This document shows positions 1 through 64,000 of a DNA stretch of 64,000 nt, piece by piece. Where the stretch lies: the NCBI RefSeq assembly GCF_965363235.1, contig NC_134847.1:48732805-48796804 (forward strand), in the 5' to 3' direction. Under the pieces are notes generated by a model. That model ran no database searches and was not told the DNA's origin. It saw nothing but the letters and a program-made list of their open reading frames with translations. Positions within the stretch are counted from its first letter, which is position 1; each line of letters opens with the position of its first letter. The DNA is from Mytilus galloprovincialis (taxonomy: Eukaryota; Mollusca; Bivalvia; Mytilida; Mytilidae). A program made the translations under genes and the position numbers.

Positions 1-1180
1 AAAATAAATATCGAATTCCAAGAAAAATTCACATCGGAAAGGTCCGTTAAAAATTGACAAAATCAAATGAAATGATGATTGGACTTTCCACTTTGTAGAT
101 ATCAATACTTAAGTTAAAGTTCTTTCTGCGTTTTATGATATACGTTTTTATTTAACACCTCAATACATAAGGTTTCTTTTGATTTTTAACAGTGTAAGCA
201 TAACTCCCTTTGAGAAAAAAGATACCGAGTTACAGAATATAAATGCTCCTAAGGTAACTATTACCTAAGAAAAATTATTTTTTTCGAATATCAAAAATGA
301 AAGTTTTAAAATTGCATTTTTGGGGGGATGTGATATGGCCTGTCACGCAACAGATATTTAATTACAATGATTATGTGTATAACATTTTCAAAGGGAAATT
401 CTTTGTTAGCAACTGTTGGAACAAGCATATTTGGACTCATTATGTGGCGGAATCAGGTTCATTCGCCTTGATAACATGCACTGGGTCTGTTCGCCCATAG
501 AGTCCATTCACACTGGGTGACTTCTCCCTACTTTTATTAAAAATATTTGTATTAGGGTATTGAAGTTTTGAATACACTTATTCATAATTCCGATATTTAT
601 ATCGTATATAAATTCATAAAAATATATGAAAATACTTAAAATTAATGGTGTGTTTTTTAGCATTAATTGATCTTAACAATACATTTCTCGTTTATTTGTC
701 TTTAATCGAATAATAATGAAAACAACATTTTGTTTTGATGAGAAAAAAAAAACAGGTACAAAGGAGAACGTGAATCAGCGCGAACCGACCCAAACTCATA
801 TGTGGGCATCACACATACATAATATTTCTTAACTTCGTTATGTTGATATTTGAGCATACAACTCTGAGCTATCATATGTGTACATAATATTTACTTGTAC
901 TGGTATAATTCTGGTTTCGATTTTATTTTATTTTGAATCATAATATTATAATTACTTTTATTCAACGAGACTCATTTCATGTAGCACATTCACATCTACC
1001 ATCATGACTATGCAGCCAACTTTAAAAAGAAATAACATAAAACATACAGGATAAAGACCTACATTTTTTTATTACTCACATCATGTTGATATAAATAAGG
1101 CAGTACAATCATCCATAAATTTAGATAAATAAACATGTTCCTAAATATCAAGATTTATTTTAATTGAATAGTTATATATA
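1..1180. other. No supported gene
   Basis: AT-rich sequence. A 67-codon open frame at 297-500 on the + strand has no recognisable domain, no clear splice sites and ordinary AT-rich composition, so I do not call it a gene. Confidence 0.5.
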
Positions 1181-1184
1181 TTAA

Positions 1185-1927
1185 AGGGGCACTAGCTGCC
1201 AAATTCATGGTCACCGATGGGACTCAAATTCTCATATTGTATTTATATCACTGTAAAACATTTTTCCAATCTATCAAAAGTATAAAATAAACAATTACCA
1301 GGACATGATCTCAATCAGATGTAGCTTCGTTTCGTGTGAGTTTTAGCCAAGACGCCATCTAATTAACTCTCGAGTTGACCTTCTATGACCATATAAGCGA
1401 TGTAAACATAAACATTGATATGAATAGATTAAGCAACTCGTGCAATTGTATTTTTATAGGTACGTTAAATTTTGTATTGTAGATTAGCGTTAAATTTTGT
1501 ATTGTAGATTAGCGTTAAATTTTTTATTGTAGATTTAACATTTATGTTTATCGTCGTTTTGACCTTTGTAAGAATGATTTTGTGAGGATCGAATCAGTTA
1601 ATCAAATAATTTACCTAGTTTCACTTTCAATGTTAACATTCTTTTCCTTTAAAATACCCGTACACGGACAATGGATGCGTTATTCTATATCTTTCCCTGG
1701 GGTTAAATAGGAGTTCACATGAATACGGATTTAATGAGATCGATTTAATCACTTTCATGTAAATAACATGAATAAGTCATTATCAATGTTTATTAGCTTA
1801 ATTTGACAAAATTGAACCATTTTAGCTGATAAAAGCAAATTATTATTTCACTATTTCACTTTCATTAATGATTGAACAAAACAAATCATACTTTTAATTT
1901 TTTATATATCTCGTAGCTAGTGCCCCT
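1185..1927. mobile_element. TTAA-flanked MITE
   Basis: A 743-bp element begins AGGGGCACTAGCT and ends with its exact inverse AGCTAGTGCCCCT. It is flanked on both sides by TTAA (1181-1184 and 1928-1931), the target duplication typical of piggyBac-type transposons. Similarity between the two ends stops after 13 bp. There is no transposase inside, so it is non-autonomous. A 25-26 bp unit containing CGTTAAATTTTGTATTG is repeated about three times at 1462-1538. The piggyBac assignment rests only on the TTAA and terminal repeat; Kolobok-type elements also use TTAA. Confidence 0.75.
1462..1538 (+). repeat. Three-unit tandem repeat inside the TTAA MITE
   Basis: Units of about 25-26 bp (GCGTTAAATTTTGTATTGT then AGATTA). 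The third unit has one substitution. Confidence 0.8.
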
Positions 1928-1931
1928 TTAA

Positions 1932-2316
1932 ACATACATGTAATAGAGCAGAAAAAACTAACTGAAAATTTAGTACAATAAAATTAATAATCTTATTTGT
2001 TTCAAATTGTCAGTACAAGTCTATATAACAGTTTTTGAACACTTAATATATTTTTTTCAAAATTTATTTAAATTAGTAAGAATTTGGAAGGAAGAAATGG
2101 ATCATTATTTTAGAATTTCAGTCTAAAGTTGGAAAAAAAACAAAGTTGAAGTTCATCTTGCGATTTTTTTTTATTATAAATAAATAAATTTTTAACAAGA
2201 AGAAATGTTTTGTTAATTTGACAACTCCATCGGAGACTAAATGACATTAAATGTCTATATTATTATTTCTGATAGATATATCTACTAAAAATAAGTTATG
2301 CTCACTTCTGATATAA
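1932..2316. other. No recognisable feature
   Basis: AT-rich sequence with homopolymer runs. No gene or repeat structure seen. Confidence 0.4.
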
Positions 2317-2785
2317 ATGCTTCTAAAAGAGGGACGAAAGATACCAAGGGACAGTCAAACTCATAAATCTAAAACAACTGACAACGCCATGGCTAAAAAT
2401 GAAAAAAAAAAAAAAAAACAAACAACAGCACATACGACACAACATAGAAAACTAAAGAATAAACAACACGAACCCCACCAAAAAACTAGGGGTGATATCA
2501 GGTGCTCCGGAAGGGTTAGCAGATCCTGCTCCACATGTGGCACCCGTCGTGTTGTTTATGTGATAACAAATCCGGTAAATAGTCTAATTCGGTAAGTCTC
2601 ATTCACGAAAGGGAAGGGGATTGTAGTTACGACGTAAGGAACATATCCGATATCGTTTGTGAAACGGTTATTCCATAACAGTCAACCAACTCGCGATGGC
2701 GTCCGTAAAATTTACGAAGGGATGATTTCAACTTATCCATTTTGAACTCTTGGCCAAATAGCTTCCTTGTGAGCAGCATAGTTTT
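2317..2785 (+). repeat. Dispersed bivalve repeat, long copy
   Basis: It contains an A-rich tract, GGTGATATCAGGTGCTCC and TCCACATGTGGCACCCGTC, and ends near AGCTTCCTTGTGAGCAGC. From memory this is a very common Mytilus repeat that often continues further into a longer element. A decayed second copy of its middle lies at 49,070-49,260 (TGATATCAGGTGCTCCAGAA). The open frame crossing it is low-complexity and is not a gene. Confidence 0.6.
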
Positions 2786-3140
2786 GGGTTGTAACAGTTA
2801 ATAATCAACTGTCCCAACTCTTAACACGTTGCGCCAGTCATAATGGGACTGTTTAAACGCTGAAAAGGTCACAGCTAAAAGAGGACTGTTGCAACCATTC
2901 TAAAGTTGTTACAGTTTATTCACAACTGCCTCAACGCGAAAATCGTTGCTACAGTCAATAAGACTGTACCAACGCCAAAAAGGTTGTCATAGTTATAATA
3001 CGTCTGATAAAACTATAAAAGTGTTGTAACAGTCAATTAATAACTGTTCAAACTTTCTAAAACGTTGATACAGTCAGTAAAAGAGTGTTAAATCGATGAT
3101 AAATTGTGACAGATACAAAATGACTTTGACAGTCCTTGAA
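2786..3140 (+). repeat. Decayed minisatellite, about 50-60 bp period
   Basis: Six or seven diverged copies of a unit built around GTTGTAACAGTCAATAA, then ACTGTTCCAACGC and an A-rich spacer. Each unit pairs a CAGTC box with its near-inverse GACTG, so every unit could fold into a small hairpin. It directly abuts the preceding dispersed repeat. Confidence 0.65.
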
Positions 3141-3416
3141 AGACCGGTATGATTATAAAACAATCAAAAACATTTACAGGAGTTTATAAACAAAATATAT
3201 CACAACCAATTTTAATATTAACTGCTTGTAAAGATACTATATTTAAATATTTGCCACTGGACGTTTGCAATTCAACACTTTATCAATTAATTTATTTATT
3301 TATTTGTGCGTTTCATTATTTACTAATTTTATAGTACCCAATTACCTAGTGCCTCTCTTTTGAACTATGTCTGAGCGAGAATTAGATAGATGCAATAATT
3401 AAATATATTTCAAATT

Positions 3417-3775
3417 CACTGGGGTAAAGCTGATGACCGTAACTGCATTCACGGTCATCCCAAGATGTCGGATGAAAAATTAGGTCAGTTTCTGTATTGT
3501 CTGTTAAAGTGTTTCTATATCATTTTCTTTACAAATCATACATTGAAACGATGTAAATTTATAAAAGAATCACTCGGAAATCACTAATTACTTATGAGAA
3601 ATGTGCATGAAACGGGAAATTCGATTTGAAAAAATCGCCAAGATGACCGTAAATCACAATCGAGATGACCGTAACAGAATCAGCGATTCATAACAAGGCT
3701 GACCGTAACTGCTTTTAAGATGACCGTAATTTGTAAATGATGAGTGTAACTTTTAAAGGATGACCCTCAATTCTA
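3417..3775 (+). repeat. Left inverted repeat with motif array
   Basis: The outer ~230 bp matches the right end in inverse orientation with a few mismatches. The inner part holds spaced copies of GATGACCGTAA and variants at 3433, 3642, 3665, 3698, 3719 and 3758. Such arrays next to terminal repeats are usually transposase-binding sites in other transposons; that role is inferred here. Confidence 0.8.
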
Positions 3776-5317
3776 AGAAATATCCGTATTTATATAACTA
3801 TCTTTTTGTATCAAATGATTAATCGTGTTGGTATACACATATTAATATGAGAGTTTTATCCTATAGGTAGAAGAAAATAAGACGTGCTTCAAATGCAAAG
3901 ATTACCATATGTATCTTTTTTACAGTAGAGTGTTTAATTTTTAAAATGAATTTGCCAAAAGACATGCAAATGAACAGGATGGGAAAACATGCTACAAAAG
4001 CGCGATAAAATGACACCTTACAAGCATAATGAAAAAAATGCGGTGCACAGTTCAACTGCTCGACATAAGATTTTTTTTTTGTTTCGGGGATTCCTTTTAA
4101 TGACATATAATAAATACACATTTTTAAAAATGCCAAAAAAAATGCATGTACACCCATTGATATTATATCGTCTTTCATTTTGTCGTGCAAATAAAATAAC
4201 AGAAATATTTTGAAAATATCATTCGAATAAACTAGTGAAGGTGAGCTCCAGCAAAGTAGATCCTTAAAATAGTATTGTACGAAAAGCGTATCACAAGGCG
4301 GAACGTTGTCAATTTGTATATACAATGTATACAGAAATGTTAGTCATACAGTCAGGATTCTACTTCTTCAAAATTATCTCCCCATTACGCCAGTTCATGC
4401 TCACAATCATAGAAATGGAAGCCATTGTAGGGATGACGCTCTGCCAATTTTGCTCTTGAAAACTGATAAATTCAGGGGCGGATACAGGATTTGACGTTAG
4501 GGGGGCGCAGAATAAAGTTTCGCCGAGCGGACGAGGCGAAAATTTTTTGAGGTTAAAATGATAGATATCTTGCCAAGCGAAGTGTGGCGAGAAACATTTG
4601 TGGTAAAATGAGCGAGAAATTAAAGTTTCAATCTAAAACCGCATAATTTAAATTACAATCTACATTAACCATGCAGCTTACTGTTCCGTTCATTAAAAAG
4701 TCATTTGCACTGAGGGGAGTGGACACAACGCCTGCATAAATATTACTGTTTTATCATTTATATATGATGTTTAATATGTTCATTTTTCCATTGTGTATAT
4801 TGTATTGTATTGTTTGTATATGCCTTCAACCCCCAGGGGTATAAATGTGCATTTCATGAATAAAGATTAACCACTAGCCCTGCCAAACTTGGTTAAGACG
4901 AAGGAAATGCGAAGAGTTGACAGATAGACAGGCGGACCAACAGACGCAAAGTGAGACGAAGCAAATAACGATAGCTCACCTGACCAATATAAGATATTGA
5001 AAACGAAAATTATTACTGGTGCAATTTATTTGTCAATTCATAATACGTGTTTTTATTTTTGTTCTTTTTTCGGAGGTCGTGCTAGACTATTTACATACTG
5101 TAAAACAAAACAAAAATGGCCGCTAACCACTAAAATCAAAATGAGATCCTTAAAAACTTGTGCTTATTTTCTTGGGATCCCATGTAATACGGTAGTACCT
5201 ACCTACGGGTTTGGGCCTTGACCGTTTATGCATGCTTCGGCAAAATTTACATGTTGCAAGTGAGAATCATATATTGTCACAGAGATATTAAATAATGAGT
5301 CAAATTAAAAAACTAAC

Positions 5318-5391
5318 CTCTCGCTTGAACCATAATCTTTATCTTTCCTTAAGAAAAAATCTAACTTAGACTGCTTTCTTGGTCGTGCCAT
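5318..5391 (-). pseudogene. Possible first exon of a lost transposase
   Basis: Reading leftwards from an ATG at 5391, 24 codons give MARPRKQSKLDFFLRKDKDY and four more residues, then a good splice donor, GTTAGT, starts at 5317. A basic start followed by K/R-Q-x-x-L-x-FF resembles the N-termini of some zinc-finger and hAT-like transposases in animal genomes. It also resembles a PCNA-binding (PIP) box, but one residue is missing between the leucine and the aromatic pair, so the PIP reading is weak. No following exon was identified. It lies inside the 4.2-kb long-TIR element, so it may be all that is left of its transposase. Confidence 0.3.
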
Positions 5392-6294
5392 GATGAAATA
5401 ACCCAAATAGCGGGTAGGGCACTTCCACCTTCTTCGTGGGAAAGTGATGTAGGGATGTTTTTGAACTTCGATTATCAAAGAAATTGTTTATTAAAACTGC
5501 AACTACAATGTCACAATTGTTTTATTCTAACTGCTAAAAGCCTATGATATAATTTATCCACATAGCACCATTACGATCGATCGTTATATGTCAGTTATAT
5601 TTTAAAAGACAAATGTATCTACTAGCTAATGAGCATTAGTTAATGATCTTGTCTGCATTGATTCAACTTAAAAATATTGTCTGTTCGGATGTCAGATGGA
5701 ATTTTTGAAAATTCTTAAGCATTTAAAAAAATTCTAATTAAATATTTCGTGGAAGGGCAGACTAAACAATTTTAGTGGTTGAAGATTATAAAACCTAGTT
5801 ATCACACACAAGAAAATCATATTTTTTCGAAGATATCCATTTTCATCATCCAAATTAAAAGACTGTCGTCAAGTACTTTTAGAAAAAAAATAGCTATTCG
5901 AACACACCTACTCTGTTTTTGTGATTCATTAGATAGGTATCTCACTTGACCCATATATTTCATCTTTTCGTACTGTCATTTTGTTCCGTTATAAAGTCAA
6001 CCTGTAGCTTTGATATATAATAATGATAGAATCTGAAGCGAGATGCTATATAAAATACTCTTGCTTTGTATGTTTTAAAGACAAAATATACACCCAAACA
6101 TGCCCTAACATAAAAAGTTGCACTCGATTTTTCTCTTTTCGATACAATCGTTACCTGTTTTGGGGAATTTTTTCTTGATTCACATAATGGAAGGGCAGAC
6201 ACGAAAATTTCTGAACTATAAGATTGATATGTTCTCCGTCCGTGATAAAAAAAATCGGAGGTTATGCATTTTCTACATCCAACTTATAGATACT

Positions 6295-6450
6295 ATATAT
6301 AAAAAAGAAAATGTGGTATTATTGCCAATGAGACAACTATCCAGAAAAGACCATAATGACACAAACATTAACAATTATAGGTAACCGTAAGGCCTTCAAC
6401 AATGAGCAAAGCCCATACCGCATAGTCAGATATAAAAGGCCCCGATAAGA
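6295..6450 (+). repeat. SINE-like bivalve repeat (GCATAGTCAG family), copy 1
   Basis: Key words are AATGAGACAACTATCCA, CAACAATGAGCAAAGCCCAT and CCGCATAGTCAGATATAAAA. From memory this is one of the most abundant Mytilus dispersed repeats. Further copies here: 12,860-13,035, 40,440-40,590 and an inverted fragment at 61,797-61,860. Confidence 0.75.
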
Positions 6451-6774
6451 ACCATGTCGTCGACTTGATATCTTATTGTTTTGCATTACTATGTAATAGA
6501 TACATTGAAAACTTATGCAAATGGTGTTTTTAAAATAAGAAAATTGTCGTTTTATTTGTTTCTATTATCTTTTTAGAATTTTGTTACTATATCAAACATT
6601 ACAGTTAACATTTATCGCTTTCTCGATACACACAGAGCTTCGATTCTTTTGTTCTATTTCAAAAGTGTTTCCGCCTGCATATACCAAGACAAATTAAGAT
6701 TTTAATCTGCTTCCTCTGGAACCATACACATGGGCTCGATTACCAAATATTCGTATGTATTATTAATGTTTTTA

Positions 6775-7012
6775 ATGCTCCATTTATTGGCATTATGTTT
6801 TTCTGGTCTGTGCGTACGTTCGTCCGTTCGTCTGTTTGTTTGTCCAGCTTCAAGTTAAATAAAATTGAAACTTAGTACACATTTTCCCTATAGTATGATC
6901 TTTTTAATTCTAATGCCAAATTACAGTTTTATCCCATTTTCATAGTCCACTAAACATAGAAAATGATAGTGTAGATGAGGCATCCGTGTACTAGGGACAC
7001 ATTCATGTTTCT
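6775..7012 (-). repeat. Dispersed repeat (GTACACGGATGCCCC family), inverted copy
   Basis: Read on the - strand it begins AATGTGTCCCTAGTACACGG, passes through a purine-rich GACGAACGGACGAACG tract and ends CCAGAAAAACATAATGCC. It is the same family as the expanded copy at 14,577-15,242. Confidence 0.75.
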
Positions 7013-7254
7013 TGAAATTTTCGTCGTATCGCTGTCAATTTGTGTTAAAATTTTAACGTCGATATCAATAAATATTTCATTGTTTACGAGAAATATGCAA
7101 TTTACTATCATTGTTATAAATCCTAAATATGGCCAATTATATTATAGTTTTAAAAAAGAAATTTATGAAACATATTTATATCCGCTAACTGTGCCCCTAT
7201 TGAGATCGACAAACTCAACAAAAAAGCTTTGAATACAATACGGATATTTCTTAG

Positions 7255-7649
7255 AATTGATGGTCATCCTATAAAAGTTACGGTCGTCCTATATAAATTA
7301 CAGTCAGTCTTTACAAATTACGGTCATCCTTTACAAGTTACGGTCATCTTTTTACCAATCACGGTCATCCTTGTTTTATGTTACGGTCATCTTGAAAATA
7401 TTTTGATTATGATTTACGGTCATCTTAACGATTTTTTCAAATCGAATTTCCCGTTTCATGCACATTTCTCGGAAGTAATTAGTGATTTTCGAGTGATTCT
7501 TTTATAAATTTACATCGTTTCAATGTATGATTTGTAAAGAAAATGATATAGAAACACTTAAACAGACAATACAGAAACTGACCTAATTTTTCATCCGACA
7601 TCTTGGGATGACCGTGAATGCAGTTACGGTCATCAGCTTTACCCCAGTG
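7255..7649 (-). repeat. Right inverted repeat with motif array
   Basis: Inverse of the left end. TTACGGTCATC variants recur at about 20-25 bp spacing between 7258 and 7425, then comes the long conserved outer part. Confidence 0.8.
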
Positions 7650-7654
7650 AAATT

Positions 7655-8307
7655 AGTCCCTGTTAGTGCTAAGATGAATAAATAATTCATGTGAAAAAAA
7701 GTCCCACCTATAATTCAGTGTATATAATGTGCGAATCCAGTCAGTTCATTTTCACTGTTGTATGCGAGTATGTTCATTGTAGAATAAAGGATCATGGGAA
7801 AACTTTTTGATTTGAAACTAAATTTTAACATATTTTATTATGATGTGTCTTCAATGTAAAATAACAAGTATTAAAGTTCAAATATGTGTTATAAAAGCAA
7901 CATAACATAGAATATCAGTTTTTAAAAGCGATCCATTTTCACTATCGATACGATGAATTATCACTGTATGGTATTCATTTCTGATATAGAATTTTCGAAA
8001 ATGCGATGAATTTTTATTGTAGATTAATGTTGTAATTAGACTTGCAACAAATGAAAAACTTATTCGATTACTATGATATTTATATCTATTTATAACTTGT
8101 ATATGTCTATAGAAACTGGCTGGCCATTTATACGTTTTCCCACAGTATTGACATGTGTGAACTGTAAACTGAAATGTTTCCCCGCAATGTTCTTTTTTCT
8201 GTTCGTATATTGTTATGATGTCGTTATTGTCTGCGTCGTCCGAAGACCCATTTGGTTTCCAGACAACTTTAATTAAGTGAATGGATCTATATAAATTTTA
8301 AAGAAGG
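7655..8307. other. No recognisable feature
   Basis: AT-rich sequence. Short open frames only, with no domain and no clear repeat structure. Confidence 0.4.
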
Positions 8308-9045
8308 TTCAATACCACAAAAGGAAGGTTGGGATAATGTTGGGGATGATGGTTCCAACCGTTTACGAAAAAGTGGCATAAAAAAAGCATGTTTTTAGTT
8401 TCAGGATAATTACTTGTGTATAAGAATTTTGATTGTTCTGAAATGTACCACAGTGTTCAATACCACAAGTAGAATGTTAGCAATACCACAAAAGGAAGGT
8501 TGGGATAATGTTGGGGATGATGGTTCCAACCGTTTACGAAAAAGTGGCATAAAAAAAGCATGTTTTTAGTTTCAGGATAATTACTTGTGTATAAGAATTT
8601 TGATTGTTCTGAAATGTACCACAGTGTTCAATACCACAAGTAGAATGTTAGGTTTCATTTTAGGGTTATGGCACTAACAGTTTAGGAATGAAGGAACAAA
8701 AAGGGACAAAAACAATCATGTTTGTAGTTTTCGGATAATTACTTGTATGTACGTTTTTTGATCTTTTTCACATTATCACAAAGGGAAGACTGGGATTCTG
8801 TTCGGGGATAATTGCCCAAAACATGCAGAAATTAGGGACAAAAGAAATGGCAAAAAAAACATTTTTCTAGTTTCCAGACAATATCTTGTGTTCAATTGTA
8901 TGGACCTCTCTAAAATTGTACTACAAGGTTCATTACCAGAAAGGAAAGACTTGGATTTGGTTTGATGGTTATTTATCCTAGAAGGAAAACAAAATGGTAT
9001 GGGCGGGAAGAAAAATTGCGCATACAATTAAAGATCTTCGACCAA
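8308..9045 (+). repeat. Dispersed repeat with ~175-bp period and a fresh tandem copy
   Basis: Units begin near TTCAATACCACAAAAGGAAG. The first two (8311-8481 and 8482-8652) are virtually identical and 171 bp apart, so that duplication is recent. The following units (about 8653-9045) are much more diverged. The same family appears inverted at 24,880-25,190, with AAGGGAAGACTGGGATT on the - strand. The open frames here are not genes. Confidence 0.75.
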
Positions 9046-9308
9046 ATTAACCTCGTGTCAGAAACCTATATAGCCTCATAAAGGAGTAGTCCGGTAAGGG
9101 CCAATTTTGGCCTCTAATTTCAGGTTCATCTAACGAAATATTTTGAACACTTTTTAAACACTTAAGTGTGTCAATTTCAATTGATTCAATTAGTTTATAA
9201 GAAAGATTTTAACTGATTGAGTCATTAAAAACGCTCCGATTCAAGCTTAAATATGAAAAATCTATAAAATATGCAAAAAATCGTCACTTTTCAGATGTTT
9301 TTTGTCAA

Positions 9309-9425
9309 AAATGAAAGTGGCCGCATCCGTGTTCATCCTCAACCTTTATATATGTTATGTATTATCATTAAATACAACTTACATTTCAATATTATGAATG
9401 AACACGAATGCGGCCACTTTCATTT
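9309..9425. repeat. Hairpin with ~28-bp arms
   Basis: AAATGAAAGTGGCCGCAT at 9309 is answered by ATGCGGCCACTTTCATTT ending at 9425. The arms continue through CGTGTTCAT with one internal mismatch; the loop is about 60 bp. It could be a small foldback element or the end of one. The flanking AGGAGTAGTCCGGTAAGGG stretch (about 9083) looks like part of a dispersed repeat. Confidence 0.7.
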
Positions 9426-9431
9426 AAGACG

Positions 9432-9830
9432 GAAATCGTCTAAAACTTAACTAAAATGCTAAAATTGTGAAGATTTCAGTAATTTAGCATGACTCAATGA
9501 TGGTAGTACCCGATATATGTGCATTGTATTGTCAAAAACAGCCCATATTTGTGTAGCAGAAGCATTCCACATTCCAATAAAAAGGTAAAATATTACATTT
9601 TCACAATTTTGTAAAACTGCTATATTTTGGTGCCAAAAAGGGGTCTTACTGAACCTACTTCTTTGATCACAATCCAAATACAGATAGAATCAAGCTTTGA
9701 TATTATGTTCAAATTTGCCCCAACTGTTCATGGTTCGATCTCTGTGGTCAGCGAAGCATTTTTAATGTTTTACTATAAAACGAGCAGATGTGATTAAAAG
9801 TTCCTGCTGCTTTCTTCATATGGTAAGCTA
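9432..9830. other. No recognisable feature
   Basis: Nothing supportable seen on either strand. Confidence 0.4.
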
Positions 9831-9833
9831 TGC

Positions 9834-9976
9834 CAGCATAGGCGTATCCAGGGGGCCTTTGAAAAAATTGGTTGATAATATAAGGAATCACTGAAGAATG
9901 ACTTGAGCCCCCCCCCCCCCTTTTAAGGTCAGCCATCGGGCCCGCCTAGCAAAAAGTTCTGGATCCGCCGCTGCCC
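9834..9976. mobile_element. Short MITE-like repeat with GGCGGATCC ends
   Basis: The left end reads AGGCGTATCCAGGGG and the right end CTGGATCCGCCGCTG, so the two are imperfect inverses. A C-tract lies inside. A related copy is at 24,487-24,622 (AAGGAATCACTGAA shared, ending CTGGAACCGCCACTG). One end of a third copy may be at 4475 (GGGGCGGATACAGGA). A CAGTGGCGGATCC-type terminus suggests a hAT-derived MITE, which is inference. Confidence 0.5.
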
Positions 9977-10475
9977 AGTTCTGCTTTCAAAGTGTTTGGA
10001 ACAATGAGTACAAATCAGGCTTTCTCCATGCTATCAGTTGTTATGCTTATTGAGAAGTCTTAAAATTTTAATTCACACTGGTCACATTTTTTTAACCCAT
10101 TAGAGTGGATCTTCTTAAGCCTGGAAAAACTAACTACCCATTTTGTCTTGAAAGGACAATACGTGCATTGGTATGAAGACCCCTCCTTAACTTTAGTTCT
10201 TTTTTCTGTGATTCATCTTCACCTGCCTCCCCTATGGTTGAGCCCCCGAATGCTTCAACATCCATATTCTGAAGTAAAGATAGTGTTTAGCTCGATTGTT
10301 GCTTGCATGTTCTTTACTGTATAAAATAAAACGACAATGTGACATATTATTATCCAAAGTCATTAAAGCTTGAAATGCAAGTCAAGTTGTGTAGGGCACA
10401 CTTTATTTGTCAAAAACGTATACTGATAAAGTTGCATTGGAACATGATGTACGTGTTGTAGAGCACCCTTGATAC
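9977..10475. other. No recognisable feature
   Basis: AT-rich sequence; nothing supportable seen. Confidence 0.35.
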
Positions 10476-10865
10476 TACCGCAGAGGTCGAACCCTGAACA
10501 GTTTGGGGTAAGCATGTACACAACATTCAAGCTAGAACTCATTTTTGATGAAATAAAAAAAATGTTGAATTTCGGTCCCTTTGGGCCTCAATGTGGACCA
10601 TTTCGATAACTTGGCCTAAACCACCAAAATCCCAAATTTAAAAACACGGTAAGATTCAGCATTCCAACGTACCCCAAATATTCAACTGTTGTTGAAATCC
10701 ACAAGATGTTATTTCTTGACAGTTTGGACCCCACAGACTTGGTAAATGAGCCAAAAATTGAAAAAATAATGATAAACACAATCATGTATGGATTCAGCCT
10801 ACCAAAGAACCTCAAATTTTATTTTGGACCCTGTGGGCCAATTTAAAACCGGACCTACAATCAAA
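10476..10865 (-). repeat. Dispersed repeat with GGTCCCTTTGGGCC-type blocks
   Basis: Blocks such as TTTCGGTCCCTTTGGGCCTC and TTTTGGACCCTGTGGGCCAA recur with long spacers. I recall this as a common bivalve repeat. The open frames on the - strand simply follow it. Confidence 0.5.
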
Positions 10866-12859
10866 AATCTTACTTCAAAACCTCATTGAAATTGGTCAAG
10901 AAGTGATTTATAAAAAATATTAGAAAGTATTGTTGTTTTTATCCCATTCTATTTCGATAGACATGCGAGATGTACGTATTCAGTAACCTTTTTTTGTCTT
11001 GCCCAAAAGGAAATTGAAACCCTGTACCAAAGGGTTTGTTTGATACCGCGCAGTATCAAAGACGTACAAAGTAACTGATTTATTAATCGAAGGTAAACCG
11101 AGTTGCGTTTTAGATTCTAGCAATTGCACAGAGCACGTACTTTTGCGAGAATAATACTGAAATGCTGACATTTACTTTATACTAAACATAAAAGTTGAAT
11201 GACTTCAGTCAGCTTGGTAGAGCAAAGGAAATGCACACTCTATAAAATTGAAACAAAAACAAAAAAAGGTCAACTTTCCTTTGAAGGATTGATTGAAACA
11301 AAAACATGAAATATAATTTCCTTTCTAACAGTATAATTTATTGTTCTTGATAGGAACAACATTAGATGTGGCTTCACCCTAAGGTAATAACAGTACACAC
11401 AATGTGGAACATCAAATGAGATTAACGAGGCGCGTGTCCCCGGTTTTATTGCTACAATAACATCCAATTAACACCTTCAACTTTGTACACGCGTCAGACT
11501 ATACAATTACACGCGCCAGAATATACAATCATTGTAAATAGTGAACACCTGTTGAAAAATCAAGATTGTCATTAATTTCCTTTCATCTTCTATCAATATG
11601 CATAAACATGATAAATATCGTTTAATGAGGCAATAAGCAAATAATAAGATGAAAACATTCACATTTCAATTTTCTTTTCCTCTTGTTTGATTTCAGTTCT
11701 TTGTATTTCACAGTTTGTGTCAATATTTTCAGGACAATGATGCACAAATAATTCATTTTGCGAGCTTAATATATATTGCACGAAAAGAGTTTTATAAAAA
11801 AAACAAATTATAAGATAAATAATATGTTCTAAAACACAAGGAAAAGTAATCTCATAATACAATAATTAAACGTAATACTGGCTGTTATACATAATAGATG
11901 ATAAAATATTATGTAAATAATGTTTCATTTTTTTTTTATCAATTTTAACTTTCTTGTCGCTAAAATTATTTTCTTTTGCATATTCTTTTAATATTTATTG
12001 CAATAATTACTTTCAATTAAAAAAAATATGTTTTCTTGTCGCTTCTTGTCGCTAAAATAATTCTTGTTGACGCTTCTTGTCACTAAAATTCTTGTTGTCG
12101 CTAATTAGTGAGACCGCACAGATGTTGTTCAGAGTTCGAACGGGTTTTGCTTAATTTTTTATTAAAATGATTAACGTATTTCCTCTCAGAGTAATTCTTT
12201 TCAGGTTCTAAATATGCATGGACTTATATTTAAATACTATTTGACTGTCCGCATACTACTGTCAACCACTGTTATCAATATTACGGGGAATTAAAAGACT
12301 GAATTGTTGAGATGAAATGACAGCAACGATCGATAGGACACCCTCAGAATGCTAGTTTCGAAATATTTTTTTTTTTTTTTTACTTGTACAGTTTAGAAAG
12401 TTTTCTGTATATTCCTCCTTTAGTTGTGGAGTTCTGTTCCTAGGCAGTTATATATTCTCCTGTGTGAATTAGATTGGTACTAAAATACTTTGTTTTCGAA
12501 ATAGTTGTGTTTGGGGTCGTCAGTGAGGTGCGCGTTTAACCCTGTCAATTTCTATGAATAAGCATGTACAAAGATAATTAATTGTAAAAAAACTACTTCT
12601 TGGAACTAACATGAGCAACACAAGGGGTGCCACCTTTGGAACAAGATATGGTTAACCTTAAGGAGCACCTGAGATCACACACAGTTATTGATGGGGTTAT
12701 TCTTTAGTTAATAATGTTGAGTCATGTGTACTATTGTTTGTTGGTCTTTTTTTGCTATTTACCCATGGCATTGTCAGTTTATTTACGAATAATGAGTTTG
12801 AAGTCTTTCCCCTTTGTGTGCTATGGATTTGAATACAGCAAATCAGAATAAACCTGTTA
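10866..12859. other. No gene seen; short CTTGTCGCTAAAAT repeat
   Basis: Mostly featureless AT-rich DNA. At 11,950-12,110 the words CTTGTCGCTAAAAT and CTTCTTGTCGC recur five or six times as a small irregular tandem array. Confidence 0.45.
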
Positions 12860-13035
12860 CAAGCCTTATTAAAAGATTTGGTATGATTGCCAACTCTCCA
12901 CAAGAGACCAAGATGACACAGTTTAATCTAACAATTATAGGTATCCATAAGGTTTTCAACAATGAACAAAGCCCATGCCGCATAGTCAGCTATAAAAGGC
13001 CCCGAAATGAAAATGTAAAACAATTCAAACGAGAA
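12860..13035 (+). repeat. SINE-like bivalve repeat (GCATAGTCAG family), copy 2
   Basis: Contains GGTATGATTGCCAACTCTCC, ACAATGAACAAAGCCCATG and CCGCATAGTCAGCTATAAAA. Same family as 6295-6450. Confidence 0.75.
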
Positions 13036-13653
13036 AACTAACAGCTTTATTTATATTTAAAAAATATTGAATGAAAAACATATGTAGCACCTAAACAAAC
13101 GACACTACAAGCCTTGTATACAAGTTGTTTATTTTTTAATAAAATGAGACGTGAGTATACTCTACTAAAATAAATGTGCAACATAAAAAAACAATAATTT
13201 AAATTTGAAATTTATGCAACATTGAAGACAAATAACTTCTGCTGCCTACTAGAAAATGTTCAAATCAAAACAGATTACATTTTCCAATCCAAAGTACAGC
13301 ATATGATTTAAATTGGGTTTTATTTTTGTAATTACACGCAGTGACGTCTTCCTAGAATGTTTATTCACTAAATACCTCGGTTGTGTTATGGATGATGTTT
13401 TGTAATGAAAAAAATATTTTCAAGTTGATAAATGCTTTGAACTAGCATTCGGTTACCATGATTACTGTGAGCACTTTCAGATCTGTACTTTGCATCTTCA
13501 TACATTTTGTTATAATTTTTTTGTTAGTTGTTAAGTACGTTGTATCAATATTGTGAGTTGACCCATTTTCAACTGAATTTTGGGTGTGTCAGGTGCATAC
13601 AAATGCCCCCTTTTTTCTTTCTGTATCTGCAGTAGTTGCTATATCATGATTAT
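13036..13653. other. No recognisable feature
   Basis: AT-rich sequence before the duplicated transposon region; nothing supportable seen. Confidence 0.4.
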
Positions 13654-14576
13654 TGACTGGAAACACAACTTAACCATCTTTTAAGAAACATAACTCCTGA
13701 AAGAAAAAGTGAAATCGCCATTATTGAACTTGACCTCAATTTTTTCATCAGTAACAGCAATAAAAAGGCAGCATTTTTAAATTTAAACTTAGTGGTGTTC
13801 TTGTTTTATATTCAAATACGGAATGTTCATAATTACATGAATTGGTATTCTTGGCATTTTGAATTCTGTTCATAAATAATAACATAAACAAAGACTCATT
13901 GATGCTATTGTTTATTATACATTAGGATAATGTAGATATAAAAATATGAAATAATCATCTTTTTTTTCAATATATACATTTGTACATACCAACACAATCT
14001 TGCTAATTATCAAAATTAATTACAAGGAATCATCCCTGATATGACTATAAACATGATAAATCATTCATAAGACAGAAAAGAAGGAAAGAAAAAAAAAGCA
14101 AAAAGTTCAACTTCAATAAAGCACAGCAGTTTTGTTTTACTTTACAATCTCCAAAACAAACATTATAGTACACAATCCCCCTCAATATAATAGGTTTTTT
14201 TTAAATTAGTTTCAATGAAGTTTTCCCAATAGATAGACTCCTAATTAAAGTTTTACAAACCTTGACTGTTGGGATAATTTTGAAGGAAATTTATAATTTA
14301 CGTTTTATTAACCACCATATTCATGTTATTCAAAGACAATTACAATCTGGATCAAGATTTATGGGTAATCTCCCTTTTATCTTAATAAACCTGTTTTAAG
14401 GAAAAATAATCCCTTACACATTTTTTTCACAAAATCTTACAATTTATATAAAAATATATTGTAACAATCTATTCAAGAGCCTACAACATATACAGATTGA
14501 AATCTTTTTTTTATTTTTAAAAAGATTGAAACATATTCTATTAAATATACACATGATTATGATGATATATATACAA

Positions 14577-15242
14577 CAAGAATGTGTCCAAAGTACACGG
14601 ATGCCCCACTCACACTATCATTTTCCATGTTCAATGGAGCATGAAATTGGATAAAAAATATAATTTGGAATTAAATTAGAAAGATCATATCATAAGGAAC
14701 ATGTGTACTAAGTTTCAAGTTGATTGGACTTCAACTTCATCAAAAACTACCTTGACCAAAAACTTTAACCTGAAACATGCACTTTCATTTTCTATGTTCA
14801 GTGGACCGTGAAATTGGGGTCAAAAGTTTAATTTGGCTTTAAAATTAGAAAGATCATATCATAAGGAACATGTGTACTAAGTTTCAAGTTGATTGGACTT
14901 CAACTTCATCAAAAACTACCTTGACCAAAACTTTAACCTGAAAAACTTTAACCTGAAACATGCACTTTCATTTTCTATGTTCAGTGGACCGTGAAATTGG
15001 GGTCAAAAGTTTAATTTGGCTTTAAAATTAGAAAGATCATATCATAAGGAACATGTGTACTAAGTTTCAAGTTGATTGGACTTCAACTTCATCAAAAACT
15101 ACCTTGACCAAAAACTTTAACCTGAAGCGGGACAGACGGACGAACGAACGGACGAACGAACGAACAGACGGACGGACGAACGAACGAACGGACGCACAGA
15201 CCAGAAAACATAATGCCCCTCTACTATCGTAGGTGGGGCATA
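14577..15242 (+). repeat. Dispersed repeat (GTACACGGATGCCCC family) with tripled core
   Basis: Starts CAAGAATGTGTCCAAAGTAC and ends CGTAGGTGGGGCAT. A core of roughly 170-190 bp (CTTTCATTTTCTATGTTCAG to CTTTAACCTGAA) is present about three times in tandem, followed by a GACGGACGAACGAACG tract at 15,127-15,190. The matching place in copy B (near 18,675) lacks the whole block, so it arrived after the region was duplicated or was lost from B. Confidence 0.8.
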
Positions 15243-15475
15243 AAAATTAAAATAAGGATAAAACCTACTTAAAATAAGGCAATGCATAACTTTGTATCAC
15301 AGTCAACACAATAATAAGTGAGTGCAATGTTAGTCAACAAACAGGCTATTTTTGTACTTTTCTTTGAAGTATTATCATGGTTATAATATTCCATAAACAG
15401 AATTCATAATATATAGTTTTAGACCATGTATGATGACTCGACTGGTCTCTTAAAATATGTTAAATAAATAATTAT

Positions 15476-17041
15476 CATGATTATATGTAATCAAATTTAA
15501 CATAACATTTTTTTTTAATCTGTACATACCTGTAATTTTGAATTCATAGTCCGTAATGTCCATGGTTTTGTGAAATGTAGTCCTGGAGAGATTTCTACAC
15601 CAGCTGGATATTCGATTGCTGTTGCACGTCTGTCTGCTTCCTTCACAGAATCAGTTGATAAACTCCAGGGTGCTGGTGTAAGAGTCTCGCTACTCATAGT
15701 TTTTCTTTTTTTTGATGGTGGTTCAATTGCAACCTGCTCTGCTGCTGTCTCTTGTTGCCATGTCTGTGGAAACCGCTTGTGATGTTTTTCGCAGAGACGA
15801 ACTTTTTTGGTGTCAGATTTCCCAACCAGCAGGTCCATTACATGACTTATGAAATCTGCTATGGTATGCATTCCGTCTGGTTGCATCTGCTGGTTTCTGT
15901 CATGATAGGGTAACTTCATAATACTGTATTTTCCTTTCAGTCCAGTGGCCTTCTGAAAATTATTTTGTTGATTTCTGTTTGGTTTATTGTCAAATATTTC
16001 TCTCAAATGTCGTTCGTCTTCATTGGTGAATGTGACTGGCTACTTTTTCAGTTCCACTGATCCATTTGAGAAGCGGTTACTACTACGCAAAGGATGGTTT
16101 TCGGGAAGAAACTGTCTATTTGAAAAATGAATAGTCTTACTTAAGATGTTTGCAATAAATACCAGTTTCTTTGCAATAGCCACACGATCTTAATCCACTA
16201 TGTCCACTTATATGTAACAGTTTTGTCAGGCAGGAATGTCACATAAAAATTGCAAAAGGACAACTTTCACTTTTACTGGTGCTTTGCGGTAGCTGTTGTA
16301 TGTAGGGAATTCCGTTAACTGAAGTATTTCATCAACCAGCAAATCTATGTAGGGTTCCAGTGACTTTAGTTCTGATCCATTTCTTCCACTTGGTATTATC
16401 CTTACTAAAAGCATTGGACCAAGAAGTTGACGGATTTGAACTGGTAAGTTTATCCATGTTAACAAGAGTGGCCACATAGACTTTTGTGTTGATAAATGTT
16501 TATTTGGGTTAACCCCATCTTTAAAGAGTGCTAGTGGTACAGTTTGTTGTTCCTCATGATCACCAAATACACCTTGGGCTGTATACCAGTTTTTGTAGAC
16601 ATTGCTATCTGTAAAGTCACATAACTTTCCATTTGAATACACTTTATTTGCGTAAAGAAGTTTACACATATTTGACGTAACAAACTATCTGTTTAGTCTC
16701 GGTGCAATTGGCATGTAATGAAAAACTTTCTGACTGGAATTTTTTACTTTGCGTGGTTCTTGACAGATAGGACAAGACGCTAAGTCACTATAATTTCCAT
16801 TGTCACACGACCTGAACAAAATGCAGTCATTAATGCAGGCATCATACTTTTGTAACGGAATTAATAATGGCTTTATCAAACTTTTACCTTCTTTAAATGT
16901 TGGAGGTAAAGAATTGGGTTGTGGCAAATGAGACTTCTCTGTCTGGAGAGCATTTGACATCGCTGACAAAAATATGTCGGCATTTGTCATGTTTGTATCT
17001 ATGACAATTTGTGTATGTCTCATTGTTGTGAACTAATTGGA
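15476..17041 (-). pseudogene. Tnp2-type transposase, copy A, internally deleted
   Basis: Minus-strand remains of a transposase of the tnp2 family (EnSpm/CACTA-like DNA transposons). In reading order: a splice acceptor near 17,041; FKEGKSLIKPLLIPLQKYD and a CxxC pair (SCPICQEPR); KVFHYMPIAPRLNR; LFKDGVNPNKHLST followed by MWPLLLTWINLP, the signature core; PSGRNGSELKSLEPYIDLL; and after a gap GKYSIMKLPYHDRNQQM, QPDGMHTIADF and a basic tail ending at a donor (GTATGT) next to 15,532. The two aspartates in DGVNP and PDGMH match conserved acidic positions of this family as I remember it. Two tryptophan codons that are intact in copy B are stops here (after PRLNR and after CDIPA), both TGG to stop. 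The zinc-cluster exon present in copy B is missing. Confidence 0.8.
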
Positions 17042-17042
17042 A

Positions 17043-17674
17043 ATTTAACAGTTTTTAACCCTTAATTAAACCTGTTTCTCTTTCCCATCAGGACATGCAA
17101 AATTAAAAAAAAAACCTTTGCATAACGTACATGTACATGCTGCAATAACATGAATAATGTGAAGTTGCATGAGCCCAGTTTCTCTTGTCGTTGTGATTTA
17201 TTTCCTGATTAATCTGATTTTATAAATTGTTCATACATGTATAGACTTTATATAAATTGATCTATGCATAAACATATGACTTATTCACTTGATATTTTTT
17301 TTTTCTTTTTATCAAATACATTTTTGTTTACAACACTGGCATTAGACTGGAGTTGACTGACTCAGAGTTCTAATTAATTAGCCATAAAAAATAAGACAAA
17401 ACTTTTATATTTATAATATTGACTTGTCATCCATCTTGGAAATTCCCATCACCACATATACAAATTTTGAAAATGAAGCATCATCTAGTGATCATACTAA
17501 ATGTACTTCATCATTAAATATCTTATTTCTTTCATTTAAAGTATCAAGAGATAATAAAAGAAGTCAAAAACAATACAAGATATAATTAGGATGCTTATTA
17601 TTACAAATGACAGGCATCAATGTAAAAGATCTAATTAGCAAATAAAATATCAAAGGAATTTACTCACCAATCAC
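17043..17674. other. Intron-like remainder of copy A
   Basis: Non-coding sequence between the acceptor near 17,041 and the point where similarity to copy B ends. It stops just inside the matching donor (AATTTACTCAC), so the first exon found in copy B is missing here. Confidence 0.55.
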
Positions 17675-17765
17675 CTATCAAATTTGACCTCCATTTTTCA
17701 TCAGTAACAAAATATTAAAATATAAAAAGCTTTGGTTGAACAGTTCATGAGTAATTGCAACAACA
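17675..17765. other. Spacer between the two direct copies
   Basis: About 90 bp. Its AAATTTGACCTCCATTTTTC is similar to GAACTTGACCTCAATTTTTT at about 17,838, which suggests a short dispersed repeat whose units flank the duplication junction. Confidence 0.5.
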
Positions 17766-18914
17766 TGACTGGAAACACAACTTTACCATCTTTTAAGAAT
17801 CATAACTCCTGATAGAAAAAGTGAAATCGCCATTATTGAACTTGACCTCAATTTTTTCATCAGTAACAGCAATAAAAAGGCAGCATTTTTAAATTTAAAC
17901 TTAGTGGTGTTCTTGTTTTATGTTCAAATACGGAATGTTCATAATTACATGAATTGGTATTCTTGGCATCTTTGATTCTGTTCATAAATAATAACATAAA
18001 CAAAGACTCATTGGTGCTATTGTTTATTATACATTAGGATAATGTTGATATAAAAATATGAAATAGTCATCTTTATCAATATATACATTTGTACATACCA
18101 ACACAATCTTGCTAATTATCAACATTAATTACAATGAATAATCCCTGACTATAAACATGATAAATCATTCATAAGACAGAAAAGAAGGAAAGAAAAATAA
18201 AGCCAAAAGTTCAACTTCAAAAAAGCACAGCAGGTTTTTTTTACTTTACAATCTCCAAAACAAACATTATGGTACACAATCCTCCTCAAAGCAATATTTT
18301 TTTTTAATTAGTTTCAATGAGGTTTTCCCAATAGATAGACTCCTAATTAAAGTTTTACAAACCTTGACTGTTGGGATAATTTTGAAGGAAATTTATAATT
18401 TACGTTTTATTAACCACCATATTCATGTTATTCACAGACAATTACAATCTGGATCAAGATTTATGGGTAATCTCCCTTTTATCTTAATAAACCTGTTTTA
18501 AGGAAAAATAATCCCTTACACATTTTTTTCACAAAATCTTACAATTTATATAAAAATATATTGTAACAGTCTATTCAAGAGCCCACAACATATACAGATT
18601 GAAATCTTTTTTTTTTTTTATTTTTAAAAAGATTGAAACATATTCTATTAAATATACAAATGATCATGATGATATATATACAAAAATGAAAATAAGAAAA
18701 AAACCTAATTAAAATAAGTCAATGCCTAACTTTGTATCACAGTCAACACAATAATAAGTGAGTTCAATGTTAGTCAACAAACAGGCTATTTTTGTACTTT
18801 TCTTTGAAGTGTTATCATGGTTATAATATTCCATAAACAGAATTCATAATATATAGTTTTAGACCATGTATGATGACTCGACTGGTCTCTTAAAATATGT
18901 TAAATAAATAATTA

Positions 18915-20482
18915 TGTTGCACGTCTGTCTGTTTCCTTCACAGAATCAGTTGATAAACTCCAGGGTGCTGGTGGAAGAGTATCGCTACTCATAGTTTTTC
19001 ATTTCTTTGATGGTGGTTCAATTGCAACCTGCTCTGCTGCTGTCTCTTGTTGCCATGTCTGTGGAAACCGCTTGTGATGTTTTTCGCAGAGACGAACTTT
19101 TTTGGTGTCAGATTTCCCAACCAGCAGGTCCATTACATGACTTATGAAATCTGCTATGGTATGCATTCCGTCTGGTTGCATCTGCTGGTTTCTGTCATGA
19201 TAGGGTAACTTCATAATACTGTATTTTCCTTTCAGTCCAGTGGCCTTCTGAAAATTATTTTGTTGATTTCTGTTTGGTTTATTGTCAACTATTTCTCTCA
19301 AATGTCGTTCTTCTTCATTGGTGAATGTGACTGGCTACTTTTTCAGTTCCACTGATCCATTTGAGAAGCAGTTACTACTACGCAAAGGATGGTTTTCGGG
19401 AAGAAACTGTCTATTTGACAAATGAATAGTCTTACTTAGATGTTTACAATAAATACCAGTTTCTTTGCAATAGCCACACGATCTTAATCCACTATGTCCA
19501 CTTATATGTAACAGTTTTGCCAGGCAGGAATGTCACATAAAAATTGCAAAAGGGCAACTTTCACTTTTACTGGTGATTTGCGGTAGCTGTTGTATGTAGG
19601 GAATTCCGTTAATTGAAGTATTTCATCAACCAGCAAATCTATGTAGGGTTCCAGTGACTTTAGTTCTGATCCATTTCTTCCACTTGGTATTATACCTACT
19701 AAAAGCATTGGACCACGAAGTTGACGGATTTGACTTGGTAAGTTTATCCATGTTAACAAGAGTGGCCACATAGACTTTTGTGTTGATAAATGTTTATTTG
19801 GGTTAACCCCATCTTTAAAGAGTGCTAGTGGTAGTTTGTTGTTCCTCATGATCACCAACTACACCTTGGTCTGTATACCAGTTTTTGTAGACATTGCTAT
19901 CTGTATTAAAAGTCACATAACTTTCCATTTGAATACACTTTATTTGCGTAAAGAAGTTTACACATATTTGACGTAACAAACCATCTGTTTAGTCTCGGTG
20001 CAATTGGCATATAATGAAAAACTTTCTGACTGGAATTTTTTACTTTGCGTGGTTCTAGACAGATAGGACAAGAAGCTAAGTCACTATAATTTCCATTGTC
20101 ACACGACCTGAACAAAATGCAGTTATTAATGCAGGCATCATACTTTTGTAACGGAATTAATAATGGCTTTATCAAATTTAAACTTTTACCTTCTTAAAAT
20201 GTTGGAGGCAAAGAATTGGGTTGTGGCAAATGAGACTTCTCTGTCTGGAGAGCATTTGACATAGTTGACTTAGACATTCCATTGTTTTTAATGTAACACT
20301 TGAACTTTCATATAAATTCTGGCTAAAGTTTTCCTTGAGATAGAGATTTTCATCAAATAATATATCTGGTATGATCTGGCTTTCATCAAACTTAAAAACC
20401 TTCTGCTTGTGTGCGTAATAAGTCTTTATATTGACATTTGATCCTCTGCATAACATACAGAAGCACTGCTTGTAACATGAAC
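18915..20482 (-). pseudogene. Tnp2-type transposase, copy B
   Basis: Same protein as copy A with more of its 5' side. An exon opens at 20,482 after TTTTCTTTTAG and encodes CYKQCFCMLCRGSN, then YYAHKQKVFKFDES. Its C and H spacing looks like a zinc-binding DNA-recognition head, as expected at the N-terminus of this family. It continues through YLKENFSQNLYESSSVTLK into the QTEKSHLPQPNSLPP region, CILFRSCDNGNYSDL with SCPICLEPR, LFKDGVNPNKHL, PSGRNGSELKSLEPYI, then DNKPNRNQQNNFQKATG and PDGMHTIADFISHV. The tryptophans that are stops in copy A are intact here. Frame changes occur near 20,275, 20,190 and 19,915, and 145 bp near 18,914 are lost, so it is also non-functional. Phase fits splicing from the exon at 27,721-27,799. 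Confidence 0.8.
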
Positions 20483-20850
20483 CTAAAAGAAAAACAATAT
20501 TTATCAGGCATTGTATTTGTATACTTTAAACATATCTGAATATTCGTGGTCTCATTATCAGAACAAACAAACATGTTTTATACTTTAAATACTTGTTGAT
20601 TTATTCATTTGTACTTAATAAATTGTCCCATTAGCACATTATCTATACTTACTGTATTCCTTTTCCTGTTGACATATTTGCAACCCCAGATTATTTTGAA
20701 TGTGTTGTTGTTTTCATTTATTCTATGACAACCTGTGTATATACATGTACATTAACAGATCTAAATGAAAGAAGTGTTTTATACATACAATAGCAAATTA
20801 TGTACATGTAATATTATTCATATACATGACTTCTTGTGTACAATGTATGT
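20483..20850. other. Intron-like sequence
   Basis: AT-rich sequence upstream of the zinc-cluster exon; no further exon recognised. Confidence 0.4.
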
Positions 20851-20852
20851 AT

Positions 20853-20945
20853 AAGACCTGTTGGTGACCTTCTGCTGTTCTTTGCTCTATGGTCGGGTTG
20901 TTGTCTTTTGGCACATTCCCCATTTCCATTCTAATTTTATAGATT
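20853..20945 (+). repeat. SINE-like bivalve repeat (GACCTGTTGGTGACC family), copy 1
   Basis: GACCTGTTGGTGACCTTCTG, GGTCGGGTTGTTGTC and ACATTCCCCATTTCCATTCT. Same family at 59,650-59,752 (same strand) and 37,535-37,690 (opposite strand). Confidence 0.75.
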
Positions 20946-20984
20946 GAAAACCCAATTTTATAAAACAAATTAAATACTTTAGTT

Positions 20985-21480
20985 GCTCCAATTCTGAGAG
21001 TTTGTACACAGGACCTATAGTCGAATATTTTCCTAGTTACTATATAGCTAGTATACCCCTTTGCAGATGTCTTGCCTATTTGTTTAAGGTGGTATAGGTC
21101 TCTTTCATCTTGGATTGGAAATTACAGAGAACCTTATGGTCAAGATTTACATGTACAATAAAAATGGCAAAATTTGCTGAGGAATCTAGATAAAGAATCT
21201 GATTTTTCATTTAAAGGAATGAATTTATAAGATTTTAATATTTTTACAAGCACATATTTTTGATTGATTGTTATAATTTTCCTTTTAAAAATTAGCATTA
21301 TACGGGGAGATTACTCTGGAATTGTTTATTTCTTTAGGAAACTAAATGCCATTTTCGTATTTTATATTTTAGTCAGAAAAAAAAACAAATCTATTGATTT
21401 TAATTTAGAACTACCATCTTCCTGAAGTGTAATTCATTGACAATGAAAGTCTCATTTGTCTGTTATCTTCAAAACACTGC
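20985..21480 (+). repeat. Dispersed repeat (TAAGGTGGTATAGGTCTC family), copy 1
   Basis: Starts near TTTAAGGTGGTATAGGTCTC; shares AATATTTTTACAAG and TTTATATTTTAGTC with 36,743-37,025. Diverged copies of one family. Confidence 0.6.
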
Positions 21481-21809
21481 CCATTTGCAAGGCCCCAAAA
21501 GGGCAATATATATGAAGGCCTTGACCAATTAGTTTTGTGCATTTTTTTATTGTTCTTTCTGAATTTAATTTTTTTGTTGAATTCATGAGATGAAAGATTG
21601 GATTTAGGGATTGTAAAAAAAATTAAAAATTATAAAGTAATTAAGGGGAGATTATTCAAACCTTACAAGAAAAAATGAACCTAAAAAAATTACTATATAT
21701 ATATGAGTACATTATTATTTACTTCACCAAGTGAATACAACATTTAAATCACTAGTACAAGTAGTACCCTTCACTGCTGGTGAAATTTAGATTTCTAATT
21801 TTCATATAA

Positions 21810-23400
21810 TTACAGCTTTTACATTAATGCTAGCAAGACAATTATTTGTTTGGCTTGCTTGCTTTGTTTGTGTAAAAGTTTGCTCAACCATTGGAATTAA
21901 GATTGACATTTGCAACCAACAGAGGGGCGGAGTTTCAGCTTGTGTATAGTATACACTGGAATATGATGCGCCCCGGGCACTGAATGACATCGAAAATTAC
22001 TACCAAAACAATACACACTCTGTAATGAATGGGAGGTAAAGTTCCTTCACATATTTACTTTAAGCATATTAGAACAAATTCGGTAAAATGATTATGTGGA
22101 GAATATTTGTCTGATTTTAAATAAATACACATTTTTGAAAGCACTAAATACTAAAAATATTTTTGAAAATAAAATTAACAAGAAATTGAAGTGAATTCGT
22201 GGTACCAGTAATTGATGCGAGAATTGATGATAGAACGGACTGGACATCAAAGAATCTTCACCAGACACAAGTTGTTTCCTTTTTCCTTTTTCGATATTCA
22301 AATTTTGAAAAAAAAAAGTCCAAACTGAATTTATTTTTTCCCTCAAAATTTTTTTTCACAATTTTTTTCCCTCAAAATTTGTTTTCCTCAAAATGTTTTC
22401 CCCAAAAATTTTTTCTCAAATTTTTTTTTTTTTTACAAATTTTTTTTTCCTCAAAATTTTTTTTTTAACTACAGTCTTCAAAAGTTTAAGTGCATAAAAT
22501 TATTAAAATGAAGCACAAGTTATAATCAAAATTCTTGACTATATAATTGCACGTCTTATTTCAATTTGAATTTTCCCAGATTGGTAAAAACGTTCAGCCT
22601 TTGACCTTTTCACTTTATCGAATTCCCTCACTTATTGTAATCACACACATCATATTTTTTTACTGCACTAGTTGTGGTTATTTCCTAAATATAGTAACAT
22701 AGCTATATTTTGTGAAATGTCAGTTTCATCATGGAACACTTTCTCTACAACCAGGGGTTCATTAAGGGATAAAAATAAGTTTGACAATTGTGTTACTATT
22801 TAAAAAGCTATCAATGTATTTGTTAAAGTTGCGTATAAAAACAATATTTATAGGTCAATGTCATAAAAATATAAACTTTTTTTAACTCGGCGCAAAACTG
22901 TGGAAGGGCTCGGTAGAACCTCGCCCTTCCCAGTTGCATTTGTTCACGCATCGGTGACAATATAATGGAATTTGATGCGACTGTCATACAAGTGAGAGGT
23001 TTAGCTAGCTATAAAACCAGGTTCAATCCACCATTTTCTACATTTGAAAATGCCTGTACCAAGTCAGGAATATGACAGTTCTTGTCCATTCATTTTTGAT
23101 GCGTTTTGTTATTTGATTTTGCCATGTGATTATGGACTTTCCGAATTGATTTTCCTCTGAGTTCAGTATTTTTGTGATTTTACTTTTTTCATTTGAGAAT
23201 AATATTTGTCATGTGATGTCTTAAAGTTTAGTGTCATTATCCTCAAACATAACTTGATAACGTCCAATAAGATTTAAGTATGATGTATACGAGCTGCAGC
23301 CCGCCTATCTTAATTGCTATGTTTGAGCAAACATTAATACAAACAAAGCAAGCAAGCCAAGCAAAGATTTGTTTTGCTAGCATTAATGTAAAAGCTGTAA
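21810..23400. mobile_element. 1.6-kb element with ~130-bp inverted ends
   Basis: TTACAGCTTTTACATTAATG at 21,810 is matched by CATTAATGTAAAAGCTGTAA ending at 23,400. The inverted similarity continues through TTTGGCTTGCTTGCTTTGTT and GTTTGCTCAA to about 21,950 and 23,275, with several mismatches. No transposase is visible inside. Target duplication is unclear. It lies in the part of copy B absent from copy A. Confidence 0.65.
22310..22470 (+). repeat. T-rich low-complexity tract
   Basis: Repeated TTTTCCCTCAAAATTTTTTT words. The open frames through it are phenylalanine and serine runs, not genes. Confidence 0.75.
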
Positions 23401-24480
23401 GTAACACTATTTGCTCACTTCTCATGGAGAAGTCACAGGACAAAAATCAGTTTTATGATAAGTTTTAAAATATTTTTTGTTTTTTTCTAGACCTCTTATT
23501 TATATGTCAGCTTTGTAATTACAATGTATTCAATAAATATCAAAAATGGTAAAATAATTGTTATGAAAACAAAATGTCAAAGAGGCATATTGCCTAAATG
23601 GCTTTATTGTGCCTAGAAATATATCATTTACATGATTAAAATTTAATAAATTCTCAATTAACAAGGCTTATGAACAATATTCTAAACTTAAAATAGAATT
23701 CATGTAATAACAAGAAAATAATTCAAAATCCTTTTAGAACAACTATTTTATATAAAATTATATTTTATTTTAAAGATCCTAATCTTTATATACACATCAA
23801 TTTAAATTCTACAGAATAATTTTATTCTCAGCAATCAAAAATTAAGGTTCAGTTCAATAAGTCTGAGTTTTCATCTAGTTATAATTTTAATAACTTATAC
23901 CCACAAGCTTATACACAGTAAAGATGACATCCTGTTTATTCTTGTTTCTATCAGAGTCCTGTGTATTTCCTATTCAAATTTCACTGCATGAGATGATAAT
24001 TCATCATGTCCATGTTCAACTGATTACACACGATAAAAAAATTAAACTGTGGATCAAAAGCATCAGCTTTAAAGAATGAAAAAATACTTTCCCATGGACA
24101 TGATGGATGTCTTTACTAGAAATAAATTTTAAAAAATGGCAATAGACTAAGAGTTATATAGCAAAATGGCTAAACTGGCCAAAGTTAAAAAAAATGCTTT
24201 CAGAATGATAAAGTTTCTTAGCTATACAGTATTCATACATTTTACACAGACTGTCCATTTGAAGAATCACTGACTTTGCCAAATGATTTTTTTAACAAGA
24301 CCGGAAGTACATAAAGTACATGAACTTAAATTTGAATCTAGAATAATTTTCAGTTTTGAGAAATTGATAAAAATATATACTTATGTCACTTTCATAGCAA
24401 TCAATATTCAAATATACATGCTTTCAGTTATTAAAAAAGTTTAGCATTACCTATTTCTGAAGTGATATTTTAAATAATTA
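23401..24480. other. No recognisable feature
   Basis: AT-rich sequence; nothing supportable. Confidence 0.4.
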
Positions 24481-24486
24481 TTATAT

Positions 24487-24622
24487 ATTTCTACAGAGGC
24501 TGATGCAAGGTGGGGCGGGGGATTGTTTTATTATATAATTATAAGGAATCACTGAAACATGACCCTTGGGTCAGTAAGCGTGCCTCCCCCTTATGAAGAG
24601 TTCTGGAACCGCCACTGGCACT
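24487..24622. repeat. MITE-like repeat, relative of 9834-9976
   Basis: Shares AAGGAATCACTGAA, the GC-rich centre and the end CTGGAACCGCCACTG. Confidence 0.5.
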
Positions 24623-24879
24623 GTTCCCAACCATGTTAACCTTGTTAACACCAACAATAAAATGCATAGCTGACACAATACATCATAAATATTCAAGATT
24701 CAAATACCTGTACTGCATTTACTGTCTTGATTTGGATTGTAATTAAATGATATATGTTTGTGACACAAAATTAATGTGGTCAAAGATCTTAAAAATCAAT
24801 TGTGCAATACTGTGCTGAATATTTCTTCTTTTAAACTTTTCAAAATATACATATAAAAAACATAAACCCACCAATAAAT

Positions 24880-25190
24880 TGTGGACCCCCCCTTTTTTTA
24901 CTGTTATTACCACCAACCTAAATACAAGCCTCGAGATCCCCTTTGTAGCATGGAATCTTGTACAAATGTAGTACAATTTTAGAGAGATCCATACACTTAA
25001 AGGACACATTAGTAATAGATTGTCTTGAAACTACAAAAATGTTTGTTTTTGGCCCCTCTTTTGCCAAGTATTCCTGCATGTTTAAATAGGGACAACTACC
25101 CCAAAATCAATCCCAGTCTTCCCTTTGTGATATGAAAACTTATCATGCTTATGGTACAATTTCAGTGAGAGCCATAATGCTTGTGCTTGT
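24880..25190 (-). repeat. Inverted copy of the 8308-9045 repeat family
   Basis: On the - strand: AAGGGAAGACTGGGATTG, later GTGTATGGATCTCTCTAAAA. About two diverged units. Confidence 0.65.
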
Positions 25191-25937
25191 TTTTGATTTT
25201 GAACATTCTTGTAAAATTTGTTTCAGCTGGCGTTGGTGTAAATACATGAAATACTACATGAATTTAGCTTGGTATGAGTAAAATATTCAAAAATTTTAAA
25301 TGAACCTGATGAAGGAAAATTGTTTTAAACAGCCTTGCCAATTTGATCAGCTTTATTTTAAAACAGTGTCAAAAAAATAAACATTTATAGCAATACACTG
25401 TTACCTAATCATAAACAAAGTTTAAGATTTATTAAGCACAAAAAATGTCAAAAGTGCACTTTATTTTGAAACAATAAACAGGAAACCAATAACAGGATAC
25501 TTAGTAGGGTTTTTAAAAAGTAAGGGGCTGGGGCAATCATGATTTTGGGAAAAGGGACCCATATTTGGGTTCAGTAATACAATGTAGCTTATCTCCTGTA
25601 CATCATGTACATGTACGTGTACATCACTTGAATAAAACTTCTATATATCATACCGTAAACAGACAGATAGTCACAGCACATAATTAAGTCACAAATTTCA
25701 TAGACCAAAAAATAATTTGATGTCAATAATTTAAATATATATTAACAGAAATATCTTCAAACTTTTACCTCTTAATACATTTATATAATTACTTAATCAT
25801 GAAAGTATGTGTAATAATACATGTAATTTTCTCTAATAACAGAATATAAAATGAATTTAAAAAAACCAAAACCACTACGGTCACACAGTATGGGTTTTTC
25901 TCATTGTTGAAATCAGTACAGTTCATGTCAGTTCCTA
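25191..25937. other. No recognisable feature
   Basis: AT-rich sequence; nothing supportable. Confidence 0.4.
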
Positions 25938-26093
25938 TAGTCTGCACCAAAAACTTTTTCAACTACCAGACCGAAGACCAATATTCTGACATTTTTCTTA
26001 TTGGTCCCAACAAAGTTTTGCAAAAACTTACTAGTCCGAATGAAATATTACTAGTCTGAGGCATCGGACTAGTGGCTATAACCGTGCAGACTA
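25938..26093. mobile_element. 156-bp MITE-like element
   Basis: TAGTCTGCAC at the left end and its exact inverse GTGCAGACTA at the right end. Inside, ACTAGTCCGAA and TCGGACTAGT form a second inverted pair. Too short to code. Confidence 0.5.
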
Positions 26094-27104
26094 GATACAT
26101 GTAATTGCTTACATCCTTCTCATTCAAACTTTGGTGAATAGTTGTCTTATTGACAATTATACTGCGTCCTCATTTTTTCTTATTATAAATTTAACTTATA
26201 AATGTGACTTTGTAAATTGTTGTTTCAAAGTTGTTTTTATTTAGGTTTCTGTTTTAAACTAAACTATATATTGTTTTACATTTTTAACAGAGTATATACA
26301 TGTATATATAAACCAAATACTTACAAGTTTATTCTCCCTACATTCAAAGATTTGTATAGTAAATACAAATCTTTGATAGTCATATTACATTTATTTTTTG
26401 GGATGAATTAATTAACAGATTCACTGCACTTCTTAGTTAATGACTTTTGAAAATAAAAGGAATATTCACACTGTACATTTACTGATTTCTTGCTATAAAA
26501 AAACATGAAAAATTTCGGTATAAATAATAATATTAAACATCTACACACGTCAAAAACACATGTCTTTAGAGTCGCCTTCGATGACAACGTACATGTAACA
26601 GTGCCACTATTTAAGTTATATCTCAATATAGAAGATGTGGTCAACTGGTCTAAAGCCCTTGACATGAAGATAAGCAATTGGTGTTGTAGTGTATCAAAGG
26701 TGTGACTTTGAAGTCCACTAAGGGACAGACAAAAATATGTCAGCATTTGTCATGTTTGTATCTATGACAATTTGTGTATGTCTCATTGTTGTGAACTAAT
26801 TGGAAATTTAACAATTTTTAACCCTTAATTAAATCTGTTTCTCTTTCCCATCAGGACATGCAAAATTTAAAAAAAAACCTTTGCATAACGTACATGTACA
26901 TGCTGCAATAACATGAATAATGTGAAGTTGTATGAGCCCAGTTTCTCTTGTCGTTGTGATTTATTTCCTGTTTAATCTGTCTTTATAAATTATTCATACA
27001 TGTATAGACTTTATATAAATTTATCTATGCATGAACATATGACTTATTCCGTTTATATATTTCTTTTCTTTTTATCAAATACATTTTTGTTTTCAACACT
27101 GGCA
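26094..27104. other. Non-coding; copy B similarity resumes at 26,728
   Basis: From AAAATATGTCAGCATTTGTC on, the sequence matches copy A from about 16,974. Before that nothing is recognised. On the - strand at 26,408-26,746 the open frame has no domain. Confidence 0.45.
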
Positions 27105-27107
27105 TTA

Positions 27108-27393
27108 GGCAGCAACCATTTGATTTTCTGTGGGGGGGGGGGGGGGTGGGGGGTGGGGGCTATGTTTTTTTTTTGAAAAAAAAGTTTGTTTCCAGTTTTT
27201 GGAGAAAAAAATAATTTGTTTTTGATTCTGAGAAAAAAAAAATGTTTGTTTCATCCTCAGCTGCCACTATATGTAATGCTAAAACTGAAAGAAAAAAATT
27301 GTTTTTGACTTGTTGCGAAAAAAATAGAACATAGCCCCTTCCCCCTTCCCCCCCCCCCCCCCCCCCCCCCCAGAAAATCAAATGGTTGCTGCC
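27108..27393. mobile_element. Harbinger-like MITE with G and C tracts, copy 1
   Basis: Ends GGCAGCAACCATTTGATTTT and AAAATCAAATGGTTGCTGCC are exact inverses. Each is followed inwards by a long pure tract, G on the left and C on the right, so the tracts can also pair. TTA is duplicated on both sides (27,105-27,107 and 27,394-27,396). The matching place in copy A reads GGCATTAGACTGG with a single TTA, giving a clean empty site. A TTA/TAA duplication is typical of PIF/Harbinger elements. Confidence 0.85.
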
Positions 27394-27720
27394 TTAGACT
27401 GGAGTTGACTGACTCAGAGTTCTAATTAATTAGCCATAAAAAAATAAGACAAAACTTTTATATTTATAATATTGACTTGTCAGCCATCTTGGAAATTCCC
27501 ATCACCACATACACAAATTTTGAAAATGAAGCATCATCTAGTGATCATACTAAATGTACTACCTCATTAAATATCTTATTTCTTTCATTTAAAGTATCAA
27601 CAGATTATAAAAGAAGTCAAAAACAATACAAGATATAATTAGGATGCTTATTATTACCAATGACAGGCATCAATGTAAAAGATCTAATTAGCAAATAAAA
27701 TATCAAAGGAATTTACTCAC

Positions 27721-27799
27721 CAATGTTTTCTTTTTCAAAGTCCATCATCAAAGACAAAGTTGATACAACAACACAAATTATAAAGTACTGTCTAAACAT
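27721..27799 (-). CDS. Candidate first exon of the Tnp2-type gene
   Basis: ATG at 27,799 reading left gives MFRQYFIICVVVSTLSLMMD then FEKENI, ending in a strong donor GTGAGT that begins at 27,720. The exon leaves one base over, and the exon opening at 20,482 supplies GT to give glycine in the frame of the CYKQCFC head. A single 7.2-kb intron would therefore join them in phase. The hydrophobic start would look like a signal peptide if the exon were used alone, which is odd for a nuclear transposase. It may be a mis-called start, or an exon of another small gene. Copy A lost this exon. Confidence 0.4.
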
Positions 27800-28147
27800 C
27801 ACACTTTAATCATCACATATCGTCTACATCACTTATTATTTCTTTTCAAATTCTTAATTAAACAAAAACAACTCAAATTACATTTTATGGTTTCGATCAC
27901 ACTAATCACCTACTAACACTTCAAAATTTAAAACAATACATTTGAAATATGCATAATTCTGATTGGTTAATGTTAATCTAATATGATTGGACCACCAATC
28001 ATATGATTTGTAACTGATCAATGACTTGAATGAGGCTTCCTGATTAAATTTTAATTAGTTTAATCAAAATGGCTTCAAAAACAAATTTAAAATAAAAATA
28101 AAATACTTCAAAAAAATTTTACTATGAACACCACTTTCACCACTAAC
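27800..28147. promoter_or_regulatory. Possible shared promoter between divergent genes
   Basis: 348 bp separate the - strand ATG at 27,799 from the + strand ATG at 28,148. The stretch is AT-rich with several ATGATTGG / ATCATATGA words around 27,980-28,015. No motif decides it. The shared-promoter role is inferred from the head-to-head layout only. Confidence 0.3.
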
Positions 28148-30392
28148 ATGAGTAATCAGCAGGGTATGTGGACCCCTAACCAGTATGTGATGCCAAATAG
28201 TTACCAACCAACTTACACCTGACTAAATACATCAATAGAGTGCCCAGTTAAAGACTGTTCATGTGAGTGCTGCAAGGACTCACAGAGAGGTGCACCTTGT
28301 GTTCGTCAAGCCAATACCCTTAAGACAGATGCATCATCCCAGACAGAAGGTGTGGACTTCCTAACACAAAAGCCATCAGACAACAAGGCTTACTTCAAAA
28401 GAGGAACATTTCACCATATCCTTGTACAAGTAAGACAGGTTTTTACCTTATAAACAGTATCCCTTCAAAAAAAATTAGTGTAGTGTCACATTAACTTAAA
28501 TGGTAATATTCATAAAAGTACAGTTCAGATTTGATGGATTTAATTCTTAATACTTTATAAATATTTTTGGCTTAATGCAAGGAGAAATTCTTTTCCCTAT
28601 ATTATTCTTTTTTCATGTTAATCACTTTGAATTAAAGTGCATTCAGCATTAATGGAAACTATATACATTGGTCCCATGTACAAAATGATGTATAGATCTT
28701 TACTTTTAACATGTTTAATATTTCAATTTACATGCATTATTTACTTTTACCTTACAACCTACCCATTAAATCATGTTAAATTTTTAATTGACAACCAGCT
28801 AATTATATAATTCACCATCCTCTTATATAATTAATTTGTATATTATAGAAATTTCTATGCATTAAAAGATATTAAAAGAACAAATAACATTATTCATGAT
28901 ATTTTTTCAACTCAAATACTTTTTAAAATGCTATCCCTGAACATGCTAAATGCATTAGTTACAATTTGATAATCATAATAATCACTGTATAACCTTGTGA
29001 TGTTTTCTAATTTATTTTTGTTAAAATTTGGAAGTTTAAAATCCAACATTTCATCATTTTATTCTTCTGTAGAGAAAAATCAGTGACGTTATTAGCAAGT
29101 ATGAATTGACCAGCAAAAAGAATCTGTTTTTTGGCAAAGCAGTTATTGAGGTCCTGACTTCTTTTCCTGGCCTGGACTTTTCCACAGAAAACAGAGACAA
29201 AGTGTGTGAACGTGTTGCAAAGGCCATTAGATGAAAAAAGTTCTCAATCAAAAGGTAAGTGTACTTTTTATGACATTCTGACTAGTAATGCAAATTTTAC
29301 TTCTGATGAAAGGGATTGCAAATTTCAAAATTTATTTATGTTCAAAAGCTGTGGAGTAAATGTAAATGTCAGAGACAGCAAGCCAACAACACATGTTTTA
29401 CATAAGAACATCTTACTTTAGTTTTACTAACAAACATGTGTTTATATCATATATATAATGAACTAAGTTTAATATTATCTGTCATTTGCTTGAGAAGTGT
29501 TGTAGTATTTATTCAACTATATCATACATGTATATTATTGCCTCTTGGCTGTCAATATTTTGTTTATTTACCATTTACAGTGAATTGTTTTAATAATTAA
29601 AAATAGTGATGGTGAGTTTAAAAACATTTTTTATCAAACAATGTCACAAAAAAAGCAGTAAGCAATATATTTATATCATTGTTTTTCAGAAAACTCAAAA
29701 TGCAGGCAGTACACAATGAAGCAAGACCTGATGTGCCAGAATTACCAGAGATTGTTCCAGAACCCAGAGCTGACAGTCCACAACCAGCAAGTCCATTGGC
29801 AGGCCCTTCTGTGCCACCTATACCTCCAACTGTCCAATCAAGCCAAAGGTATATTTGAAGCCATTAAGGCTGCATCACACTTATGATCAATTATTCTAAT
29901 ACGATTTTAACTTTTTTTCTTATTTAAATGTTTAGCAAAAAAATCCACAAATATTAATACAATGACATCATATTAAATGAGAATGGAATCAATTAAGTGA
30001 TGAATGGGAATAGTATTTTCTAGTAAGTAATCATGGTAATTTAAGAATAAACATTTTAATTTTTTTTATTTCCAGTGATCTAAAGTGAATGAAAAAATAT
30101 AGCAAAGTAAAAATGCATACCAATTATGATAATGTAACAACATGAAAGGCTCTGATGAGAAGCATTGAGTTTCCTTATCCAAATACACTGTATAAAGAAA
30201 ATATTTGCAACTACATGTATGTAGTCGAATATAGACACATGATACAAGGGTGATCAAACTGTGTAATTCTGTAATTTTATTAATTGTAAATTATTACAAA
30301 TTATTTTCAATTTACTTTCAGTGACTTAGATTCAGATGATGACATCCTTCTGATCGATCTCCCTCCAAAAGAACCAGCAAGACAAGGCAACA
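28148..30392 (+). pseudogene. Four-exon gene of unknown function beside the Tnp2 gene
   Basis: Exons: 28,148-28,429, 29,073-29,254, 29,690-29,848 and 30,322 to about 30,392. All junctions are GT-AG with compatible phases. Exon 1 encodes MSNQQGMWTPNQYVMPNSY and a cysteine cluster, ECPVKDCSCECCKDSQRGAP. Exons 1-2 make a likely alpha-helical domain (GTFHHILVQ, then KISDVISKYELTSKKNLFFG and KAVIEVLTSFPGLDFS). Exon 3 is proline-rich. Exon 4 has SDLDSDDDILLIDLPP, which resembles a SUMO-interacting motif. There are two in-frame TGA codons, at 28,220 and 29,232, so this copy is probably broken; both could derive from TGG or a similar codon. I do not recognise the family. Position suggests a companion DNA-binding protein of the neighbouring Tnp2 transposon, but it could be an unrelated host gene. 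Confidence 0.5.
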
Positions 30393-31249
30393 GTATAAAT
30401 ATTATTAAAAATACGTTTTATTTATTGTGTGTTTTTATTTATGTTAGTAGAAATCTTAATCATGTATCTTTTGGTGAAATTCATCAAATTTGTTTTTCTT
30501 TTGATTTATATATGAAGCTGTGTTTAATTTGAAGAAAGTAACTATATATATGTTATATATTTCATGTCATGTACATTAAGCATATGATGTCAAATTAAAC
30601 TATGAAAAAGATGACTTTATGATTTTATTGTATAATTATAGTGTGGTTCAGAAGTGTTGTGTGCACCAATGTATCCTTTCTGCTGTTAAGACATATGAAA
30701 TTGACAGCATTATACAATCATCTTGTATCTCAATACCCCTGATAGTTTCATTTTCAACCCTCAAGGCCGTAGTGTTATAATCCTTTAATACCTAAGGATG
30801 CATATAAAAATTTCAGATTAGTACCTTTATAATGTTAAAATCCTGTTTGTTACCTATTCAAAATTCATTTCTGTATGGTGATGATGGAAGTGTTTAACGA
30901 CCTTGACTGGCTTTTCTGTCTGTATGTGAATATTTCTTGCTCAGAATTAAATTAATTATTTTCAATATCATGTGACAATTTACTTAACTGTTTAACAAAA
31001 ATTTATTTATTCTAAACTTCTCACAATACTTTACTATCATTCATAAAGAGTGAGGCTTAATGAGATACTTATTCAGGTTTGTTTTTACTCATATGCAGAG
31101 TTAAAATAAAACAAGCTAAACCTGACAGAAGTGAATGAATATGATGAAATGAAAAAAATAATTGAGTTAAATACAGTATATCAATAATACTTGCAATGAC
31201 TTGTACATGAACCAAACAAAAAAAGTTACCAATAACACATGTATAAGTA
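30393..31249. other. No recognisable feature
   Basis: The frame stays open from exon 4 to a stop at 30,530, but the added residues are phenylalanine-rich like the surrounding AT-rich DNA. Beyond that nothing is seen. Confidence 0.4.
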
Positions 31250-31845
31250 TATATACTATTAAACGAGAAGACCTCATTTTGTGTGTCGCTCCTCCTCCTT
31301 CCACGATAAATTAATCATCAAGCCTCTGTGTCCTATAGGTAACATGTATAGTCGCATTTGTCATCCAGTCTTATGATCATTCAGTTTGGGTTATTTTGGG
31401 AGAAAAACGAAAAAAAAAATGCGTCCAGATATTTTCCCGTCATTGGACAAAACTTCAAGTCAGATTAGACTTCCGGTTTGTGTTTTTCTGTACTTTGAAC
31501 ATACAAAGACTATGAATAAAGTGTATACATTTGCTTTCTGCTATCATTTTGAGTTCTAGCATTTATCATCTTTGCTTAAAGTGTTTTAATTTGGATTATT
31601 TTGGGAGAAAAACGAAAATAAATAATATTTGCTATTTACTATCACTTCCAATAGTTTACTATCCACGGATATATTTCTGTATACTTACATACATTTACTA
31701 TGAATAATTATATTTGTTATAATTTATTATTAATTTCGATGGTTTACTGGGGGAGGGGGCTCTTTACTATTCATGGCGTTCACTGGTGTATATATATTAC
31801 TATTATTACTATCAATTTCCCCGCGATTTCGCGGGTGTGTTCTAG
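31250..31845 (+). mobile_element. Small Helitron-like element
   Basis: The 3' end has a GC hairpin CCCGCGATTTCGCGGG (16 bp), then TGTGTT and CTAG, followed by T. That is the classic Helitron terminus (hairpin, short spacer, CTRR, inserted before T). The 5' end TATATACTATTAAACGAGAA follows an A and resembles the bivalve Helitron start TCTATACTATTAAACGAG that I recall. Inside, TTTTGGGAGAAAAACGAAAA occurs twice (about 31,397 and 31,600). There is no Rep/helicase gene, so it is non-autonomous. Confidence 0.7.
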
Positions 31846-33220
31846 TAACTTTAATGAAAAGACCGCCTCTTACATCTTATAATTACATTTTGTACATGTA
31901 CATGATGTATATATAAAAAAAATCACATATTTGTTGTTGTGGTGGACCACACATGTCAATATTGAAATGTGAATAAAAGGAGATGTTAGGTTTATATGCA
32001 AAAGACAGCAGTCCAAAAACAAGACGAAAAAAGTGCATTAGATTTTTGACTTAGAGGGAACAATCTATATAAAATATATTGCAAACATCTTTTCTTCTAT
32101 ACATGTATGTCACACAAGATTGTCAGCATTACTTCAAACGTTTTGAGGACAAACATTTATTGTTCAGATTTTCAGCGTTTTCTTTATTTTTTTTTTATAA
32201 ATTTTGTCCATTAGTCTCTATACTTCATGTACTTTAGGCTTTATCACGCAGTGAGTTCATATCTTTTCTTCAGTTTTTAGCAAATGTTCCTCTTTGACAT
32301 TTATTCATTTATTCTGTACTTTTAATTAATGTCCCATTATTCTCTATCCTGTTAACCCAACCAAGACCCTCATAAGAATGTAATGACATGAAAGTCAGGA
32401 GTGCATTGAAATGATGAAGTGACTAACAGAGGGGGCATGCGGCTAGATAATGCATTTACTTTAAAGAAGTCCCCTCCTTGGGTTGCCTAGTTACATGCTA
32501 TTAAGCAGGAGTGCGCCTATAAGAACGGTGATTGATGGATACTGTAGAAAGAAATATATATGTGCACAAAAACAGTTTTAATCCTGGTTCCTCATAACTC
32601 GTTATTTAAATTTTGTAACATGATAGATGATAGCCTGTTGGCTATCAATATGGTTTATTATACTCACCAAATACAATTCCCGGCTCAGCTTGAATTTGGG
32701 TTCAATGATCTGAACATGTTTCAAAAAAAAAACAAAAAAATGCAAAAATTCTTCTAGTAAATGTTACCAACTATCCTTGCAGGACATAAATCTGGACCAA
32801 CAGCTTAAAACTTTAAAATGTCAACAACAAAAAAATATAATATGTAAGACTGAGGTTGATAGGTAATGTGGTCAATTTGATTGGCAGTTTAGGAGGTGGG
32901 GCATTGTAATTAAAGGTCCACCTTGTCTCTGATTGTTTTGTGATAATGACAGTAGTCAATCATACTAGTTGAATCAATACCCAGTTACATAATCAAAATG
33001 TTTTTTTATAAAAAGCCTACACATCAACAAACCTTAATGACATGCATTCTTGAATGAACTGCTCCAATAATATACCCAGTTTTTTAGTTTATATGTGTAT
33101 TATGTGCACATACATGAGAACCATAGGGAACTATATTTCAGTGTGAATACATTTAGTAACAGTAGCTAACCTGTCCTGTTGTTAGGGAGGCCAGTGGCTA
33201 AGTAAAGATTGAGAACAAGT
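31846..33220. other. No recognisable feature
   Basis: AT-rich sequence with no supportable gene. Confidence 0.4.
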
Positions 33221-33451
33221 TCTAATGTAGACTTTCCAAAAAGGCTAGTCGTCTCTTAGCTGATGAAAATTGAAAGTGTTTTCGCTTTGTAGATTAATTC
33301 ATTTAGAATAGCCTTGTATATCAATCAACAAATTTTACTACACACGTTATGACGCAGCTTATCGTTTTACGTTGTGTGTGTTTACAAAACTGCAGGAGAT
33401 GCGGCTATTTATAGATAAAAGTTACCTGTGCACCAATATCCATGACTAATG

Positions 33452-33892
33452 GCCACAAACCACAATTAATTCCTCTATCAGTTCTTTATAAAGTTTTGTC
33501 TCATTAAAAAAAATTGCACCATGCACTTTTGTCAATTTTTTGTGTGTGTTATGTATAGTCAAAATATATATCCGAAACTCAGAAAGATTGAAGCAATCAC
33601 TTTTACAAATTTTACCAATACACATCCATACCCCTATGCTTCGAAATCTGTAAATACTTCCTTTTTGCACTTGGCCTAATCACTCTTTCCATATCAAAAT
33701 CAGTTTAAATTTAAATACAGCATCCAAAAATTTATTTCACCTCTCTTCTTTCATTTCCACCCAAAATAATCTAAGAAATGAGTGAGGAATGCCTAGGCGA
33801 AGAAAAAAATAAGGCAAAATACACTCTAATTAAAAGGAACTATATTCGTGGACAACGAAAAGCGGGATCAACAATTGTAGTCTTGGGCCTAG
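33452..33892. other. Insertion in palindrome-ended repeat, type unknown
   Basis: About 440 bp absent from the other two copies. TAATG flanks it on both sides (33,447-33,451 and 33,893-33,897). Ends are not convincing inverted repeats. The - strand open frame 33,446-33,670 has no domain. Confidence 0.45.
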
Positions 33893-34054
33893 TAATGACC
33901 AGGCAAATTATAATTGCTTAAATAGAGAGGACAAATCCGATACTCTACGGGATTAAAAGACATTAACTAGGTTCGGATTGTCCTAACCAATCAACAAATT
34001 TTAATTATTCACGTCTCGTAATATCTTCCAATCAGGTAGTAAGAAGCATTCATC

Positions 34055-34478
34055 CACGGGGGGGTAACTTCGATATTTTTTTGGTAGGGGTGTGCCATTT
34101 TTGCCTCAAAAAACGTACCCATTTTAATATAACATTCACTCAAATTCAGTACCTATAGTTATATAAATGTTTAAGAAAGAATGACCTATACTAATATACA
34201 ATATTACATATTATGAAAATCATACAGTTAATACTGCAAAGTCTTGTTTATAAGTTATAATCGTTTTGGAATAGCTGTTCTGCAAGATTCTCAATAGCAT
34301 ATTTATATATGATATGTAGATCATACCCCAAATCAATATACAGTTATCAAACGTAAATGCATTTTAATATAGGATGTCATTAAAAAGGAGGGTCATTTTT
34401 ATATAAAATCACGCAAAATTATGACCCATATTTTTGGCACATCCCCGTATACCCAATAATAGGAAGTTACCCCCCGTG
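34055..34478. mobile_element. 424-bp MITE with 8-bp target duplication
   Basis: CACGGGGGGGTAACTTC at the left and GAAGTTACCCCCCGTG at the right are inverses, with one G-run length difference. CATTCATC is duplicated directly outside both ends (34,047-34,054 and 34,479-34,486). Eight bp fits hAT or Mutator-type elements. The insertion is confirmed by its absence from the copies at 55.8 and 63.5 kb. Confidence 0.75.
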
Positions 34479-34545
34479 CATTCATCCCACATACTGTCCA
34501 CCGTTCAATTCTTAATAACGTCTCCAAAGAGACGTTAATTATCAG

Positions 34546-35100
34546 AATAACATGTATATGTTTTTGAAAATTACACATTTTCCCAGTATCAATTCCTGCA
34601 ATATAGAATCAAGAAGTGTAACACAAGTAAACAAGAAAGTGGTTAGATTTACAGAGTGAGGCTAGAAGAAAAGAGGCCACACGGAGGAGAGAGAGTTAAA
34701 TGGCTGGAGATTGGCCAACCCTCCTGAGATTGATTCTAATGATTTAGATGTGATTGTTCAATTTTTTCTTAGTTTTAAGGCTTTCTTGTGTTTTTTTTTT
34801 ATGGTGAAAATTCCATAAGCAATTAAACCTTTACTGCCTCATATGCATAAGTTGTGGATTATATCATGTATATACAAACCAAATTTTAAACCCTTCTAAA
34901 TTGACTTAGGACAGGAATAGATATGATGTGTTAGGGCTTCACCAATAAGCTCATATGTACCTCCTGTCCTCTAACCCAATGAATGTTTCGCACTGTATTT
35001 TGACTGGAAAAAATAACACAATTATACAGTACATCTTATATTTTTTTCGGATTATTAGTGTTATATCAGATGCTGCCATTTCAGGGTTGCAGACAGGCTA
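34546..35100. other. No recognisable feature
   Basis: A short purine-rich stretch at 34,655-34,705, otherwise AT-rich. Confidence 0.4.
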
Positions 35101-35280
35101 TGATTCTCTAGGCTAGAACATTACTTAATAACTATACAGTTATTCTTGTTTGAAGAATATTATTATATTTCATGCAACAAAGTTAATTCTATGATTCTCT
35201 AGGTAGGAAGATTACTTAATAACTATACAATTATTCTTGTTTTAAGAATATTATTATATTTCATGCAACAAAGTAAATTG
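35101..35280 (+). repeat. 91-bp tandem duplication
   Basis: TGATTCTCTAGG to CATGCAACAAAGT occurs at 35,101 and again at 35,192, with a few differences. Confidence 0.85.
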
Positions 35281-36385
35281 TTTCACCTATCTGTCAATGT
35301 TTGTCGTTTAATTCACAATTAATGAAAAAGGACCATAGTTTGTGCAAAAGGTGGATTCTGGTGGATACAAAATAAAGTGCTTGAGCTACATTATGATTAA
35401 AGATTGGTCCTAATAGTAATGGACCAAAATGATTTCTGATAGGAGTTATTGGCTTTATATGACAATTACAAATGTACCTTTTAACTGTTTTCCAGTTACA
35501 GCTATTTAATTTTGTTTTATTTTGTAAAATAAAATATAGAGATACATTATTTTACGCTAAAATAAACAGCATCACAAAATCTACTAAAAGGTTAATAGCC
35601 AGAATATTTTGTTAATTTATTAGATGAGTTGCACTGAAATTATGTTTTTACCCTTTTTAATGTTTGAAAAAAAATATAGAAAAATATATGAAAAAGACCA
35701 GAAATAAAAAAAAACAAGTGAATCTGTGATTGCTCACTAATGTTTATACTTACCCAAGCTTAAGGAATAGTGTAAACAGCTACAGGAAGTTGTTAATTGG
35801 TGAATATGAAAACGTATCATATGTACCTTACCTAGAATTACTAGGGTATTTGAAATTATGTTCAATAGGGTTAAAATCAATATATATGTAAGAATCTGAA
35901 GCGCAATGGTACTCGTGACTGAAATTGTCTCGTTTTCATATTCACCAGATAACAACCCCCCTCCCCCCCCCCCCACCCCAACCCTTTCACCCTTTTTAAC
36001 TTATATTAGTTTTGGAACAAAATAATTGGCCAATAAGGATATATACAAATCGATGTCAATGAAACAAAAATAATGCAAAGGATAGAATGCTTACACCTTC
36101 ATCACCAGGTTCAAACAACAAATCATCGCATGTTAGCCCAAAAGAAAATATAAGTTTAAACATTACAAATGGACCATCACACTTCAGCGTAAATACCAAC
36201 ACACTTCAGCGTTACTATCAATAATTAGTGTCACAATGTTACCATCACACTTCAACCTGGATCATCGCACTTCAGTAGTCAGCACTTTTTTTTGTGCTGA
36301 CATGAATTATCATTGATATGGTTATATTTATAAGTTGACTGTTCACAAAAATTAAAATTTTTGAAATACTAAGGCTTTTCTACCT
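35281..36385. other. No gene; C-tract and short CACTTCAGCG repeats
   Basis: A C-rich tract at 35,957-35,984. At 36,170-36,280 the word CACACTTCAGCGT and variants recur four times. Confidence 0.45.
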
Positions 36386-36389
36386 CAGG

Positions 36390-36572
36390 CATAGATTACC
36401 TTAGCTGGATTTGGCAAAACTTTTTGGAATTTTGGTCCTCGGTGCTCTTCGGCTTCGTGCTTTGTTTGGCCTTTTAAACTTTTTTGGATTCGAGCGTCAC
36501 TGATGAGTCTTTAGTAGACGAGGCGCGCGTCTGGCGTATATACAAAGTTTGGTCCTGGGTATCTATGATGTG
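36390..36572 (+). repeat. SINE-like bivalve repeat (GCGCGTCTGGCGTA family), copy 1
   Basis: AAACTTTTTGGAATTTTGGT, GATTCGAGCGTCACTGATGA, GACGAGGCGCGCGTCTGGCG. From memory very common in bivalves. A second copy at 38,166-38,350 sits inside the LINE. A tail fragment (TACCTTTGATAACTATTA) is at 49,680. Confidence 0.75.
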
Positions 36573-36742
36573 TTTATTCAGTGAGACCATTGTAGTCACG
36601 AGTACCATTGGGATTCAGGTTCTTAGATATATATTGACTTTGTAACATAAATTGTATTTTTTCTTTTGATGTTTTAATGAAATAATTTGTTTAAAAAGTG
36701 TGTTGAGGGAAAACCATGGTATATTATCTGCAATTTGATGTT

Positions 36743-37330
36743 AAGGTGGTATTGGTGTCTTTCGACATCTTCGATTGTAAAAAAAAGAACCTTAAGTCCA
36801 GCTTTTCTATCAAGTTAGCAAAATTTAATTCAGGATTGCAGATATTTAATGTGAATTTTTGTTTAAAAGAACCAATTTATAACAATTTAACTTATAAATA
36901 TTAATATTTTTACAAGTGTAGATTATTTTTGGATGTTTTTAAATTGGCATTTAAAGGGAAGTTAACTCTAAAGCAGTGCATTTTCTAAAGGAGTCTATAT
37001 GGAATTTTCCTATTTTGTATTTTAGCCGGAAAAAACGTACGGTGACCCTATCTTTTCTTTTGATATTCTAAAAGCATTGTCTAAAGGCTATCTTTTACTC
37101 ATTTATTTTACAATTCTATCATTTTGTTTAGGTTCTAATCACAAAATGGTGTTTTCCTGTATAATCAATACAAAATGTGTCATTTTGTCACAACCTATAG
37201 CTTGAGAAAATGCGCGGTGACCTATCATTTTTATTATATTTGTGACCATCTATCAATAGATACTACCCTTTGGCTAAGTATGAACAAATTCTATCATTTT
37301 TATTTTAGACCCCCATACCCCCTTAAACCA
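36743..37330 (+). repeat. Dispersed repeat (TAAGGTGGTATAGGTCTC family), copy 2, with attached block
   Basis: 36,743-37,025 matches 20,985-21,430. The following block has several TATCATTTT words and CGGTGACCTATC and ends CCCCCATACCCCCTTAA. Confidence 0.55.
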
Positions 37331-37534
37331 TACTTTGCTAATTAAATACGTAACTCAACAAGAATCTAATAGGAAGAAGGCGGAGCTTAGCATTGATACA
37401 ACATATTTATCTTCATGTTATTCCATGGTTGAAGCTCCGCCCCATTTTTTGAAAGATATCCGCAGGTGAAATATTCAATTGTTTTCATTTTATAACACAA
37501 AACACCATCTTCAACCATATTTTTATCATAAAAT

Positions 37535-37690
37535 TGAGAATGGAAATGGGGAACGTGTCAAAGAGACAACAACCCGACCATCAAGAAGACAACAGCAGAA
37601 GGTTACCAACAGATCGTCAATGCAGCGAGAAATTCCCCCACCCGGAGGCGTCCTTCAGCTGGCCCCTAAACAAATATTAATAGATATACA
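37535..37690 (-). repeat. SINE-like bivalve repeat (GACCTGTTGGTGACC family), copy 2
   Basis: Contains the inverse words GAATGGAAATGGGGAACGTG and GACAACAACCCGACC. It continues beyond the part present in the other copies (CCCCCACCCGGAGGCGTCC). Confidence 0.7.
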
Positions 37691-38165
37691 AAATCTACCG
37701 GTTTCATTGTAAAGGCATTGTGCAGACAATCTATGTCTGCTAATATATGGCTTTAACACATAGTTTACATGTTTTTTTTAGGTAAAATTGTAGAGTATCT
37801 GGATCGTGTATATACATGTATCTATAAAAATTACACTTTGATGACTCATTGAAAAAAGCATTCATTTCACTGACAAAACTACATTTCATTCTATTAACAA
37901 TTTCTAGCAAAAACAGATTAACATAAATAACATTTTGGTGTAACCATACATCTTGACAACCATAACGAAAAAATAAGTTTCTTATTTCACATGCCCAATT
38001 TTGTTTGTCACGAGGTTTTAATATTTCTTGGTAGCAAGATTGTAAAATACAGTTATCTGTTTTCAATAATTTACAGCAATATCTAAGCATTCTACAACAT
38101 ATCTCTATGTACAACGGATATCTACCAAACTCACTATATACCATATAATTAAAAGTAGTTGTTTT

Positions 38166-38350
38166 GACTTTCAATATACGTTTTACCTTAGCCGTTTTTG
38201 GCACAACTTTTTGGAATTTCAGACCATCAATGCTCTTCAACTTTGTACTTGTTTGGCTTTATAAATATTTTGATTTGAGCGTCATTGATGAGTCTTATGT
38301 AGACGAAACGCGCGTCTGGCGTACTAAATTATATTCCTGGTACCTTTGAT
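38166..38350 (+). repeat. SINE-like repeat (GCGCGTCTGGCGTA family) inside the LINE
   Basis: TTTTGGCACAACTTTTTGGA and GACGAAACGCGCGTCTGGCG. It separates the LINE thumb region from its C-terminal domain. Confidence 0.75.
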
Positions 38351-38478
38351 AACTATTAAAAACTTCGACTACGACTAAACAGCTAATTTTATATACTAGA
38401 TACATATGTGTCAAAAACAGATAACATAGTTTCATGGTTAAAACGGTCATCATATATTTTACTATATTAACTAAATAC

Positions 38479-39502
38479 TGATTTTCTACCCTGATTTGTT
38501 AACATTTTCTTTGTATGTACAAAGTTACCATTGTATTTTAAACAAGAAGACTAAGATATGTAAATTCATCACATAATTCAATAGCAACACCATAGAAGTA
38601 CCATGTTTCAGTAGCTTGAACGAGGACTCTATTTCTAAACACAACAATTTTGGTTTTAGACAAGTTTATATCCAAATCATACTCTCTAGAATATATGACT
38701 ACACTGTCTATCATCTTTTGTAAACCATCAATAGTTTCACTAAAAAGAACTGCATCATCTGCATACATTAATAAATTTAAATTGAGCATCTTTAACTCAT
38801 ATAACTGACAACCTTGACTAATAGGTTCATTTTCAATGTCATTAATATACAATGAATATAAAAAAGGAGATAATGATTCTCCTTGCATCAATCCAACATT
38901 ACTTTGGAAGAAATTTGAAAAATGTTTCCACTTATACCACATCTGATATATCTTAACCACAATTTGAAATGAGACACACTATCAAATGCTTTTGAATAGT
39001 CTATGACACAGCAATAAAAATCGTTTCCCACTACACAAAGACTTAGAAATTGGAGAATGGAGTGCAAAGATGGCATCAGTTGTTCTATAACCTGGTTTAA
39101 ATTCAAACTGTGTATCGGTTATTTATATTGTGTTTTTCGCTCCATTTGGTAAACCTGGTGTTAATAATTGATGTGAACAGTTTACCCACATGTGATACGA
39201 GAGAATATCCACGATAATTTCCAGGGTCGTCTACTGGTCCTTTTTTAAAAACTGGTATTATAATGTTGTTAACCCATATTTCTGGAAAATCGCTAGCACT
39301 CAATATACGGTTCAACAGTTTACATAATACTGGTTTGATCACGTTTCTGCTCGTTAATATATATTCGTTCATAATATTGTCATACCCAGTGGATTTATCA
39401 CGTTTTAGATATTTAATAGAAGTGTCAAGTTCCAAGTCTGCAAAAGGAGAGTCTTATTCTTCATATACGGCATCTGTGATAGAATCACGGTGCTGATCTT
39501 GT
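38479..39502 (-). repeat. 1,024-bp direct repeat, LINE copy
   Basis: Spans the LINE reverse transcriptase from DSITDAVYEE through YADD to NQGRKS. It matches 41,411-42,434 (offset 2,932) with only a few substitutions. Similarity stops abruptly at both ends. Confidence 0.9.
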
Positions 39503-40151
39503 GGTGACATCTTTTGAAATCAGGTTTTTAAAATTTTTTTTTCAAATACCTCTACAGTAAGCGTATGGGTAACAGTTTTTTGCGCTTTTTAAATTTCCTG
39601 TAAAATTGTTTAGGGTTATTGTACGTAATATAGATAACATATCCCCTTTTGGTTTTTATATTGTCTTTTCAGTTGAGGTTCCAATCGTTTGTATCTTTGT
39701 TCAAACGTAGTCTATTTTCAATCGACCGGTATCTATTAAACTTCATCATAGTTCATAGATAGTGCTCATGGATAGTCTTTGTATAAACTTTTACATTCGT
39801 CTGAAAACAATGGTTTATCATCTTTTTTGTCACGTGTTTAACTACTTGTAGGGCATTTTGTATTTTACCTCTGACTGTGTATTGCTCAAATATATCTTTC
39901 AAAAGTTTATTCAATTCATCAATATCGCTAATTTCGTCTATACTTGTGAGTAAGTGTTCAAATTGCTGAGCGTTCAACAATAAACTGTCTCTGATTTGAT
40001 CTTCGCACCCCTCGTTCCATTAAAAAATATCACAAACATGGTTAATACAATTACACTGGTTTTTAGTTACAACATTATCAGTAAAATTAAAATCAACTTC
40101 TAGTGGTGCATGACAAGAGAAATGATTAAACGATCCAACAGAAAAACTATT

Positions 40152-40325
40152 ACACCCAATTTACAATAACCTTGACAAATATCACTACTAGCCTTGTTAA
40201 TAGACTGTTCGACTATCTTCTCTACTACTTGATTGTCTATTATTGTCATTTGTGTCCCAATGAGTTCTTTACAAAACTATTTAGTAACGCTTCGAATACC
40301 AGATAATTAGTTGGCTTGGTCGTCA
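40152..40325 (+). repeat. Left inverted repeat of the Tc1/IS630-type element
   Basis: Includes GACTATCTTCTCTACTACTT and AATACCAGATAATTAGTTGG. It matches 46,288-46,454 inverted with about ten differences. Confidence 0.8.
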
Positions 40326-40439
40326 TTGAGTTGATAAGTCATTGTTATATCATAAAAAGCCTACAGTTAAATTTCATTTGTCCAACTGGACAGGGCATGA
40401 TATTGGTATTCATCGTATGTCCGAATTATAAATAAACAA

Positions 40440-40590
40440 TCATTTTAATAAAATGAGGAAGATGTGGTATGATTGCTAACGAGATAACTCTTCACAAGAG
40501 ACAAAATGACACAGAAATTAATAACTATAGGTCACCATACGGCCCTCAACAATGAACAATTTCTATACCGCATAGTCAGCTATAATAAGT
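40440..40590 (+). repeat. SINE-like bivalve repeat (GCATAGTCAG family), copy 3
   Basis: GATGTGGTATGATTGCTAAC, CAACAATGAACAATTTCTAT, CCGCATAGTCAGCTATAATA. It lies just 3' of the transposase stop. Confidence 0.7.
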
Positions 40591-40594
40591 GTTT

Positions 40595-42678
40595 TTACAA
40601 ATAACCACATCCACGAAATATAGAAATAGACTTTGAAGCATAAACTTGTCCTAGACCGTCACATATAGCCATCTCAGTCAATTCACGTGCGTAAATCGTA
40701 TGTTTACGCAAATAGTCTTTCATTACTTTAAAGCATACTTCACACGTATTCAAGTCTGGGTGATATGGAGGTTGATATAATAAGTCTATGTGACGGTGTC
40801 CCAAAATAAATCTAAGTGTATTTTCGGCGAATCTACCGTGGTGGAAGCCACAATTGTCCATAACAACAGTGTCCCCGGGACGTAAGCAATAATTTCCAAA
40901 TCGATCTTATTCTTGTAAAGCATAACAAAAGTCAACGAGATGAAATCCATTTGAAGGGCCTTCTAAAACATTAAAATAATCCATTCCAAATGGCCCATGA
41001 AGGCGGTTTACCGTGTTGGTAGTATTGGAGGCATAGTTTTGTTCCTCTATAGCCTTTTCCCCTACTGTTGCATGTATATAAAGTCTATTTCCAGTTGTTT
41101 TTATGACAGATGATTCGTCAAAGAAATGTTAAGAATAAGGATTAATTGCAAAGATAGTATTTATATATTCGTCAAATCGTCGTTGGTTCTCAGCACTTAA
41201 CGCTTCCTTAGCACATACATTTAACTTTTTGTGTGACATTAGGCAGTCATTTCTCAAAATTTTTGAAATTGTAGAAAGACTTGGCAAACGATCATTTGTC
41301 GTTTCTCCACCAGACAATAACTTACTTTGAAGTTCTTTCCCATAAATCGATGGCTGGCGAAATTTATAGTATCTTATAGCCTGAACAATGTCTTCGGAAC
41401 TTTTAAGCCTTGATTTTCTACCCTGATTTGTTAACATTTTCTTTGTATGTACAAAGTTACCATTGTATTTTAAACAAGAAGACTAAGATATGTAAATTCA
41501 TCACATAATTCAATAGCAACACCATAGAAGTACCATGTTTCAGTAGCTTGAACGAGGACTCTATTTCTAAACACAACAATTTTGGTTTTAGACAAGTTTA
41601 TATCCAAATCATACTCTCTAGAATATATGACTACACTGTCTATCATCTTTTGTAAACCATCAATAGTTTCACTAAAAAGAACTGCATCATCTGCATACAT
41701 TAATAAATTTAAATTGAGCATCTTTAACTCATATAACTGACAACCTTGACTAATAGGTTCATTTTCAATGTCATTAATATACAATGAATATAAAAAAGGA
41801 GATAATGATTCTCCTTGCATCAATCCAACATTACTTTGGAAGAAATTTGAAAAATGTTTCCACTTTTACCACATCTGATATATCTTAACCACAATTTGAA
41901 ATGAGACACACTATCAAATGCTTTTGAATAGTCTATGACACAGCAATAAAAATCGTTTCCCACTACACAAAGACTTAGAAATTGGAGAATGGAGTGCAAA
42001 GATGGCATCAGTTGTTCTATAACCTGGTTTAAATTCAAACTGTGTATCGGTTATTTATATTGTGTTTTTCGCTCCATTTGGTAAACCTGGTGTTAATAAT
42101 TGATGTGAACAGTTTACCCACATGTGATACGAGAGAATATCCACGATAATTTCCAGGGTCGTCTACTGGTCCTTTTTTAAAAACTGGTATTATAATGTTG
42201 TTAACCCATATTTCTGGAAAATCGCTAGCACTCAATATACGGTTCAACAGTTTACATAATACTGGTTTGATCACTTTTCTGCTCGTTAATATATATTCGT
42301 TCATAATATTGTCATACCCAGTGGATTTATCACGTTTTAGATATTTAATAGAAGTGTCAAGTTCCAAGTCTGCAAAAGGAGAGTCTTATTCTTCATATAC
42401 GGCATCTGTGATAGAATCACGGTGCTGATCTTGTTGCACCATGTTGATATTTTACGGGAGATACAGAACCATATAATTGATATTTATCAATGACATTGCA
42501 AACCGTATTGTGGGAAACGGCATAGTGTTTTTAAAAAATGTATGGTTTCCTGAATATACATGTCTAGAATACTCTTTATTTTTACAACATTAGTAGCCTT
42601 TCCAACTTCATAGTATCTTCCAAATGAATTTTGGTTGATCATATTACATGTACTGTGATGGAATACATGTATGTACAA
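40595..42678 (-). pseudogene. Tc1/IS630-type transposase split by an LINE segment
   Basis: The N-terminal helix-turn-helix part lies at 42,678-42,435 (NSFGRYYEVGKATNVVKIK; then, in a shifted frame, AVSHNTVCNVIDKYQLYG and SVSPVKYQHGA). The rest lies at 41,410-40,595: RLKSSEDIVQAIRYYKF, RQPSIYGKELQSK, SLSTISKILRN, the first catalytic aspartate in FFDESSVIKT (about 41,128-41,099), the second in VVMDNCGFHHG (about 40,865), and the glutamate in HPDLNTCEVCF (about 40,760-40,730), ending RGCGYL before a stop at 40,595. The DDE triad and PPYHPDLN box fit the DDE_3 domain. A 1,024-bp piece of LINE sits between the halves. There is also a frame change near an A-run at about 42,530, a stop after AINPYS near 41,130, and another near 40,910. 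Not functional. Confidence 0.85.
41411..42434 (-). mobile_element. LINE reverse-transcriptase segment inside the transposase
   Basis: Near-identical to 38,479-39,502. It is internal LINE sequence only: it lacks a LINE 3' end, a poly-A tail and target duplications. It is therefore not an ordinary retrotransposed insertion. At its left edge the LINE residues NQGRKS run straight into the transposase residues RLKSSED in the same frame. Confidence 0.9.
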
Positions 42679-43231
42679 CTGTTCAGCTTTTTACTTTGAG
42701 GACCGTTATATTTGAAAACAGTTATTTTTCAACTTATAAGTACATTTTGTACAAGGTATATACATACATGTATTCATCATTACAAGTACAAGTACATGTA
42801 TATAATCTATAGATTTATTTTAAAAAGCACTCACATGCCATCCTTTCTACTATTAATGAACTATAATTTAATCTTATTCATTTCTATACTTCCAAAATGG
42901 ATGATATGACAGTGACTGAATTTCTTTCTCAAATTGGGTAGAAATTTGTACAATATTCGGATTATTTCGTTCAACAGGAATTTCTGAATGTCTCTTCGCT
43001 ACGCTGTAATCACATTCCGGATGACATTAATTCATTATTGGAACTGTATTTACATTAGGAGAATGAGACAAATTGAAAATGCCCTCATGGAATTAAAAAA
43101 ATGTCGCCGTAAATGAAAAAGAAATTGGAAAATTTGAACCTGAATCTTCGACACTTAACAAAATTCCCGGAAAGCTTGAAGACAGACTATCACTGAAAAA
43201 AATAGAACTGTCAAATAAAGAACACCAACTA
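42679..43231. other. Interior of Tc1/IS630-type element, unidentified
   Basis: Short open frames only. From about 43,060, runs such as ESLKTDYH and KKIELSNKEHQL on the + strand continue beyond the MITE as RQLEMPIEEPPPQGNWNY (43,613-43,670). They may belong to a second coding region that I cannot identify. Confidence 0.35.
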
Positions 43232-43614
43232 AGACCCCGTTTACACTGACAAAAAAGATCGATCTTTACTAAGATCGATCTTAAGATCGATCTTTGGTCC
43301 AGTGTAAACGGGTTAGATCGATCTTCAATCGGACTTAAAAAGTCTGCCCCTAGAGGTGGTTTTAAAAAGATCGATCTTTTTGTTGGTGTAAACGCTTAGG
43401 TCGATTGCGATCGATCTTTTTTCGGGTGAATGTTATATTTAGATACAAAATAAAGGTCAGACCGGTTATTTTTATGTTGTAGTGTAAATGCACTGGATTA
43501 AATAAGATCGATCGCGATCGATCTTCCGTGAGCAATGTAAACGCAACCTGAGTTTTTTAAGATCGATTCAAATAAAGATATCGATTCAATTAATTTGTGG
43601 TGTAAACAGCGTCT
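43232..43614. mobile_element. 383-bp TA-flanked MITE rich in GATCGATC palindromes
   Basis: AGACCCCGTTTACACT at the left and GGTGTAAACAGCGTCT at the right are near-exact inverses, with TA on both sides (43,230-43,231 and 43,615-43,616). Inside, AAGATCGATCTT-type palindromes occur about ten times, and GTGTAAACG words in both orientations flank them. No coding capacity. TA duplication suggests a mariner-type relative. Confidence 0.8.
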
Positions 43615-43958
43615 TAGACAACTGGAAATGCCTATAGAAGAACCACCACCACAAGGAAATTGGAATTATAGGTAAATGTTTCTGGATTTACCTTCATCAG
43701 GAACGCTCAAAGCTAAACATTTGAAATCTGAAGATGTATAAGTACCGAAACCGTTGAAGAGCTATATGTCAAAAAACCTTAAATAGATAGCCAAATTCAC
43801 CCCCCCCCTTTTCCCGCCCCACCTGAATATAAAGTGGTCGTCCAAAGACAAACCGAGTCAAAATAAAACTGATTACTATAGATAAAAACTATAGATAATC
43901 ATACCGTTTCATACGACCTTCAACTTAACAAGTTATTCCGATACCGTGTAGACTAGTT

Positions 43959-46174
43959 CACGGCCGACACTCGGCTAACCGAGAGTTTGGTCGGTTAATC
44001 TATATTGAGTATGCGGCTATATGGGCGGTTGGTCTGTTAATCGGGTTGGTTATACGTCTGTTAAGAGTAAAATGCACAATTTAATGTTAAACTCTGTTAA
44101 ATATACAGATTTTTTGGCAAATTATAAGAACCAAATCAAAAAAAGAAAAGTGTCTGACAAAATGATATATATCATAGAACATTTTCCACCTGTAAACAAA
44201 TTTCATAGTCTGCGCAGTTTTCAGTAAAACTAAAAGGCGTCGCGCAAGTATGCAGTATTTATGCTTATACGCATAGCAATATTTTTAATAAAAGGCGAAA
44301 CAAACAATTTTAGATATGACCTTTTAAAGGACACAAAATAGTACTTTGGTTCTAAAAAAAAATTGGCAGTAGTAAATATTTCATAATTGTAAAATAACGT
44401 GAATAATAGCACGTTTTAGGGGAAAATATGGGAATGAATGTTAATGGGTTGGACAATTAAAATTGTGTCAGTTAAGAGTTATTTAGCCACGACAATAGTT
44501 TTGCTACCTTTATATTTTCCCATTGAAGTTAAGAATGAGATGTTCTAACTTGAGTAAAAAAAAATGACAATACGGTGCAACAGTATCCTTTTAGTAAAAG
44601 ATTTTTATTTTGATTTTCTTTGCATTTTATTGAAGGGTGTGTCACTTCAATATAGCGTGAATATGGCCACTGGAATATGCATGAATTTATGTGTCTGTTC
44701 AAAGTAGCACGTTCTAAAATCCGACTGAAAGTGTCTATGCACATGCTATTTGTCACTGGACGTTAAACCCTAATTCGTCAGTATCATCCAATTGATTCTT
44801 TTCTTCTATTACTTCATCATAAGTTTTTTTTACAAATCATTCTAAAGAAGTAAATGGAAAGGAGCGAATACAGCTATATTTGGTTATCTTAAATTTTAAT
44901 TCATTTTATTCCGTTTAGTTCCTTTCTACATAAGTACAGAGGAACTGTAGTTGTCCGCATGTAAACGTCTAGCATTTATCACCAATTTGAAAACATTGCA
45001 ATCCGTTACTGTTTCAACACCCAGGAATGTTTCATGTCTGTATTCTTAAACAATAATATTTTTTTCTCTCTTTTTTTAGCAATGCATCACTCTCTACTGT
45101 CCTTATATATTATTCTATAGTATGCGTCTCCATCCAGATTCTCGTGTATACCATGAGGGCCTAGATTTTAGGTGTTGTTTATTTCTGTATTCTTTAAATT
45201 TGTATGTCACTTTTCCCTAGATTTTATTTATTTTACTCATTATTCTTTCTCTATTCTTTATATTTTAGAATCTCAATATATTTTACTTACTGTTGTTTGG
45301 TTACATTACGACGTTTATCTCTGATTTATATACTAGTTACCAATGTAGATGACGAATGGGTGTCATTCATGACAATTAAACAGAATCCACATGATATATG
45401 CGACTATTCTTGGATGAAATTTATATTACTTTAATATTACACTTTTTGAAACCATTTTTATCAAAATTTCCATTGTCTAAATTGTTTATTGTTCATGTGT
45501 TGTTTCCGTTTATTTATGTTTCGTTGTTTATGTGTTGTTTCCGTATATTTTAGCCACTCGTCTTGAGCCTACCCATTTGATCCGATAACACCCCATATAG
45601 CAATAAAATTATACTTTTATTGTCATTCATAACTCTTAACAGACCAATTAACAGACCGGGTTTTATACATCCGACCCATTAATAGACCAGGTTTCTACAT
45701 AAAAATTGATTAATGTCACCAAAATACAGATTTTCGTGTAGATTTTTCACACAATGATATTAATATGGTTAACACACATAATGCCTGTCTTTTTTCGACG
45801 TTCAAAATATTGCATACAAGCAAATTCAACCAACGTGTCATTTTGTGTACATTTTGTGTGTGTAAAATGTGTATAAATTTATTGATGAGTAACCCGCCTT
45901 TTCATTTTATAGATCGTTTATCGAAGCTAGAAAAAAAAATAATTACACCACTGGATTCAGTACATTGAATTGTTTTGTCAGACGTAAATAATTTTTATGA
46001 TAAAAGTATATTTAAAAAGTTATACAATGAAACATACTGAACGTGCACTGATTTTCTCGATAACACCTGATTAACAGACTTTAGCCAACCCGATTAACAG
46101 ACCAACCGCCGATATAGCCCATACTCAATATAGATTAACCGACCAAACTCTCGGTTAGCCGAGTGCCGGCCGTG
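43959..46174. mobile_element. 2.2-kb element with 90-bp inverted ends, AGTT duplication
   Basis: CACGGCCGACACTCGGCTAA at the left and TTAGCCGAGTGCCGGCCGTG at the right pair, and the match continues to GGTCTGTTAATCGGGTTGG, about 90 bp with few mismatches. AGTT is duplicated outside (43,955-43,958 and 46,175-46,178). Several extra TTAACAGACC words occur within (44,030-44,060, 45,635-45,690, 46,065-46,105). A CAC terminus with a 4-bp duplication recalls Chapaev-type elements. No transposase recognised. Confidence 0.8.
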
Positions 46175-46287
46175 AGTTCAAACGAAAAGATCAACACGAA
46201 ACAAACATGCCTTTTGAGTTACGTGTTATTCATTAGCAAACTAGATTAGACAACAAAGAGTAATCAAGTAATTGAAAAACTTGAAAC

Positions 46288-46454
46288 ACCAAGCCAACTA
46301 ATTATCTGGTATTCGAAGCGTTATTAAACAGTTTTCTAAAGAACTCATTGGGACACAAATGACAATAATAGACAATCAAGTAGTAGAGAAGATAGTCGAG
46401 CAGTCTATTAACAAAGCTAGTAGTGAGATTTGTCAAGGTTATTGTAAATTGGGT
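46288..46454 (-). repeat. Right inverted repeat of the Tc1/IS630-type element
   Basis: CCAACTAATTATCTGGTATT onward; inverse of the left end. Confidence 0.8.
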
Positions 46455-46459
46455 GTAAT

Positions 46460-46760
46460 AACAGTGAACATAATATTCTGTGAAATTAACATATAGTCTA
46501 TTACACTACACCCATTCTTATTGTTGAATGTCATTTTCTTACTTTCTTTACCAAATCTTCCGTTACAAATACGTAGCCCAGAGTTTTACATAGCTGCAAG
46601 ATCCGTTGGTCAAAATTATTAGGTGGTTTGATATCTTCCGAGTGTCTGTCTAAAAATACATCATCATTTACATAATTAAGGAAAGAAATGTTGTCTTGTA
46701 ATTGTTTGTCTATAACATCACCTGTTATGTTGCCGGGTATTATTATAATATTTATCATTT
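46460..46760 (-). mobile_element. LINE endonuclease fragment (5' part of the split LINE)
   Basis: MINIIIIPGNITGDVID then RILQLCKTLGYVFVTEDL, followed in another frame by NKNGCSVIDYMLISQNI, the pattern of an apurinic-type endonuclease just before its SDHxP-like box. That box is found at 40.1 kb (FNHFSCHAPL), on the other side of the Tc1/IS630-type insertion. Confidence 0.7.
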
Positions 46761-47330
46761 CTTCTACTTTTAATCTTTTTTACACAGAATTCAATTCATG
46801 TCCAACTTGTCAATTTATTAGAGATAATCAGTTTCCCATACCTTTTAATCATGTTTTGAAGATATTTATTTGATGTTTGGTATTTCCAGTGTTACTGATG
46901 AATGTTTTGTTTTGTGTATTATGCCTACTCATAATGTGAATTATGCCAAATAATAATATAATTTACAGGAAAAAATGACACTGAAAAGAAAATAATGGTA
47001 TATATTTTCTGTAAGCAAAGAAACCAAAAAGTATCCTGTTCATTCTACTTCAGGTTTGTAAATTAGAACAATAATTAAGGAATTACTGTAATATTTTTTC
47101 TATGAAGAAATAACATAAAAATGTGGTGCACACTGAATAACCCGCGTAGGTGCTAGATTGATGCAACAAGCCATATCAAATATGGTTGAATTTCACACAA
47201 GAGCTATCAATAATGAATAAACATTTCAAGGAAAAAGTGAACAATATTACTTCAATGAATCCATCTATTTTAGAATTCATGTACAAAGAGCTCACACTGA
47301 AACTAATCTAGATAGCAAGATAGGTTAAGA
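46761..47330. other. No recognisable feature
   Basis: AT-rich sequence; nothing supportable. Confidence 0.4.
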
Positions 47331-48890
47331 ATCATATCTTTAGGCAACACCAACCTTTTAGCAGACCTACGCCATGCCAATTCTGGAAGGCCTAACACCG
47401 AATTTGACACTTTCTTTGAGAAATTAGGTGGAATTATTGAAGACTTATCAGCTGCTGATGATATAAGGCATGGCCATACTCACTTAAGCGAATTTATTTC
47501 CTAAAGAGACATGATAGACCAAGCAACAGCTTAATGTCCACACAATACACCGATTCCGTCAGCTAGTCTCGCACGCCTCCAGTTTTCTCCGAAGAATCCG
47601 TATTGTAAAGGTGCTTCCAATTTTACTAGTAGGCTTGATGTGCAATTCAAGATTCAGCGTAGACAATTACGGGCTGCACACATGGATAGTCACTTTTGTA
47701 ATGCTCAATTCAAGTACTTGAAAGCATTTGCAATAGAAGAGAAAGAAAAATGCACTCTGACTTGTGCTGATGACAAGGCAAAGGTTCCAATAGGAGAGCC
47801 AGGGTTATCTGTTTCAACAGGAGTGCGAGGGTAGCGATTGATAGTACCAACTATTAGTACACTTGTTGCTCTGGGTCACGACATGAAAAAAGTAGCTTGA
47901 CGCCATCTGTCGTTTTAAAGTGCAACGCACCTAGCAGTCTTGACAAGTTTTTTGTTCAAGGAAAAGTCGTCACCATTTTGAACGACTGTATTTCAGCTTG
48001 CCTCTCCTTTTCCTCATGTAACAGTCATTTCGAAAATAATGGAGAACAGCATAGAAACCCGTTCTTTTTAAAGTTTACTGATGATAGGACAGACCAGCGA
48101 AACACCCTAGAGTCTGTAAAATTGGCCAACATATGATGTTCAAAGAACATAATTAAGACTTTCTTGCTCATTTTAGATGCGCCCCATGCCAAAGCTATAC
48201 AAACCCGGCGGAAAGGGTTATGAGTTTGTTGAATCTCGGACTGCACAATGTTTCTCTCGAAAGGAATAAATATGCAAAAAAGATTTAGAATATACTAAAA
48301 AGCAAGAATAGTATGTCAGAAATTTGTACAGCTCATGAAACGACACATTCGTGAATTGTTTCCAGAAATGAACATCAATAAACTTCAGAAGGCACACACA
48401 AAGAAAGTAAAATCTTATAAGACATGGCTCGGTAAACATTCAAAGATGACAAACTATGTATTTCAGGTTAGGAAATGTGATGACATTAATTGCTGTTTGT
48501 CCCCAGCGAACAACCTTCTGTCAGAATGGCTTCCTGATCCAATCTTAGATTACACCGGGGAGCATTATCTCCCATATGCTGAAATCAGAGGCAAAGATAC
48601 AATAGAGAAACATAGACCTTCCTTGGTGAAAAAATAACTGAAAAAAGGTGAATAAACAATTAAAAATACCAGAAGAACCAGTAACTGCTGAGACCATTGA
48701 CAACAATGTTGAAGTCGATTACATGGCTACCGAGTTAAGAGATGAAAATGTGGAGACAACAACCATGACAAATGAAGACAAGGGATACGTTGATATCCCG
48801 GATTCTCCGGCTAGCTACAGCACGCTAGATCAATGGCCGAGTTTGTGGAGTGCAGAAAACCCTGTGTCATTTATTCATATCGAAAAATGA
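47330..48890 (+). pseudogene. Broken transposase-like gene of a lineage-expanded family
   Basis: Successive + strand pieces read ADLRHANSGRPNTEFDTFFE, SAADDIRHGHTHLSEF, ARLQFSPKNPYC, DVQFKIQRRQLRAAHMDSHF, CADDKAKVPIGEPGLSVSTG, then KKVKSYKTWLGKHSKMTNY, VFQVRKCDDINCC, EWLPDPILDYTGEHYLPYAE and GKDTIEKHRPS, with an acidic tail to 48,890. I recall many uncharacterised predicted proteins in molluscs, cnidarians and fish with this same order: a DDK box with GEPG and STGVRG, a CxxxxCxC pair, and a conserved HYxPF/Y...TEKHRPS end. Acidic residues in a folded core and high copy number suggest a DDE-type transposase, but the superfamily is unknown to me. The frame is interrupted several times. Confidence 0.6.
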
Positions 48891-49069
48891 CTGAAAGACA
48901 ACAATACAGGTTGGCTCTGGGCTTAAGTGATTGGGAGTACTCATGCGGTTGTATTGTTCACTTCTATATTTTGATATGTTCTTGCATTTCTGATATTCAA
49001 TTTGAAAAACAAAACATTAGATAACATTGAGTATTTATTTGAACAACAGTCAGGTAGCACATGTTTGCC

Positions 49070-49260
49070 CTATCTTTTTGGGAAGAAAGAAATACACGGA
49101 ACACTTAAAACTGAAGTATGGGCAATACAAACTCTAACAACAAAACCTTGAGTGATATCAGGTGCTCCAGAAGGGAATGCATATCCTGTTCGCATGCTAT
49201 ATCTATCTTATTGCTAAATAGTCAATGCTGATAATAGGTCTATATCGTTAAAATGTCAAA
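49070..49260 (+). repeat. Decayed copy of the 2317-2785 repeat
   Basis: GAGTGATATCAGGTGCTCCA, AATGCATATCCTGTTCGCATG, CTAAATAGTCAATGCTGAT. Follows directly after the transposase-like gene. Confidence 0.55.
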
Positions 49261-50760
49261 ATCAGTAAAAGAGAACTGGAACCACACAGGGTATATGTCA
49301 ATGATCGTGTGTGACACGCTCACCTAATAGCAATTTACCAGATCATGATGTCGACCGTAAAACTGTTTAAGCGATGATGTCCCGGCATCCCTATTTTTGT
49401 ATTCTGGCCTGTGGTCACTATGTTGGTGATCATACTGTATGGGTTTTATTGTGTGTTAAAAGTCCAGAGGGTCAGGATCGATAAAAGGAAGATTGGTGTA
49501 CCCATAAGCAACCAAACATGACATTGAAACGACTGCAAATCTGACACTGAGTGCATGTTAAAAACGTGCAAAATAAAAAGGTAAAAAAAAAAAAAACAAA
49601 AACAACTACCTACCTACCCTGATTTATTTGCCTTGGCAGCAGGAAACAAACATATTTTTGTTGGCCTTGTGTGATTAAGGGTACCTTTGATAACTATTAG
49701 TCTTGATAAAAAAAATGGCCTTGATTGATTAGGGTAGAAAGTGACATGACATTTTTAACAAGAAAGAAACAAATAAATACAATAAGAAAGGCACGATGTA
49801 AAGCTTTAGATAGCATACCACTTTGCCAATGTTGGTCGTCCAATCATGTGGGAAAAGGACCAACCACATGATTCCAATTCATCCATTTCATTCGCAGTGC
49901 TTGTATATATAACAGATGCAGTTATTAATAAAACATTACCACATATATATGTGTGTTTCTCTGTGAAACATGTCGGAAAGCATAACATACAATTATAACA
50001 TACAATATATAATTATTTGCTTTTATTACTGATGGATTTATCTGGTTCAGATTTCTAAGACAAGATGTGCTGCTGAAGTCTTTTCAAGAGTCACAGAAAA
50101 ACAACAAAGTTTCTGAAATAAATTGTTTTCTACGTTATTTTTTAAGCTTTCACTTGTCATCTATTTATTATAATGTATAAGGTATGAAAAATACGATTTT
50201 CAAGTTTTCAAATTGTCTATCCACATACATGTATGTATACATTTGTATTTACATTCAATGTTGAGTTCTAGCTATCCGTTGAAATGTTACAAGCATAATT
50301 TTCCTACATGTACTTCTTTTGCTAGCAGAATTTCCTTTGGACTGTTTGAAAAGTTTCTATTGGCATGCATCTATGTGTTCTTGTCGGCACCTTCCACCTA
50401 CAGCAAATATGTTTTGACAGCCTAAGGGTCTACATGTTATTCTGTTTTTTCCTACTAATTTTTGCCAAGCTGGTCAAACAACATCTTATTTGCAAGCTTA
50501 CCAAACTAAATGTCCTATGTATGTGTCTCTTTCGTGGCAAAAGTCGTCTATTGATGTCAGTCAATGAATCTGCAGTGCTGATAAAATAATGTGACCTTTT
50601 TGTCGCAAATCTCAAAATCATGCGAAATCATTACTGCATTCTTCACATACAAATAAAAAAAAAACTTTTGCAGTGATTGCGAATTAAGATATGTTGTTTA
50701 GTGTGAACAATAGCTACGAATTGTTAATGAATACAATGTCTCTTTTAGAGAAAATTTAAA
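49261..50760. other. No recognisable gene
   Basis: A repeat-tail fragment at 49,678-49,700 and a short A-run near 49,580. The open frames at 50,213-50,621 overlap on both strands and carry no domain. Confidence 0.4.
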
Positions 50761-50859
50761 GATACCCATCACTTACAAGTTTGTCTTGAAAATGAATGAA
50801 ATATTTGCCACAGGACAAATCTTGACTTTCATCAAAGGTTTGATGATAACTCCGTTTTG

Positions 50860-53200
50860 TTAATTGGAAGATCAAAGGATAAAAACAGTTTATTTTAAAG
50901 GCAGGCTAAGTAATTAGTTGATATTTTTACCTTACGTCCAGGACCAAATATTCCATGCATATTCAAGACGAGGAAAATTCATTTACAATTGATATTTACA
51001 GCTGGGGAACCAAAATGAGGTCTGAAAATAATTACTGTAATATTTTTATAATAACAGTATATATCAAATTTAATAACGGACCCCTTAAAAAGTTTATCCA
51101 GTGCAGATTTTTTCACTTCACGAGGTACAAGATTTAACATCCCCATCTCGACTGAACGTGGGGCAGTATTTATACATCCCCCATAGGTCTACGGTCGCAC
51201 ATTTTTAGAATGAGCCTTATTGTCGTACGAGAGAAGTCCTGGTGACTACATGTATATACCCAAGTCTATCCTTATAGTATGGAATGAATTGAATTCATCT
51301 TATTTAAGATAATCGCTAAAATGTCCGAAAATTAATCTATTATTCTAGGACTTGTTCGCCTATGCGTGATCAAAATCAAATACATGTAAAATTTCAAATT
51401 AGTATTTTGTTGTTTGAATGTAGCCGAAACTTTTACCATTGTATAATATTTTTATTTGATGGAATAATTTATAAATATAGATTAAAAAAAAGTGTTTAAT
51501 ATTTCAATTCGAAGATTTTTAGATTTTAAATCTTTGAGGGAAACGGAAAATTGGCCATACGTCGTCTACTCATTTTGAAGATCAGAGGATAATAATAGTA
51601 ACATGTTAATAGCATGGATACATTCATTGATGGATTGTTTTTACTTTTCACCCATTTGCAAATATCCCATGCACATTCAGGGTAAGAACTACAGGACGTA
51701 TACAAGTCTTCGATTAATATAAAAAGAAAAGTTTGTAAACCGGGAGAAGAATTAAGAACCCTTCGTAGACATTGTGCAAGAGATATTTGAAGTGCAAAGA
51801 GTGTTGCTTTTTCCCTTCACGAGGCAGTAAATATAGATTAAAGGTAATATACCCTTTTCGATCGAACGTGTCTGCGTATTTTTACATCCCACAAAACCAA
51901 ACGGTCGCACATCTTCAGAATGGGAAGTCATGCTAACAGTGTTTCGTTGAATTTGTCTTATTTAGAATGTCTATAGGGTCAAAACGAATTTTAGTACTTA
52001 AAGAATTATTAAAATTTTGTCTACCCATTGGTTTGAAAGTTAGAAAAAAATAATGCGACTGTAGATTCCATTTGTTTGAAAATGCCCTTAAAAATTAAGT
52101 TGCTGGCGCAAGATAAATAAAAACAATCTGCCAAACTTAAAAGTCGCCTAATTAAACCAGATTTAATATCGCTTGATTGATAAGAATACCAAGTATAAAC
52201 AACACTATTTGTTTATGACTTTAGATACTTCTATGTAAAAAAAAGACACGACCAGTAACATATTGACTATCATAGTTATATATATGCCAAACAAAACGAT
52301 TCTTTGACATACTTGTATAACATTGATGTATCTTTAAATGTATTCTTATCCAACTGTTACTGTTTAAACATGACATATTTATTGTATATATTTTTCATAT
52401 AATTGTAGGGTATTTTGTAATTGCTGTCATCATGGTCATCTAGAAATTTGGTATAGTGTACAATTTGGAGAGGATTATTTAAAGTTAATATAACTTGTAT
52501 CTAATCCAGACAATAAAATTTGTTTTAGCTAAACGATCATTCTTCTAAACTTGTATCTTCTGATTATCTATTACTTGTTCACGTGTGTTTTTCCACTTTG
52601 ATTTAAATATATGCACTGAGAAAATGAACTGGATTAAGGACAAACTATTTGAATCTACCCTTTAATATCTACATGTATGTTATATATTCAAGGTCTTAAC
52701 GTATGTCAGCAAATATGATAACAGTATGTGTCCTTTACTTAAGCAAAGATTACATCTTAAGGTAAGTGTACTTTATTTTTTGAACGATATATTGTATGGT
52801 ATGTGTCGCTTGAAGGGTTTAACAACGATTAACATACAACAAAATGTGAAGAAAATATGTTTCTGACCAATTGATGTATAGTTATGCTAAATGCATAACA
52901 CTAACAGTATGCGGTGAGGCAGATTTCCACCTTCGAACAATCATGGTGACATGAAGTTGGAAGATGTCATGCCGCACAGGGGCTAGGTTATCAGTTCACG
53001 GACTTGAATTTACATTTATTGTATACCGGCTTGGTTTAAATCGATCTATATTAGGATTATAAGGTCAAAATTAGGAGTTGAGAAATTCCAAATGCATTTT
53101 AGTAATACACGTAACTATAAATCTAGATAAATTAATGGTCATCCAGTGGCAAATATTTCATGCATGTTCAGGACGATCTATACATGTATACCTGTAGAGC
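50860..53200 (+). repeat. Three dispersed copies of one repeat family
   Basis: GCAAATATTTCATGCATGTTCAGG-type cores occur at about 50,945, 51,657 and 53,150. The second module (GAACGTGGGGCAGTATTTAT then CATCCC and CGGTCGCACAT) occurs at about 51,150-51,215 and 51,865-51,925, and alone at 58,640-58,745. The first two copies carry both modules in the same order and spacing. Confidence 0.65.
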
Positions 53201-54425
53201 ATTATTATTCATTACGGAAGCGAAGTAGTTGTTTCGTGTTCGCGTGCAGCATTATGATCTGACTTGATGTTTGCATTTCACTCAAACATTATGAAATCAC
53301 ACTCGTTTATATCAAGATAATTTTACTGTGACCAATGTGCATAGCATAAATGTTTGAAATTCTCATTAGATTTAAAAGTACTAAGAATTGAATCACGAAA
53401 AAGGTGTATTTGGTAAAATAGCGATACACACAGCGCGCAGTGATTTCATTTGAGTGGACAACAGGCTCTATTTTCTAATAAATTTTCAGGTGTGTGACAT
53501 CAGTTAGGTTATGTACATAAATGCATGATACGTGAGACATTTTACTCAAAATTAGAATATATAATGCATTTTATCAACGTGAGCTAAAAACAAAATAATT
53601 ACGAATTCAGAGAAGGGATTAAATCTTGTGAAAGTACATTGTAGGACAAACAGACGAACAAAGCCCTCTAAACGTCTTGTCGTTTTTTTTTTTATAAATA
53701 GGTTGCTGTCTCATTGACAAATATATCAAGGCTCAGCAATTTGTAACTAATAAAACAATTACTGAAATTGAACTAATGAAGTGCTTCGAAAGAGTTATCT
53801 GTATTCCTTCTAAGATATTTGCCGTGTTGAAAACTATTAATTATTGTCGTTTTCTAAACGTACAGCAGACAGTATATTTCAGGCATATTTGTAGTACGAA
53901 ACCTTTGGTTAATTAGTTTTCTTGTAAGCAGCCGCTTTTTATCATGCTTGTGTAGAAAAATCCGAAGGTTTAAATTAAACCACAAGCTCTGAAACATCTG
54001 TATTGAGCAGTATACTTTACAAAAACACATGTATGTAAGGTACAATAAAACCAAAAAACTTAAGTAGCATGTACATTGTTACAGTAATAGTAATATGGGC
54101 GTGCAAAAAAAATATATTGTTTTTATTTAGCTTATAAATCTTCAAATAAGACGTGTGTATACAAGGCACATCATCTGAACTCTGACCAATCACAGAAATA
54201 TGGCCAGTCAGTCGACATCTCAAGGTATTTCTTATTCAATATTATTTTATATGTACTCAAATAATTTTTATGGAACAATAAAATAAAAAACACAAAATTA
54301 GTTAATGCAAAATGATATACACGCATTTCAAGAATACAGAAAAATTGGTAAAAAAATAAAGAATAGAGGATAATGGAAATCAATGCTAAAATATAAAGAA
54401 AAGGAAATGATAGCTTCAATAAACA
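53201..54425. other. No recognisable feature
   Basis: AT-rich sequence; nothing supportable. Confidence 0.4.
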
Positions 54426-54431
54426 TGATAA

Positions 54432-54636
54432 GGCAGCAACCATTTGATTTTCTGGGGGGGGGGGGGGGGGGTATGGTTTTTTTTTGGAAAAAACAGTTTG
54501 TTTCCAGTTTTTGGAGAAAAAAATAATTTGTTTTTGATTCTGAGAAAAAAAAATTGTTTGTTTCACCCTCAGCTGCCACTATATGTAATGCTAAAATTGA
54601 AAGAAAAAAATTTGTCCAGAAAAAAAACCATAGCAG

Positions 54637-54675
<39 letters not shown>

Positions 54676-54697
54676 AGAAAATCAAATGGTTGCTGCC
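54432..54697. mobile_element. Harbinger-like MITE with G and C tracts, copy 2
   Basis: Same family and orientation as 27,108-27,393: GGCAGCAACCATTTGATTTT and its inverse at the ends, a G-tract and a longer C-tract inside, TAA duplicated at 54,429-54,431 and 54,698-54,700. Confidence 0.85.
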
Positions 54698-54700
54698 TAA

Positions 54701-55834
54701 ACAAAGAATAGAAACCATTCAGACTAATTAATACAGAATAAAGAAGGCAAGACAATTCCATCCAAACCCAAACCCCGATATCAACTTTGTTTCATATCAA
54801 AAGTCACTTATAATAATAATTAATGTACTTTAATGTATGTACAAGATATTTATAAATCATTATAGTTTCTATATCATGTATATATAACGTACAATATTGA
54901 AAATGAAATAGCATCTATAACTTCATGGCTCATGCCTTATCAAGCTAGTTTAACGTACTTTTAACATATATGTTTATTAAAATATTATTAGTTATGAATA
55001 TTGCAAATATATAAACAGAAAAGCAGTCAACAGTATCTTTTTAATTTGCTATGATTTGTGACATATAACACAAATCATGTTGACATGGTTGAAACTCGTG
55101 TATGTTTTCACAAAATATACTATTAAAGTTATAAATAGATTCAGTCGACAAATGTGTAATGGCTGAATACGACAACAGCAACCGTCTGAAAGGTAAGCTG
55201 CAAAAGTTTCAAAATCTGCTATAGTAATGATATTTTTTTTTAAATTGTACATGAAAAAAAAAACAATGTTATTCTGCCATCAAATGTGGAAACGAATAAT
55301 GCTGAAACAAAATAGCCAACATGTACGTTGTATAACCTTTACATTGCTCTGAACTTAATTAACCTTCAAGTTGGTTTCTATAATCAATCAAAAGGTCAAC
55401 CAGAATTAACTACATTTAAATATTTACAAAAAATGAAGATGGTATCAAAGTCTTTAACATTCGAATATTGAATACACCTGATGTGATGATCTAACAGGAC
55501 AATGCAATCTCTATACGGAAACATATGAGTGACATGTTATTAGAATTATTTTTTCCCCATAGATATTGCATTTTCTTGGAGGAGGCGATGATAGTATTAT
55601 ATCTCCTTGAAATTTTTCAGTATGAATGTTAAATATCAAAAATGGATTGTTTTTACACGAAAAAAAAAAGGAATTTCCAAAATTTAAGTTGATAATTCGA
55701 AGATTTTAATCGATAATTCTGAGAATAGCTTGCATAATATTAAGATTTTAGTCGGAATTTCCCCGGTTAATGGCAGTAGTTCCGTAAACATAATACACTT
55801 CTGAGATTAATTTTAATACAAGCATTAGCTTTTC
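54701..55834. other. No recognisable feature
   Basis: AT-rich sequence; nothing supportable. Confidence 0.4.
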
Positions 55835-56272
55835 AAAAAGGGCTAAGTCGACTCTTAGCTGATGAAAATTGAAAGTGCTCTCGCTTTGTTGATTTATTCA
55901 TATACTAGAATAGCCACGTGCATCAATCAACAAATTTTACCACACATGTGAGGTCACACGTTATGAAGTATTGTTGTTTACGAAACTCCAGAAAATTCGA
56001 CTATTTATAGATAAAAGTTACCTGTTTACAAATATCATGAATATGCATGAGTAATGACCAGGCAAATGATCTAATTGCTAAAATAGAGAGGACAAATCCG
56101 ATACTCTACGGGATTGAAGGACATTTACTAGAATTGGATTGTCCTAACCAATCAATAAACTTTCATTATTCACGTCTCGTAATATCTTCCAATCAGGTAG
56201 CAAGAAAAATTCACGCACTGAGTGTCCATCGTTTAATTCTTAATATCGACTCCTAGGAGTCGATAATTACAA
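55835..56272 (+). repeat. Palindrome-ended repeat family, copy 2 (uninterrupted)
   Basis: Left end AGCTTTTCAAAAAGGGCT (a small hairpin) then AAGTCGACTCTTAGCTG. Right end has the perfect 20-bp palindrome ATCGACTCCTAGGAGTCGAT. Internal landmarks: AGAGAGGACAAATCCGATAC and CGTAATATCTTCCAATCAGG. Confidence 0.8.
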
Positions 56273-56865
56273 ATTATCACGAATGTATCAAGTTAAATAC
56301 ATTCCCTAATTTCGAATGGCATCTCACGGAATAAACTGATATACGTTTATTAAGTGTGGGTGGAACTCTTGCCTTCTTTTCGACGGTACTTTTTTAAATT
56401 TTGAATATACTACATTTATGTCTAGTTCGATGCCATGCTTGATTCCTGTCAAGTCGTTTAACTATCATTAACAAGTCTTATGCCATTGGTTTCGTACTGT
56501 TACACACAATTACTTCAGACATTTTAAAAGTGAAATATTTAGGTAAATGTATACATTTCCAATAGATGAATACGCTGTGTTTGCGTTCATTTTCCCAATC
56601 CTCTGGGTGCCGGTTTTATACTTGCATGAGCAGCACTACGGTTGGAGCTTTTCAATTCATAAAGATAACTCTTCAAAAGACAGTTTATAATCTTTGTGTT
56701 GTACAAGGGTTATTATACTGTGATACCAATTTGTTGTAATTTTTGTACAAATAACATTCGAGTTGTCAAAATATTACGAAATCTATTTGTTTTGTGTTTG
56801 TGACATGTATCTTGTCATGTTTATATAGCATGTCGAGCCTTTACAAGTTCAACATTATTCATATA
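56273..56865. other. No recognisable feature
   Basis: AT-rich sequence; nothing supportable. Confidence 0.4.
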
Positions 56866-56867
56866 GA

Positions 56868-56972
56868 ACAAAATGCATTTATGCATACACATACATTGTA
56901 TATAGATAAAATAACTCTAAAAATTAACAAAATGCATGTATGCATACACATACATTGTATATGGATAAAATG
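56868..56972 (+). repeat. Tandem duplication, ~63-bp period
   Basis: AAAATGCATTTATGCATACA and TACATTGTATATAGATAAAA recur as AAAATGCATGTATGCATACA and TACATTGTATATGGATAAAA. Confidence 0.75.
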
Positions 56973-56994
56973 TAAAACGTTACCTGTGCCATTT

Positions 56995-57140
56995 GAGGGG
57001 GGACGTCGGGATCGGGTGTTTGTAAGCTCGGGATTTCGGGATTGATCCTTACGGATTCCGGGAATTCTTTTTTCGAATTTCGGGATGTCGGGATTTAAAT
57101 TCGGAACCTCGGGATTTCTGGATCAGGACCCCTCCAACCC
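56995..57140 (+). repeat. CGGGATTT-rich tract
   Basis: CGGGAT/CGGGATTT words recur about nine times at uneven spacing. Much richer in GC and CpG than its surroundings. Confidence 0.6.
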
Positions 57141-57274
57141 CTCTCCCCTCATTGGACGTTGTCAACAATTTCTATCGACTCGGGTCAGTGTTTTTGGGGT
57201 TTTCAGGATCATTTGCCACATAGTTTTACTACACAGTTATTTTCAAGAGGTTTTTTTTATAAAAAAATTGAATT

Positions 57275-57446
57275 AACAACAGGATGGGTTGTGATAAAAA
57301 TTGATTGGTTTCATGCCAATGAAAAACTTCTTTCATACAAAATACAGAAATTTAATAGAAACCTTCATACCGAACTAGATCTGAATGATACGACTGATTT
57401 TATTTCGAGCAGCATAACAAAAATAACAATCAAAACCAGGCAATGA
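57275..57446 (+). other. Possible upstream exon, unproven
   Basis: An open frame reading TTGWVVIKIDWFHANEK then LHTELDLNDTTDFISSS looks more protein-like than most AT-rich frames here, and it lies just upstream of the decarboxylase. I see no good donor at its end and do not recognise it. Confidence 0.15.
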
Positions 57447-57520
57447 GAGTCATATGGAATTGCACTTGTGTAATATTCTAGTCAAAACATTGACGCACAT
57501 GTTTCCTTCTTTATCTTCAG

Positions 57521-60500
57521 GTTATTCTTATGCTGAACCAGAAATCCAACAATTTGTTAAAGATTTTAGTAAACTAATACTAAATGAAGCTCTTATACCA
57601 CAAACTGATCCAAATACTAAAGTTCTTAATTTTAGGCAACCGTTAGACTTGCAAGTAAGTAAATAATAATGGATATATTTGAGGTGTATTCTCGTTTAGT
57701 TAAATGTTACTGTTCAGGCTTGTTGTACGGTAGGCGACAGAATATCTTATAGTGCAAGGAAAGGTGTTTGGTAACATTTGAGTCCTTCAAGATCTCTTTT
57801 TTCATAATCGCCCGCTTTAAAATGTTCATACGTTATAATGAACGGGGGTCTTGGTTGGTTTTACAAAACAGAGAAAAATGGGTCATTACTGCAGAAATAT
57901 TGTAAAAAATAGAGAACTTTCGGACGCTTAAATATAAAGAATAGAGGAAAATGGACAAAAACTGAAATGGATGACCCCCGTCCCTATCCAATTCAGACCA
58001 TCAGGAAGGTGCAGATTAGGTGCAGATTAAATCAATTCAAAAGGGTAGTCCGCTTAGTCCCATAATCATTAACGGATACGGCTAAGTATTTTCTCATTAG
58101 GTCTTAAATGAAATTTTCAGATTTAAATGGTTTTATCTAGTATAACTATGATTCCAAGGCAATCCCATTACTAGAATATAAATATCATGCCCAGCATACA
58201 CATAATAAAAAAGCGATAACTTTGTCAAGGTTTTTTTTATACACATCGTCTTATTAATTTTTCACACAGAAATTTTTAGATCTGGAAATTTACGAAGAAC
58301 CCGTACCACGTGAGAAATTGTTGGAACTAGGAAGGAAAGTTATAGATGGTAGTATTGTACCAGGTATGATCACCGTATATTGAAAGTTTTAATGATACGT
58401 TACTTTTTATAGAATGCTATACGGGAAAATTAACAGGGATCGTGGCAATCTTTTTTCATAGATTGATTGATGGTTGCGTACTGTTCAGTATCAACTATTC
58501 TATAGATAAGTAAGACGAGAACATATTAACGAAAGTTTTGCAGTTTATCGACCGGAATATAGGGTGACATGATTACTATCACTACAATGATTTGCCAAAA
58601 ATGTAGCCAGCGTACATGTACATGTAGCACACGACATCTCCCTACACCAGACATCTCGTTTAATGTTCCAGTTCCGACCAAACGTGGCAGAGTATTTATA
58701 CATCCTGCTCACTAATACGGACGCATCTCTGTGGCATGGTTTAATTGATGACTGAGAGTCCAGATGACAACATATCAATACCCCAGAAATCTTGTGTCTT
58801 TTGTGTATATATTAAGATACATGCTTGCACTTAAAATTGAAATAAGTTTTACGGATTTTTCAGTGTTCCTGTTTCACCTTTTTATTCAAATACTTTAGTT
58901 TAAAAATGTTTTTGTAGGTCATCCCCGTTTCCTCAACCAACTGTATACCGGAGTTGATCCATACAGTTTATTTGGGGCATGGTTGACCGAAGTCCTGAAT
59001 TGTAATGTGTAAGTGAGTTTTACTAATGTAGCAAATTCTAAAAAATATAAAAAAAAAATTATGAGTAAAAAAAGTAATGGCAAATGAAATGACAATTGTA
59101 ATACAATTTATTACAGAGAGTGTATCAAGATATATTTTTAAGTCTCCCAAACAAAGTTTGGAGACTTATTGTTTTTGCTCAGTTCTTCTTATTTTTATTA
59201 TTCTTCTTCTTCTTCTTCCTCTTCCGCCACTTTAAAAAATGAACTTGTCCGCAGCGTTTCTCCAAAACCGCTTGTCAGATTGACTTAGAATTTCATAAAA
59301 TGGTAGACTAATATGTCTAGGTGAGCCATCAATCTTTCGTTTGTGCATTGGGGTCTATTAAGGGGTATTTGGGGGGTAGAAAGGAGGAAGGGGTTTACTA
59401 TAGAACCCTATGGGATTTTATTTTCTAAAATTTTCAAATGAATATAACTTGAAAACTGTAAGTGATAGATACATGCAGTCTTCAGAATTGATTATAGGAC
59501 AATAAAACAAATCACATGAAATATAGGGGGAGTCCCTGGGAGTTCATCCCCACCCCCTTCAATTTGAGAATATGCTTATATTTTGTAAACGGTCCAGATC
59601 CCCACCCCTAAACCATATATTTAGGGGCCTCCGGGTGCGGGAAATTCTCGCTACATTGAAGACCTGTTGGTGACCCTCTGCTGTTGTTTTTTATTTGGTC
59701 GGGTTGTTGTCTCTTTGACACATTCCCCATTTCCATTCTCAATTTTATTTATATTCTCGAATGGGACGATAAAACATATCAAATGAAATTAATGGGAGGT
59801 CTCAGGGGGTAATCCCCACCCCAGTCAATTTGAGAATGTGCTATTATTTTGTAAACGGTCAACATCCCCACCCCTAAACCATATATATTCTTGTAGGGAC
59901 AATAAAACAAATGAAATGAAATAAAAGGGAATTCCGTAGGGGGTTACCCCATCCCCTCTTGTTTGAAAACTTGTAAACGGTCAACATCCCCACCCCTAAA
60001 CCATATATATTCTTGTAGGGGACAATAAAACAAATGAAATGAAAGAAGAGGGAAGTCCCTAGGGGGTCACCCCACCCCCTCTTGTTTGAAAACTTGTAAA
60101 CGGTCAACATCCCCACCCCTAAACCATATATATTCTTGTATGGGACAATAAAGCTAATCAAATGAAATGCCCCACCCTGTTCAATTTGAGAATGTGCTAT
60201 TATCTTGTAAACGGTCCAGATCCCTATCCTTAAACCATATACATTCTTGTAGGGGACAATAAAACAAATGAAATGAAATGTAGGTAAATTCCCTGGGGGT
60301 CACCACCACCCCCTCCTGTTTGAATACTTGTAAATGGTGGAGATCCCTACTCATAAGCCATATATATTCTTGTATGGGACAAAAAATCAAATCAAATAAA
60401 CATGGGACCATATGAATGGCGAGTTATGGGAGCTTTGTTTGGGAGACTTCGTAACATCATCCTGTTACAATTACTTCTTGTTTAACTATATATTTTCAGG

Positions 60501-63335
60501 CACACATATGAAGTGTCACCCGCCATGGTGACGCTAGAAAACTATATTTTCAAAAAGATATCATCACTAATTGGATATCCAGACGGTGAAGGCATTTTCT
60601 GTCCAGGTATTTATCGAAATAAAACTATATTGTCTTGTAGAGTTTTGGGTAAACATTCTATCATTTAAATCGGAGATACATGTGCATTTATGTTGTGTTA
60701 CCGTTGTGTTGCTTTTTTTTACAAAATTTATCAATGTTATAAACTATATAAATTCACCCACAACTATCTAAATACGTTATTGTAAAAACTTTAAGCATGT
60801 CACTAATTCAGTTTGCTCCGTTCTTTTACGCCAATTCAATAGCGCGTTTATTTATGGGAACGGCAAATATTTTCCTCCACTTAGAGCGCTTCGATCCAAA
60901 ACAATAGCCGTATTTGTCCTATTAGAATCGAAATAATTCATGGGGCTTGAATGAGGGTCTGGATGGGGGGTCTTTTATTCTGTAAACATTTAATTTTCAC
61001 CCCTTCTTTCTCTAATCTTCAAAAATTTAACCCCTTTTTTTCTCTAATCTTCCAAAAAATTAACCCCTTTTTTCTCTAATCTTCATTTTTTGGCCCATTA
61101 TTCTCTAATCTTCATTTTTTAAGGGCATTATTCTTTAATCATTAACCCCATCCAAATCCTCTTGAATATATCGTGATTTTACCACGGATTGCCCCTTTAT
61201 GCCGATATTTTACACCTCGCTATCGCTCAGGGTAAAATACATGTCATAAAGGGCCAACCCGTGGTAAAATCACGATATATTCCATCCCCCATGAATTGAG
61301 AATAATGGACAATACAGATAAAGAATTGAGAGAAAAAAAGAAATAAAACCCCCACTAAGTGTCTCATAAACATACCTGTAATTCTGTTTTTAAAATATCT
61401 GTTTACTGAAATGGTTCAATACATTATAATTGCTCTTTGCAGGTAGTTCCTTCTCAAATCTTATAGCTATACATTTAGCTAGATTTAGACACAATCCCAC
61501 TTTAAAGGAAAAAGGTCTGTTTTCGTGTGAACCAATGGTCATTTTAAAGTCTGAGGACGCACATTATTCTGTTGAGAAAGGTGCAAACTTTCTAGGATTC
61601 GGGACGGAAAGTGTTGTTAAAGTCAAATCCGATGATAGAGGTAGAGTTATTCCGGAAGATTTAGAAATCAAGATTCAACAATGCAAACAAAAAGTAGGTA
61701 TGATGAACGTCTTAAATGTTTGTTCACAACAAATCTATAGACAAACTTTGTTTAAAAGATAAGATAAGACTCCGTGATGAAGTTTGTATTTTAACCTATA
61801 ATTGGATGGAGAGTTGTCTCATTGGCACATACCACATCTTCTTATATCTATTTTAAACCATAACTTCTTATATATTTCTTAGATAAAATTAAGGGTACAT
61901 GATCATTTTTTGTATTCAACAACATTAATTTCAAAAAACAACAACTTTGAAAGATTGTAGATTTTTTTTGGTAAATCTCAATTGTTTCAGTACTAGTATT
62001 TGAAAGTTTATACAGCTCATCATTTGCTAATACAGATGACTTTCTTTTGTTGATTACTAAAATTGCTCGCATTTCAGAAATGTGCTCCCATAATGTTTAT
62101 GGCATCTTGTGGGACAACGGTGTTAGGATCTTTTGATGATCTCGAGTCTGTGGCTGATATTTGTAAACGATATAACGTCTGGATGCACGTTGATGTACGT
62201 ATTGTTTTGCAAATTTATTTTTATAACGCAGACACTTCATAAAATATATCCGCATTTGAAACAAATATGACATGTGCGTACCTTTGCATCATGTCAACAC
62301 AACGGTGTTAAATCCATTTCCACGTGTAGACTGCCCATACAACAAATAAACAAAAACACTTTCCGTTAATTGATTGAAATACATACAAATTGTATACAAA
62401 CATTGAAAATGTGTCGTTGCAATGTTATATTAGTACTACTGTCATCGCCATTGTTAGGAGCTCAAACTATGTTTCACTGTAAGTATTTTTTGCTTTTTAT
62501 CTTTTGACACTATCACCATTGGCAATGAAAACAATAGCTCGTGAAGCAATTATTTTTCTAACAACGCTTGTTATTGATACATACATGTACATATGTCTCG
62601 CCTGTGTTTTATTCCAAAGTTATAATTCAAATGTTTAAAGTGTTTTTACTTGCATGTAAACTATGCAAACGTCTTCAGGCAATTCGTCATGATTGAGTTA
62701 TATCCCTGAAAATGGCACAGTCTATTAAATTGCTAACACAGAGATACGAATCGACTGTTTTAAAACGTATAAGGCCATAATGTGAACAGAACTTTGTGAA
62801 ATATTTTGAATGAATGGAAGAGGATGCAATGCATCAATGAGACAGCTACTCGGAACAATTAAAAAAAAAAACAAATACTAAGAGATCAACAGGTACATGT
62901 ATGTAAAATGTTTTTTTATTCCTTTTAGATATTACTCTTGTTATTTTTAGGCAGCATGGGGAGGTGGTGTCATGTTGTCTGATAAGTTGAAGTATCTTAC
63001 AAAGGGCATTGAAAGGTTCGTACAAACTACTACGTATACTGTACATCTTATATTCTGCAACTTCAATCGTGTTGGTTCATACTTTGCACGTGTTAAACTA
63101 TTAAAATTCTGTTTTTGCGAATGATTGTAATGTCGAAAGGTTTGTAAAACTAATACATGCTATATACTGCAACTTAAAACAGATTTATTCATATTTCGCA
63201 CGTGTTAAACTTCAAAAAAAAATTCGAATGACGGTAACGTTAATTTTATTTTGTAGGTCTGATTCTGTAGCATGGAATATACACAAAATGTCTGGGGCAG
63301 GTATTCAGTGTTCAGCTTTTGTTGTAAAAGAAAAG
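57521..63335 (+). CDS. PLP-dependent acidic amino-acid decarboxylase (CSAD/GADL1/GAD family), partial
   Basis: Eight exons with in-phase GT-AG junctions: 57,521-57,654; 58,270-58,363; 58,918-59,008; 60,500-60,606; 61,443-61,693; 62,078-62,194; 62,951-63,015; 63,257-63,335. They form a group II PLP decarboxylase: HPRFLNQLYTGVDPYSLFG (substrate loop region), TYEVSPAMVTLE, GEGIFCPGSSFSNL (phosphate-binding loop), EDAHYSVEKGANFLGFGT (histidine stacking on PLP), SCGTTVLGSFDDLESVA, WMHVDAAWGGGVMLS (aspartate pairing with the PLP ring nitrogen), and SDSVAWNIHKMSGAGIQCSA (lysine forming the internal aldimine). The overall pattern is closest to cysteine sulfinate decarboxylase/GADL1, which make hypotaurine or beta-alanine; glutamate decarboxylase is the alternative. 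The first exon begins mid-codon, so the start lies upstream and was not found. The C-terminal third lies past the window. Odd residues: I for the usual P in NPHK, and GSS for GGS in the phosphate loop. Confidence 0.9.
58640..58780 (+). repeat. Second-module fragment of the 50.9-53.2 kb repeat
   Basis: ACCAAACGTGGCAGAGTATT then TATACATCC and ACGGACGCATCT. Lies in intron 2 of the decarboxylase. Confidence 0.5.
59140..60449. mobile_element. 1.3-kb intronic element with inverted ends and a 123-bp satellite core
   Basis: AAGTCTCCCAAACAAAG at the left and CTTTGTTTGGGAGACTT at the right are exact inverses. The left end also folds on itself (GTCTCC...GGAGAC). Inside, GTAAACGGTCAACATCCCCA units start at 59,585, 59,851, 59,973, 60,096, 60,207 and 60,330, about 111-123 bp apart; the first interval is longer because a SINE-like repeat sits there. 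A TTC microsatellite is at 59,200-59,225. It fills intron 3 of the decarboxylase. Confidence 0.75.
59650..59752 (+). repeat. SINE-like bivalve repeat (GACCTGTTGGTGACC family), copy 3
   Basis: GACCTGTTGGTGACCCTCTG to CCCCATTTCCATTCTCAATT, inserted between the first two satellite units. Confidence 0.75.
61005..61142 (+). repeat. Minisatellite, 30-36 bp period
   Basis: TTCTCTAATCTTC plus an A/T-rich stretch and AACCCC or GGCCCA, about five units, in intron 4 of the decarboxylase. Confidence 0.7.
61164..61282. repeat. Foldback element, 119 bp
   Basis: GAATATATCGTGATTTTACC at the left pairs with GGTAAAATCACGATATATTC at the right (arms about 24 bp, exact), and further inside GCCCCTTTATG pairs with CATAAAGGGC. 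In intron 4. Confidence 0.8.
61797..61860 (-). repeat. SINE-like repeat (GCATAGTCAG family), inverted fragment
   Basis: On the - strand: AAGAAGATGTGGTATGTGCC, AATGAGACAACTCTCC. Intron 5 of the decarboxylase. Confidence 0.6.
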
Positions 63336-63537
63336 GTGAATATTACATTAATTGATTTATATCGATTTTATATGATTTCTTTGAAAGACGGTATACTTTT
63401 TCTTCAAATCATTAAAATTGTACACTTTGATGATACAAACATGCATCGTAGTCACTACTTAATATTGCGCTTGGTATATTTTTTAAAACATGCATTATCT
63501 TTATGTCTCAGACTTAAATATTTGAAAGAAAGATGAT

Positions 63538-63999
63538 ACAAGCATTAGCCTTTCAAAAAGGGCTAGTCGACTCTTAGCTGATGAAAATGGAAAGTGCTCT
63601 CGCTTTGTAGATTAATTCATTTACTAGAATAGCCACGTGCATCAATCAACAAATTTTACCACACACGTGAGGTCACACGTTAGGAAGTAGTATATATCGT
63701 TTAACGTTGTTGTCTACGAAACTCCAGAAGATTCGACTATTTATAGATTAAAGTTACATGTGTACCAATATCATGAATATGCATGATTAATGACCAGGCA
63801 AAATCTAATTGCTAAAATAGAGAGGACAAATCCGATACTCTACGGGATTGAAGGACATTTACTAGGTTTGGATTGACCTAACCAATCAATAAACTTTGAT
63901 TATTCAGTCTCGTAATATCTTCCAATCAGGTAGCAAGAAAAATTCACGCACTCACTGGCCATCGTTCAATTCTTAATATCGACTCCTAGGAGTAGATAC
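63538..63999 (+). repeat. Palindrome-ended repeat family, copy 3
   Basis: AGCCTTTCAAAAAGGGCT and TAGTCGACTCTTAGCTG at the left. The right end ATCGACTCCTAGGAGTAGAT has one mismatch in the palindrome. Lies past the last visible exon of the decarboxylase, in its intron. Confidence 0.8.
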
Positions 64000-64000
64000 C

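Follow-up and report, generated by a model that had tools for sequence, protein, structure and literature searches.

In plant genomes, chromosome breaks filled by copied DNA are reportedly familiar: Vaughn and Bennetzen and Wicker et al. are said to have described such filler DNA in grasses and, in rice, the patch-mediated repair of breaks. For the human genome, 824 probable proximal duplications, sought inside interrupted transposable elements (TEs), were reported by Pace, Sen, Batzer and Feschotte (2009; PMC2671141). In that report, whose genome surveys are of vertebrates, the human proximal donors lie within 5 kb, the microhomology spans 2-9 nt, and the length reaches a maximum of 619 bp with a mean of 162 (PMC2671141). 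A total of 753 of 1,136 duplicons (66%) lie under 3 kb from their donor; among 39 proximal cases inspected there, poly-A was absent and 34 carried a deletion or filler (PMC2671141, Table 1).

The stretch of DNA analysed here, hereafter the window, comprises 64,000 nt of Mytilus galloprovincialis (GCF_965363235.1, NC_134847.1:48,732,805-48,796,804, forward strand), and the genome searched is a single assembly of 1.38 Gb in 331 contigs, representing one individual of one species. Within the window, a DNA transposon lodged in a LINE carries a patch of LINE sequence. The features of a proximal repair-mediated duplication, namely an interrupted TE, a donor within 5 kb, junction microhomology and no tail, are all found at this locus, where, as in the cases described by Pace et al., proximal chromosomal DNA is copied into the element without poly-A (PMC2671141). 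The empty site is read here from other copies of the transposon, much as those authors, for species without close relatives, relied on a TE consensus (PMC2671141). Unlike their human proximal cases, with a maximum of 619 bp, the patch measures 1,021 bp; its donor, moreover, is a repeat, whereas their pipeline demanded a single other genomic copy and thus discarded such donors (PMC2671141). The absence of deletion or filler fits the rows 'MH+TSD' or 'MH only', which account for 5 of the 39 inspected cases (PMC2671141). The single-copy requirement serves to make donor calls confident. Here other LINE copies match at 66-93%, and shared mutations identify the donor instead, so that the patch is of the same kind as these duplications but would not necessarily pass on to their list. 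In the literature search, nothing was found that joins templated insertion to bivalves, or the title phrase of Pace et al. to invertebrates, and no title on such patches appeared among the matches listed.

A transposon, its LINE and the patch

The host of the patch is a Tc1/IS630-type DNA transposon of 6,303 bp, patch included, that occupies 40,153-46,455 on the minus strand. Elements of the Tc1/mariner/IS630 type are recognised by a TA target duplication, terminal inverted repeats and a DDE transposase, and all three are found in this element. The left terminal inverted repeat (40,148-40,320, plus strand) matches the right one (46,288-46,460, minus strand) over 173 bp at 96.5%, a few flanking bases at either end being included in the match. 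The TA lies on both sides of the transposon, at 40,151-40,152 and 46,456-46,457, and occurs once in the uninterrupted LINE copy L005, where the resuming LINE overlaps at L005 positions 3258-3259. Domain matches on the minus strand comprise DDE_3 (E 2.4e-10) and PAX (E 3.3e-7), the latter read as a helix-turn-helix, and the list of open reading frames shows the minus-strand transposase interrupted by stops as well as by the patch. Elsewhere in the element, about 140 bp are missing at 40,584-40,590 relative to four close relatives (L010-L013), and in the alignments with L010 and L011 the gap flanks share 7 bp, as in microhomology-mediated deletion; to the right of the patch, 43,235-43,560 is rich in words containing GATCGATC.

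The LINE in which the transposon sits is also read on the minus strand. Its left part, 37,687-40,152, is homologous to six other genomic copies (L003-L008) and contains an RVT_1 match (38,538-38,978, E 7.2e-16), and its reading frames are broken by stops in the list of open reading frames. Beyond the transposon the LINE resumes at 46,456-46,738, with 94.7-95.4% identity to five of the six copies; the sixth, L003, has no match to this segment in the stretch compared. One internal interval, 38,186-38,383, is unalignable to the six copies and consists mostly (38,183-38,361) of a dispersed repeat. This repeat of about 175 bp recurs at many genomic sites at about 95% identity, and elsewhere it is sometimes paired, about 355 bp apart.

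The donor stretch of the LINE (38,479-39,502, minus strand) and the patch (41,411-42,434, minus strand) were claimed in an earlier note on this DNA to agree at almost every base, and the claim holds: 1,022 of 1,024 positions are identical, on the same strand and with zero gaps (blastn 99.805%, E 0.0), which rules out chance similarity of the two blocks. The only other pair above 1 kb in the self-comparison of the window stands at 96.8%. Two of the figures given earlier need a narrower reading. The spacing of 2,932 bp is correct from start to start and not as a gap, since 1,908 bp lie between the copies; the 1,024 bp are the aligned length, and the insertion measured against the pre-insertion site is a net 1,021 bp. 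The second copy does interrupt the transposase, in its N-terminal region: the frame of the relative L012 reads ...SPVKYQHGATRLKSSEDIVQ... without a break across the site. The two mismatches fall at 38,934/41,866 (A in the donor, T in the patch) and 39,343/42,275 (G and T), which amounts to 0.1% per copy with a Poisson 95% interval of 0.01-0.35%. The patch is a further interruption in an already stop-broken transposase, with no evident function.

Other repeats are present in the window. Direct duplications at 15,620-16,967 and 18,915-20,269, and at 13,654-14,579 and 17,766-18,686, show 95-97% identity; the pairs lie 3.3 and 4.1 kb apart from start to start, are more diverged than the patch and are possibly parts of one larger duplication. 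Two related segments, 27,104-27,394 and 54,428-54,698, have internal inverted arms, which in the latter (54,431-54,471 against 54,698-54,658) are identical over 41 bp, and perhaps represent a foldback or MITE-like element.

Source of the patch and direction of copying

The earlier note asked whether the patch is closest to this very LINE, and no closer LINE copy was found among the matches listed. A genome search with the patch, in which 40 of 171 first-look candidates were scored, returned at least 55 matches; among those listed, none exceeds 93% except the two copies in the window, and the other LINE matches range from 66 to 93% over the stretches that they cover. Six near-full-length matches stand at 86-87% with gaps counted; for the six best other copies, identity to the donor is 92.6-93.2% outside gaps. 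At 60 substitutions and 68 indel columns common to donor and patch, these six best copies agree on a different state, although they are 97.7-99.9% identical to one another and hence not fully independent. At the 60 sites, the base of donor and patch is found at 2 of 49 covered sites in the C39 copy (L048; L039 covers part of the same copy), at 0 of 21 and 0 of 3 in the copies at C2:114.95 Mb and C2:39.88 Mb (L044 and L046), and at 4 of 23 in a more distant C9 copy (L040); the C7 fragment at 22,399,577-22,400,075 (93%) and other partial matches lie outside this test of shared changes. Among the copies scored and compared, an origin from another LINE is ruled out by the 66-93% identities, the 60 shared substitutions and the 68 indel columns, and on these sequence comparisons the source of the patch is this very LINE. 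Both differences between donor and patch are placed on the patch side because all six other copies carry the donor base; the changes are either copying errors or later mutations, two kinds that look alike.

The direction of copying is from the LINE to the transposon, because nine relatives of the transposon are without the patch. In a genome search with the left flank, in which 40 of 3,225 first-look candidates were scored, the site is uninterrupted in 9 of the 9 relatives that, among the loci compared, have a left flank extending to 41,410, the right flank directly adjoining the left. They lie on C1 (two), C3 (one), C5 (four) and C7 (two), with pairs among those on C5 and C7, so that the nine empty sites are not fully independent. 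A pattern that spans the insertion point recovers these nine places again and by its design matches only uninterrupted sites; the independent count is accordingly the flank-based one, not that of the pattern search. A tenth relative, on C8 (L015/L028), has no match to 40,961-42,904 and is therefore uninformative on the site. Since the patch comes from this LINE, the copying most simply postdates the entry of the transposon into it.

Copying in the opposite direction, from the transposon into the LINE, is ruled out by the continuity of the donor with the LINE on both sides together with the relatives that are without the patch. The homology to the six copies crosses both donor ends, extending over 38,384-40,152 (38,384-39,599 for L003) and again over 37,687-38,185, which also rules out a mobile unit with ends of its own. 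A peptide, MLTNQGRKSRLKSS, can be read across the left junction and could have hinted at copying from transposon to LINE. Its part MLTNQGRKS is encoded within the patch and common to the donor LINE, where L012 has HGATRLKSS; because these bases belong to the patch, the frame running on across the junction is accidental. There is likewise no sign that the donor has been overwritten, because its divergence (0.073-0.082) resembles that of its own LINE flanks (0.053 on the left, 0.053-0.060 on the right).

Within the loci compared, close relatives of the transposon gave no second patch: two other insertions, of about 1 kb near C1:55.82 Mb and of about 3 kb (27 bases unread) near C1:60.54 Mb, show no local duplication. 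The former, at 176-1167 of L011 (C1, about 55.82 Mb), has inverted copies of CAGACCTGCCAACT at its ends and TGATAT at its flanks and looks, from its ends, like another small DNA transposon.

Junctions, probable repair and its alternatives

In L012 the pre-insertion site reads AAGC-CTTGT-TGCACC. At the left junction (41,409-41,412, plus strand) the transposon reads CTTG, of which TG (41,411-41,412) is common to the donor at 38,479-38,480; at the right junction (42,430-42,434, plus strand) CTTGT is common to the donor (39,498-39,502) and the pre-insertion site. The exact ends of the patch are ambiguous because of this microhomology, which also accounts for a 3-bp loss hinted at by the match coordinates and rejected here. 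Relative to the pre-insertion site, 1,021 bp are gained with no transposon sequence lost and no filler, no poly-A tract lies at either junction, and a search allowing up to 2 mismatches finds each junction at a single place in the 1.38-Gb assembly. Ordinary LINE retrotransposition is recognised by a 3' end or tail together with a target duplication, a combination that this internal patch lacks. The earlier description of internal LINE sequence with neither 3' end nor tail thus stands, and that of a missing target duplication is to be qualified to at most a 4-bp repeat: CTTG of the pre-insertion site is present on both sides of the patch, and is read as microhomology, while a 4-bp target duplication would be formally possible on the sequence.

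The proposal that a break in the transposon was filled by copying the adjoining LINE is supported by the source LINE, the empty sites, the microhomology, the absence of loss and the absence of a tail. We consider it very probable that the patch is a repair-mediated duplication, in which a broken transposon was mended from the LINE 2.9 kb away. The TA duplication shows that the Tc1/IS630-type transposon first entered the LINE at a TA. At a later time, a chromosome break or fork collapse would have occurred in the transposase gene at CTTGT, and pairing through TG would have brought one broken end on to the LINE, 2.9 kb upstream, of which about 1 kb would have been copied, the template probably lying on the sister or homologous chromosome. 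Once freed, the new strand would have been linked to the other end by means of the 5-bp CTTGT. The product, a same-strand copy of 1,021 bp of internal LINE sequence with zero transposon loss, is what is seen. The junction microhomology, together with the absence of loss and of a tail, fits the expectation for templated repair, and the break and a pathway such as SDSA, break-induced replication or template switching may be inferred from it; SDSA and template switching would look alike in the product. When this LINE and L012 are joined at random, 0.8% of joins show a right microhomology of at least 5 bp, and 0.8% also reach 7 bp or more for left and right together. A left microhomology of 2 bp or more, the length seen here being 2 bp, arises in 19% of such joins; this counts against the repair reading, as do a length beyond the human proximal maximum and the lack of deletion and filler.

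Several other histories could be imagined for the same product. In one, which we hold to be unlikely, the transposon was excised and the gap refilled from the sister chromatid, the copying strand slipping once onto the flanking LINE and then returning. If so, the restored transposon would contain part of the site into which it had inserted, and such scars would be marks of past excision-and-restoration events. Less likely still is an artefact of the assembly or library, the dull alternative of the earlier note, in which a chimeric molecule or a misjoin put a second LINE copy into the transposon. The junctions do rest on one assembly, and the block length reported by the aligner happens to equal 2^10. 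However, both junctions link non-homologous sequences, whereas confusion between repeat copies would be expected at homology; the two mismatches between the copies are both changes in the patch; the insertion is exact relative to the nine empty sites; and the power of two stems from the microhomology, the inserted length being in fact 1,021 bp.

A templated insertion made through RNA is very improbable, although the template is a LINE, whose transcript fragment might have been reverse-transcribed into a break as a class 2 or endonuclease-independent insertion. Human class 2 templated insertions, with microhomology and with neither tail nor target duplication, are attributed to RNA by Onozawa and Aplan (2016; PMC5110952). 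The patch resembles them in its copied sequence, presumed break, microhomology and want of a tail or target duplication; theirs are distant in origin and attributed to RNA, whereas the source here is a neighbour on the same chromosome (PMC5110952). A DNA template is favoured over RNA because the template is the adjacent, stop-broken copy, 2.9 kb away and in the same orientation, though other copies of the family exist and an RNA route would have no evident reason to pick the neighbour. Close direct repeats are able to convert each other. It is equally improbable that the patch is older than its 0.2% divergence suggests and that gene conversion between copies 2.9 kb apart has kept them similar; with two differences only, a mosaic would be invisible either way, and conversion would alter the age of the patch and not its origin.

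What the locus means

Taken as repair by copying of the neighbouring LINE, the locus is one well-documented instance of a repair scar of known kind, unusually clear and long. As such it illustrates cleanly, in nature, the copying of more than 1 kb of neighbouring DNA during break repair, and the donor, the acceptor, nine pre-insertion sites and the polarised changes can all be seen within one assembly. Repeats that bear mutations of their own can serve as traceable donors, and surveys that drop repeat-derived patches may therefore undercount such events.
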